A stretch of 43,911 bases of DNA from an uncultured Pseudomonadota bacterium (GTDB lineage: Bacteria > Bdellovibrionota_B > Oligoflexia > Oligoflexales > CAIYRB01), in contig CAIWTN010000005.1 of assembly GCA_903915625.1 (NCBI GenBank), positions 1 through 43,911 on the forward strand, read 5' to 3'. The translations under genes and the position numbers were made by a program. A model generated the notes under the pieces. The model was not told where the DNA came from. It worked only from the letters and a program-made list of their open reading frames with translations, and searched no databases. Positions 1-43,911 of the stretch are shown in pieces. Position 1 is the stretch's first letter; each line of letters begins with the position of its first letter.

Positions 1-502
1 GCTCTTCTATGGATAGAGGACGTCGCCAAGCTAGTAGACCGATTCGTTTGATGAAGCTTTCGACACAATCGTTGATAAATCCAGTCGGCTGCTCAGGTTT
101 GCAGCCAATAAAAATCTCCGCCTTAGCCTTGTCAGCAAAACGCTGTGCTGCCAGGTCGAGAGCTGCTTCTCCGTACAATTCAACTCCCCGCGGAGTAGAG
201 GTGACCGTTGCCGCGCCGAGATTGGTCAGAAAAAGCATCGGAACATCTGGATCTAGCGCAGTCCGCAGCGAAACGTCACCTAGAATGTCTCGGGCGGAAT
301 TGAGGTACTGGTTACGCGTTAAGCGCCGCAGCCCGCCTTTTGGATTTGCCTTTTGAGCATTGAGCTTCGACTGTGCTTTGCCATCGTCGGAACTGGAATC
401 CCGATCCCGCTTATTTAAGACCCGCGGATTTAATCCACTGCAGCCTAAGGTAAGCTGTGCGCAAACCAGAAAGATTATGGTTTGATGACTACGACATACC
501 AA
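1..502 (-). CDS. Exported DUF1587/DUF1595-type lipoprotein, N-terminal part only (cut by window edge)
   Basis: Reading the minus strand from a TTG at 502 gives an uninterrupted frame of about 167 residues that runs off the left edge. It starts with a lipoprotein signal whose lipobox ends LTLGC (Cys about residue 18). After a polar linker comes RRLTRNQYLNSARDILGD, the signature of DUF1587. Near the edge the segment from CVESFIKR to AWRRPLSIEE matches DUF1595. These domains are known from large secreted planctomycete and myxobacterial proteins that usually continue into DUF1592, DUF1588 and a cytochrome-like end; that part is outside the window. A GGAGG lies 11 bases before the TTG. An ATG ten bases upstream is in another frame that stops at once. 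The function of the family is unknown; the family call is good and the start is moderate. The cytochrome lipoprotein at 5002-6840 carries a related DUF1595-like stretch. Confidence 0.75.
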   Translation of the reverse strand, partial: MVCRSHQTIIFLVCAQLTLGCSGLNPRVLNKRDRDSSSDDGKAQSKLNAQKANPKGGLRRLTRNQYLNSARDILGDVSLRTALDPDVPMLFLTNLGAATVTSTPRGVELYGEAALDLAAQRFADKAKAEIFIGCKPEQPTGFINDCVESFIKRIGLLAWRRPLSIEE

Positions 503-650
503 AATGAGACATTCCTCCAGTAGAGGCTGTAAGCCCCCTGCTGGGTTTCGGAATTCTCAGCGCGTGCTTGAGGAGAAAATAATAAGGCTCAGTAATTACG
601 TCGATATTTGGCTATCTTTAAAAAGATGAGCGTTCCTGTCCACTGACTTC

Positions 651-1241
651 CTAGTGGATCGTCCACACTCCCTCGACTTTGCCGTCTTTATAAGCTTCAA
701 TGTATGCGGACTGCGGATTTTGTTGCCAAGGTGATCTAGACTGATCCGGTCCCCAGCTTTGAGCATCGCCCAAACCAAGACCGAAGTACAATGAATCCAT
801 TAGGTCAAGATGTTTGCGACCACGCCCACATGGGTTCCAGGAACCTTTAGCTGAATTATTTGGATGATCCCAGGGACAAATACCGGTAAGCCATCCACGC
901 TTTGTTCGGCCGTTGTAGACCATTTTGATAATGGTGCCACAAAGTTTCTTTTCCTGAAGAACTCTTGTGCAATCAGGAAGACCACTAGACCAACCGCTGC
1001 AAGTAGCTCCGTCAATCAATGGATCACCCTCGACCACTGCTACTCCGTCACTGAAATTGAAACCAGGCGGGGTCTGACACTCGACTGGCATAGAGCCTGG
1101 AGTGTAATAGGAAACCGAGTACCCCCCACTACCACCAGAACTTGTGACTTTCGATTGAGTCGAGTTCGTGGTTTTACAACCGATGGCGATCAACACACTG
1201 ACCAGTAACACAGACCAAGTAGTTTGCAAGTGAAGCCCCAC
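651..1241 (-). CDS. Double-psi beta-barrel (RlpA/expansin-like) lipoprotein
   Basis: A 196-residue protein with a lipoprotein signal (lipobox AIGC, Cys about 22) followed by a Gly/Ser-rich linker. Residues about 100-155 resemble the double-psi beta-barrel of RlpA, expansins and related small secreted proteins: LCGTIIKMVYNGRTKRG, then a Cys-Pro, a second Cys region, and the HLDL motif with a following GLG. In the family this fold binds or cleaves glycan strands such as peptidoglycan. Here the Asp usually found just before the Cys-Pro (T-D-x-C-P) is a Gly (LTGICP), while the HLD Asp is kept, so catalysis is uncertain and binding is the safer inference. Six further Cys residues suggest disulfides in the periplasm. 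The start at 1241 is GTG without a clear ribosome site; a TTG four codons on, behind GGGG, is possible. Confidence 0.6.
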   Translation of the reverse strand: MGLHLQTTWSVLLVSVLIAIGCKTTNSTQSKVTSSGGSGGYSVSYYTPGSMPVECQTPPGFNFSDGVAVVEGDPLIDGATCSGWSSGLPDCTRVLQEKKLCGTIIKMVYNGRTKRGWLTGICPWDHPNNSAKGSWNPCGRGRKHLDLMDSLYFGLGLGDAQSWGPDQSRSPWQQNPQSAYIEAYKDGKVEGVWTIH

Positions 1242-1347
1242 ATTTGAAGAGCGGCAGTGACGAGATTTGTTTACTGCCTATGCCTTCAATTTTAAGTGAG
1301 GATAATAAGTCCGCACAACGAACCCATCGATTCCAGATCGAGGAAGC

Positions 1348-2457
1348 TCAGGAGTGGGGGTTACCCACGGTCATCGCTAAGCCGTCACCATTCGGCAAAA
1401 CTAAGCGAGAGTGATGATTATGCCACGGACTTGAGGCTGTGATGCGACGCTTAAAAAAGAAGGGAGTATCGAGATCAGCATAACGAAATGCACCAGTCCC
1501 ACAGGCAATGTGAAGCGAACACCCCATTGCAATCTCACTCTCAAGCATTCCGCCAATCATAAGCGGACAGCCGCTGCTACGCGCTAAATCAATGATTTTT
1601 AGAGCCTCGGCAATGCCTGATTTCATGATTTTGATATTCACAACCGGACGCAAACCAAGGCCTAGAATCTCTTTAAGTTGAGCAGCGGTCCGCACCGTTT
1701 CATCAACACAAATGGGAACAGACACCCGCTTACTTAATTGCTCGAGGCCAACCATGTCGCGTTCTGGTAGGGGTTGCTCAAAAAACTCGATGGCTAAACC
1801 GAGCTTAGACATCTCAGTGAGTAATCGAACCACTGACTCTACGGTAAATCCCTGGTTGCCATCTAATATGTAGCGCGTATGACGAGGAACTAGAGCATGC
1901 AGCGCTGCAATCATCGCACTATCCTGACCGACGTTACCCGATACTTTTACCTTTATGGTAGCAAACTCATAGGGAGCAAATATCTGCCAAAAATCACCAA
2001 TCAACTCCGGCGCCATGATCGGCAATGTAATGTCTGTATCTAATACTTTTTGAGATGATGGCCCAAAGAGTGCCGCCAGCGGTAGCCTCAGTTCCTGCGC
2101 ATGGAGATCCCAGAGCGCTGATTCAATACCGACATAAGCCGTTACCGACTCGCGCACTACCGCTTCCCTAACCTTGGCTAGGTGACTCAGGGCATCGCTA
2201 GTATTGCGGCCGCTTAGGTCAGCAAGTAATTGCGACGCAACCCGATGCGCAGTTGATACATCGTCGTAAGTCAGACTCGGGAAGGGAGCACATTCACCTA
2301 GACCCACGGCACCAGCGGAGTTTGTGATTTCAACGACAGCAATCTCAGCGCAGGCCAAAGACTCGCGCGAGATCGTGAATGGTACATGAATGGGCACAGT
2401 GACTGGAGTCACTAGAGATGATGCTATGGAAAAAGGACTGGTCTTTGTCATTGGCAT
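1348..2457 (-). CDS. Dipeptide epimerase (L-Ala-D/L-Glu epimerase-like, enolase superfamily)
   Basis: A 369-residue member of the mandelate racemase/muconate lactonising branch of the enolase superfamily. The catalytic frame is intact: KVK (Lys169/Lys171), metal ligands Asp199 (DGNQ), Glu227 (EQP) and Asp252 (VDE), and Lys276 on the opposite face (NIKIMKSG). Near the end is DLDTPFF (Asp328, Asp330), the Asp-x-Asp mark that dipeptide epimerases use to hold the substrate's amino group. Known members invert the second residue of L-Ala-D-Glu and similar dipeptides released in peptidoglycan recycling; side specificity varies. It stands alone: 82 bases lie between it and the Tat protein gene upstream. 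No signal peptide, so cytoplasmic. An AGAGG precedes the ATG. Epimerase class is confident, exact dipeptide inferred. Confidence 0.85.
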   Translation of the reverse strand: MPMTKTSPFSIASSLVTPVTVPIHVPFTISRESLACAEIAVVEITNSAGAVGLGECAPFPSLTYDDVSTAHRVASQLLADLSGRNTSDALSHLAKVREAVVRESVTAYVGIESALWDLHAQELRLPLAALFGPSSQKVLDTDITLPIMAPELIGDFWQIFAPYEFATIKVKVSGNVGQDSAMIAALHALVPRHTRYILDGNQGFTVESVVRLLTEMSKLGLAIEFFEQPLPERDMVGLEQLSKRVSVPICVDETVRTAAQLKEILGLGLRPVVNIKIMKSGIAEALKIIDLARSSGCPLMIGGMLESEIAMGCSLHIACGTGAFRYADLDTPFFFKRRITASSPWHNHHSRLVLPNGDGLAMTVGNPHS

Positions 2458-2539
2458 CTGCAGCGGCCTCTCGAATCAGAGATCCGCAAAGTCTACCACT
2501 GTTCAAACCTTGTATCCGTCTTTTTCGCTAAGCATCTTT

Positions 2540-4219
2540 TTAACCGCGCTTTAAAAGCACGAAGCGACCATCGGCACCGCTTAAGCCTGCGCGCGCCTTG
2601 ACGCCGGTTTGAGTCTCGAGAAATTCGACAATACCGACCTGAACATCGCCAGTACTAGGCACCACATCAGCAGCCGCAGCAACTCCACTTGCCTCTTTGA
2701 GTCCATCTACCGTCCACGGAATCGCCGACGTGGGACTAGCCAAATCCTTAATCACCGCATTACTAGACTCATTAATAGTTTTCATGTCGGCATAAAGCTG
2801 ATCATCAAGTAACCCTGGACCCTTGGGGCCCAGTACTATTGAGAAACTAGTTTTCGAATCCGTCATGTCTACCGCGCGCCCCCCTTCCGAGTGCACCACG
2901 ACGACCATCTTCTTTCCGCCCGCAATAGCCTTGGCCAAAACATTGAGCCCCATAGCTAGTTGCCGCATGGCTTCGATATTGCTAAATGCCTGAACCTTCG
3001 GGTTGCCTCCGCCACCGTCTGTAGCTTTATCGGCATCGTTCCCATCCAAATCAGTCGCATTTAAAAACAGAGAAAAGTTACGCACCGGCATACCTGGCAA
3101 ATCTAACGAAGAAACTACGTATTTGCACTGACCTAGAAATTCGCTGCTGGCTCCGACTTGCGTTTTATTTTGATTCTGCGTATTGGCAGTGGCTGCAACC
3201 AAAGGTTGACGCCTTTGCTCCAAAGTCGCGGCAGCCTGCAAATTACTAAGACCAGCTTGAAATTGCGAAATACTGGCAACTAAATCCCGACGCAGCTTTG
3301 GATCCTTCTGTACCAACTGATCCATTTTATAGATCACGTTTTGCTCCAGAGGGGCCCTGTCAGCATAACTCTTACCAACGAATTGGCTAACCTGAGATAC
3401 ATAAGCCTGCACCGACCTACTGCTCACAACGATAGATTCGTCCGCCTTGCCCAGCACAGCATTGGACCTTACTGACCCTTCAGCTGCATCATATTCACCA
3501 CCCATCATAAAACAAGTGATCCCCAGGGGACTCGTGATGACGCCGGTATTCTGAGCGAATAGAGTCAAGTCCGGTTGATTGATCCGAAGCTTGCACCCCT
3601 TAAGAGCATGATTGTTCATGCTGACTTGCTTTAGTCCAAGGAAAGTTTGGATGGCCACTTTGTCGGCGCTGATTGGTGCGACATCTGCGGTACCAAGTCC
3701 CAACAAATTTGTTGCAGTTGGGGTTACCGAACCATCATTAGTGCCATTTTGCAGAATATCTGCAAACCACTTATTAAATCTCAACGCCCGTAGCCTAGGG
3801 TTGTCGCTAATCTTATCCTGACCATTAGCAATTAAAAATGACGATGCAACTCCCATCCGTTTCGATCCAAGCGGTACGTCAGCAGCGGTAGTCACAGTGT
3901 TGTCTGGGTTTAAAAGTCCGGCCTTGAACACTAGCGGAGTAAATAAATGGTTACAGACCTTAATCTGCACTAGTGCCCAGCCTTCTTGACCTTCGGCCAT
4001 TGCCTGCGGCACGCCAAGTCCGCTCCTCCATGTGAATCCCATCATTTCGTACGCGTCATAGGGATTCACACCGGCCCATGTTGCGAAGCGACTATTCGGC
4101 CACTTATCAATCATGTCACCCAGCAAAGGCACGCCACCTAGATGCTCTAGACCAAAAGCACCGGCAGCACCGTAAGCGCCCAGCTTTAATAGTGACCGAC
4201 GATTGAACTTAGTCGCCAT
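2540..4219 (-). CDS. Tat-exported DUF1501-like protein
   Basis: A 559-residue protein beginning with a twin-arginine signal (RRSLLKLGAYGAAGAFG), so probably exported folded. The ATG at 4219 is chosen because AAGGAG lies seven bases before it; seven codons further upstream are open but lack a ribosome site. The segment near residue 440, GGKKMVVVVHSEGGRAVDM and then an SIVLGPKG stretch, resembles the core of DUF1501, where the usual text is V-V-x-S-E-F-G-R followed by a gly-rich loop; the family belongs to the alkaline-phosphatase/sulfatase-like fold. The His expected in family members soon after the SEFGR motif is not evident. It is the third gene of a minus-strand set with the lipoproteins at 4283-4999 and 5002-6840. 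In other bacteria DUF1501 proteins sit beside exported cytochrome-like proteins, as here. Function unknown. Confidence 0.6.
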   Translation of the reverse strand: MATKFNRRSLLKLGAYGAAGAFGLEHLGGVPLLGDMIDKWPNSRFATWAGVNPYDAYEMMGFTWRSGLGVPQAMAEGQEGWALVQIKVCNHLFTPLVFKAGLLNPDNTVTTAADVPLGSKRMGVASSFLIANGQDKISDNPRLRALRFNKWFADILQNGTNDGSVTPTATNLLGLGTADVAPISADKVAIQTFLGLKQVSMNNHALKGCKLRINQPDLTLFAQNTGVITSPLGITCFMMGGEYDAAEGSVRSNAVLGKADESIVVSSRSVQAYVSQVSQFVGKSYADRAPLEQNVIYKMDQLVQKDPKLRRDLVASISQFQAGLSNLQAAATLEQRRQPLVAATANTQNQNKTQVGASSEFLGQCKYVVSSLDLPGMPVRNFSLFLNATDLDGNDADKATDGGGGNPKVQAFSNIEAMRQLAMGLNVLAKAIAGGKKMVVVVHSEGGRAVDMTDSKTSFSIVLGPKGPGLLDDQLYADMKTINESSNAVIKDLASPTSAIPWTVDGLKEASGVAAAADVVPSTGDVQVGIVEFLETQTGVKARAGLSGADGRFVLLKRG

Positions 4220-4282
4220 GGTATTCTCCTTACCGAACAAATCGCTGAGAGTCTCTTAAACAGTAACGAAACCAACGTTCTT

Positions 4283-4999
4283 TCACCTTGCTACAGCAAA
4301 TGCATAGGAAGATATTAGAGAGGAAATCGCCTTACGCATGCCTTCAACATTTTCTCCGCAAATCGCACCAAGCAAAGCCGCCGAATCATTCATCTCAACT
4401 GTATTAGGATTTAGCCCTGGTAAGCATTTAGTCATCATTTCTAAAGCTTCGTCTTTACTTCCGCATTGACAGTTTGGATTGGTGGTGGAGCAATTATGGG
4501 CCACTACATTTCCAATTGTTTCCAGAGACCTCAAATAAGTGTCGGTCAAAGAATCTGCCGCAATATTTGTCCGCGCACCGGTAGCAACATCCACCAAATT
4601 GCCACTCTCTTTATCGATAACATCGTCTCCGACCTTATATTGGGTAGCAAGCAGAAAACGCAGACGAGCGTCAGGCAACTTCGGCGGATTCGTCGTTAAA
4701 TCAGTGGGCAGCAGCATGTCGGCAGTCACTGCTAGCATACCACTGCCCATGCATCCTTCTACGGAACTGCGGAGCAGCAGCACGTCTTTGACTTGCATGC
4801 TAGCACCTGAGTTATCGATGTTCTTGGTTACGACCTTGGTGGAGGGGGTCACCTCAGCTGGCTTTTCGGTTGCAGGCGACTCGGCAGGTGGCTTCTTACG
4901 CAAATATTTTGTCTTTAGATCCCCCAGATCCTCGCGGGAGCAAGCTAAGGACATGCAGCCCAGAGTTGTAAAAATTAGAGTAAGTATCTGCCTCCTCAT
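4283..4999 (-). CDS. Lipoprotein of unknown function, middle gene of the cytochrome/Tat operon
   Basis: A 238-residue lipoprotein (signal MRRQILTLIFTTLGCMSLAC, Cys20) with a charged Pro-rich linker and then a compact domain of about 180 residues. That domain has Cys in VEGCMGSG, AHNCSTTNPNCQCGS, MTKCLPG and GAICGE, suggesting disulfides rather than haem: there is no CxxCH. ATG 4999 is preferred over one five codons earlier because AGAGG precedes it and the signal then has normal length. It begins two bases after the stop of the diheme lipoprotein gene, which argues for co-translation. I do not recognise the family. The position suggests a small partner of the exported cytochrome and the Tat protein that follows. 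Confidence 0.7.
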   Translation of the reverse strand: MRRQILTLIFTTLGCMSLACSREDLGDLKTKYLRKKPPAESPATEKPAEVTPSTKVVTKNIDNSGASMQVKDVLLLRSSVEGCMGSGMLAVTADMLLPTDLTTNPPKLPDARLRFLLATQYKVGDDVIDKESGNLVDVATGARTNIAADSLTDTYLRSLETIGNVVAHNCSTTNPNCQCGSKDEALEMMTKCLPGLNPNTVEMNDSAALLGAICGENVEGMRKAISSLISSYAFAVAR

Positions 5000-5001
5000 G
5001 T

Positions 5002-6840
5002 TTACCTCTTGCACGCATAAGTTTCAGAGGAGAAATAGGCCGTGATCATCGGACCCAGCAGACCTTTTTCTTCCGCAGCCGCCTGTTTGATCCTAACAAC
5101 AACTTCCTCAGTCGTAGTCGCTAGATTGCTTAGAGCCCGAGGCAAATGACGAGCTAGCCCGCCAGCCACAGCACGCCCATCACCGATTAAAAATGCTGCT
5201 AACTCCCGTACTGATTTCAACGGCCTATCCTGACCAGCCGCATTCAGCGCATTGATACAAGCTTGTTCCGTATTGTCATTGGCTAGCAGACTTTGTAGGA
5301 ATGCGGCTGTAACTGGCTGAGTTGGACCAGTCAACCCCGGCTGGTTGACCATGTCGGCAGCAGTAGCAGCGGCAAAATCGGGATCTGTAGAATCAATCTT
5401 TGCAGTTACCCCGTAAATCTGGCCGGAACTATTAAATGGCCTATATAAAATGGATGCGGCTGCCATGTGGCGATCGATGTGACAACTTTGACAGAGATTG
5501 GCGGCTAGGGGTATGGCAGAGGATCCTCGCCAGGCAATAGCAGTTCCTGTTTGACCACGGAAATCCTTTGATTTCAGACAGCTTGGGAGGTCCTTAACTC
5601 CGGTAGAACCTCCATCCACATCAAATCCCGGCTTGAGCACATCGCCGCGGATGACAAATTGCATTACAGCGGCTCGACCATAATTATTGTTCGTAGCCAA
5701 AAAGGAACTGGGTTTGGCCCGAAGGTATCCTACACTGGTAAAGAATGAATCCCGGGGCGCCTTCATCGTGCAGCTCGCCCAACCACTGCTAGGGACGTTG
5801 CACCCATAAAGCGGCGCAGTATTGGCTGTCACCATCACCTGAGGGCTAAGTAGCAAATCGGCAAAGGCCACCTTGTCATAGGACGCCTTCAGTAGCTGAT
5901 AGAATTCCTCTTTTAGGTCAGCTGCCTGAGCTGACGTGATGACTCCCTCAGTAGGCTGGATGTCCTGACTTCCGGCAATTTTTTTGGCAAATTTCCGCAA
6001 AGTCTTTGCTTCAAACTCTGCCTTCCAAGTTGGATCAGATAACATCCGTCCGCTTAAATTGACACGGTCGGCCAGCGGCACTGGCTCGTCTAGTCCAACG
6101 CTGCCCAACTTAAACTCGGCCTCCGTCGGTTCGCGACTAAAAGCATCGTTTACAACGCGACGAAGGTATTCGCGCAAAGTTGCAGGCTGCGTACATTTAA
6201 AGTTTAGAACAACTCCCACACCGCCGCCGATCTCTTTACCCAGTTCAGATCCCGCTAGGATCGCTTGAGCCTCCTGAACCGCTGTAGGCAATTCAATAGC
6301 CATCCACTTCAGAATCGGCAACAGCTGCGCCTTAGCTTCCCCCGTCATATCCCCGGTTGGCATAGCAGCTGGCTTCGAACCAACAATGTCCTTGGCTTTG
6401 AAAAGCAAGGTCGCAAAAACAGTGGCAGCTTGGGGATCCACTGTTAGGGCCTGTTTAGTGAACTGGTCCTTGTCCATTGGCCAGAAACTCGCCACAGAAC
6501 CATTTTTTGCGTCGTGGCAACTTAAACAGTTATCAACAAAAAACTGAATCGCCACATCATCACTTGGGGGCTGAACTTTCTCGAGCAACTGATCCAACGT
6601 TAGGGGCAGAAGTTTTTTGGCTTCTGCTCCCTGTACTGGCACAGCTGGCACCGGAGCGCAGTTGGGTGGTCTTTTAGTAGGATCGGGAGACGTACAATCG
6701 ATCAGAATTTGTTTGCGCAAATCAACCGTGCGAGACTGCTTGGCCGCATCAGGCGAAGAACAACCATGCAACATATAAAGCAGGGATGCCGCTAATGATG
6801 CGGTAACGAATCGGATTTTCGCCTCGTTTAATGTTGCCAT
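5002..6840 (-). CDS. Diheme cytochrome c-like lipoprotein with DUF1595/DUF1592-like region
   Basis: About 612 residues from the ATG at 6840. Signal peptide ends in a lipobox (MLHGCSS, Cys27). Two covalent haem sites are visible: CLSCH at about 105-109, with a candidate Met ligand in AAMPTGD, and CQSCH at about 450-454. Between them, TLREYLRRVVNDAFSREPTEAEF resembles DUF1595, and YDKVAFADLLLSP resembles the DUF1592 text about a flanking LLSP. This is the architecture of the large secreted cytochromes seen in Planctomycetes and Myxococcota. It presumably moves electrons in the periplasm or outer surface; partner unknown. The frame stays open 46 codons further upstream, but that stretch is not signal-like. 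A second ATG at 6849 is equally possible. First gene of the 6840-2540 operon. Confidence 0.8.
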   Translation of the reverse strand: MATLNEAKIRFVTASLAASLLYMLHGCSSPDAAKQSRTVDLRKQILIDCTSPDPTKRPPNCAPVPAVPVQGAEAKKLLPLTLDQLLEKVQPPSDDVAIQFFVDNCLSCHDAKNGSVASFWPMDKDQFTKQALTVDPQAATVFATLLFKAKDIVGSKPAAMPTGDMTGEAKAQLLPILKWMAIELPTAVQEAQAILAGSELGKEIGGGVGVVLNFKCTQPATLREYLRRVVNDAFSREPTEAEFKLGSVGLDEPVPLADRVNLSGRMLSDPTWKAEFEAKTLRKFAKKIAGSQDIQPTEGVITSAQAADLKEEFYQLLKASYDKVAFADLLLSPQVMVTANTAPLYGCNVPSSGWASCTMKAPRDSFFTSVGYLRAKPSSFLATNNNYGRAAVMQFVIRGDVLKPGFDVDGGSTGVKDLPSCLKSKDFRGQTGTAIAWRGSSAIPLAANLCQSCHIDRHMAAASILYRPFNSSGQIYGVTAKIDSTDPDFAAATAADMVNQPGLTGPTQPVTAAFLQSLLANDNTEQACINALNAAGQDRPLKSVRELAAFLIGDGRAVAGGLARHLPRALSNLATTTEEVVVRIKQAAAEEKGLLGPMITAYFSSETYACKR

Positions 6841-7186
6841 TCGCACCATCCCAGAAAACAACTTGGCTTTGTAACTGCCTCTGTAAAACCCTCGTCGGAG
6901 TAAGGCTGGAAATTCTTGAGCACATCTTAGGATTTCTTGTGATTTTATATAGTTGAGACGCGAATAATTGGGCCCCAAAAATCAAGCACCGTGTCGAAGG
7001 CACGCTTCTACCAGTGGAGGTTTAAAGTGGACAAAATAAAACATCTGCATGCCCCCTGATTCACTGCGTTTTCATATTTGATTAAAGTTTTTAAAAAATA
7101 CTTCCGACAGGTGTTTTAGAACGGCGCGCAGGTTCTGACAGTCCCCAAATGTTCTAGAGGAATCACTTCCGGGGAGGACTCGACTG
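6841..7186. other. Divergent intergenic region (346 bases)
   Basis: This gap separates the minus-strand cytochrome operon from the plus-strand Tat pair and so must carry both promoters. I find no convincing -35/-10 pair. Visible items are an A/T-rich patch around 7078-7101, and an imperfectly spaced inverted pair AGAAC and GTTCT with nine bases between, around 7118-7136, that could be a regulator site but could equally be chance. The first half continues the upstream open frame of the cytochrome gene without any protein-like content. Confidence 0.4.
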
Positions 7187-8209
7187 ATGCAGGATCCACG
7201 CGACACAAACGAGAAGAGCACAGCGCCCACAACCGAATCAACGAACCCGAGCAAGCAAATCAATATCGGCACGGCCGAGGTTTCATCCGCGTTGCCCCGG
7301 CGCCTACTTTTCTCCGGCGGTCTTCTCGGACTTATCAGCCAAGCCTGTTCGAGAGCTGAGTTTACGTCAGCAGCTGCAGGAAATTCGCTGCGGAAAAATG
7401 CAGCGCCAGTGATTGCCAATCCTGGGGCAATGGGTTCCGCGCAGGACACTGGCACGGTAGCTCCTGCTGCTCTACCCCCAGAAATCCCGACAATGGACGC
7501 AGGCACAGCATGTCGTGCCATCGACAACCCGAAGCTGAATATTGAAACTGTACCAATGGCTTTAGCTGAAAAAATGCCAACGGCAGTTTTTTACGGCCAG
7601 CAAAAGTCCGCTCTTTTAGCCCTGCTACTGCCGGAAGGTGAGGACATCAGGAGTGTAGTCGTCTGCACCGCAAACGGAAAACTCATGGCTCTGCACGGAA
7701 TCACCAGCGCTGACAAAAAAAGCAACGGAAATTGGCGTCCAATCGTCATCGACAATCTCCCCCTAATCGACAAGGGAGCTGGCCTAAATGAAATTGTTGT
7801 GCTGATGCAAATCAACGGAAAGACAGTCAAGTCCAACATTCCTGTATCATTTATGGACCGATTTCAAAACAAATCTGTGATTGATTTTTCTGACCATACT
7901 GTGCCGGCTGGAATGATTGGCAATCAAAGCGTCACTCAGTTCAAAGAAGGAAGAGGTACCTTTAACGTAGACGAAAATGAAGTCTATCCAAACAAATACA
8001 ACAGTACCCAAGTACGTAATCTTCAAACCGCAAAATCCGGCACAACTTGGACTAAAGGCGACCGGATCGTGGGCACCGTGTTTACCGACGTGATGGGCAG
8101 GGTCCTCGACACCTTAGACGGATCGACGATCCTTGAGCACCAGGTTTTCTGTACCTACAAAGAGACCAGTGACGGTAAGTGGGCCAGAACCATGCTGCAT
8201 ATCGGTTAA
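7187..8209 (+). CDS. Tat/lipoprotein-signal exported protein of unknown function
   Basis: A 340-residue protein with a long polar N-terminus and then RRLLFSGGLLGLISQAC, a twin-arginine-type hydrophobic stretch that ends in a lipobox-like Cys; it may be a Tat-exported lipoprotein. GGGGAGGA stands eight bases before the ATG. The mature part seems to be two beta-rich domains: an Ig-like stretch (about 135-225, with SVVVCTANGK and EIVVLMQINGK) and a second half ending with VFTDVMGRVLD and VFCTYKE. No catalytic motif that I know. The next gene has the same overall plan, including a similar D-x-x-G-R turn, so the two look like distant paralogues. They are 55 bases apart and probably co-transcribed, opposite the exported cytochrome operon. 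A SoxYZ-like carrier was considered but the SoxY C-terminal GGCG is absent. Confidence 0.7.
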   Translation: MQDPRDTNEKSTAPTTESTNPSKQINIGTAEVSSALPRRLLFSGGLLGLISQACSRAEFTSAAAGNSLRKNAAPVIANPGAMGSAQDTGTVAPAALPPEIPTMDAGTACRAIDNPKLNIETVPMALAEKMPTAVFYGQQKSALLALLLPEGEDIRSVVVCTANGKLMALHGITSADKKSNGNWRPIVIDNLPLIDKGAGLNEIVVLMQINGKTVKSNIPVSFMDRFQNKSVIDFSDHTVPAGMIGNQSVTQFKEGRGTFNVDENEVYPNKYNSTQVRNLQTAKSGTTWTKGDRIVGTVFTDVMGRVLDTLDGSTILEHQVFCTYKETSDGKWARTMLHIG

Positions 8210-8264
8210 GACATAAATCATCTAACAAAAGTCTGCCCCACGGGCGATTAGCAGGAGAATTTAC

Positions 8265-9260
8265 ATGCCCATCTTGAAGCCTGAAGTTTACGAAATGGAC
8301 CGTCGGCACTTGCTAAAAATGACCGGTACCATGGGGATTGGTGCCACTTTTGTCTCGCCAGGCGAGCTTTTTGCCTCTGGCGCCTGCGATCGGATTGATA
8401 CCAGTCCGTCTTCGGTGCCCACCGAGCAAGCTGGTGCGACACTGCAATATTGGATCGATGGCATCCACTTTGGACCCCGCAAGGACATGAACAGTCCTCG
8501 TAGCGACCTGAAGTCGCGTGCCAACATAACACTATTTATGAACTTGTCTCAGTCAGCAGCAAGTTACGTGGAATCCGTTGTTTTTCTTGACCAGAATAAA
8601 AACACAGTAGGCGCGCGTTACTTCGACTCATCAATGAAGATGATCGATCATAACTATGTGCCATACGTCCGCTTTGAAAATGTCGATTTGGACTACACCG
8701 CCACTTACACTGTCATTTATTCGGTACGAACTGGTAGCAATCTGAAGCTCTACACAAGCTCGATTGTTAAGCCAACCATTAGCACCCTGAATACCACCTT
8801 TTTACCGCAAACCATGCGCAGCGATCTTCAGACCTTTTTGGTGGGCAACGCAGTAAATCCGACCCCGGGGCTGATTACTACACCTTTCCAATTTTACACC
8901 GCAAATGGCCTTGATCTACATAGTGCTCGCGGCCGTATCACAAAAATGTCAGGGGATGGTTCCGACTTTGTTGTCAACATTGACTTCATGCACGGAGACG
9001 CTGCAGCAGACCATTATATGCGCTACTTTATCGTCATGGACCCAGTCGGCCGGATCCTGGGATTCCATAAACGGAAGTCTATGAATGAGAACAACCAGTC
9101 AAGCGGTTCACTCGATGTGTCTGCGATTTCTGGCGATACACGAAACGAGTTTAACGTCCCTGACCTACAAATCGCAAATATAGCCGACTGTCCATACATT
9201 CAGATTTATACCGAAGATAGTTATGACGCCATTGCCCGGGGCATGATTCGTTTACGTTGA
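8265..9260 (+). CDS. Tat-exported protein with desulfoferrodoxin-like His motif
   Basis: A 331-residue protein; AGGAGA is well placed before the ATG at 8265. Residues 11 onward give DRRHLLKMTGTMGIGATF, a Tat-type signal. The mature protein has an N-terminal Ig-like domain (VESVVFLDQNK, then FENVDLDYTATYTVIYS) and a C-terminal domain in which LHSARGRI, VVNIDFMHGDAAADHYMRYF and IADCPY follow in order. That resembles the iron centre of superoxide reductase (desulfoferrodoxin), where a His, a H-P-M-x-x-x-H-Y and a late Cys bind iron. However, the His pair here is one residue wider and the late C-x-N-H has no second His, so iron binding is speculation. Downstream partner of the 7187 gene; no gene follows in the same unit within about 110 bases. 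Confidence 0.7.
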   Translation: MPILKPEVYEMDRRHLLKMTGTMGIGATFVSPGELFASGACDRIDTSPSSVPTEQAGATLQYWIDGIHFGPRKDMNSPRSDLKSRANITLFMNLSQSAASYVESVVFLDQNKNTVGARYFDSSMKMIDHNYVPYVRFENVDLDYTATYTVIYSVRTGSNLKLYTSSIVKPTISTLNTTFLPQTMRSDLQTFLVGNAVNPTPGLITTPFQFYTANGLDLHSARGRITKMSGDGSDFVVNIDFMHGDAAADHYMRYFIVMDPVGRILGFHKRKSMNENNQSSGSLDVSAISGDTRNEFNVPDLQIANIADCPYIQIYTEDSYDAIARGMIRLR

Positions 9261-9331
9261 TGGCATGGCTATGAAGAAGTGTTCAGTAGACCTAAGATTT
9301 AAGATTGCTATCTTTGGGGCTCGGGCCACTT

Positions 9332-9337
9332 TATAAT
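9332..9337 (+). promoter_or_regulatory. Candidate -10 box upstream of the DUF6279 gene
   Basis: A perfect TATAAT lies 34 bases before the ATG at 9372. No good -35 hexamer sits 16-18 bases upstream; TTGCTA is 21 bases away, which is too far for a standard sigma-70 promoter. The site is offered as a weak candidate. Confidence 0.25.
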
Positions 9338-9371
9338 GGTGAAAGGACATTCGAACTAGAAAGCCCCGACT

Positions 9372-10238
9372 ATGAAGCTCATCAAACGGTTCGCTGCCCT
9401 GATCGGCTGCAGCTTACTTACAGGCTGTCTCGTCAACAGCTTGATATATAAACATTTAGACTGGCTCATTCTCTACCAAATTGATCGCTACCTAGACTTA
9501 AGCTCCGAGCAAAAACATAAGATCGAAGGACCAATTGAAGCCACGGTTACCTGGTTTAAGACCGAGCGCCTCGGTGAGGTCATCGAGCTTTTACGCCAAG
9601 ATTTACTTACCGCAGAGAAACGTAAGTTTGACGGTTCCTCTTACGATCAGTGGCTGAATATTTTCGCCGAAAATCGGCGTCTAATCGCAGAAAAATTGAT
9701 TCCTATCGCAGCCCCATTAGCGGCAGAGTTGAGCGAGGATCAAATTGAACACCTGCAACATAAATTAGAGCATTGGAATCGCCCTTTGGAAAAAGTCGTA
9801 AAAAGTGACGACAAAGATTTTGAGGATGTACTGGAAGACTACGCCGACACTTCTTTGGACAGACTTGAATCCATGTTTGGCCCCCTGCGTAAGGATCAGA
9901 TGGAATTAATCGTCAAAAAGTTAGAATGGACACATGAAGGCCTACGTGATGAACTTCGCATTCGCACAAATGTACAGAATGAATGGCTGAAGCTATTACG
10001 TAGCCACGACCAAGTACGCTTAGTTGCAGCTATGCGTCAGGCCAACGGACTAGATCCGGCAGCAGACCAATTAACGGAGTACTACCAGTTTCAACAGCGC
10101 AGCCGGACGTTATGGCGCAACATGCGAGTTAGCCTGGAACCGACTCTTGATGAAAAACAGTGGCAACACCTACAGCACGCATTTAAAGATTTGCTCACCG
10201 AGCTGGAGCGACTGACTTCTAAGGCATCAAATAAATAG
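9372..10238 (+). CDS. DUF6279 family lipoprotein
   Basis: A 288-residue lipoprotein (LTGC lipobox, Cys19). Straight after the Cys comes YKHLDWLILYQIDRYLDLSSEQK, the typical opening of DUF6279 proteins, which are helical periplasmic lipoproteins of unknown function found in many proteobacteria. The rest is almost entirely helical and charged, with long Glu/Lys/Arg-rich amphipathic stretches such as DFEDVLEDYADTSLDRLES. Length is normal for the family. It has its own upstream gap and is convergent with hemW, whose stop lies 12 bases beyond. Confidence 0.85.
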   Translation: MKLIKRFAALIGCSLLTGCLVNSLIYKHLDWLILYQIDRYLDLSSEQKHKIEGPIEATVTWFKTERLGEVIELLRQDLLTAEKRKFDGSSYDQWLNIFAENRRLIAEKLIPIAAPLAAELSEDQIEHLQHKLEHWNRPLEKVVKSDDKDFEDVLEDYADTSLDRLESMFGPLRKDQMELIVKKLEWTHEGLRDELRIRTNVQNEWLKLLRSHDQVRLVAAMRQANGLDPAADQLTEYYQFQQRSRTLWRNMRVSLEPTLDEKQWQHLQHAFKDLLTELERLTSKASNK

Positions 10239-10250
10239 GCCGAAGATTTC

Positions 10251-11471
10251 TTAAATGTCGACACAAGAGCGCAGTACTTCAACGGCCCAACCAGCCTCGC
10301 GAAACCATTCATCAGATCGCAGCAGCAATCGACCGTCGGTAGTAAATGCGAGGATCCCAGTCTTGACAGCCTCACCCGCTACCAAAGTTGGTTGCCACTT
10401 CTTGCGACATCGTGCCAAAGCGGTACCAAAATCTATACCGCGAGTAGTCCTCAACCCGGAGCCTAAAAGCTCTATCAGCCAAGTGTCCATATCACGATCT
10501 GGATCAATCTCGGCACCTAAGCCCGACGCAACCTCATCCAAGGTCGCATCAACCAATCCATTCACATCCAAAGTAGACTTGCTAAATAAACGGTCATTAC
10601 GAGGATAGGCGTAACGAATCCCTGGCCCGTTAGGGTCAGCGAGGTATCCATGCGCTCCTGCACCAACTCCAATAAAAGACTGGTCCTGCCAATAGAGCCA
10701 ATTATGGGCGCAGCTATAACCAGCCTTAGCCCAATTTGATACCTCCTCATGATCGTAACCCTCGGCATGGAGCAGCGTCCGGGCAGCCTCATAGGCGGCG
10801 ACAATCGGAGACTCCGGCGGCGGCTTCACGACGCCGCGTTGGGCCTGACGACCAAGTGGGGTTTTACCCTCAAAAGTAAGACAATATAAACTCAAGTGCG
10901 GCACACCCATGGCGACCACCCGGCTCAAATCTTGAGCCCAACTAGCCTCAGTCTGACCCGGCCAGCCGTATATCAAATCAACATTTAAATTAGGTATCAC
11001 AGCCATGGCGGCCGCTACTCTATCAGCAGCCATGCCACCATCATGGGTCCGTCCGAGCACTTTTAAGCCCGCCGCATCAAAGGTCTGTACCCCTACGGAC
11101 ACTCGGTTGATACCGATATCGCGCCAGATAGCGAGCTTTTCCGCCTGAAGATCGTCGGGGTTTGCCTCGAGGCTGACTTCCGCGCCCGGTTGCAAAAACG
11201 ATGCAATCAATCTCATGATTGGCTGTAATTCAGCAGCGAACAGACTTGGCGTGCCGCCCCCAAAAAAGACCGACGAGATACCATCCTTCAACAACCCAGC
11301 CCTGGCTGAGGCAGCCAGCCATAGCTCTAACTGCCGCTTCAAAGCAGAGAAATATGCCGTAGAGACATCGCCCGTGAAATTAGCAGTCTTGGCAAAATCA
11401 CAGTAGGGACATACAGCCGCGCAGTACGGGATATGTAGATAAAGACCGAATTTATTTGAAGCAGAACTCAT
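10251..11471 (-). CDS. hemW: HemW, radical SAM haem chaperone (coproporphyrinogen oxidase-like)
   Basis: A 406-residue radical SAM protein. The N-terminus YLHIPYCAAVCPYCDF gives the CxxxCxxC cluster (Cys17, 21, 24), followed by FGGGTPSLF, EANPDD and GVQTFD. The C-terminal HemN-type domain follows (SNWAKAGYSCAHN, YWQDQSFIGVGAGAHG). HemW proteins were long annotated as oxygen-independent coproporphyrinogen III oxidase, but they lack the fourth Cys of true HemN and deliver haem to acceptor proteins. Here the residue after CPYC is Asp, as in HemW. Cytoplasmic or membrane-associated. It is convergent with the DUF6279 gene. The ribosome site before the ATG is poor. The exported cytochromes in this window are plausible final haem users, though HemW does not itself attach haem c. 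Confidence 0.9.
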   Translation of the reverse strand: MSSASNKFGLYLHIPYCAAVCPYCDFAKTANFTGDVSTAYFSALKRQLELWLAASARAGLLKDGISSVFFGGGTPSLFAAELQPIMRLIASFLQPGAEVSLEANPDDLQAEKLAIWRDIGINRVSVGVQTFDAAGLKVLGRTHDGGMAADRVAAAMAVIPNLNVDLIYGWPGQTEASWAQDLSRVVAMGVPHLSLYCLTFEGKTPLGRQAQRGVVKPPPESPIVAAYEAARTLLHAEGYDHEEVSNWAKAGYSCAHNWLYWQDQSFIGVGAGAHGYLADPNGPGIRYAYPRNDRLFSKSTLDVNGLVDATLDEVASGLGAEIDPDRDMDTWLIELLGSGLRTTRGIDFGTALARCRKKWQPTLVAGEAVKTGILAFTTDGRLLLRSDEWFREAGWAVEVLRSCVDI

Positions 11472-11515
11472 GCGACACGGATGTTACACGGAGCTACAGA
11501 CTTTGACTAGGGGGC

Positions 11516-12277
11516 CTACTTATTTTGTGTCGCAACATATGCCGCTATCTTGTCCTTTGTCGTGGCCCCAGGCTGCTCATTAATCGTCGTTACTATAGTG
11601 CTAACTGCGGATTGCATATTGCTGTTTCCGGATACCTGCGGCAAATCGCCGACTGCGAGCAAGTTAGTGAGCACCTGCTCTGCCTGCTCGGGGGTCATAT
11701 TGGCCAGTTGATCCACAGTTATGGTTCCGCTCGTCGGTGAGATAATGAACTGATTCAGGAACATAATCGAATAAGAACTTTGATAAATCGTCAGCTGCAA
11801 TATGGCACTAGCGCTATAGGAAAAAGCTTCGCTATCAGTCAAAATATTGGACGGAACTGCTCTCAGAGTTGCGACCGCAGATGCGACATCTGATAGGTCC
11901 TGTTGGTAGGTTTCTGCATCCACAGTATTTGGCGTGGGTAAGAAGGCAGAAAACGACGTAAGCGCACTGTCGCTTGACCCAAACTGTTTACGAGCGATAC
12001 CAAGTATATCGATGCCGCCACGACCCGCATAGGCCGCAGCCAGTAGCGGATAGCGTGAGTAGTTTTCTGGGTCATCAGCAATTGCTGGCGTCAAAACTTC
12101 GATAGCTGCAGAAAAATCACGATTGTTCAGATGGTTCTGAGCGATCTGTTCAGCGGTGGGTTTGTCGCATTTTATGCGCTTAAAGCCGCTCCAACAATCC
12201 CACAGGTTGTGATCGCCACTGCATGACACCAGCATCACTAGGAAACTCAGGCTGGTTAATTTACTTAGCCAGGGCAC
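11516..12277 (-). CDS. Small lipoprotein with TPR-like N-terminal part
   Basis: A 253-residue lipoprotein (LVSCSGD; Cys19) beginning at a GTG with AGGAG nine bases upstream. After a Cys-containing start (LWDCWSGFKRIKCDK), the stretch EQIAQNHLNNRDFSAAIEVLTPAIADDPEN has the rhythm of a tetratricopeptide repeat. The remainder is helical and Thr/Ser/Ala-rich, with no recognised motif. It starts 15 bases after the stop of the barrel protein gene at 12293, so the pair is almost certainly an operon. I infer an envelope accessory protein for the barrel; nothing more can be said. Confidence 0.75.
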   Translation of the reverse strand: MPWLSKLTSLSFLVMLVSCSGDHNLWDCWSGFKRIKCDKPTAEQIAQNHLNNRDFSAAIEVLTPAIADDPENYSRYPLLAAAYAGRGGIDILGIARKQFGSSDSALTSFSAFLPTPNTVDAETYQQDLSDVASAVATLRAVPSNILTDSEAFSYSASAILQLTIYQSSYSIMFLNQFIISPTSGTITVDQLANMTPEQAEQVLTNLLAVGDLPQVSGNSNMQSAVSTIVTTINEQPGATTKDKIAAYVATQNK

Positions 12278-12292
12278 TTTAATGAACTCCTA

Positions 12293-13450
12293 CTAAAAAC
12301 CAGTGCTTAGTGAGAACATGTACATGTGGCGCGGCGCCACTCCCGGGTGATCACCTAGTTCTCTAGTGTAAGCGGTCAAAGCTAGACGCAAGAAAAATAG
12401 GTCAACCTCCGCACCTATCGAGGGATAACCCTGGTAAAAACCTGCAGCCACTCCAAGGTGCTGGCGTAAAGTGACCTTAGTACCGGCGTATATCCTTTTA
12501 AATAGTGGCTGTTTATAAGCATTACCGATATCGCGGTAGTCGGCAGACAAATGGATGGCATCCGCACCAGTGTGCAGCGTCAAGCCAAGTCCGGCGCTAT
12601 TCACCTGCTTCAATTGCTTCGGCCCTGAGCTATCTCCAGCCATCTGCGTATCCCCGATATCATCCGCTTTGGCAGCCATAGTCAGATCGACAGAACTACC
12701 TTGGAAAAATAGAAGTGCCGCCAAATCCAACCCAACCCCAGAATTTTGCGAGTAAAGACTCTTAGCCATCTTTGGATCGCTATATTTGCTGATCTGAGTT
12801 TGATCGACTAAGTCTGCGCTGACATATTCTTCGCTAGCCATGATGTACTTTGCGGTAACACCAAATATCAACCAGGACAAAGGTGTCGGCACCGGTGCAC
12901 CTAAAGCGAAGCCGTTATAACTTTCTGTCTGTAGTTCAATTTGCGGCAGCCCCGCTGGTCCGTATTCATGAGCACCTAGATCAAGCTCAAAGCGACTGAA
13001 AAATGCGCCGCCAACTCTGCGAGTTAAAAGACTAATGGCCTCGCCCCAACCTAGACGGACCGGATTTTTCAGGACATCGTCAACGATCTCTGCAGACGAA
13101 TTTGCGGTCGATGAATTATTGCTCGACGAATCGGTAGAAGGTGAACCGGTGGAGCTGGCGCCGCCGGTTCCACCGGCAGACTTTGGCAGGAATTTCTTGG
13201 CAGTATTAAACGATTCTTTGTTTATCGTCAGTGTGGTGCTCGAACCAATCCAGCGGATGAAACCAGACGCTAAGTGCAGAAGCGCCGGGTTTGAGAATAG
13301 AGTCCCCTCCTTACTGGCACGCGTAAGGGATGCCCCGCCAGCAGCCAAGTCAAAGGGATCTTGGTACACGGGCTCTACGGTTTTTTTCGCATGCGCGGCC
13401 TGGGCACCGAGAATCAGGCTAAAAAGTAGAGCTACGCTAAAGCGCGCCAC
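12293..13450 (-). CDS. Outer-membrane beta-barrel protein (PorV/UPF0164-like)
   Basis: A 385-residue protein with a cleavable signal peptide (ending AAHAKK), then DPFDLAAGGASLTRASKEGTLFSNPALL, the amphipathic, Gly/Asn-Pro-rich opening of PorV/FadL-like barrels. Alternating hydrophobic strands follow and the protein ends with Phe (SLSTGF), the usual barrel end signal. Residues about 92-122 are an inserted Ser/Thr/Asn/Gly run with no hydrophobics, probably a surface loop or a linker. Start is GTG at 13450 with AAAGG upstream; an overlapping ATG is out of frame. Co-transcribed with the lipoprotein at 11516-12277. Transport substrate unknown. Confidence 0.7.
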   Translation of the reverse strand: MARFSVALLFSLILGAQAAHAKKTVEPVYQDPFDLAAGGASLTRASKEGTLFSNPALLHLASGFIRWIGSSTTLTINKESFNTAKKFLPKSAGGTGGASSTGSPSTDSSSNNSSTANSSAEIVDDVLKNPVRLGWGEAISLLTRRVGGAFFSRFELDLGAHEYGPAGLPQIELQTESYNGFALGAPVPTPLSWLIFGVTAKYIMASEEYVSADLVDQTQISKYSDPKMAKSLYSQNSGVGLDLAALLFFQGSSVDLTMAAKADDIGDTQMAGDSSGPKQLKQVNSAGLGLTLHTGADAIHLSADYRDIGNAYKQPLFKRIYAGTKVTLRQHLGVAAGFYQGYPSIGAEVDLFFLRLALTAYTRELGDHPGVAPRHMYMFSLSTGF

Positions 13451-13661
13451 ATGATTGCCTTTGTAAAGATTAGGGAACGAGGATTTCGGAAGGTGATCTT
13501 ATTTTACCGTAATCGTGAACTTTACACCCGCAGGACGGCTGCCCAATATCGCACAAGTTACTGTAATTAAAGCATTTATTTTTAAAACTAAAGTTTGGGC
13601 CCAGGATTCCGATAAGGGGAGAGCTTTAAGAAGAATTGCCGCTTGGTTTGAGGAATGCTGA

Positions 13662-14348
13662 ATGCGCACAATCAATTTAAAAACTGAGTCAAGTCACTTG
13701 CGACTTCAATTTGCAACTTTAGCCTTAGCTTCACTATTTACCGCGTGCAATATGGGGGGCAGCGCTCCGGCCCCAGCGCCAAAAGCCAAGGTACCAACAA
13801 CAGTAATCGATCCCAGCGGTTCCACATCGCTAGACCCTGAGCCCCCAGCAACCGAAAATGGGTCCGGCTCCGGCGGCTACTTGGTAAGCAAAGACCCGGA
13901 ATGTAAAAAGGCCGACGAGTGCCCACCAGCTAATCCCCTACTTAGGCTGTCAACCCCCTCGCTAACTGGGATCGGCGGTACCAAACTGACTTGGCAATTT
14001 GAGGCCTATGATCAGGCGCAACCGAAACGGCGCTTGGCAATTATTATCAAAGGATTACCCGACTTAGCTAACGTCGACCTGCCACTAACTTTGGGCACGG
14101 TGATTAATAAAATTACGGTCACCTATTTGCCTTCTGCAGCCCTAACCGGCCAACTCGACATCATAGTTCGAGACTTCGATCGCTGCATCGTATCCGAAGC
14201 GGAAAACGCTGTTTGTGTTAGCAGCACGTTCAACCCGGCTTACGACCGGCAACAGCCACCGGTCCCGTTCACAATTGAGGCAAATCCAAGCTCAGTTAGG
14301 AATTGTCCCAAGCCCGGCTTCTTAAGCACTCCGCCACCGGGCTGCTGA
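13662..14348 (+). CDS. Pro-rich lipoprotein of unknown function
   Basis: A 228-residue lipoprotein. The hydrophobic stretch LRLQFATLALASLFTACNMGG gives a lipobox LFTAC. Next comes a Pro/Ser/Thr/Gly-rich spacer of about 50 residues (APAPAPKAKVP and so on), followed by a compact beta-rich domain with KLTWQFEAYD and TGQLDIIVRDFDRC, and a Cys/Pro-rich end (NCPKPGFLSTPPPGC). No family recognised. The plan, a membrane anchor with a flexible spacer and an Ig-like domain, is usual for envelope or surface lipoproteins. It stands alone, divergent from the barrel gene and 106 bases before the fructokinase. Confidence 0.65.
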   Translation: MRTINLKTESSHLRLQFATLALASLFTACNMGGSAPAPAPKAKVPTTVIDPSGSTSLDPEPPATENGSGSGGYLVSKDPECKKADECPPANPLLRLSTPSLTGIGGTKLTWQFEAYDQAQPKRRLAIIIKGLPDLANVDLPLTLGTVINKITVTYLPSAALTGQLDIIVRDFDRCIVSEAENAVCVSSTFNPAYDRQQPPVPFTIEANPSSVRNCPKPGFLSTPPPGC

Positions 14349-14454
14349 TTTCGCTTGTGCAGCGCTAGTGGCCTGGTTCACTGTCAAGTTAAGGACAGGG
14401 CACCGGGTGCAGCCTGCGTTATGTATATGCTGCACCGATCAGGAGGATCGGCTC

Positions 14455-15354
14455 ATGCTAATCGGGATAGATCTGGGCGGGACGAAAATTGAACTGCTAG
14501 CCATGCAAGCGGATGGCACCGAACTGATGCGTCACCGAGTGCCGACTCCACGCGGCTCTTACGACGGAATCGTGAAGGCCATTGCCGACTTAATCTTCGA
14601 AAGCGAGCATAAGCTTGGCCAGACAGGCAGCATTGGTGTGGGGATACCTGGCACTCATGTAGAAGACACTGGTCTTATCAAGAACGCGAACACTACCGAA
14701 CTCAACGGTAAGCCCCTCTGGCGTGATTTAGAGCAGAAACTGGGCCGCCCCGTGCGGATTTCAAACGACGCGAATTGCTTCGCCCTATCCGAGGCCACAG
14801 ACGGTGCTGCCGCAGGTGAGAAGGTGGTCTTCGGCGTCATCCTGGGAACCGGCTGCGGTGGCGGTCTCGTGGTCCATGGCCATTGTCTAGGCGGCCGTAA
14901 TGGCATTGCCGGCGAATGGGGCCATAATCCGCTGCCGCGGCCTACGGCAGCCGACCTACCTGCACCACATTGTTTCTGTGGCCATGACGGCTGCATCGAG
15001 ACCTATTGCGCCGGTCCAGCCTTTGCCCGCGATTTCAAAAATGCAACCGGTCGCGATTTAAAACCAGCGGCAATTGTCGAGGCTGCGGCCAAAGGTGACC
15101 GTGACGCAGAGGCCGCCTATCAGAGGTACCTCGAACGCCTAGCAAGATCCTTGGCGCTCGTCATCAATATCGTCGATCCAGATTGTATCGTCGTTGGCGG
15201 TGGCATGTCGCATCTTGAACGCATTTATGAGGAAGTGCCTAGGCTCTGGTTAAGCCATGTATTTTCCGATCGCATAAGTACCCGGTTGGTACAGGCTAAA
15301 CATGGGGATTCCAGCGGCGTGCGCGGCGCGGCCAGGCTTTGGGACATCGGCTAA
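14455..15354 (+). CDS. mak: Fructokinase, ROK family
   Basis: A 299-residue ROK-family sugar kinase that phosphorylates fructose (and more weakly other hexoses) in the cytoplasm. Seen: ATP site IGIDLGGTK at residues 3-11; the GIPG loop and KNANTTELNG; catalytic Asp105 in SNDAN; GTGCGGG; His157 in GEWGHNPLP; and the ROK zinc site C-F-C-G-H-D-G-C (Cys173, 175, 180). The text from GIPG to the end, with GDSSGVRGAARLW, follows E. coli Mak closely, more than NagK or glucokinase. ATG 14455 has AGGAGGA nine bases upstream; the frame is open 29 codons earlier but that part is not protein-like for the family. No sugar transporter or regulator neighbours it. Confidence 0.9.
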   Translation: MLIGIDLGGTKIELLAMQADGTELMRHRVPTPRGSYDGIVKAIADLIFESEHKLGQTGSIGVGIPGTHVEDTGLIKNANTTELNGKPLWRDLEQKLGRPVRISNDANCFALSEATDGAAAGEKVVFGVILGTGCGGGLVVHGHCLGGRNGIAGEWGHNPLPRPTAADLPAPHCFCGHDGCIETYCAGPAFARDFKNATGRDLKPAAIVEAAAKGDRDAEAAYQRYLERLARSLALVINIVDPDCIVVGGGMSHLERIYEEVPRLWLSHVFSDRISTRLVQAKHGDSSGVRGAARLWDIG

Positions 15355-15436
15355 AAAGTCCACAGGATTCGCTGCTAAATGGTGACCACCTCATGCAAGT
15401 GTGCGACAATAGTGGCAGTTTGTAGTGGAGGCAGGC

Positions 15437-15736
15437 ATGGGACTTAGGATTATCGATCGGCATCCCCCAACTGTGCCGGTAGAGGTCAGCGAATCCGATT
15501 TCTTTGCGGAATTGACTGAAGAGAGCAAGCACTGGGCTAAGCTCCATGGCTTCACAAGTGCTGAGGCGCAGGAAAAACTGCTGGAAAAGGTAGGCAAGGC
15601 CAAGTCCAGGCTTCCAACAGCGACTGAAGTTACAGCCTGCGCAAATCGAATCCGAGAGCAACTAGCAAAAAACCGCGAACAAGGCTCGCTAGTACATGCT
15701 CAGGTCGATATCGCAACTCTACGAGAGCTGCTCTAA
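15437..15736 (+). CDS. Small helical protein of unknown function
   Basis: A 99-residue protein, ATG at 15437 with GGAGG five bases upstream (a GTG four codons earlier is unlikely). Highly charged and helical: FFAELTEESKHWAKLHGF, then a QEKLLEKVGKAKSR stretch, ending in LRELL. No signal peptide, no membrane segment and no metal motif. I do not recognise it. It lies 82 bases after mak and 60 before the next small gene on the same strand; these two orphans and the RNA methyltransferase may form one unit. Confidence 0.6.
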   Translation: MGLRIIDRHPPTVPVEVSESDFFAELTEESKHWAKLHGFTSAEAQEKLLEKVGKAKSRLPTATEVTACANRIREQLAKNREQGSLVHAQVDIATLRELL

Positions 15737-15796
15737 AATTCCACCACCCCACCACGCCCATTATGGGATTCTACCCAACTAAAAACGGAGCCGCCG

Positions 15797-16207
15797 ATGC
15801 CGGATGATTCGAAGTCCATTGCAGATAGCCTGCTGCGACTCCTAATAGGTCGCAACATAAATGAGCGCGACACAGAGTCCGAAGACGACTCCCCAAACGT
15901 CGATGCCAATACAGCTAAAGCACTGATTTCAACGCTATTTGCACGAGCAGGCAAAGGCAAAGACGAAGTCGTGCAAGTGGTCGCTCGGGAGATCGGCTTA
16001 GCCGTGGCTGCTATGATGAAGGAGCCCCTAGCTCTTTTGGCGAAGCACCAAAAATTACAGATTTCCTTTGAATTCGTGCCCAAACAGGGGCATGAAGGGG
16101 TGGCTGATGAGGCCCAAGGTAAGCGGCCACATAGGCCAAGGCGAGCTCGAGCCAGTAAGCGCGCCGCCACAAGGAGATCGACCCCTGACTCTGAAACTGA
16201 AAGTTGA
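15797..16207 (+). CDS. Small protein with Lys/Arg-rich tail
   Basis: A 136-residue protein in three parts: an acidic start (residues 20-40, ERDTESEDD), a central helix-strand region (VVQVVAREIGLAVAAMMKEPLALLAKHQ then ISFEFVP), and from about 106 a strongly basic tail (GKRPHRPRRARASKRAATRR). The tail looks like one that binds nucleic acid or another polyanion. The 3' end overlaps the start of the RNA methyltransferase gene by about 100 bases in another frame, so the basic tail is encoded on DNA that also codes for the methyltransferase N-terminus. CGGAG precedes the ATG. Family unknown; a ribosome or nucleoid-linked role is only a guess. Confidence 0.6.
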   Translation: MPDDSKSIADSLLRLLIGRNINERDTESEDDSPNVDANTAKALISTLFARAGKGKDEVVQVVAREIGLAVAAMMKEPLALLAKHQKLQISFEFVPKQGHEGVADEAQGKRPHRPRRARASKRAATRRSTPDSETES

Positions 16208-17474
16208 AAGCATGGCCTACGGTGCCAAGGGCATAGCCCGGCACGAAGGCAAGGTATACTTCATTCCGGATGCCGTCATTGGCGATGAGATTGAAGCTGC
16301 GATTGTGCAAGACAACGACCGCTATGCAGATGCGGAAATCGTAAACTTCATCAAACCCAGTAGCCTACGGGGACCACCGGCTTGCGAATACGCTGCAAGC
16401 TGCGGCGGCTGCCAATGGATGGGTATTGATTATCAGCAGCAGCTAGAGTGGAAGCGCAGCTTTGTCACTTCGGCGCTTACCCGCATCGGCAAACTTGAGT
16501 CGAGTATAGACATACCGATCATCGCTGCTCCCGCCGTGACCGGATACCGTAACCGCATCTTGTTGCGCCTACATCTGCATCCAGATGGGACGCTGCATTT
16601 GGGATATTTTCGGCGACAAAGTCGTGATTTAGTCCCGATTAAGCAATGTGCAATCGCGGCACCTGCGATTAATAAACTGATTACTGCAATCCGCTCTCTG
16701 CCACTTCAGGGCTATAAGCCATTTACGGTCCGCCTGGAGGTTCAAGAAATCCCCCAGACTGAAACCGGCCATTTGCTCGTGACGGTGTATCCAGGCGAAG
16801 GCCATCGCGAATCGATGAACACATTCACCAATGACTTAAAGACACTTTCTGGCGTGCATTGGGTGGGCCCGGTGTTCGACTTAAAGAACGCGCCAACTGT
16901 CCTATTTGAAACCGATCTGGACCGCAAATTCCTGACTAAAGCGGCACAATTTCAACAAGTCAATCTCGAGCTGAACCGCACCCTACGCCGCATGATTTTT
17001 GAGCACGTAGAGGCTTTCAAGCCCCAGCGCATTCTTGATGTGTTTTGCGGCAGCGGCAATCTTTCCCTACCTCTTGCTAATGGCACTCGCTATATCGAGG
17101 GAGTTGAAGCTAATAAAGACGCAATAAGTGTCGCCAAGCAAAACGCTGAACTAAATAAAATTAGCAATGCCACATACCTTGCAGGCGACGCGGAAAAACA
17201 CCTTTGGAATGTATCTCGTAGCGGTGAGTCCTTCGACATGGTGTTACTCGACCCACCACGCCAAGGATTCCACAAGGGTATGGTGCCGCTGAAGAATCTG
17301 GCACCGCGTACTATCGTTTACGTAAGCTGTGACCCGACCACTCTGGCGCGTGATCTGGCTTTTTTATGTCGTGACGATGAGTACAAGCTTACTAAAGTGG
17401 TGGCACTCGATTTTTTTCCGAATACCTACCACGTAGAAACGGTGGCTTTTCTCGAGCGATCTAGCGGCCAATAA
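16107..17474 (+). CDS. RNA m5-uridine methyltransferase, RumA/RlmD-TrmA family
   Basis: About 455 residues. Domains: TRAM RNA-binding domain (about 27-88), a four-Cys iron-sulfur site with CEYAASCGGCQ (Cys93, 99, 102) and a late partner Cys181 (IKQC), then a class I SAM fold with DVFCGSGN (311-318), DPPRQG (382-387) and the catalytic Cys408 in VSCDPTTLARD. These enzymes convert a uridine in 23S rRNA or tRNA to 5-methyluridine. With the cluster present, the RlmD/RlmCD side is favoured over TrmA; the exact uridine is not shown. ATG 16107 is preferred because AAGGGG lies six bases upstream and because the TRAM domain begins before the next downstream Met. It overlaps the small basic protein gene by 101 bases. 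Its stop overlaps the convergent metabolic gene by 14 bases. Confidence 0.9.
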   Translation: MRPKVSGHIGQGELEPVSAPPQGDRPLTLKLKVESMAYGAKGIARHEGKVYFIPDAVIGDEIEAAIVQDNDRYADAEIVNFIKPSSLRGPPACEYAASCGGCQWMGIDYQQQLEWKRSFVTSALTRIGKLESSIDIPIIAAPAVTGYRNRILLRLHLHPDGTLHLGYFRRQSRDLVPIKQCAIAAPAINKLITAIRSLPLQGYKPFTVRLEVQEIPQTETGHLLVTVYPGEGHRESMNTFTNDLKTLSGVHWVGPVFDLKNAPTVLFETDLDRKFLTKAAQFQQVNLELNRTLRRMIFEHVEAFKPQRILDVFCGSGNLSLPLANGTRYIEGVEANKDAISVAKQNAELNKISNATYLAGDAEKHLWNVSRSGESFDMVLLDPPRQGFHKGMVPLKNLAPRTIVYVSCDPTTLARDLAFLCRDDEYKLTKVVALDFFPNTYHVETVAFLERSSGQ

Positions 17475-19341
17475 TAGCGAGAGCTAACTCAACCCGACCA
17501 AATGGAGCGGACAGTTGTAGCCCTTGCACGCTAGTGCCCAACTTCTCGGTCATCTCACGCGCGATATCAATGCCCACCTTGGTGGCATCTGCATCCTTAG
17601 CATTTGCCATCCGGTCCATGATTTCATTTGGAATCACGACGCCGGGGACTTCGTTATTCATGAATATGGCATTGCGGTAGCTGAGTAGCGGCCAAACACC
17701 AGCGATAATTGGAATCCGAATATTAGCGCCCGCCAAATAATCTAGGAAGCGGTACATCGAATCCAGATCAAAGACAGGCTGCGTAATAGCCCACTCCGCA
17801 CCTGCATCCACTTTGTATTTAAAGCGTTTCATTTCGTAATCAAAGTCACGGTGGACTGGGTTAACCCCCACACCAATCGACAGCGCAGTGGGCTCACCGA
17901 TGCTGCGACCACCAAGATCGATCCCACCGTTCAAACGGTGGACCATATTTGTCAGCCCAATCGCATCTACGTCAAAGACGCCGGTCGCATTTGGATAGCT
18001 ACCTAACTTTGGTGGATCACCCGTCACCAACAAAAGATTGCGCAACCCAATTGCGTGAGCTCCGAGCATATCGGACTGCATCCCTAGCAAGTTACGGTCG
18101 CGGCAAGTGTAGTGTAGGACGGTTTCGATGTCGGCGCGTTGCTCAATCATCACGGCCGTCATGATGGCGCTCATCCGCGCCGAAGCCCTTGGCCCATCGG
18201 GGATATTAACGGCATCGATGCCAGCTGCTTTCAATTTCGCGGAATTTGCCAAAATCTTTTCAGGGCTAACGCCTTGCGGTGGCAGTAACTCGACCGAATA
18301 TACCATCTCTCCCTGAGCCAACTTGCGGGCCCAGGTGCTCTTTTCCGTGGCAGGTACTCTTGTCGCTTCAACCACTTCTTGATGCCTAGACGGATCGCTA
18401 GGCTTAGGCGCAGCAAATGCGACAAAACGTCCGGCTGACTGTCCACTCATCGCGTTATGATGACGAATGGCATTCGCCATCGCCTTAATATGCTCAGGAC
18501 CGGTACCACAACAGCCACCGACAAATTGCACGCCTGCTTGTAGGAAGTCTTTGGCAAACTCCGCCATATATTCCGGCGTACTCATATAAATCTGACGACC
18601 GTCAACGTCCTTAGGCAAACCAGCGTTTGGCTGCAATGAGATCGGTCGCTCCGTCGCCGTACGGATTCTGGCAATCGAGGACATCATGGGGGCTGGACCA
18701 ACTGAGCAGTTAAGGCCCACGGCATCGACCGCCCATTCGTCTAATTTCTTCATCGCCCATTCAATGGGCGTACCTATCGGAGTATTCCCGTCCGGATTAA
18801 TCACCATGTGGGCGATGATAGGCAAGTCCACAGACTGATCACGCGACACATCACGAGCCGCCAAAATTGCTTGCTGAATCTCGGAAATGTCCGAGAAGGT
18901 CTCTAGACAAAGCACATCAATGCCACCAGCAACCAAGCCCTTGATCTGCTCACGAAAGGCCGCGCGTGCCTCAGCAAACGAGGTCGGGCCCCATGGCTCC
19001 ATGCGAACACCCAATGGCCCAACAGATCCAGCTACATATGCCTGCTGACCGGCAACTTCCCGAGCTAATTTAGCGGCTGCCTCGTTAAGCGCCTCTGTCT
19101 TATCGCCGAGATTGTGCCCTGAAAGTTTATAGCGATTAGCACCAAAGCTATTAGTCGTCAGGACCTGGGCTCCAGCGGCTAGATACTCCTGATGAATCTC
19201 TTTCACCAAGCTTGGTGCCGATAGATTAGCGTCCTCAAAGCAGCGATTGATGAAGATGCCCTTCACATAAAGGAGAGTGCCCATGGCGCCATCGAACAAT
19301 AAGCTCTCACCTGACGAAATCACATCTCGAAACGGCTTCAT
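17461..19341 (-). CDS. Bifunctional homocysteine S-methyltransferase / methylenetetrahydrofolate reductase
   Basis: A 626-residue fusion. Residues 1 to about 290 are a homocysteine S-methyltransferase barrel with its three zinc Cys (Cys212 in GLNCSVGP, Cys277 and Cys278 in VGGCCGTGPEH) and GAMGTLL at the start. Residues about 343-626 are a methylenetetrahydrofolate reductase (VYSVELLPPQG, a DIETVLHYTCRDRN segment, GDPPK, and WAITQPVFD). Such fusions are known (Bacillus YitJ and relatives) and link methyl-group supply to methionine formation in the cytoplasm. The ATG at 19341 is taken since GGGGGCGAG lies before it and the barrel begins at once; a TTG eight codons earlier is open. No SAM riboswitch is evident in the 114 bases upstream. 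Tail-to-tail overlap with the RNA methyltransferase gene. Confidence 0.92.
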   Translation of the reverse strand: MKPFRDVISSGESLLFDGAMGTLLYVKGIFINRCFEDANLSAPSLVKEIHQEYLAAGAQVLTTNSFGANRYKLSGHNLGDKTEALNEAAAKLAREVAGQQAYVAGSVGPLGVRMEPWGPTSFAEARAAFREQIKGLVAGGIDVLCLETFSDISEIQQAILAARDVSRDQSVDLPIIAHMVINPDGNTPIGTPIEWAMKKLDEWAVDAVGLNCSVGPAPMMSSIARIRTATERPISLQPNAGLPKDVDGRQIYMSTPEYMAEFAKDFLQAGVQFVGGCCGTGPEHIKAMANAIRHHNAMSGQSAGRFVAFAAPKPSDPSRHQEVVEATRVPATEKSTWARKLAQGEMVYSVELLPPQGVSPEKILANSAKLKAAGIDAVNIPDGPRASARMSAIMTAVMIEQRADIETVLHYTCRDRNLLGMQSDMLGAHAIGLRNLLLVTGDPPKLGSYPNATGVFDVDAIGLTNMVHRLNGGIDLGGRSIGEPTALSIGVGVNPVHRDFDYEMKRFKYKVDAGAEWAITQPVFDLDSMYRFLDYLAGANIRIPIIAGVWPLLSYRNAIFMNNEVPGVVIPNEIMDRMANAKDADATKVGIDIAREMTEKLGTSVQGLQLSAPFGRVELALAIIGR

Positions 19342-19455
19342 GGCGCTCTCGCCCCCTAATAGCAAATCACATCAAAGGCCGATTGTAGCGCCTCAGGCAG
19401 CTATGGGAAGCGATATTTATGCTGGGTCAAATTCTAGGGGCAACGCGGGCTAGCA

Positions 19456-21483
19456 CTATAGGCTCTGAATCGCCACGCTACCGGCACCGCGCTGGCGCCA
19501 GCTATAAGCACGCTGAATCAGCTCATATGGGAGGCGATAGCCATCGTCAATATCAGCCAGTTCTACAAGCAGTGCTAGAGATTCTGCGTACCGATGTGTG
19601 GCCAAAAGTCTTGCTGCATGGACCGCCATCAAATCCGGATCTCGTGCTAGTGAAGTGCCTGCACCTGACATTGCAGTCAAAAGAGCTAGAGGATCTAGCT
19701 TCATCTGCGCCTCTGTTGAAGTGCGCAATATTGCGGCCACTATGCAGTGCGCCTGAGTTTTGTCGAGCCCCTTGACCAGCGGGATAATAGCCGCCTTACC
19801 AACATCTCGCCCTTTTGCACCAGCGGGCCCGTGCTCTGCGGTCTGCGACTGGGTGACGGCCAAGCGACGCAAAGAGTCTGCCGAGTCCGTGCAGTTTGGT
19901 ACGTCGGTACGATAGGCAGCAGCCAACGTATGCCAACGTGTGGCCCAATCCTTGCCTTTAAAAGAGGCTTCGACCAAGGCGAGTCGTGCCTCCAGAGGGC
20001 CTCGCAAGGCGTTGATAACACCTGCATTTGCTCTTGCCGCCGGATCAGCGGCGACTTTATCGGCCAATTCGACTTCACCTGGCACCTGCAAACCGCTGGA
20101 CTTAAGTTCTGCTAAAGCAAAAAAAGCTCTGATCCATTCCGCAGAATGAAGGGGGCGCTCTTTATGGGTTACCACGGCGGCTCCGCCGTCATGATCGTGA
20201 AGATTGCCGTACTCCATCGCGAACACGGTATTCATAAGATAGGTGGAGCCCCACCCGATGGCTGGACTTACTAACGCCGTCGGCAAGCGCTCCGCTGAGT
20301 TCACGTCCTTAAGCGCGGCTAAGGCATCGGCACTTGGGCTGAATACGACCACCAGTGCCGCGCCACCAATCAGCCATTTCGACCTAGATTTCAACCTAGG
20401 GATCAAGAGCATTAAAGGCAGAGCGATCACCGCTAACAGAGGCCACTGCGCCTGTTGCTCAGCGGTACTTGCGACAACACCGCAACCTGATTTCTTTGGC
20501 ATCACGCCAGATGTATTGAGACTGACACCGCTAGACTTAGGCTTGGCGGACTGCTCGTTAGATGCCTGGGCCAATTCAGTCGCCGCAGACTGCTCCAATT
20601 TGGCTGTATTATAGTTCAGAAATGCAGTGACGAAATTGGCGCCGGTCGCGACGTTGACCGTCTCGAGTCCAGATTGGCTGTTGATCTTGATACCACCCCA
20701 GTTCACGCCGAGGATTTGGCCAGTCGTCGCATCGATAAGTCCAGACCCACTAGATCCATGAGTTAAATCGCACGTATGTTTGATACTGAACGGAAGCGAC
20801 TTATCAAGCTGCCAATGCGCAATTGGAAAATTACCTATGACCTTGCAATTGTCCATCGTCACCTGAGCGAGTGGCAGCCTAGGTCCGCCGTCCGGGGCCT
20901 CAACCATGGCTTCCGGCACATCTGGGTAATGAACAATCATCGCCGTTCTGCCAGCAACCTGGATGTTCGGATCCACAATGGGCAATGGTTGAAATTGCAC
21001 CGGTACAGCACTCGCTAGTCTAAAGACCGAGAGGTCTCCTTCAAAGCTTGTGCGTAAACTACCGGGCAAACATTCTGCAACGGTACTACTCCTGGTCTGA
21101 CCAGCGCTAAAGCCTAAATAAACCTTAGTACTGACACAAGCCTGAGGCAGTAAGACAGACGTCGCTATACCTTCATCGTCTATGGCTGCAAAACAATGGT
21201 GATTTGCTAGAACACGCAAGTTACCGCCCGGTTGATCAGACGCAATCAGCGTCCCCGAACAAAATTTAACCTCATTCGGCTTTAAGCGGGTTGCAATCAA
21301 CACTGATGCATTCAAAACTTGCGGATTAATCTGCGATTGGTTGCCGGAGCCAACTACATAGATATTGCTTTTCGACCCTAGGATAAAAGCATCGGTGCTA
21401 ATTGTGAAAGGCTTCTTTTTACACGCCGTGAGACCTGACGAAACCGCCATTAGCCCGATGAAACATAGGGTTAAATTCCGCAC
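19456..21483 (-). CDS. Trypsin-like serine protease lipoprotein fused to a second, helical module
   Basis: A 675-residue protein from a GTG (GGAGG five bases upstream). N-terminal lipoprotein signal (GLTAC, Cys21). Residues about 50-290 are a trypsin-like protease: ANHHC with His95/96, EGDLSVF with Asp150, HGSSGSG with Ser245; substrate unknown. After a Ser/Gln-rich linker comes SGCGVV (Cys334), a hydrophobic stretch about 347-363, then RLKSRSK. This matches the plan of a MYXO-CTERM-type sorting tail, but it is internal. A second hydrophobic stretch (about 370-388, ending PSADALA) looks like a signal peptide or second membrane span. The final 285 residues are helical and Ala-rich without a known motif. 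It ends an operon behind the TPR lipoprotein (31-base gap) and the 891-residue repeat protein. A two-span membrane protein is the simple reading; gene fusion is the other. Confidence 0.75.
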   Translation of the reverse strand: MRNLTLCFIGLMAVSSGLTACKKKPFTISTDAFILGSKSNIYVVGSGNQSQINPQVLNASVLIATRLKPNEVKFCSGTLIASDQPGGNLRVLANHHCFAAIDDEGIATSVLLPQACVSTKVYLGFSAGQTRSSTVAECLPGSLRTSFEGDLSVFRLASAVPVQFQPLPIVDPNIQVAGRTAMIVHYPDVPEAMVEAPDGGPRLPLAQVTMDNCKVIGNFPIAHWQLDKSLPFSIKHTCDLTHGSSGSGLIDATTGQILGVNWGGIKINSQSGLETVNVATGANFVTAFLNYNTAKLEQSAATELAQASNEQSAKPKSSGVSLNTSGVMPKKSGCGVVASTAEQQAQWPLLAVIALPLMLLIPRLKSRSKWLIGGAALVVVFSPSADALAALKDVNSAERLPTALVSPAIGWGSTYLMNTVFAMEYGNLHDHDGGAAVVTHKERPLHSAEWIRAFFALAELKSSGLQVPGEVELADKVAADPAARANAGVINALRGPLEARLALVEASFKGKDWATRWHTLAAAYRTDVPNCTDSADSLRRLAVTQSQTAEHGPAGAKGRDVGKAAIIPLVKGLDKTQAHCIVAAILRTSTEAQMKLDPLALLTAMSGAGTSLARDPDLMAVHAARLLATHRYAESLALLVELADIDDGYRLPYELIQRAYSWRQRGAGSVAIQSL

Positions 21484-21514
21484 AGCCGCCTCCTAATATC
21501 GATACTTTACGATA

Positions 21515-22549
21515 TCATGGTTCCTCAGAATCGGCTTGCAATCCAGTCATAAGAATCTCTGCATCTTCAGCACCATGCGCTCCAGCGCTTCCAGCCCGAC
21601 TAGGCATCTCGTCCGCTATGCGAGAACGTTCTTCGGTACCCTTTTGACTCGACAACGAACGGAGCACGATTTGGGCGCGGTCCTTCATCCCCTGATCTTT
21701 ACTCCGCGAGTTATGGATGACCGCAAACAAATAGGACTGAGCCTTAGCCTTGTCTTGAAAACCATTTTTATAAACTAAGGCCAAATTGTAGAGTGCTGGA
21801 GAGCTATGCGGGTGCTTTGCTAAAATCTCTTTAAATACGCCTGCAGCCTTAGAAAAATCGCCACTACGGGCCAAGGCCCGGCCGTAACCAATCATGCCAG
21901 CTGAGCACTGACCACATCGATCGGCGACAGTCTTAAACACAGCTGCTGCGCCTGCGGCATTACCAAGCTCAAGCTGCAAGCTGCCCAGATTTAGACCAGC
22001 CGCAACTTGTGACACATCCGCATCCATAGATTTTTGAAAATATTCCTGAGCGATTCGGTAATCTGCCATAGTCGATTGCGGAGAAAGCATCGACGCTAGC
22101 CCTTTTACGTTCAAAGCAAAGGCGTTACCGGGCTGAACTTGTTCGAGCAAGGACGCGTAGTAAGCTGCCATCTCGTAGTTATGCGACATGGTTAAGGCCG
22201 CCGACAACATCGTCAGTGCAGCGGGATCGGAAGGATTACGCGATAGCCTAGCTTTGGCCATAGCCACAACTTCACTCGCTTCACCAGTGGCTAGAGCACC
22301 TCGTGCTCGCGGCATCAGAGCCTTTGCCTGCCTCTGATCGAGCCAATAAGCCCTCGGATAGGGGGCGAGCATCGGGTCTTTAGCGCCAATTTGGCTGACC
22401 ACGGCGCGATGGGCACCGGCACCTTTCGGCATGAGTCCGCTATCGCCAGTTAAATCATTTTTATTCGCCGATGAAGTGACACAACCGCCAAGCGTAGAAC
22501 CCATTATCAATAGGGCGGATGTCAGAAAAAATCTCTGCTTCTTAATCAT
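21515..22549 (-). CDS. TPR lipoprotein
   Basis: A 344-residue lipoprotein (MIKKQRFFLTSALLIMGS, lipobox LGGC). From about residue 90 it is built of tetratricopeptide repeats: DPAALTMLSAALTMSHNYEM, AFALNVKGLASML, AAGLNLGSLQLELGNAAGA and PALYNLALVYKN. TPR proteins hold protein complexes together. ATG 22549 is chosen since AAGGAGC lies five bases upstream. The first eight bases overlap the end of the upstream gene (ATGATTAA), so translation of the two is probably coupled. TPR lipoproteins beside large TPR proteins occur in the gliding-motility Glt/Agl loci of myxobacteria. That comparison is by layout only and no sequence match was tested. Confidence 0.8.
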   Translation of the reverse strand: MIKKQRFFLTSALLIMGSTLGGCVTSSANKNDLTGDSGLMPKGAGAHRAVVSQIGAKDPMLAPYPRAYWLDQRQAKALMPRARGALATGEASEVVAMAKARLSRNPSDPAALTMLSAALTMSHNYEMAAYYASLLEQVQPGNAFALNVKGLASMLSPQSTMADYRIAQEYFQKSMDADVSQVAAGLNLGSLQLELGNAAGAAAVFKTVADRCGQCSAGMIGYGRALARSGDFSKAAGVFKEILAKHPHSSPALYNLALVYKNGFQDKAKAQSYLFAVIHNSRSKDQGMKDRAQIVLRSLSSQKGTEERSRIADEMPSRAGSAGAHGAEDAEILMTGLQADSEEP

Positions 22550-25217
22550 GGCTTGCTCCTTCATCAGCTGACCATTGGACAAAACCGTTGCCAGCCGAAC
22601 CACTCACTCGTTCAGACTGCCAATCACCTGCGGCCTGCCAGAGCACAGCCTGAGTCGTATCGGGATCACTTAGACCAGAATTGACTGCCGCTATTGCCTT
22701 GGTGTCGGCCTGCTGAGCCGTCTTCGAGACGTCGCTCATAATGCTTTGACGCTGTGCTTTAAAGCGTTGGACCACTTCCATCGCAAGACTTTCCTGAATC
22801 TCTATATCCTGAGCCGACTCGACAAACGCTTTCGAAAGTTCGGACAACTTCATCATGGCAATCGGGCAGTAGCTTGTCGCTCCGGCGTCACAGACAGACA
22901 TAAATGCCTGACGCGTCACACGGTAGGCGGCATAATGAGACTGCAGAGTCGCTGCTGGATCCCGCAATTCAAGATTATTAAAGGCTTGCACCGGGGCTTT
23001 GCTGCGAGCCATTGCCAGTACATACCTAGCACCACCAAGTGCTTCTTGGGCTGCCGGCGAACTCATTCCAGCTAACTGGCGGGCTATACTCTCCACTTCG
23101 CCGAAGCGACCTTGGGCTGCCGCCAAATTGGCTTTGATACCGAGTGCAGATGCCCTAGCGTCTTCACCAGCCTCGTTACTTTGCAGAATTTTCTGTGCTG
23201 CCAATCCTGCTCGCGAAAGTGTTCCACTTCGCCTTTCGATCTCCATGATTTTGGTCAAGGCAGCAATCTTAGTTGCACTGTTATCAGATGCCGCAACAGT
23301 CATATTGAGAACTGCAAGTGCGTCGGAATAATGCCCCATACCGATATGCAAAGCCGTCAGAGAATCACGTATCCGTTGCGCTTCACTATCTTTTCCGAAA
23401 CGCTGAGCAAACCGCTGATAAAAGAACACCGTATTTTCTTCCGATGCCATAGCGGACGACCAATCACCACCGTTAAGCACTGCCTGGCGGTAAAATCCAG
23501 ACCGGGGGTATCTCTGTTCAAATGCTAGCAGCGAATTAACCGAGGCTGAATGCTGACCAGCACCGTGGTAGGCACTCCCCAGTAGGAACAGGGCTTCATC
23601 ACAGCGAGCAAAATGCGAGTGCGCTTTGACGACTTCGCTAAACCTACCGATTGCCTCTTTATACTTATTTTCTGCTAGCGCAACCTTGCCTTGCTCGAGC
23701 ACAGCTAGTGCCAAGATATCGCCGGAATTCAAACTCTTCCCACGATAGACTGGGGACATTCTATGCTCGATGCTAAAGCGAGCTAATTTCTCCGTCTCAG
23801 CCCAATTCTGCTCACTCGAATAAGCAGTCAGCATAGTGCCCATGGCGTTAACTGCATGAACACCAGTGGACTGGGTCTTCAACAAATCTTGCCAAAGGGA
23901 AAAAGCCTCATCGCGCCGCTCAAGAGAGACTGCGAGCAATCCCTGCTGAGATGCTACCTCCCAATTACGACCTTCTAGCAAACCAGCCAAGCGCTGATAA
24001 AGTTCCAATAACTCACCGCGTGCATCTAGTTTGCCGCCTTTGGAATTGGGCACCCCAGACCAAGGAGCTACGCGCGGCCAGTCAGCAAGGAGACTCTGCA
24101 CCCTAATCGCGGCAATGACATATGGACGCTGCGCATCTTTGGCACTTGCATCCGCTAGTTCTTTGTATACGCCAACAGCCTCTGCGTACTGTTTATTTAG
24201 TTCGTAAAGCCCGGCCATCTTAACTTTAATCGAGACTACTTCTGGTCCGCTTTGCAAAACACCGATTAAGGTCTGCCCCATACCTATAGCGCGCTTGCGA
24301 TCTGCGGCTTGGGCCTTGACGTTGCTTGCTTGCGCCATTTCACCAAGTACAAGCGCCCTGTGTCGCTTGAGGATATCCAATTGTACAGACTTGATTCGGC
24401 TCTCTTGGCCTTCTCCCAATATACTAGTATCGAGATAATCCTTTTCGGCAGCAATCAGCGCGCTTTCGTAAATTTTGGGTGCTGATTTACCAGTAGCAGT
24501 CACGCGCACAAGATCCAAGACCCGCAAGTCTAATTCAGCTCTCACAGGTGTCCCAGTCATACTCTGAGCCAAAGCACGGTACTTACGCACTGCCACATCC
24601 GGCTTTCTGTCGCGCCAATCAGCCAGCGCCGCCCTTTCAATGATCGCTTTAGGAATGGTCGAATCACCGCCTGCGGTCATCTTAAACGGCGGTCTGCTCC
24701 AATCAATCTTCGTACCTTCTGCCATGCGCCATACCGACATCGCGAAGCCGAAAGTTGCGGCCTTTTCCTGATCACCAAGAGATTGCGCTGCCTGTAATGC
24801 ACTATTTAACTGCCCTCTGTAAGCTGCATTAGAACCGCCAACTCGCTGACCAGTTTGCGAGAGTCCGGCGATAGCCCGAGCGAGCTGCAAACGCAGAGCC
24901 ACTTGAGACCGGCTATCTAAAGAGCCGAGACTGCGCCTAACGATCGCTGCCGCCTCGGCACGTTTTTGCTGCGTTCCTTGGTCCAATCGAGTGAGCGCCT
25001 GCACCACTTTTTCCTGTCCGTGCTCTTGCAGCCCGCGGACCACATCGCCCATAAATGGCAGTGACAGTCTATTCGCTGGTAACGGTAATACCGGCTGAAA
25101 GCTCTGCGCTGCTAAGCTCTGCTCAGCAGACTGTTCGTTGAAGTTGGGCGCGATCAAAGCACCTAACCCGGTAATTAACCCAGCGGCTACAATCAATTTC
25201 TTGAATTTGGATTCCAC
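22542..25217 (-). CDS. Large TPR-type repeat protein, exported
   Basis: An 891-residue protein from a GTG (GAGG five bases upstream). The N-terminus KKLIVAAGLITGLGALIAP is a signal peptide or single membrane anchor, without a lipobox. The rest is all-helical and repetitive. TPR-like units are clearest around 520-600 (KEAIGRFSEVVKAHSHFARC, EALFLLGSAYHGAGQHSAS, AFEQRYPRSGFYRQA), where the spacing resembles repeats of the YbgF/BamD kind. The product would be a periplasmic or inner-membrane scaffold. It leads an operon with the TPR lipoprotein (8-base overlap) and the serine protease. A motility or secretion-complex scaffold is one possibility; function is not established. Confidence 0.75.
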   Translation of the reverse strand: MESKFKKLIVAAGLITGLGALIAPNFNEQSAEQSLAAQSFQPVLPLPANRLSLPFMGDVVRGLQEHGQEKVVQALTRLDQGTQQKRAEAAAIVRRSLGSLDSRSQVALRLQLARAIAGLSQTGQRVGGSNAAYRGQLNSALQAAQSLGDQEKAATFGFAMSVWRMAEGTKIDWSRPPFKMTAGGDSTIPKAIIERAALADWRDRKPDVAVRKYRALAQSMTGTPVRAELDLRVLDLVRVTATGKSAPKIYESALIAAEKDYLDTSILGEGQESRIKSVQLDILKRHRALVLGEMAQASNVKAQAADRKRAIGMGQTLIGVLQSGPEVVSIKVKMAGLYELNKQYAEAVGVYKELADASAKDAQRPYVIAAIRVQSLLADWPRVAPWSGVPNSKGGKLDARGELLELYQRLAGLLEGRNWEVASQQGLLAVSLERRDEAFSLWQDLLKTQSTGVHAVNAMGTMLTAYSSEQNWAETEKLARFSIEHRMSPVYRGKSLNSGDILALAVLEQGKVALAENKYKEAIGRFSEVVKAHSHFARCDEALFLLGSAYHGAGQHSASVNSLLAFEQRYPRSGFYRQAVLNGGDWSSAMASEENTVFFYQRFAQRFGKDSEAQRIRDSLTALHIGMGHYSDALAVLNMTVAASDNSATKIAALTKIMEIERRSGTLSRAGLAAQKILQSNEAGEDARASALGIKANLAAAQGRFGEVESIARQLAGMSSPAAQEALGGARYVLAMARSKAPVQAFNNLELRDPAATLQSHYAAYRVTRQAFMSVCDAGATSYCPIAMMKLSELSKAFVESAQDIEIQESLAMEVVQRFKAQRQSIMSDVSKTAQQADTKAIAAVNSGLSDPDTTQAVLWQAAGDWQSERVSGSAGNGFVQWSADEGASHD

Positions 25218-25429
25218 AGCAACCTCACGCGACCAGAGTTCGCGGATATATCTGCAAAAGCCGTACTCAGCGGGACTGGCTTAATTAATCCATAAATATT
25301 AGTTACTTAAAATGCCGTTGCATCGACGATAGCGACGACAATTCTAGCGTATGTCAAAACTTTTAGCAGGGTAAGTATTGCTGCGCGTTTGTCGCAAAAT
25401 AGCGACGAGCCAAGTTAAGAGCACTCGTC

Positions 25430-25897
25430 TCAGGCCTGCAAAACTGCGGCACGCAAGTCACGGCGGTAACGCCATTTTTCGGCGGCACAAAAGCAAACCA
25501 TGCTGAAACCCACAAATCCAAACGCAAGTTCCAAAATGGAAAGACCACTTTCGACACGAACACTGGTTTCAGGCTGATTCGGTAAAAATTCCAACTTCAC
25601 CGCGTCGCCAGGTAGAAATTTCTGACTGCTAATCACCCTAGCAACCGCCGTAATTTCCTTCGCTGAATCTGGCACAACAAATTTAACGATAGGACGCTCG
25701 ACTGTGATCCGACCACCAAGTCGTCCAGTGGCATGCGACTCACGTTGAACTTTAACAACGGTCCCGGTCACTGGCACTGCCACCCTCTGGAATTCCAGGA
25801 GAGCAATTAAGCTGTAAAAAAAAACACCAACCAAACTTAGTCCACAAAGCATCCGCAGTAGCCATAGACGCGGCTTGCTCAAAGGAGATCCCGGCAT
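25430..25897 (-). CDS. DUF3592 membrane protein
   Basis: A 155-residue protein with two predicted membrane spans, at about 15-33 and 122-142, around a periplasmic loop. The loop shows the DUF3592 pattern: GTVVKVQRES, then a RPIVKFVVPDS strand, and LPGDAVKLEFLPNQPE. DUF3592 proteins are widespread small membrane proteins of unknown role. GGGAGGA is well placed before the ATG. It lies 212 bases from the repeat-protein gene that follows on the same strand, so a separate transcript is likely. Confidence 0.75.
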   Translation of the reverse strand: MPGSPLSKPRLWLLRMLCGLSLVGVFFYSLIALLEFQRVAVPVTGTVVKVQRESHATGRLGGRITVERPIVKFVVPDSAKEITAVARVISSQKFLPGDAVKLEFLPNQPETSVRVESGLSILELAFGFVGFSMVCFCAAEKWRYRRDLRAAVLQA

Positions 25898-26062
25898 TCT
25901 AAAGTCCTCCCGTGTCAGTTACGCTTTTACTCAATTCTAACAGAATTGATGAACAATTCCGTTCCATTCTCTGCCTCGCCTACGCGATATTTTGAATATT
26001 ATAGGCCCTAATGATTAAACCTGATAACCAAAGGCACCGATACCTCTTCTGGAGGTAAGCGT

Positions 26063-27937
26063 TTGGAGCGTCTGAAAAAAATTCTGCGAACAGCTCTAGC
26101 GGAGCGGGCCGTAACTATCAATCTGGTAAGCGGCAGCTCGCCTGATTTGAGCTTTGGGACAGAAAATCGCCTTTTAATTGGTGAAAGTGAGATCGCTGAC
26201 GATTATTTAATGCAACTGCGTGCTGCACTGTTCCCTGGGATTACAGCATCAGCAGACACCCCTCATTTATTGAGCAGTTCTTTGCAAATCGCCAATGTTG
26301 GACGCTTGCAGTTGATCGCTCAGATTACCGCTCCTCTTGCCATTTACATCTACCTACCGCCAGATGGCCAAGCAGCTTTTGACAGTGATTGGCAGCGTCT
26401 AAGCCATCCAGTATCTGCAGAATCTCGACTCTCGCTAGTTATTGGGGAAGCGTCCGACCTTGATCAGTTACTCGGCCACAGTGACACTGATATGAATCAG
26501 CCCGGTGGCTTTATCCCAAATAACCTTCGAGCGGATCTGCCTATTTCACAGCCGCGAGTAGTTACTCCCACTAAAACTGTTCCAGCAGCAACCGTAGCTG
26601 CGACCAAACAAATTTTTCCGCAGAGCAACACTCTGCTGCAAATGCCTGTAGAGGCTATAAAAGAACGCAGCTTAATAACTGAAAATTCTTTGGGTCACTC
26701 AGAAATCATTCAGTCAAAAGCGACTCATCAGGTTATTACCGAACAAGCACCACCTAAACTGAATTTCGGCCCAAGTACCGTTGGTGAAGCAGGAATTAGC
26801 GATGGTCGTAACCGTATCGACCAGATACTCACTGACTTGGTAAGACGGAAGGGTAGCGACTTACACATGACCTGCGGTGAGCCCATCTGTTTTAGAATCG
26901 ATGGGGAAATCATACGTGTCAGTGAGAGTGCCACATCACCCGCCGAGATCGAAGCGTATCTATCGCCAATCATTCCAGTTCGCAACTTAAGCGAACTAAG
27001 CTCAATTAATGACACTGACTTCGCCTATGAAATAAGAAACCTCGGGCGATTCCGCGTAAACGTTTTCCGTGACAAAAACGGTATTGGCAGCGTCATGCGC
27101 CATATCCCTTCGACTATCCTGACTGCAGATCAGCTTAATTTACCCCCAGCAATCACTAAGTTCTGTTCCTTATCCAAAGGCCTGGTTCTGGTAACTGGCC
27201 CTACAGGTAGCGGTAAATCCACAACTTTGGCTGCAATGATCGATTTGATAAATAAGAAACGTGCGGATCATATCCTTACGATCGAGGATCCAATCGAGTT
27301 TGTTCACCCTCAGCAACGGGCCTTGGTTAATCAAAGAGAAGTTCACAAGCACACAGGCTCGTTCGCTCGCGCGCTAAAAGCCGCCCTGCGCGAGGACCCA
27401 GATATCGTTTTAATTGGCGAGATGCGTGACCTAGAAACTGTTGCCATCGGGATTGAAACAGCAGAAACTGGTCATCTAGTCTTTGGCACACTCCACACGA
27501 ACACCGCCGTCTCAACAGTGGACCGTATTATTGATCAGTTTCCTACGGACAGACAGCAGCAAATAAGGATGATGCTCTCATCGTCTCTTAAAGGGGTCGT
27601 TGCACAAACTCTGCTAAAAAAGAAAAATGGTGGTCGTGTTGCCGCTCACGAAATCCTAGTAACCAACGACGCTGTCTCTGCGATGATTCGCGAAGGCAAG
27701 AATCACATGATCTCGAATCACATGCAGACACAAAAGCAGGACGGCAACATCTTACTCAACGAGTCACTTTTTAAGCTCGTCCGTGATGGTATCGTTGATC
27801 AAGAGGACGCTCTCCGCAAAGCCGTCGATAAAAATGGCTTGCTCGACATCATGAAGCGAGCTGGTATAGCCGGGCCAACACCTGCGACGCCTGCAACTCC
27901 CCCTAGGCCACCAGCGAACTCACCGGGCCGAGGGTGA
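26063..27937 (+). CDS. PilT-like type IV pilus retraction ATPase with extra N-terminal half
   Basis: A 624-residue protein; the start is TTG with GGAGG seven bases upstream. Residues about 250-590 are a full PilT/PilU-type ATPase: SDLHMTCGEP, FRIDGE, FRVNVFRD, Walker A GPTGSGKST (379-387), the Asp box with EDPIEFVH, Walker B DIVLIGEMRD (447-456) and His box GHLVFGTLHTN (470-480). Such ATPases power pilus retraction and twitching at the inner membrane. PilT itself is about 345 residues, so about 245 residues are extra at the front; the first 115 look like a decayed copy of the PilT N-terminal domain, followed by a Thr/Gln-rich linker. The C-terminus is Pro/Thr-rich. No pilus gene adjoins it. 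Confidence 0.85.
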   Translation: MERLKKILRTALAERAVTINLVSGSSPDLSFGTENRLLIGESEIADDYLMQLRAALFPGITASADTPHLLSSSLQIANVGRLQLIAQITAPLAIYIYLPPDGQAAFDSDWQRLSHPVSAESRLSLVIGEASDLDQLLGHSDTDMNQPGGFIPNNLRADLPISQPRVVTPTKTVPAATVAATKQIFPQSNTLLQMPVEAIKERSLITENSLGHSEIIQSKATHQVITEQAPPKLNFGPSTVGEAGISDGRNRIDQILTDLVRRKGSDLHMTCGEPICFRIDGEIIRVSESATSPAEIEAYLSPIIPVRNLSELSSINDTDFAYEIRNLGRFRVNVFRDKNGIGSVMRHIPSTILTADQLNLPPAITKFCSLSKGLVLVTGPTGSGKSTTLAAMIDLINKKRADHILTIEDPIEFVHPQQRALVNQREVHKHTGSFARALKAALREDPDIVLIGEMRDLETVAIGIETAETGHLVFGTLHTNTAVSTVDRIIDQFPTDRQQQIRMMLSSSLKGVVAQTLLKKKNGGRVAAHEILVTNDAVSAMIREGKNHMISNHMQTQKQDGNILLNESLFKLVRDGIVDQEDALRKAVDKNGLLDIMKRAGIAGPTPATPATPPRPPANSPGRG

Positions 27938-28143
27938 CGCAAAGTCACGTTTCCACTCCGTTACCGATGGGGAATAATTGCCTAGCGGAAAGACAGCTGG
28001 CCAATAACAGCATGAAATCATGGCCCGATTACCTTCCCTAGCGCTTTTAACCTTCGGTTCATGGCCTCACCATCGCCACGATGATAAACTATATTATCGC
28101 GATATTACTTAGCGTTGATCAAAAAATCTGACGACAAGGATCT

Positions 28144-30006
28144 ATGAACCAGTCAATCAGCGAATCTAAATATTTTACATGGATCGTGATTCCAATAATA
28201 GGACTGGCAATCATAGCCCTCCACTTTAACGGACTACTACGCGCCCCAATGAATGATGTCATATGGGGAATTTCGATCTCCGCTGACCCGATCGGCGAGC
28301 TATCCAATATCCATGATTTCCTTTTACAAGCGGCCAATGGGTGCATTGACCACAACACCTCACACAACTATCCCTTTGGCGCACTTAGTCACACCAGCCT
28401 TTCTAGATATCTAGTTGCGCCGTATATAATTGCTACTTTGATAGCCGCTATAACCAAGAGTCTGATGTTGTCTTACAACATAATGATTATGTCGATTGTA
28501 TTTTTAAACTACGTTATCACCTACTATGCTAGCAGGAAAATCCTAAATGATCCGATCGTAGCGCTGATACCAGCAGTTCTGATATCTTTTAGCGCCTATG
28601 CATATAGCCATTACTGGGCCCATTTTGGTCTGATGCCTGTTTTTTATTTCCCCTGCTTTTTATTATTATTTTACCGCGTACAAGAACAGCCGGGCAGAAT
28701 CATTACATGCTTCGGCGCAGCTTTCACAATGGCTGCCAGCTTATATAGCAGTCCCTACTATTTTTATTTCTTATTCTGGATGGCCTTTGCCATTTTTGTT
28801 TGCTTTTTAGCCCAAAAAACAAACCAGCAATCGACGAGAAATATAGTCCTCTCGAACGCTCTATGCGTCATTTTTACCATTCTACTTTCCGCACCTTATA
28901 TCAAAGAAAATTTTTTCCCTGACATGACCGAAGCATGGTACCAAAAGCCTGCTACTAATTATGGTGACAATTTATACTATCTCATAAATTACTCAGCCAG
29001 ACCGAGTGACTATATACTGCCCAATGTCCACAACGTATTTTTCGGGGATTATTTTCGCCCATATATCGCAGATGCAAATAATGCGAGAAATTGGTGGTCG
29101 GATGAATTCGCTATTTCTATCGGGATCTTTCCCACTCTTTTTTGCGCGATTATCATCCTCTCTTGGCTATGTCGCCCACGATTACTTCACCCACGACTGA
29201 AAACCTTGCGGGAGTCAATTCTGGGACCAGTTAGCTCTGCAAAAGAAGAGCATACGGGAATTTTTTATGCCCTTTTGATCACGATGTTCATCGCATTTTT
29301 CCTAAGCCTACCGCCCACCCTCACCGTCTTCGACCACGCCATACCGATGCCCAATGAGATTTTTAGACATGTAGTTCCTTTCCGGTCGTATTCCAGATTT
29401 GCTCTTCCTTTTTTAGTAGCTCTGTCCATACTCATCGCCTTAGTGGTCAAAAAAACAAAACATCGCAACACCTGGGTCACTTTGTTTGTGGCATTTTGTG
29501 TCTTTGAAAGCTTTCCGAAGACTATGCTGCATTCAGTATCAACAGAGAAGCCTTACCTTCGCTATCTCCGCTCTCGCCCTGAAAACGTCATAATGCGTTT
29601 TGAACGTCAAAATGTAAGACTGCAAAGAATCATCGATCTCGAGGTCATTTTAACGGGAAAAAAGACTATCAATGGCGATATAAACTTTAATTACGGCTAT
29701 ACAGAATGGGCATTGGAGCCGCAGATAGCTAAATTCAATCTTGGCCAACTCGGGCAGTTAGGGGCAGAGCTGCTTTTAGTAAACGGAAAACTTTCTATAC
29801 CGCCAAAAGAGCAGTCCTCACTGTATCTTCTTGCCGAGTTTCCTGAGGACGATATCCAAATCTGGAAAATCATCGCCGGGAATGACCCGCGTCTCACCAG
29901 CGCATTTCAACCATTCATTGAGCGCGCGCGCGTTGACCAGTGCTTTGTGGCTCCAAAATCTTCAGTTCAAGAGGCTCTTCAAACGCTAATTAAAATTGCC
30001 TCTTGA
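28144..30006 (+). CDS. Polytopic membrane protein, GT-C glycosyltransferase-like
   Basis: A 620-residue protein with about ten to twelve hydrophobic spans, beginning FTWIVIPIIGLAIIALHF. After the last spans (near 430-460) comes a soluble tail of about 150 residues. The layout, with many spans, a first large loop (about 35-75, containing Asp and His) and a soluble end, is that of GT-C or O-mannosyltransferase-like enzymes that use lipid-linked sugars. No signature proves this. AAGGA precedes the ATG. Hand counts of two 60-base rows (28501, 28981) give 35 and 42 per cent G+C, against 50-58 per cent in three rows at 18, 22 and 38 kb. It faces the methyltransferase gene convergently with 32 bases between. 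Confidence 0.6.
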   Translation: MNQSISESKYFTWIVIPIIGLAIIALHFNGLLRAPMNDVIWGISISADPIGELSNIHDFLLQAANGCIDHNTSHNYPFGALSHTSLSRYLVAPYIIATLIAAITKSLMLSYNIMIMSIVFLNYVITYYASRKILNDPIVALIPAVLISFSAYAYSHYWAHFGLMPVFYFPCFLLLFYRVQEQPGRIITCFGAAFTMAASLYSSPYYFYFLFWMAFAIFVCFLAQKTNQQSTRNIVLSNALCVIFTILLSAPYIKENFFPDMTEAWYQKPATNYGDNLYYLINYSARPSDYILPNVHNVFFGDYFRPYIADANNARNWWSDEFAISIGIFPTLFCAIIILSWLCRPRLLHPRLKTLRESILGPVSSAKEEHTGIFYALLITMFIAFFLSLPPTLTVFDHAIPMPNEIFRHVVPFRSYSRFALPFLVALSILIALVVKKTKHRNTWVTLFVAFCVFESFPKTMLHSVSTEKPYLRYLRSRPENVIMRFERQNVRLQRIIDLEVILTGKKTINGDINFNYGYTEWALEPQIAKFNLGQLGQLGAELLLVNGKLSIPPKEQSSLYLLAEFPEDDIQIWKIIAGNDPRLTSAFQPFIERARVDQCFVAPKSSVQEALQTLIKIAS

Positions 30007-30038
30007 GCAATGCCTTAAGCCAGATGAATGTACTAATA

Positions 30039-30737
30039 TTACGCCTCGCAAATTATTAAATTAACAGGCGCTAAACTTGGTGAGTTTTTCCAAATTGAGT
30101 GAAACCGACCACCACTAGTTCCGATGATATCGAGTATTTTTAATCCGTGATATCGCACTAGTTCTCTCGCCGCACGAGAAGTAATGCCCCGGATATGGTG
30201 GATTGGCCGATTTGTCGGATTATTAAAATCCCCGAAAATGCCGGCGCCAAAATTGGCTCTCTCATTGCTCACTTCAAGAATATGAGGCTGAAAGCCCATT
30301 AGGAGTTCCAATCGCGAATATAAGGACGAAAGATTAGGAAATGAAAGCGCGACGACACCGCCCTTGCGGCAATATCGGACCGCATTCTGAATCAAGACGT
30401 CCGTCCTATCCACATGTTCAATCACCTCAAATAAACAAACCATGTCGAATTTTACATTTCCGCCAAGGTCTAACTCAGACTCAATATCCGCGACGCTAAA
30501 TCGATTAATTATCGTTGGTACGATTTCCGGCTGAATTCGATCAATCGACCAGATTTCTAAATCACTATTTAGCTCGCGGCAATACGCCTCAAATGTAAAC
30601 GAAATTCCTGAACCTAAATTCAAAAGACTGCCGTAGCGCTTTATGAATGGACTCAGATAACTGTAAAAAGGCCAAAAAACATTTGCCTCTCCGCGCATCA
30701 GCGAGCGATTAACAACAGTACCATCTGATTTTTGCAT
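30039..30737 (-). CDS. Class I SAM-dependent methyltransferase
   Basis: A 232-residue methyltransferase of the type 11/12 family. The SAM site is LLNLGSGISFTFEAYCREL with Asp at the end of the second strand (WSIDRI); KFDMVCLFEVIEHVDR is the usual post-II motif, and CRKGGVVALSFPN is motif III. Substrates cannot be read. Within a glycosyltransferase group it probably methylates a sugar or a lipid-linked sugar. It follows the GT2 gene at 30775-31584 by 37 bases on the same strand; AAGGA lies eight bases before its ATG. Confidence 0.8.
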   Translation of the reverse strand: MQKSDGTVVNRSLMRGEANVFWPFYSYLSPFIKRYGSLLNLGSGISFTFEAYCRELNSDLEIWSIDRIQPEIVPTIINRFSVADIESELDLGGNVKFDMVCLFEVIEHVDRTDVLIQNAVRYCRKGGVVALSFPNLSSLYSRLELLMGFQPHILEVSNERANFGAGIFGDFNNPTNRPIHHIRGITSRAARELVRYHGLKILDIIGTSGGRFHSIWKNSPSLAPVNLIICEA

Positions 30738-30774
30738 ACGGCAATCCTTGCACTAAGCCTCGCCAATTATTTAA

Positions 30775-31584
30775 TCATTTCGCTCGAGCCAGATAAACCA
30801 AACCGACTAAAAATCGGAGAAAAAGCATCGATGTCGCTAGTATGGGATGCCCCAACATCCGCAAGAACTTGCCATTCTCCAAGTAAACCCCTATATATCG
30901 ATATTTTACTCCTAACTGCTTATGAATAACCGGGTGATCTGGGCCCCATTTTTTCACGTACTCATTGAACGACTTTGTGTAATAGCTCTTTTTACGAATA
31001 TAGGTCCAAAAACTAAAGTCACCCTCGTTATGAAACAATGGTGATCTAATAATTGCTACCGGCCCATGCTGCCTCACTCTCAAATCAAAGTCCCAATCTT
31101 CTGGGCCCACAAAACTTTCATCAAATCCGCCGATATCAAGAAAGATAGATCGTCTAACAAACCGCACAGCATCGATGACGGTTCCATCGTAGAAGCCCCG
31201 CTCAAAACGCCTGACACTTATCCAAAAACCATTTCCAATGACTGTCTCTGGAATATATAGACCAGCAAGAATTTGATCCTGTTCCATTTTTTCGACGCAC
31301 TCTTTAATTACCTCAGGCGACAGAGTCATATCTGCGTCAAGATAAAGAGCATATTTTCCGGATCCCGATTTAATCCCGTAGTTCCGCTGAGCACTTCGCT
31401 CTGGTCCAATATTGTAGACAAAAGAAGTAAACTCTCGACTAATTTCTTTAGTCTTATCCTTGGAATCATTGTCCACTACAATGACTTCAAAATCTTTATA
31501 TGACTGTCTCGCAATGCTTTGCAGACAAGCTCGAATATTTTTCTCTTCATTTTTTGTAGAAATTACTACAGAGACTTTTGGCAT
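30775..31584 (-). CDS. GT2 family glycosyltransferase
   Basis: A 269-residue family 2 glycosyltransferase: VSVVISTKNEEKNIRACL at the start, IVVDNDSKDKT, then the metal-binding LYLDADM motif (D-x-D) and FVGPEDWDFDLR in the acceptor half. It transfers a sugar from a nucleotide sugar to a lipid-linked or surface acceptor. The C-terminus is hydrophobic (LRFLVGLVYLARAK), so it may associate with the membrane. GAGAGGG precedes the ATG. It is divergent from the second GT2 gene, with 258 A+T-rich bases between. Confidence 0.88.
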   Translation of the reverse strand: MPKVSVVISTKNEEKNIRACLQSIARQSYKDFEVIVVDNDSKDKTKEISREFTSFVYNIGPERSAQRNYGIKSGSGKYALYLDADMTLSPEVIKECVEKMEQDQILAGLYIPETVIGNGFWISVRRFERGFYDGTVIDAVRFVRRSIFLDIGGFDESFVGPEDWDFDLRVRQHGPVAIIRSPLFHNEGDFSFWTYIRKKSYYTKSFNEYVKKWGPDHPVIHKQLGVKYRYIGVYLENGKFLRMLGHPILATSMLFLRFLVGLVYLARAK

Positions 31585-31734
31585 ATAGAACCCTCTCGGA
31601 TCAGGTCAATAATTTTCTTTGCTTTTAAAGTTAAATTCAAAAATTTAATATTTATAGTTTACCTTTGATCGCATCATCAGGCTAAACTAGCGCTCGCTTA
31701 GAGCACCAGCAATCGGCTGGAAGTCGACACCTAT

Positions 31735-31763
31735 TTGCCGCTGCATCTGGGCCCTGGTACAAT
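31735..31763 (+). promoter_or_regulatory. Sigma-70-like promoter for the GT2/flavin reductase/radical SAM operon
   Basis: TTGCCG at 31735-31740 and TACAAT at 31758-31763 are separated by exactly 17 bases, a good match to the sigma-70 consensus (4 of 6 and 5 of 6). Transcription would begin near 31770, about 70 bases before the ATG at 31843. A short inverted repeat (GAGGA, three bases, TCCTC at 31766-31778) spans that start point and may affect initiation or the leader. Confidence 0.5.
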
Positions 31764-31842
31764 AGGAGGATATTCCTCGGCTAAAATCACGATGAAATTT
31801 CGTTAATTTCGCCCTAATTCAGATAACACTGAAAGAGCTGGC

Positions 31843-32829
31843 ATGGGATTTTCCATCATAATTCCAGTGAAGGAAATCAACGCCTATATCCGCGAATCGA
31901 TTCCTATCACACTGAAACTCGACTATTCAGAGTTTGAAATTATCATTTTACCCAACGATCCTGTAAGCGAACAGGATCTACCGCCATACCTCAAGGATCC
32001 TCGCGTCAGTATCATCGCCACAGGCCGCGTCAGCCCGGCTGTCAAACGCGACATTGGAGCGAAACATAGTAGCTATGATTACCTAGCCTTTCTTGACGAC
32101 GACGCATTCCCCCAATCAGACTGGCTAAAAGTTGCAGAAACTACATTGAGAGAGCGTCAGGTCGAAGCACTGGGTGGTCCAGCAATCACCCCAAAAAATA
32201 GCTCGCTGGGTGAGCAAGCTTCAGGGCTCTTTTTCGAGACATTAGTCGGTGGAGGCGGTTTATCTTATCGCTACAAACCTGTAAAAAAGTCATTTTTTGT
32301 CGATGATTACCCGACGGTCAATTTAATAGTATCGAAATCAAGCTTCGACTCTATCGGTGGATTCGATAACAACTACTGGCCAGGTGAAGACACCAAATTT
32401 TGCCTTGATCTGGTCAATGCCGGATACAAGATCCTTTATGTTCCCGAATTGATAGTTTGGCATCATCGCCGGGAACTCTTGCTTCCACACCTCAAGCAAG
32501 TAGGTGGATACGGAAGGCACCGCGGCTATTTCGCTCGAACTTTTCCGAAAACGTCACTGCGACCAACTTATTTCGCTCCAAGCGTTTTTGCCTTAGGAAA
32601 CTTTTCTCTAGCCATCTTATCTATCTGGTCAGCATTTTTTTTAAAAATCTGGATATGTTTGTTAATCATTTATTTCGGCGCATGTACGATTGATGTTTTC
32701 TCGAGAACGAAACGACCAATCCTCGGCTTCCTCACGACAATGGTAACCTTCTGCTCGCATATGACTTATGGATGTATGTTTTTGCGCGGACTTTTTTCTT
32801 CGTCTCATTTTCGCAGTCACCTTAGGTAA
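31843..32829 (+). CDS. GT2 family glycosyltransferase with C-terminal membrane spans
   Basis: A 328-residue family 2 glycosyltransferase. FSIIIPVKEINAYIRESI opens the nucleotide-binding fold; AFLDDDAFPQSDW holds the D-x-D-type metal site; FVDDYPTVNLIV and WPGEDTKFCLDL are the catalytic-half motifs. At the end are two or three hydrophobic spans (from SVFALGNFSLAILSIW to TMVTFCSHMTYGCMFL), anchoring it in the inner membrane. First gene of a three-gene operon with the flavin reductase-like gene (11-base gap) and the radical SAM gene. Confidence 0.87.
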   Translation: MGFSIIIPVKEINAYIRESIPITLKLDYSEFEIIILPNDPVSEQDLPPYLKDPRVSIIATGRVSPAVKRDIGAKHSSYDYLAFLDDDAFPQSDWLKVAETTLRERQVEALGGPAITPKNSSLGEQASGLFFETLVGGGGLSYRYKPVKKSFFVDDYPTVNLIVSKSSFDSIGGFDNNYWPGEDTKFCLDLVNAGYKILYVPELIVWHHRRELLLPHLKQVGGYGRHRGYFARTFPKTSLRPTYFAPSVFALGNFSLAILSIWSAFFLKIWICLLIIYFGACTIDVFSRTKRPILGFLTTMVTFCSHMTYGCMFLRGLFSSSHFRSHLR

Positions 32830-32840
32830 GGAAGCCTTGT

Positions 32841-33491
32841 ATGCGGCGAGGTCTTCATAAAGTAATTGGCATTGATCTACTAACAGATCACACATTTTCG
32901 CTTCGCTTAGAACGGAAGGATGTGACCTTTTTAGCTGGCCAGTGTTTCAATATAGGACTTCCAGACACAGCGGTGAATCGCGAGTATTCTTCTTACTCTA
33001 GCGTCTTCGACGATGAACTACAGTTTTTAGTTCGAGAAATTGAAGGCGGGCAAGTCAGCCCTAAACTTAAATTATTGAAACCAGGTGACTCTGTTGAAGT
33101 TGATGGAGCATATGGTCTCTTCACAATAGATCCAGCATTGGTTCCTGGTCATTCATTCTATTTTATCGGAACAGGCACAGGAATTGCACCATTCCATTGT
33201 TTTGTGAAGTCCTTCCGTGGATTAGATTACAAAATCATTCACGGAACACGTTACGCAAACGAAGCTTATAACCGACTTGATTACAGCAAAGGTAGATATA
33301 TCAATTGTGCTACCCGCGATAAAACGGCGGATTTTAACGGAAGGGTGACCGAATACTTGCTAGCAAATCCACCGCCACAATCCGCAATATATTATCTGTG
33401 CGGAAACCGGAATATGATCAACGACGTATACGATATCCTGAGAGAGCTAGATATCTCGAGTAGCCAAATAATCACAGAAGTATTCTTCTGA
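32841..33491 (+). CDS. Ferredoxin reductase-like FAD/NAD(P) oxidoreductase
   Basis: A 216-residue two-domain flavoprotein of the ferredoxin-NADP+ reductase superfamily. FAD site REYS at 47-50 (REYSSYSS), then GDSVEVDGAYG; NAD(P) site GTGTGIAPF at 110-118; and LCGNRNMI near 187-193. The protein ends in aromatic residues (TEVFF), the position where such enzymes often stack on the flavin. There is no 2Fe-2S domain, so it must pass electrons to a separate protein. It lies 11 bases after a GT2 gene and 10 bases before a radical SAM gene, and the latter needs an electron donor. That pairing is my inference. AAGGA precedes the ATG at 32841. Confidence 0.85.
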   Translation: MRRGLHKVIGIDLLTDHTFSLRLERKDVTFLAGQCFNIGLPDTAVNREYSSYSSVFDDELQFLVREIEGGQVSPKLKLLKPGDSVEVDGAYGLFTIDPALVPGHSFYFIGTGTGIAPFHCFVKSFRGLDYKIIHGTRYANEAYNRLDYSKGRYINCATRDKTADFNGRVTEYLLANPPPQSAIYYLCGNRNMINDVYDILRELDISSSQIITEVFF

Positions 33492-33501
33492 AGGGGCCGT
33501 C

Positions 33502-35037
33502 GTGAAGGTTGCCATTTCCTATCCACCTATCGTCAATGCCCGTGGTCAGAAGGCCATGGTTTCGCAGAATAGAAACGTACAATTTTTTAAGACACCAACG
33601 TACCTTCTTCCCGTAGTTCACGCTCAAGCTGCAACATGGCTTAAACAGCTTCGCTTTGAGGTGATATGGGACGATGGGAACGCGCAGCTAAAAAGCTATG
33701 AGCAATGGTTCAATGATCTCGTCAAAGCCAAACCTGACGTGATTATTTTTGAGAGCACCACCCCGGTGATGAAGTTTTATTGGCGGACAACTGACGCACT
33801 AAAGAAAATCCTGCCAAACACGATTTTTATTATGACGGGATATCATTCTATGCGGCGGCCCGAGGAGACGCTAGAGCTATCGCAAACTGATATTGTTCTC
33901 AGAAGCAATCACGTTGACTTCGTTCTTGCAAAGTTAATACCCTTCATTGCCAATAATCCAGATTGGCGCATCACTTGTAATCTAGAAGGTCTTGCGATCC
34001 GAGAAGGCGCTAGCAAGATTCGCTCGACCGGTCATTTTCGACAGGTGGAGCCCCTGGAACGATCGCCTATGGTAGATCGTGACCTGGTGCAGTGGAAAAA
34101 TTATGCCTTTGAGAACGGAAATTACCTTCAGACCCCTGGTACCTATGCAACCAGCGTAATTCGTGACTGCATGTTCGGTAAGTGTACGTTCTGTCGATAC
34201 AACGGCCCCGACCTGACGTTTTCGGTACTTCCTGTGGAGAAAAGTCTTGATGAATACGAAAGACTAATCAACGAACACGGTGTCAAAGAGATTTTTGATG
34301 ATTCTGGCGTTTGGTATCGTGGCAAGGAGGCCCGGGAATTCGCACAGGGCATTATCAAACGCGGCCTACACAAAAAGGGCTGCTACTTCGGTTTTAATAC
34401 CCGCTTTGAGTATCTCGACAAAGAGACTATCGAACTACTTGCAAAGGCCAACTTTCGTTTTGTATTGATCGGCTTAGAAGCGGCTGATGAAGAGACTTTG
34501 ACGCGATTAAACAAAGGCTATCAACTCCAGCACGTCGAACGCAGCCTAAAATGGATGAGCGACGCTGGGTTGCACCCGCATCTGACTATTATGGTCGGGT
34601 ACTACTGGCAAACTAGTGAGCAGCTCAAAAAGACTGTCGACCTCGTCAAGAGCCTGATGTTTCGAGGACTAGCCAGGACCCTACAGGTGACTCTTTGCAC
34701 ACCGCTCGACTACACCCCTTATCATCAGGAATGCATCCAGAATAAGGTGCTCCAGACAGACAACTATGACGACTTTGACATGAGTAAACTCATAGTAAAA
34801 ACCCCGATTCCCCATGCGGAATATTATCAGGCAGTCAGGGAGATGTATGGCATCGCATTTCATCCCCGATTCTTACTAAGGCAGCTCCGTTTTTTGCTGA
34901 CCTTCAAACGCAGAGATTGGCAATTTCTTTTCACGTACGGCATTCGCGCAATTCGCCGCGTTCGTAATCATATGTTTAATTTAACAAGAGGAGAGGGTTT
35001 GGCTATACCAGACCCTGAGGCACCTACCCCACTTTGA
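33502..35037 (+). CDS. B12-binding-type radical SAM protein
   Basis: A 511-residue protein starting at GTG (AAGGGG nearby). Residues about 1-145 form a cobalamin-binding-like Rossmann domain (MTGYHSMRRPEETL matches the late G-G-x-H segment), but the DxHxxG base-off motif is absent. The radical SAM core has Cys223, Cys228 and Cys231 (RDCMFGKCTFCRYN), a C-x4-C-x2-C spacing seen in a subset of B12-type enzymes rather than the standard C-x3-C-x2-C. Further family text is IFDDSGVWYRG, FGFNTRFEYLD, LIGLEAADEETLTRLNKG and MVGYYWQT. Such enzymes methylate or rearrange difficult carbons. Within a glycan cluster the substrate may be a lipid or sugar. Its stop abuts the stop of the convergent aminopeptidase gene with no gap. 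Confidence 0.85.
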   Translation: MKVAISYPPIVNARGQKAMVSQNRNVQFFKTPTYLLPVVHAQAATWLKQLRFEVIWDDGNAQLKSYEQWFNDLVKAKPDVIIFESTTPVMKFYWRTTDALKKILPNTIFIMTGYHSMRRPEETLELSQTDIVLRSNHVDFVLAKLIPFIANNPDWRITCNLEGLAIREGASKIRSTGHFRQVEPLERSPMVDRDLVQWKNYAFENGNYLQTPGTYATSVIRDCMFGKCTFCRYNGPDLTFSVLPVEKSLDEYERLINEHGVKEIFDDSGVWYRGKEAREFAQGIIKRGLHKKGCYFGFNTRFEYLDKETIELLAKANFRFVLIGLEAADEETLTRLNKGYQLQHVERSLKWMSDAGLHPHLTIMVGYYWQTSEQLKKTVDLVKSLMFRGLARTLQVTLCTPLDYTPYHQECIQNKVLQTDNYDDFDMSKLIVKTPIPHAEYYQAVREMYGIAFHPRFLLRQLRFLLTFKRRDWQFLFTYGIRAIRRVRNHMFNLTRGEGLAIPDPEAPTPL

Positions 35038-36522
35038 TTAAAGGCTACCCAACCAAGCCCCACTATCCTGCCTTAAACTGCGAAACATGGCATTAAACGG
35101 TGCGCCAGTGGCTCCGTAGGTAGCACCAGGGTAGTCACCGCTCCAGTTCCAGGTAGAAGCAAAAATATCGAAGTGAATCATGGGCAGAGTCGCGAACTCC
35201 TTCAAGAAGTGCGCAGCGACATTGGAGCCACCCCCAATATGCGCGTCCTTCGGCATCCGCCCCATATTTGTTAAATCTGCGGCTATGTGCGAGTTGCCTT
35301 GGAGAAAAGGTAAAAACTCACCCCAGAATGTAAACTCTTCGCCCACATCACGGCCTGCGCGCTGCAGGCTATCTTGGCAGCTTAGTGGCGCAAAATGCAC
35401 TGGAGTAAAGAAGTTTGTAAACTGCCGTAGTGATGCTGTCGTCAAAGTCGCTGCGACCAGCGTTTGCACAGGATTGAGCTCCCTCTGCGAGTAACTAATC
35501 GCATCGGCCAGGATCAACCGCCCCTCAGCATCGGTATGCTCGATAATGACATCTTTTCCGCTAAATGAGCGAATGATAGCTCCCGGTTTCACAGAGCGCT
35601 CACCAATCAGATTTTCACAGCATGGTATAGCAACTGCCAACGGCCCGTCGTATCCACTTTCCACTAATGCCATGAACAGGTTGACCATGAGCCCGGCACC
35701 GCCCATGTCATTTTTCATACAATTGACATGGCCCTCATGGGGCTTCAGGTTGATACCACCCGTATCAAAGGTGATACCCTTTCCTACCAATAGCAACGGC
35801 CTTGATCCTGGCATAACCCGATGCGTGGCCAGGTAAAATCGGGATGGCGAAAGATCGCTGGCTTGGCCCACTGCCAGCAGTAAATTCATCCCTAACTTGG
35901 TAAGTCCTTCACGACCAAAGGAATTAAATTCGCAGCCATGACGCCGACAGAATGCTTCCAGCCGTTCACCAATAACGACGGAAGTTAATTCGTCAGGATT
36001 TTCGTTAACCCAGCGGCGGAAGCCTAGTTGGTGCCGCAGGCGCAAATCGTGATAAGGATCCGCGGATTTCAAGGTTTCCGCATCACTGCTGAGTATCCGC
36101 AGACTCTCTAGCTCGCTGCGTTCATAGCGCGGAGTCATCTTACGCGTCCAAAGATCCTCGACAACGGCCAGCTCAGCTGGTCCAGATCCCGCTTCGAGAT
36201 AAACGGCAATCTTCTTGAGATTGAACTGTGTGGTCAGCGCAGTCACCATCTTATGGGCTACCCAGCGCCTTTCTAGAGCTGAAACACCCGACTTTTGCCA
36301 GCTGAGTACAGTATAAGGGCGAAGGCCATCATGACTCAAAAAGCCACTGTCGCTGCGAAGATAGTGCGTAGTCCGAGCTAAGCTTGGAGCCGATTTTTCA
36401 ACAAGCTCCCGAACCCACGGGGACCTTTCGCCGGACGGTGCACCGAGGATAATTAGCAACTCATCTGGTGCCACATGGTCAGCAACACTGCCGGATGGAA
36501 TCTCTTTGATCTCTGGAATCAT
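35038..36522 (-). CDS. M17 leucyl aminopeptidase family protease
   Basis: A 494-residue M17 aminopeptidase. All metal and catalytic residues are seen: Lys248 and Asp253 (VGKGITFDTGG), Lys260, Asp272 (KNDMGGA), Asp331, Glu333 and Arg335 (TDAEGRL). Members use two metal ions to remove N-terminal amino acids and usually act as hexamers in the cytoplasm. ATG 36522 overlaps the stop of the aldehyde dehydrogenase gene as ATGA, and GAGG lies eight bases upstream; 33 extra codons upstream read into the neighbour and are rejected. It is the last gene of the gamma-glutamylation operon, where it could cleave a dipeptide product or simply be co-expressed. Confidence 0.92.
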   Translation of the reverse strand: MIPEIKEIPSGSVADHVAPDELLIILGAPSGERSPWVRELVEKSAPSLARTTHYLRSDSGFLSHDGLRPYTVLSWQKSGVSALERRWVAHKMVTALTTQFNLKKIAVYLEAGSGPAELAVVEDLWTRKMTPRYERSELESLRILSSDAETLKSADPYHDLRLRHQLGFRRWVNENPDELTSVVIGERLEAFCRRHGCEFNSFGREGLTKLGMNLLLAVGQASDLSPSRFYLATHRVMPGSRPLLLVGKGITFDTGGINLKPHEGHVNCMKNDMGGAGLMVNLFMALVESGYDGPLAVAIPCCENLIGERSVKPGAIIRSFSGKDVIIEHTDAEGRLILADAISYSQRELNPVQTLVAATLTTASLRQFTNFFTPVHFAPLSCQDSLQRAGRDVGEEFTFWGEFLPFLQGNSHIAADLTNMGRMPKDAHIGGGSNVAAHFLKEFATLPMIHFDIFASTWNWSGDYPGATYGATGAPFNAMFRSLRQDSGAWLGSL

Positions 36523-37895
36523 GACGGCAACCTCAGATGCCACGCTTTTGGCTTCAGAAATGCATCTATCCCTAGTATCGACAGAGTAGAACCTACACCG
36601 GAATGACCGCGACCACTCCAAGGCAGACGCGGACTAACACGGTCACAGCAGTTCCAATAGACACTGCCTGCATTGAGTTGATTCATGAGCGACGTCGCCG
36701 TGGCTGCATCACGCGTATAGACCCCGGCAGTGAGACCATATTCAGTATCGTTCATGAGCTGCAAGGCTTCGGCATCATCCCGCACCTTTTGAATCCCAAT
36801 CACTGGACCAAAAGACTCTTCACGCATGACAGCCATCGTATGATCGACATTCGTTAACACAGTCGCGGGAAAATAGGCGCCTTTACCAGCTTGGCGCTCG
36901 CCGCCTAACAGCAATTTCGCTCCTTTTTTGACGGCGTCACGGACTTGCTCCTCAAGCACACTAAGCTGCGCTTTACGCGCTAACGGACCAAAATAAACAC
37001 CTTCCTCCGTTGGGTTGCCACTTTTTAAAGTCCGTGTGAAAGCGACAAAGTGCTCAACAAATTGGTCATAGATATCCTGGTGGACATAAATACGTTCGAC
37101 TGCACAGCAACTTTGCCCTGCATTGTAAAATGCACCATCCGCTGTGCTTTCTGCGGCAACTTTGACATTTACATCTGGACGAATGTACACGGGATCTTTG
37201 CCGCCCAACTCAAGCTGCACGCGCACCATTCGACCAGCAACTTTTTCTATGATTTTTTTACCGGTGGCGTAAGAGCCAGTAAAAAACACACCCTCGACTG
37301 GCTGATCTAGTAGCCAACCACCAACCTCACCACCACCAACTAAACATTGAAATAATCCGCTAGGCAAACCTGCATCGTGCCAAAGCTTCTCGATGTGACG
37401 ACCGGTCAGTGTGGCAAATTCAGACGGCTTATAAAGAACCGCATTCCCCGTTAGTAGCGCTGGAATAAACACATTGCTGCCAACAAAGTACGGATAGTTC
37501 CAAGCTGAAATATTGGCAATGACTCCCAGAGGTTCTTGGCTGATTCGTTCTGTCATACCTGTCGCTGCGTCATGCTGGACCACTTGATCGCGCAGACGAG
37601 CAGAGGTTTCGCTGAGGAAGAAGTCGATGCGAGCCAAGGTGCCGTTAACCTCGTTGCGGGCCTGAGCCAATGGCTTACCAACTTCACTAGTTAAGATTTG
37701 GGCACTTTCCTCACTGCATTCGGCCAACAACTTACGAAATCGCTCGACTACACGGACGCGTTCAGCATAAGGCACCGCACGCCAAACTTGTTGGGCGACT
37801 TTAGCTGCAGCAAACTTTTGGCTCACAGCTTGCTTTTGATCGGCTTCCAAACGTGTAATGACCGTCTCATTTGCTGGATTAACGACTTCTAACAT
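36519..37895 (-). CDS. NAD(P)-dependent aldehyde dehydrogenase (PuuC/GabD-like role)
   Basis: A 458-residue aldehyde dehydrogenase. Catalytic Cys263 lies in NAGQSCC, the general base Glu229 in VQLELGG, the oxyanion Asn133 in AWNYP, and the cofactor loop in TGSYATG. It turns an aldehyde into a carboxylic acid in the cytoplasm. In this operon, between the hydrolase and the aminopeptidase, the expected substrate is a gamma-glutamyl-linked aminoaldehyde, as for PuuC, but specificity cannot be read. The second Met (37895) has GAGG seven bases upstream; the codon before is TTG. It overlaps the aminopeptidase start by four bases. Confidence 0.9.
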   Translation of the reverse strand: MLEVVNPANETVITRLEADQKQAVSQKFAAAKVAQQVWRAVPYAERVRVVERFRKLLAECSEESAQILTSEVGKPLAQARNEVNGTLARIDFFLSETSARLRDQVVQHDAATGMTERISQEPLGVIANISAWNYPYFVGSNVFIPALLTGNAVLYKPSEFATLTGRHIEKLWHDAGLPSGLFQCLVGGGEVGGWLLDQPVEGVFFTGSYATGKKIIEKVAGRMVRVQLELGGKDPVYIRPDVNVKVAAESTADGAFYNAGQSCCAVERIYVHQDIYDQFVEHFVAFTRTLKSGNPTEEGVYFGPLARKAQLSVLEEQVRDAVKKGAKLLLGGERQAGKGAYFPATVLTNVDHTMAVMREESFGPVIGIQKVRDDAEALQLMNDTEYGLTAGVYTRDAATATSLMNQLNAGSVYWNCCDRVSPRLPWSGRGHSGVGSTLSILGIDAFLKPKAWHLRLPS

Positions 37896-37969
37896 CAATA
37901 GACCTCGTGATTTAAATGCCTAATTTTGTGCTTAATCGTAGCGCACACTAGCCTCTGCTAACATGCACC

Positions 37970-38746
37970 TCAGCGTTTACGGTCACGTGCTGCTGATAAT
38001 AGCGCTTGCAGCACAGGTACAGGACTAAGAAGAGCTGTATCCACATCCGATTGCAATTCTGGATGCCATTGTAAACCAAGTAAAAAAGCCCCAGATGCGT
38101 CCTTAAGGCGGAGCGCCTCTACAACACCATCAGAAGGCGATCTCGCCTCTACCCTCAAATTAGGCGCCAGATCTTTCACGGCTTGGTGATGCACGCTATT
38201 GATCATGCCCTCGCTAACGCCGTAAAGCTTTGCTAACTCACCGCCCCGCTCTAGGGTCAGCTCGTGATGATTTCCCTCGTAAACATCAAAAATGCGGTGA
38301 TGCAGCGAGCCTGGATGCTGACTACGAACATCCTGGAAAAGCGTGCCACCTAACGCCACGTTGAGTACCTGATGTCCACGACAGATACCTAGTATCGGTT
38401 TGTCGTACTTAAGAGCCGCCTTCACCAGCGCAATCTCATAATCGTCACGATGCTTATCACCAGCCCATTCAGGACGCAGCGGCTTCTCACCGTATGACTC
38501 TGGCGCCATATCGACACCGCCGGTGATAATGATCGCATCAAGTTCTGCGACCATGTCATCGACGCTCATGCCACCAGCTAATGTCGGTGTTGTAGGCAGC
38601 AGCAAGGCAAAGGCTCCAGCCGCCATCACCCAATGGGCCATATTTTCTTCAAGATAAAGCAGCCGCCGGCCCTTATAGGCCATGCGTGACATATCCGGTT
38701 GGTAAATGTTGGCACTTAGACCAATGCGTAACCGCGACTGAACCAT
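37970..38746 (-). CDS. Gamma-glutamyl-gamma-aminobutyrate hydrolase family (PuuD-like)
   Basis: A 258-residue class I glutamine amidotransferase-fold enzyme of the C26 family. The triad is complete: Cys122 in GICRGHQ, His228 and Glu230 in LQWHPE. TGGVDMAP and HHQAVKDLAP are typical of PuuD. PuuD cleaves the amide between glutamate's side-chain carboxyl and an amine-derived acid, recycling glutamate. The ATG lies one base after the stop of the alcohol dehydrogenase gene. It precedes the aldehyde dehydrogenase gene by about 74 bases, the one larger gap in the operon. Substrate probably a gamma-glutamyl amino acid; size and chain length unknown. Confidence 0.9.
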   Translation of the reverse strand: MVQSRLRIGLSANIYQPDMSRMAYKGRRLLYLEENMAHWVMAAGAFALLLPTTPTLAGGMSVDDMVAELDAIIITGGVDMAPESYGEKPLRPEWAGDKHRDDYEIALVKAALKYDKPILGICRGHQVLNVALGGTLFQDVRSQHPGSLHHRIFDVYEGNHHELTLERGGELAKLYGVSEGMINSVHHQAVKDLAPNLRVEARSPSDGVVEALRLKDASGAFLLGLQWHPELQSDVDTALLSPVPVLQALLSAARDRKR

Positions 38747-38747
38747 C

Positions 38748-39896
38748 TCACTGCGCCTGCGCGAACAAGTTAATAAAATCTGATCTGGTCACAGGTCGCG
38801 GATTACTGCCGTGGCATGGATCTGCGACTGCAAAGTCGAGCAGTACGTCGGTAGTCTTAGCCCCTATCGCAGCTAGACCCGTGGGCAATCCCACTTCCTT
38901 CTTCAGCGCTGCAAGCCAGCTAATAAAGCCTTTACCTAAGGTGTCCTGGTCTAGCGAGCGCACACCAACTGCTTGCCCAAGGCGCGCCATTCTTTCCGGT
39001 ACGGCGCTTAGGTTAAATTCCATGCAGGCGTTTAACATGAGTGCATTTGCTAGACCATGGTGGGTATCATAAACCGTCGAAAGCGCATGAGCACACGAGT
39101 GCGTCACGCCAAGGCCTTTTTGAAAGGCAATCGCACCCATCATCGAAGCCAACTGCATGCCAGCACGTGCTTCGTAGTCATGAGGCGCTCGGACCGCTTT
39201 AGCAAGGTGCTGCGATACTAACCGGACCCCCTCTAGGGCAATACCATCAGCAAGAGGGTGGTACCCCTTTGCTAAAAAGGCCTCGATATTGTGAGTCAAC
39301 GCGTCGAATCCAACCGCCGCTGTCACGGCTGCGGGTAAACCATAGGTCAACTCTGGATCGGCCAGCACCAACGGCGGAAGTAGCTTAGGATCGAAAATAA
39401 TCTTCTTGGCATGGGTAGTATCATCGGACACTACTGATGAACGCCCAACTTCACTACCCGTGCCTGAAGTCGTCGGAACAGCAATCATAAATGGCACCGG
39501 TTGATCGACCGGTCGAGCATCAGGTTTGCCATCTTCGTAATCAAAAAGATGCCCCGGATGATTCACCATGAGAGCGATCGCCTTGCCGACGTCCAACGGG
39601 GCTCCACCGCCGATGATGACCAAACTGTCAGCCCCATGTTCATGGTAGGCGTTGACACCGCCCTTGACCTGCCTTTCCGTTGGATTGCCGTAAACACCCG
39701 CATAAACCGCCGGAATCAACCCCACCTGACCTAGGCTTGCGATGACATCGGTGATCATCGGTAGATTACCGAGAGCTCTATCGGTAACAACCATTGGCCG
39801 CTTAAGACCGCGCTGCTTCAGAACTTCGGGCGCCAATTTGATGGCCCCGGCACCGAATTTGATCGTGGTTGGGTAGTTAAATTGCACGACGGCCAT
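38748..39896 (-). CDS. Iron-containing (group III) alcohol dehydrogenase
   Basis: A 382-residue Fe-dependent alcohol dehydrogenase. Metal ligands by alignment to FucO: Asp198 and His202 (GFDALTHNIEAF), His266 (VTHSCAH) and His280 (DTHHGLANALML); cofactor site GGGAPLDVGK (97-105) and TTSGTGSEV. It interconverts an alcohol and an aldehyde with NAD(P). In the puu pathway of E. coli this step is done by the flavin amine oxidase PuuB, which is not found here. AAGGAG lies seven bases before the ATG. The gene is 10 bases after the PuuA-like gene and one base before the PuuD-like gene, so it very likely acts in the same pathway, on an alcohol or as an aldehyde reductase. Confidence 0.9.
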   Translation of the reverse strand: MAVVQFNYPTTIKFGAGAIKLAPEVLKQRGLKRPMVVTDRALGNLPMITDVIASLGQVGLIPAVYAGVYGNPTERQVKGGVNAYHEHGADSLVIIGGGAPLDVGKAIALMVNHPGHLFDYEDGKPDARPVDQPVPFMIAVPTTSGTGSEVGRSSVVSDDTTHAKKIIFDPKLLPPLVLADPELTYGLPAAVTAAVGFDALTHNIEAFLAKGYHPLADGIALEGVRLVSQHLAKAVRAPHDYEARAGMQLASMMGAIAFQKGLGVTHSCAHALSTVYDTHHGLANALMLNACMEFNLSAVPERMARLGQAVGVRSLDQDTLGKGFISWLAALKKEVGLPTGLAAIGAKTTDVLLDFAVADPCHGSNPRPVTRSDFINLFAQAQ

Positions 39897-39906
39897 ATAA
39901 GTCTCC

Positions 39907-41265
39907 TTAGATAATTTCGAAGTAGCGCTTCAGTTCCCAGTCGGTGATTGCCTTCTGACTCTCTCGCCATTCCCACCGTCTAGTTGCAGCATAGTGATCG
40001 ACAAATTTATCCCCAAAAAGCTCGCGCGCCACGGTCGAGCGTTGGAAGATCTCCGTCGCCTCATCCAAGCTGCGTGGAAGGGGTTTTGCATCCCGTGCGA
40101 GGTAACCACTACCCTGCACCATTGGCTCCGTGAGTTCCAACTTGTTTTCGATCCCATATAGACCTGCAGCAATAGCAGCGGCAATAGCCAAGTATGGGTT
40201 GATATCGGCGCCTCCGACCCGTAGTTCTAGGCGCGTAGATTTCTCACTACCAGGAATGACGCGCATGCAAACTGTTCTATTATCTCTGCCCCAGGTCACA
40301 CGTGTGGGAGCCCAAAACCCCTCAACTAGGCGTTTGTAGCTATTAACCGTAGGTGCGAACATGGGCAGAATCTCAGGCAAGCAGTGCATCTGACCAGCCA
40401 GATAACTCTTAAAAGTGGGGCTCATCTTCAGAGGATCAGAAGCATCATAAAACAGATTCACATTTTCTGAATTGCGCAAACTCTGGTGAATGTGACCGCT
40501 ACACCCCGGCAATTGATTATTCCACCGCGCCATGAACGACGCCGTATAGCCGAACTGGTTCGCAATCTCCTTCGCACCGGACTTAAAGAGCACAGCTCGG
40601 TCAGCTGCCTCTAAGGCTTCGGCTGCGGCAATGGCCGCCTCGTATACTCCCGGACCAGTTTCGGTATGAAGTCCCTCAATCGGAACGTCAAAATCTCGCA
40701 TCTGATCGTATAGCGCATTAAAGAACTCACGTTCATACCCAGAGCGCGTGAGCGAGTAGCCAAACATCCCAGGTGTCAAAGGCTCTAGATTCACAAATTG
40801 CTTTTGGCTAAGCGAATGCGGTGTCTCGCGGAAATTAAACCACTCAAATTCCACGCCAATGGTCGGAAACATGCCGGCTACTTCAGCCTGCGCTAAAATT
40901 TGCTTAAGAAGCTGGCGCGGACAAATCGGCAGTGGCCTGTCTTGATCGTCAACAAAATCACCTAAAAAGAAGGGCGTTTGCTGATCCCATGGAATGGTCC
41001 GGAAGGTGGACAAATCAAGATTCACCTTGGCATCCGGATAACCAGTATGCCAGCCGGTATATTCCACGTTGTCGTAGGCATGATCGGAGCTATCCCAGCC
41101 GAAGACGACATTACAAAAGCCAAAACCAGACTCAGCTGCACTGAGAAATTTATCAACGTGAACAATTTTTCCGCGCAGCACGCCGTCAAGATCTGTGATA
41201 GCGACCTTAACTTTAGTCGCCTCCGACCGCCTGATCTGCTTAATCACATCTTCTGGCTTGCTCAT
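39907..41265 (-). CDS. Gamma-glutamylamine synthetase (PuuA/glutamine synthetase family)
   Basis: A 452-residue member of the glutamine synthetase superfamily. Motifs: VGVEFEWFNF and ETGPGVYEAAI for the metal Glu residues, GCSGHIHQSL, NSYKRLVEGFWAPTRVTWG, NRTVCMRVIP, and ELRVGGADINPYLA. The large PuuA-like C-terminal half and lack of an adenylylation loop distinguish it from housekeeping GlnA. PuuA joins glutamate to putrescine, and IpuC and Streptomyces GlnA4 join it to isopropylamine/alaninol or ethanolamine. It uses ATP in the cytoplasm. First gene of the operon; the second of two adjacent starts (ATG 41265) has GAGGG nine bases upstream. The amine cannot be told from sequence. Confidence 0.9.
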   Translation of the reverse strand: MSKPEDVIKQIRRSEATKVKVAITDLDGVLRGKIVHVDKFLSAAESGFGFCNVVFGWDSSDHAYDNVEYTGWHTGYPDAKVNLDLSTFRTIPWDQQTPFFLGDFVDDQDRPLPICPRQLLKQILAQAEVAGMFPTIGVEFEWFNFRETPHSLSQKQFVNLEPLTPGMFGYSLTRSGYEREFFNALYDQMRDFDVPIEGLHTETGPGVYEAAIAAAEALEAADRAVLFKSGAKEIANQFGYTASFMARWNNQLPGCSGHIHQSLRNSENVNLFYDASDPLKMSPTFKSYLAGQMHCLPEILPMFAPTVNSYKRLVEGFWAPTRVTWGRDNRTVCMRVIPGSEKSTRLELRVGGADINPYLAIAAAIAAGLYGIENKLELTEPMVQGSGYLARDAKPLPRSLDEATEIFQRSTVARELFGDKFVDHYAATRRWEWRESQKAITDWELKRYFEII

Positions 41266-41390
41266 CAATATATTCCCTCAAAAACCAAAACTAGCTGCAG
41301 GTGAGATAATGACAGCGATCATAATGGACCTTGAGGAAATAATGAACGACGAAGACGCAAAAAATACCTTAGCCTTGGCTAGCAACATGT

Positions 41391-42320
41391 CTACTCTGCC
41401 CAAAGCTTTGTTGGCAGACCGAGTTCACAGCCACGATCCGTGCGGAGGAACGACTTCCCACTCCACGTGAACGTATCACCATCCGTCTGTAAACTCACCG
41501 GGTACAACTTAGGTACCTCATCACCTTCAAGCTTGATAGAGAGCAGCGGCTGACCTACACCACTGTATGCTTCCCAAGTCCCCATTTTGAGCTGTCCGTC
41601 ATCCGCTTTAATGACGGTATCCCCACCAAATCCAGTCTGTTTATAGGCAAATCGGCCTGTACACAACCAAAGCAACTCGCGCCCAACACCCCCGTTACTA
41701 CCAGCACTACTGGATGGACCTGCAAACGACCATTCACCAACGGCTAGATAGCGGCGAACAGCAACGTCAGGCACCATGCCTGAGAATTTGATGCTTGTAG
41801 CTACAGCCAAGACCCGCTGTTTTACCGTTTCGATATTGCCAATGAAGGTAGAACCAAGGATCCGCACACCGCCAAAGGTTGCATTATCCTGGGTTTGACG
41901 GGTAAGCACCGCCAAATGAGAATAGGCTTTCCTGCCTCCGTCAAGGTCGGCAGAATAAGCCCTCTGCAGTCCAGTAATCTCTTTAAGGACCAGCGGAGTG
42001 GCCACCCCAGTTGCGGTAACCTTGGTACCGTCCTCCAAGGCCACGCTATCTGGTAGGGCGGCGCTCAGTGCGTCCGATGTCAAACTAGCATCGTAATGAA
42101 CGGTCAATCCCTCATCGTTCTTAGCTGAAACCCAAACCATCGATGTGGCGGTTCCACTGCGACTTTCAAGATCCATGGGCGCAGCGAACTGTACCCCCAA
42201 ACCAGAGAGGTCGCTGGCCCCACCAGTCCAACCCTCATTGCTGGCGCTACCACCATTCTGTTGACTGCTGCATCCGCAGATGAGGACGGCAAGAGTCCAG
42301 GCCAAACCTAAATGTCGCAT
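41391..42320 (-). CDS. Lipoprotein of unknown function
   Basis: A 309-residue lipoprotein (VLICGCSS, Cys about 16) beginning at ATG 42320 with AGGGGG six bases upstream. A Gly/Ser-rich linker leads into beta-rich regions: SGLGVQFAAPMDLES, TATSMVWVSAKNDEG, and a final domain with VGEWSFAGPSS, LLWLCTGRFAYKQTG, KMGTWEAYSG and TFTWSGKSFLR. The last segment resembles the repeated W-x-x-G strands of small lipocalin-like or META-like domains. I do not recognise the family. It is divergent from the Rsm22-like gene and separate from the gamma-glutamylation operon. Confidence 0.7.
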   Translation of the reverse strand: MRHLGLAWTLAVLICGCSSQQNGGSASNEGWTGGASDLSGLGVQFAAPMDLESRSGTATSMVWVSAKNDEGLTVHYDASLTSDALSAALPDSVALEDGTKVTATGVATPLVLKEITGLQRAYSADLDGGRKAYSHLAVLTRQTQDNATFGGVRILGSTFIGNIETVKQRVLAVATSIKFSGMVPDVAVRRYLAVGEWSFAGPSSSAGSNGGVGRELLWLCTGRFAYKQTGFGGDTVIKADDGQLKMGTWEAYSGVGQPLLSIKLEGDEVPKLYPVSLQTDGDTFTWSGKSFLRTDRGCELGLPTKLWAE

Positions 42321-42352
42321 CGTTGCCCCCTGTTTGCAGCGCTATGATGATT

Positions 42353-42367
42353 GGTTGTACTACAACC
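42353..42367. promoter_or_regulatory. Perfect inverted repeat in the divergent gap
   Basis: GGTTGT and ACAACC are separated by three bases, a 15-base perfect palindromic site between the lipoprotein gene (starts 42320) and the Rsm22-like gene (starts 42437). It could be an operator for either gene. No second copy was noticed in the window. Confidence 0.3.
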
Positions 42368-42436
42368 CTAACTTTCCTACCAGCCAGCCCCATGCTAAGG
42401 TGCCGTCGATTTTTGAGACAGACAGAGAGATGAGAT

Positions 42437-43480
42437 ATGCAACGCCTAGAAACGCTCCCCCAGATTTATCAAGAACGTATCGACGCCGCGCTGCGCAACC
42501 TCGGCAGCAGCCTCTCCGATACTCGGCGCCTAGCTAGCGCAGTACAGAAGCTGTCAGATCACTACATCAAAAATCCAGACGCCCAAACTCCCTGGCATAC
42601 CGAGTGGGCGGCCTTAGCCTATACCTGCTACTATTTCCCCTTAAATTATTTGCGGGTGTCTGCTGTACTGAGAGCAGGGAAGGCCAGTGGCTTTTGGCAA
42701 GGATTGACGCAATTCACGGACTTTGGCAGCGGCCTGGGGACGGTACCATTAGCAATTGCCGATTCACTGCCAGGCCAATTCAAAAACGGCATCGCGGTCG
42801 AGCGTTCCGCTAAGACTAGCCGCATCTACCGCGACCTCTTGCGACCTGACGCAGCCCCATTACCCCTGACATGGCGCGAGCAACTAGACGCACCGAGCGG
42901 CGATTTGGCATCGACTTGGCTTACGTCGTTCTCCTTTGCTTTGACTGAACTACCAACGTTGCCAAAGGCAGCGCTCGCTGGTGAAGCCCTCGCTATTATC
43001 GAACCCGCCACCCAGCAGGACGGGCGTAGACTATTAAAAATTCGCAGCGATCTACTCTCAGCAGGCTGGCATGTTTGGGCTCCATGCACTCATGCAGCGC
43101 CATGCCCTTTGCTAACCGAATCGGCGCGCGACTGGTGTCATGACCGTATCACCTGGGAAGCACCCGATTGGTATCAAGACATCGAGCAACACTTGCCTAT
43201 GCGCAATCGCACACTAACGCACAGTTACTTGCTCATGCGGCGAACACCACCGCCAGAATCCAGCAATCTGGCGCGTCTGACTGGCGATCTTCAGCGACAA
43301 AAAGGCGCTTCAAAGCAAATGGTGTGTCGCGGCCCCAAACGTGAATTTCTAAGCTGGCAACACAAGCATGGAGAGCCACCATCCTGGCCAAGGGGTGCTC
43401 TAGTTCAGCTCAAAGATGGCGTGGAGATGAAGAGCAACGAGCTAAGACCGAGTGCTGATGAGTGTGCACTCATCGGCTAG
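42437..43480 (+). CDS. Rsm22-like (METTL17 family) methyltransferase
   Basis: A 347-residue methyltransferase related to Rsm22 of the small ribosomal subunit. The SAM site is DFGSGLGTVPLAIAD. Then comes APCTHAAPCPLL, DWCHDR and THSYLLM, matching the Rsm22 text with its Cys-x5-Cys-Pro and Trp-Cys-His, residues that bind an iron-sulfur cluster in mitochondrial METTL17. The role is presumed to be small-subunit assembly or rRNA contact; activity is unproven for the bacterial group. The C-terminus (about 300-347) is a short beta-rich add-on with PKREFLSWQHKHGEPPSWPRG. GAGAG precedes the ATG. Confidence 0.82.
   Translation: MQRLETLPQIYQERIDAALRNLGSSLSDTRRLASAVQKLSDHYIKNPDAQTPWHTEWAALAYTCYYFPLNYLRVSAVLRAGKASGFWQGLTQFTDFGSGLGTVPLAIADSLPGQFKNGIAVERSAKTSRIYRDLLRPDAAPLPLTWREQLDAPSGDLASTWLTSFSFALTELPTLPKAALAGEALAIIEPATQQDGRRLLKIRSDLLSAGWHVWAPCTHAAPCPLLTESARDWCHDRITWEAPDWYQDIEQHLPMRNRTLTHSYLLMRRTPPPESSNLARLTGDLQRQKGASKQMVCRGPKREFLSWQHKHGEPPSWPRGALVQLKDGVEMKSNELRPSADECALIG
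43454..43477 (+). terminator. Hairpin over the 3' end of the Rsm22-like gene
   Basis: A ten-base-pair stem (GCTGATGAGT paired with ACTCATCGGC, one G-U pair) with a four-base loop sits on the last codons and stop of the Rsm22-like gene. An eight-T run begins about 16 bases later, too far for a classic intrinsic terminator, so this may be an RNA-stability hairpin or an imperfect terminator. Confidence 0.4.
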
Positions 43481-43559
43481 TGGTTATGGTTAGTTTTTTT
43501 TATGGATTCATCTGATTCCAAGAAAATTCTAAAGAACTCAAATACACTTTAATGACAAA

Positions 43560-43592
43560 CATGGCCGCGCGGGAAAATCCCGAGCGGCCATG
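43560..43592. terminator. Strong bidirectional-type terminator hairpin
   Basis: A 15-base arm begins CATGGCCGC and its partner ends GCGGCCATG; 14 of 15 positions pair, with a three-A loop. It lies between the Rsm22-like gene (plus strand) and the glycine-rich gene (minus strand, stop at 43646) and is placed to end both transcripts. On the plus strand it is followed by an A/T-rich run with short T tracts; on the minus strand the T tract is weak. Confidence 0.75.
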
Positions 43593-43645
43593 TATTTTAA
43601 ACTTATTTATTAGATCTCTGCGGACGTATCTCGCTTGATGAGATA

Positions 43646-43911
43646 TTAGCAGCGGCCAATATTTGGACCCAATCCACGTATGCAAGGGCCGCCAAAACCA
43701 CCACCAATTCTAGGGCCACCAAAGCCACCGCGGAAACCTGGGCCGCCGAAGCCACCGCCAACACCTGGGCCACCGAAGCCACCGCCAACACCTGGGCCAC
43801 CGAAGCCACCGCCAACACCTGGGCCGCCGAAGCCACCGCCGACACCACCACCTTGACCTCCGAAGCCACCACCAACACCACCGCCTTGGCCGCCGAAGCC
43901 GCCCTGGCCAC
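43646..43911 (-). CDS. Glycine-rich repeat protein, C-terminal 87 residues (cut by window edge)
   Basis: In the minus-strand frame ending with TAA at 43646-43648 the DNA encodes an almost pure Gly protein, with units GVGGGFGGP repeated, changing upstream to GGQGGGVGGGF. It closes with a short different tail, GPCIRGLGPNIGRC, with two Cys. The start lies beyond the window edge. The neighbouring frame gives an Ala/Val-rich read-through of the same repeat DNA and is rejected: the Gly frame has the ordered third-position changes (GGC/GGT, TTC/TTT) expected under coding. Glycine-rich repeats of this kind occur in secreted, adhesive or silk-like proteins. The role is unknown; the tail Cys pair suggests crosslinking or a fold outside the cytoplasm. 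Confidence 0.75.
   Translation of the reverse strand, partial: GQGGFGGQGGGVGGGFGGQGGGVGGGFGGPGVGGGFGGPGVGGGFGGPGVGGGFGGPGFRGGFGGPRIGGGFGGPCIRGLGPNIGRC
43739..43846 (-). repeat. Four tandem 27-base units coding GVGGGFGGP
   Basis: Units at 43739-43765, 43766-43792, 43793-43819 and 43820-43846 are nearly identical; differences are silent G/A or C/T changes in Gly codons. Each encodes nine residues, so unit gain or loss keeps the frame. Degenerate copies continue to the window edge and toward 43690. Confidence 0.9.

Follow-up and report, generated by a model that had tools for sequence, protein, structure and literature searches.

A candidate operon for ethanolamine use by gamma-glutamylation, with its own ligase clade and gene order, in an uncultured Oligoflexales bacterium

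An ethanolamine operon that encodes a ligase, a dehydrogenase, an aldehyde dehydrogenase (ALDH) and an amidohydrolase occurs in Chromohalobacter salexigens and Agrobacterium, according to Vetting (2015) as cited in PMC10132767. Phosphorylethanolamine induces the operon of Phaeobacter sp. MED193, which encodes RpiR, GGAH, EtoV, EtoW, EtoX, ETAGA, GAADDH and GETADH; the Kd of EtoX for ethanolamine is 7.9 uM (PMC10132767). Operons of the same order are present on plasmid 1 of Paracoccus denitrificans and on Marinovum pMaD4, where an iron-containing (class IV) alcohol dehydrogenase occupies the GETADH position; this synteny suggests that GETADH is itself an iron-containing alcohol dehydrogenase (Fe-ADH). 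In Streptomyces coelicolor, GlnA4, encoded in the SCO1611-1615 cluster, is a gamma-glutamylethanolamide synthetase in vitro, and a short-chain dehydrogenase (SDR), an ALDH and a glutamine-amidotransferase-like hydrolase are encoded nearby (PMC6529630). A search of a limited collection of papers found none that joins ethanolamine, glutamylation and an iron-containing alcohol dehydrogenase.

The window analysed here, a stretch of 43,911 nucleotides from an uncultured Oligoflexales bacterium, carries on its minus strand a four-gene operon for a ligase resembling glutamine synthetase (GS) (452 aa, 39907..41265; PF00120, E=1.2e-94), an Fe-ADH (382 aa, 38748..39896; PF00465/PF25137), a PuuD-like C26 gamma-glutamyl hydrolase (258 aa, 37970..38746; PF07722, 1.7e-59) and an ALDH (458 aa, 36519..37895; PF00171, 4e-134), followed by a gene for an M17 aminopeptidase (494 aa, 35038..36522; PF00883). 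The ligase and Fe-ADH genes are separated by 10 bp, the Fe-ADH and hydrolase genes by 1 bp and the hydrolase and ALDH genes by 74 bp, and the ALDH and M17 genes share a 4-base overlap (ATGA) of stop and start; the operon genes are presumably co-transcribed. The first-pass annotation had recognized the four-gene arrangement, which the Pfam matches and the exact gaps bear out, but it began the four-gene span at 35038, a coordinate that is the end of the fifth gene, that for M17, omitted from its title. The ligase gene runs from an ATG at 41265 to a stop at 39907, a motif scan finds GAGGGA 5' of its start, and a lipoprotein-like gene (42320-41391) lies 125 bases upstream on the same strand; a convergent gene follows the five-gene block. 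A promoter and terminator scan of 34800-41500 gave no more hits than shuffled sequences, an Rfam scan of the whole window gave no match, and none of the five operon proteins reached the cut-off of an NCBIfam equivalog model. At the window edge (43603-43911) there is an Ala/Val-rich low-complexity repeat ORF that is probably no simple coding gene.

The ligase matches solved GS-like ligases strongly, and it falls below the NCBIfam equivalog cut-offs for GlnA, GSIII and gamma-glutamylputrescine synthetase, scoring 212 bits against a cut-off of 650 with the last of these. Alignment to Escherichia coli GlnA places Trp318 at the position of GS Glu327, with the metal ligands (E139, E141, E202, E209, H258 and E347) and the ATP and most glutamate-site residues (H260, R312, R330, R335 and R349) retained; the Trp is shared by 88 of the 89 members of the ligase clade. 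The same position holds Trp in PauA7 and Phe in GlnA4, and such a substitution has been read as a sign of ligases for amines bigger than ammonia (PMC6529630). By these residues the window protein appears to be a GS-like ligase with the active site of an amine, non-ammonia, ligase. In a ligase tree from which GlnA4 was left out and whose deep order is unsure owing to midpoint rooting and long branches, PDB 5dm3 and 11zs group with the Marinovum, P. denitrificans and Paraburkholderia ligases in one Eto-type group with 100% support, and the window clade, of 90 rows, lies outside it; from the Eto-type group the order passes through Paenarthrobacter IpuC and next a Legionella/Photobacterium/Rhizobium group to reach the window clade. 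PDB 5dm3, whose database title says just 'L-glutamine synthetase', is presumably Csal_0679 of Chromohalobacter. The window ligase is thus nearer in the tree to the IpuC-annotated isopropylamine ligase (~42% identity) and to the Legionella/Photobacterium group than to its counterparts in the described ethanolamine operon; its identity to these is just ~36%, which counts against ethanolamine as substrate. Its identity to E. coli PuuA is 31%.

The dehydrogenases point the other way. The Fe-ADH is 43% identical (304 bits) to that of the P. denitrificans ethanolamine-type operon, the syntenic Paracoccus and Marinovum iron-containing/class IV enzymes together spanning 42-43% identity to it, and its D198, H202, H266 and H280 have what we take to be the spacing of the FucO metal ligands. 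The ALDH, in which a motif scan finds GQSC and LELGG, is nearer to its P. denitrificans counterpart (38% identity, 276 bits) than to PuuC (32%, 210 bits). The hydrolase, 37% identical to E. coli PuuD, retains GICRG, with its Cys, at 120-124 and HPE at 228-230. The M17 protein is a divergent paralogue that retains the metal and arginine motifs of its family and is 31% and 35% identical to the products of two further M17 genes in the same genome. It is kept beside the operon in the same-genus genomes G003 and G005, and it is absent from the remaining related loci with enough downstream sequence; a functional link to gamma-glutamyl products is possible. In G014, a genome of another family, an M17 gene (L129, 8791-10230) whose product is 51% identical directly follows the ligase gene, with no ADH or ALDH gene nearby.

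From this gene set we infer both a substrate and a series of reaction steps. The ligase, a predicted gamma-glutamylethanolamide synthetase, would form gamma-glutamylethanolamide from glutamate, ethanolamine and ATP; the Fe-ADH, as gamma-glutamylethanolamide dehydrogenase, would oxidize the free hydroxyl of this compound to the aldehyde, gamma-glutamylacetaldehyde-amide; the ALDH would act as gamma-glutamylacetaldehyde-amide dehydrogenase to give gamma-glutamylglycine; and the C26 enzyme, a predicted gamma-glutamylglycine hydrolase, would release glutamate and glycine, the glycine then entering the glycine cleavage system. Since the amine would be masked by glutamylation, neither a cobalamin-dependent ammonia lyase nor free acetaldehyde would be needed. 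We consider it probable that the operon serves in this way for the use of ethanolamine as a nitrogen (and carbon) source.

The arrangement is widely conserved. One scan of named genomes identified 80 loci with ligases 56-99% identical to that of the window, distributed among Bdellovibrionota, Bacteroidota, Pseudomonadota, Myxococcota, Acidobacteriota, Verrucomicrobiota, Spirochaetota, Planctomycetota and other phyla. Of the 64 homologous loci that extend 4.2 kb or more downstream of the ligase, 46 repeat the order ligase-ADH-hydrolase-ALDH on one strand, so that this order is not due to chance; 23 of these 46 additionally have an upstream permease, and in the large majority of loci the ligase gene has an ADH gene beside it. 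Cultured carriers of the permease-linked form include Flavihumibacter and Olivibacter domesticus. In 28 of 69 loci the ligase gene has a same-strand permease gene no more than 2.5 kb upstream, which in most cases overlaps it or lies close by, and permease-linked ligases are also scattered outside the Bacteroidota-rich clade (L042 and L055). Three of four permeases tested score 420-433 bits with the TIGR00908 ethanolamine permease model (cut-off 381.75), and the fourth, which is divergently placed, falls slightly under the cut-off at 375.8 bits. G009 (L128, 9412-12115) has a ligase with a permease only, no ADH, hydrolase or ALDH being encoded nearby. In four Bdellovibrionales-like loci (L054, L068, L073 and L081) a phosphatidylserine decarboxylase gene lies ~2-4 kb upstream of the ligase, followed by genes for two conserved proteins that have no Pfam match and then by the permease-ligase operon; this may be a link to phosphatidylethanolamine turnover, or coincidence.

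The host genome, with an estimated completeness of 96%, answers the checks for eut and puuB genes elsewhere that the first-pass annotation had proposed in favour of its reading: no EutB was found in it, nor, in a search that had no positive control, a match to E. coli PuuB, which was likewise not found in the operon. It does encode the glycine cleavage P protein (GcvP), elsewhere than in the operon, and one further GS gene, in a 732-residue frame. Among 56 relatives the ligase (counting strong matches) occurs in 18 and EutB in 14, with no genome carrying both; this mutual exclusion (Fisher p=0.002 by genome) is suggestive only, since it weakens to p=0.13 when counted by genus. The TIGR00908 ethanolamine permease was found neither in the window nor in the host genome, and in the window's own subclade no ethanolamine permease adjoins the ligase, an absence that counts against ethanolamine use by the host. 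The proposal that an amino alcohol is gamma-glutamylated, ethanolamine being the likeliest, is nevertheless well supported by the adjacency of TIGR00908-type permeases to orthologous ligases in relatives and by the failure to find EutB or a PuuB-like match in a genome that has GcvP; the resemblance of the ADH and ALDH to those of the syntenic ethanolamine-type operon and the Trp in place of GS Glu327, as in PauA7 and comparable to the Phe of GlnA4, add to this support.

The alternative that survives best keeps the same chemistry and changes the physiological substrate to another primary amino alcohol, such as 3-aminopropanol (yielding beta-alanine), L-alaninol (yielding alanine) or 4-aminobutanol (yielding GABA). 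Fe-ADHs and ALDHs are often broad in substrate, and both the position of the ligase closer to the IpuC-annotated enzyme and the missing host permease would fit such a substrate; we nevertheless think it unlikely, given that many orthologous ligases, including the scattered L042 and L055, adjoin ethanolamine-permease homologues, and that ethanolamine is the abundant one among natural amino alcohols. A biosynthetic or signalling role, in which the operon would make or trim gamma-glutamyl compounds and the M17 enzyme would act on a peptide product, could draw on the coupling of M17 to the ALDH gene in the window and on its place beside the lone ligase of G014, but the restricted distribution of M17 and an enzyme set that equals the described catabolic pathway step by step make this role highly improbable. 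Least probable of all is a puu-type diamine or polyamine pathway, to which the homology of the ligase and hydrolase to PuuA and PuuD would lend itself, with another locus supplying the amine-to-aldehyde enzyme and the Fe-ADH confined to a side or detoxifying role; as the main explanation it is rejected for the lack of any PuuB-like gene in the search of the host genome, for a ligase under the putrescine cut-off and for an ADH that stays beside the ligase in most loci.

Ethanolamine use thus remains the preferred reading. The pathway as such is already known; what differs here is the ligase clade, the gene order, the hydrolase family (C26) and the transporter. It is an evenly balanced question whether the window belongs to a second type of ethanolamine gamma-glutamylation operon, assembled separately and spread across many phyla as an alternative to Eut that needs no cobalamin, with its own ligase clade, a C26 hydrolase, often an APC ethanolamine permease and, in the window's genus, a dedicated M17 peptidase. 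Phosphatidylethanolamine makes ethanolamine abundantly available as a source of nitrogen. If the proposal is correct, Bacteroidota, Bdellovibrionota, Myxococcota, Planctomycetota and others would also possess, in the form of a distinct operon type, a route described so far mainly in Pseudomonadota and Streptomyces; it could account for ethanolamine use by genomes that lack ethanolamine ammonia-lyase, and many genes annotated as 'glutamine synthetase' could be renamed.

Among the described systems the Eto-type operon, and not puu, is the proper comparison for the locus, so that the original framing of an alcohol dehydrogenase standing in place of the amine oxidase was misleading. The accompanying suggestion that no complete operon of this form had been described does not hold, since the same four activities are combined in the Chromohalobacter, Agrobacterium and Phaeobacter operon, and the Fe-ADH form is not new either, the syntenic operons of P. 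denitrificans and Marinovum already carrying an iron-containing/class IV enzyme (for GETADH, the class is assigned by synteny). The Eto-type operon and the window have in common a GS-like ligase, an ALDH, an alcohol dehydrogenase and a gamma-glutamyl hydrolase, and the proposed chemistry would be the same, ending in glutamate and glycine. The window is nonetheless ruled out as a member of the Eto type by its separate ligase clade, by a C26 hydrolase (PF07722) where the Eto type has an N-formylglutamate amidohydrolase (PF05013), and by transport, the TRAP transporter EtoVWX being absent, as is the RpiR regulator; the gene order also differs, the Eto type having hydrolase-TRAP-ligase-ALDH-ADH. 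A third form, ligase-ALDH-FeADH-class I amidotransferase-like protein, is present on plasmids of Legionella lytica (L103, 10350-13615) and Photobacterium (L108, 10341-13735). With C26 in the window, PF05013 in the Eto type and a class I amidotransferase-type protein in this third form, the hydrolase step seems to be filled by differing families among these operons. The GlnA4 cluster resembles the window in having an ALDH and an amidotransferase-like hydrolase near the ligase, but alcohol oxidation there is assigned to the short-chain dehydrogenase and not to an Fe-ADH. The cluster of the gamma-glutamylisopropylamide synthetase IpuC (Paenarthrobacter aurescens TC1 pTC2) likewise has a C26-type hydrolase nearby, whereas its other neighbours are a P450/ferredoxin set and a short-chain dehydrogenase and its substrate, as annotated, is an alkylamine. 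The E. coli Puu system shares homologous ligase, hydrolase and ALDH (PuuA, PuuD and PuuC) with the window, but it differs in using the amine oxidase PuuB, whereas the window encodes an alcohol dehydrogenase.
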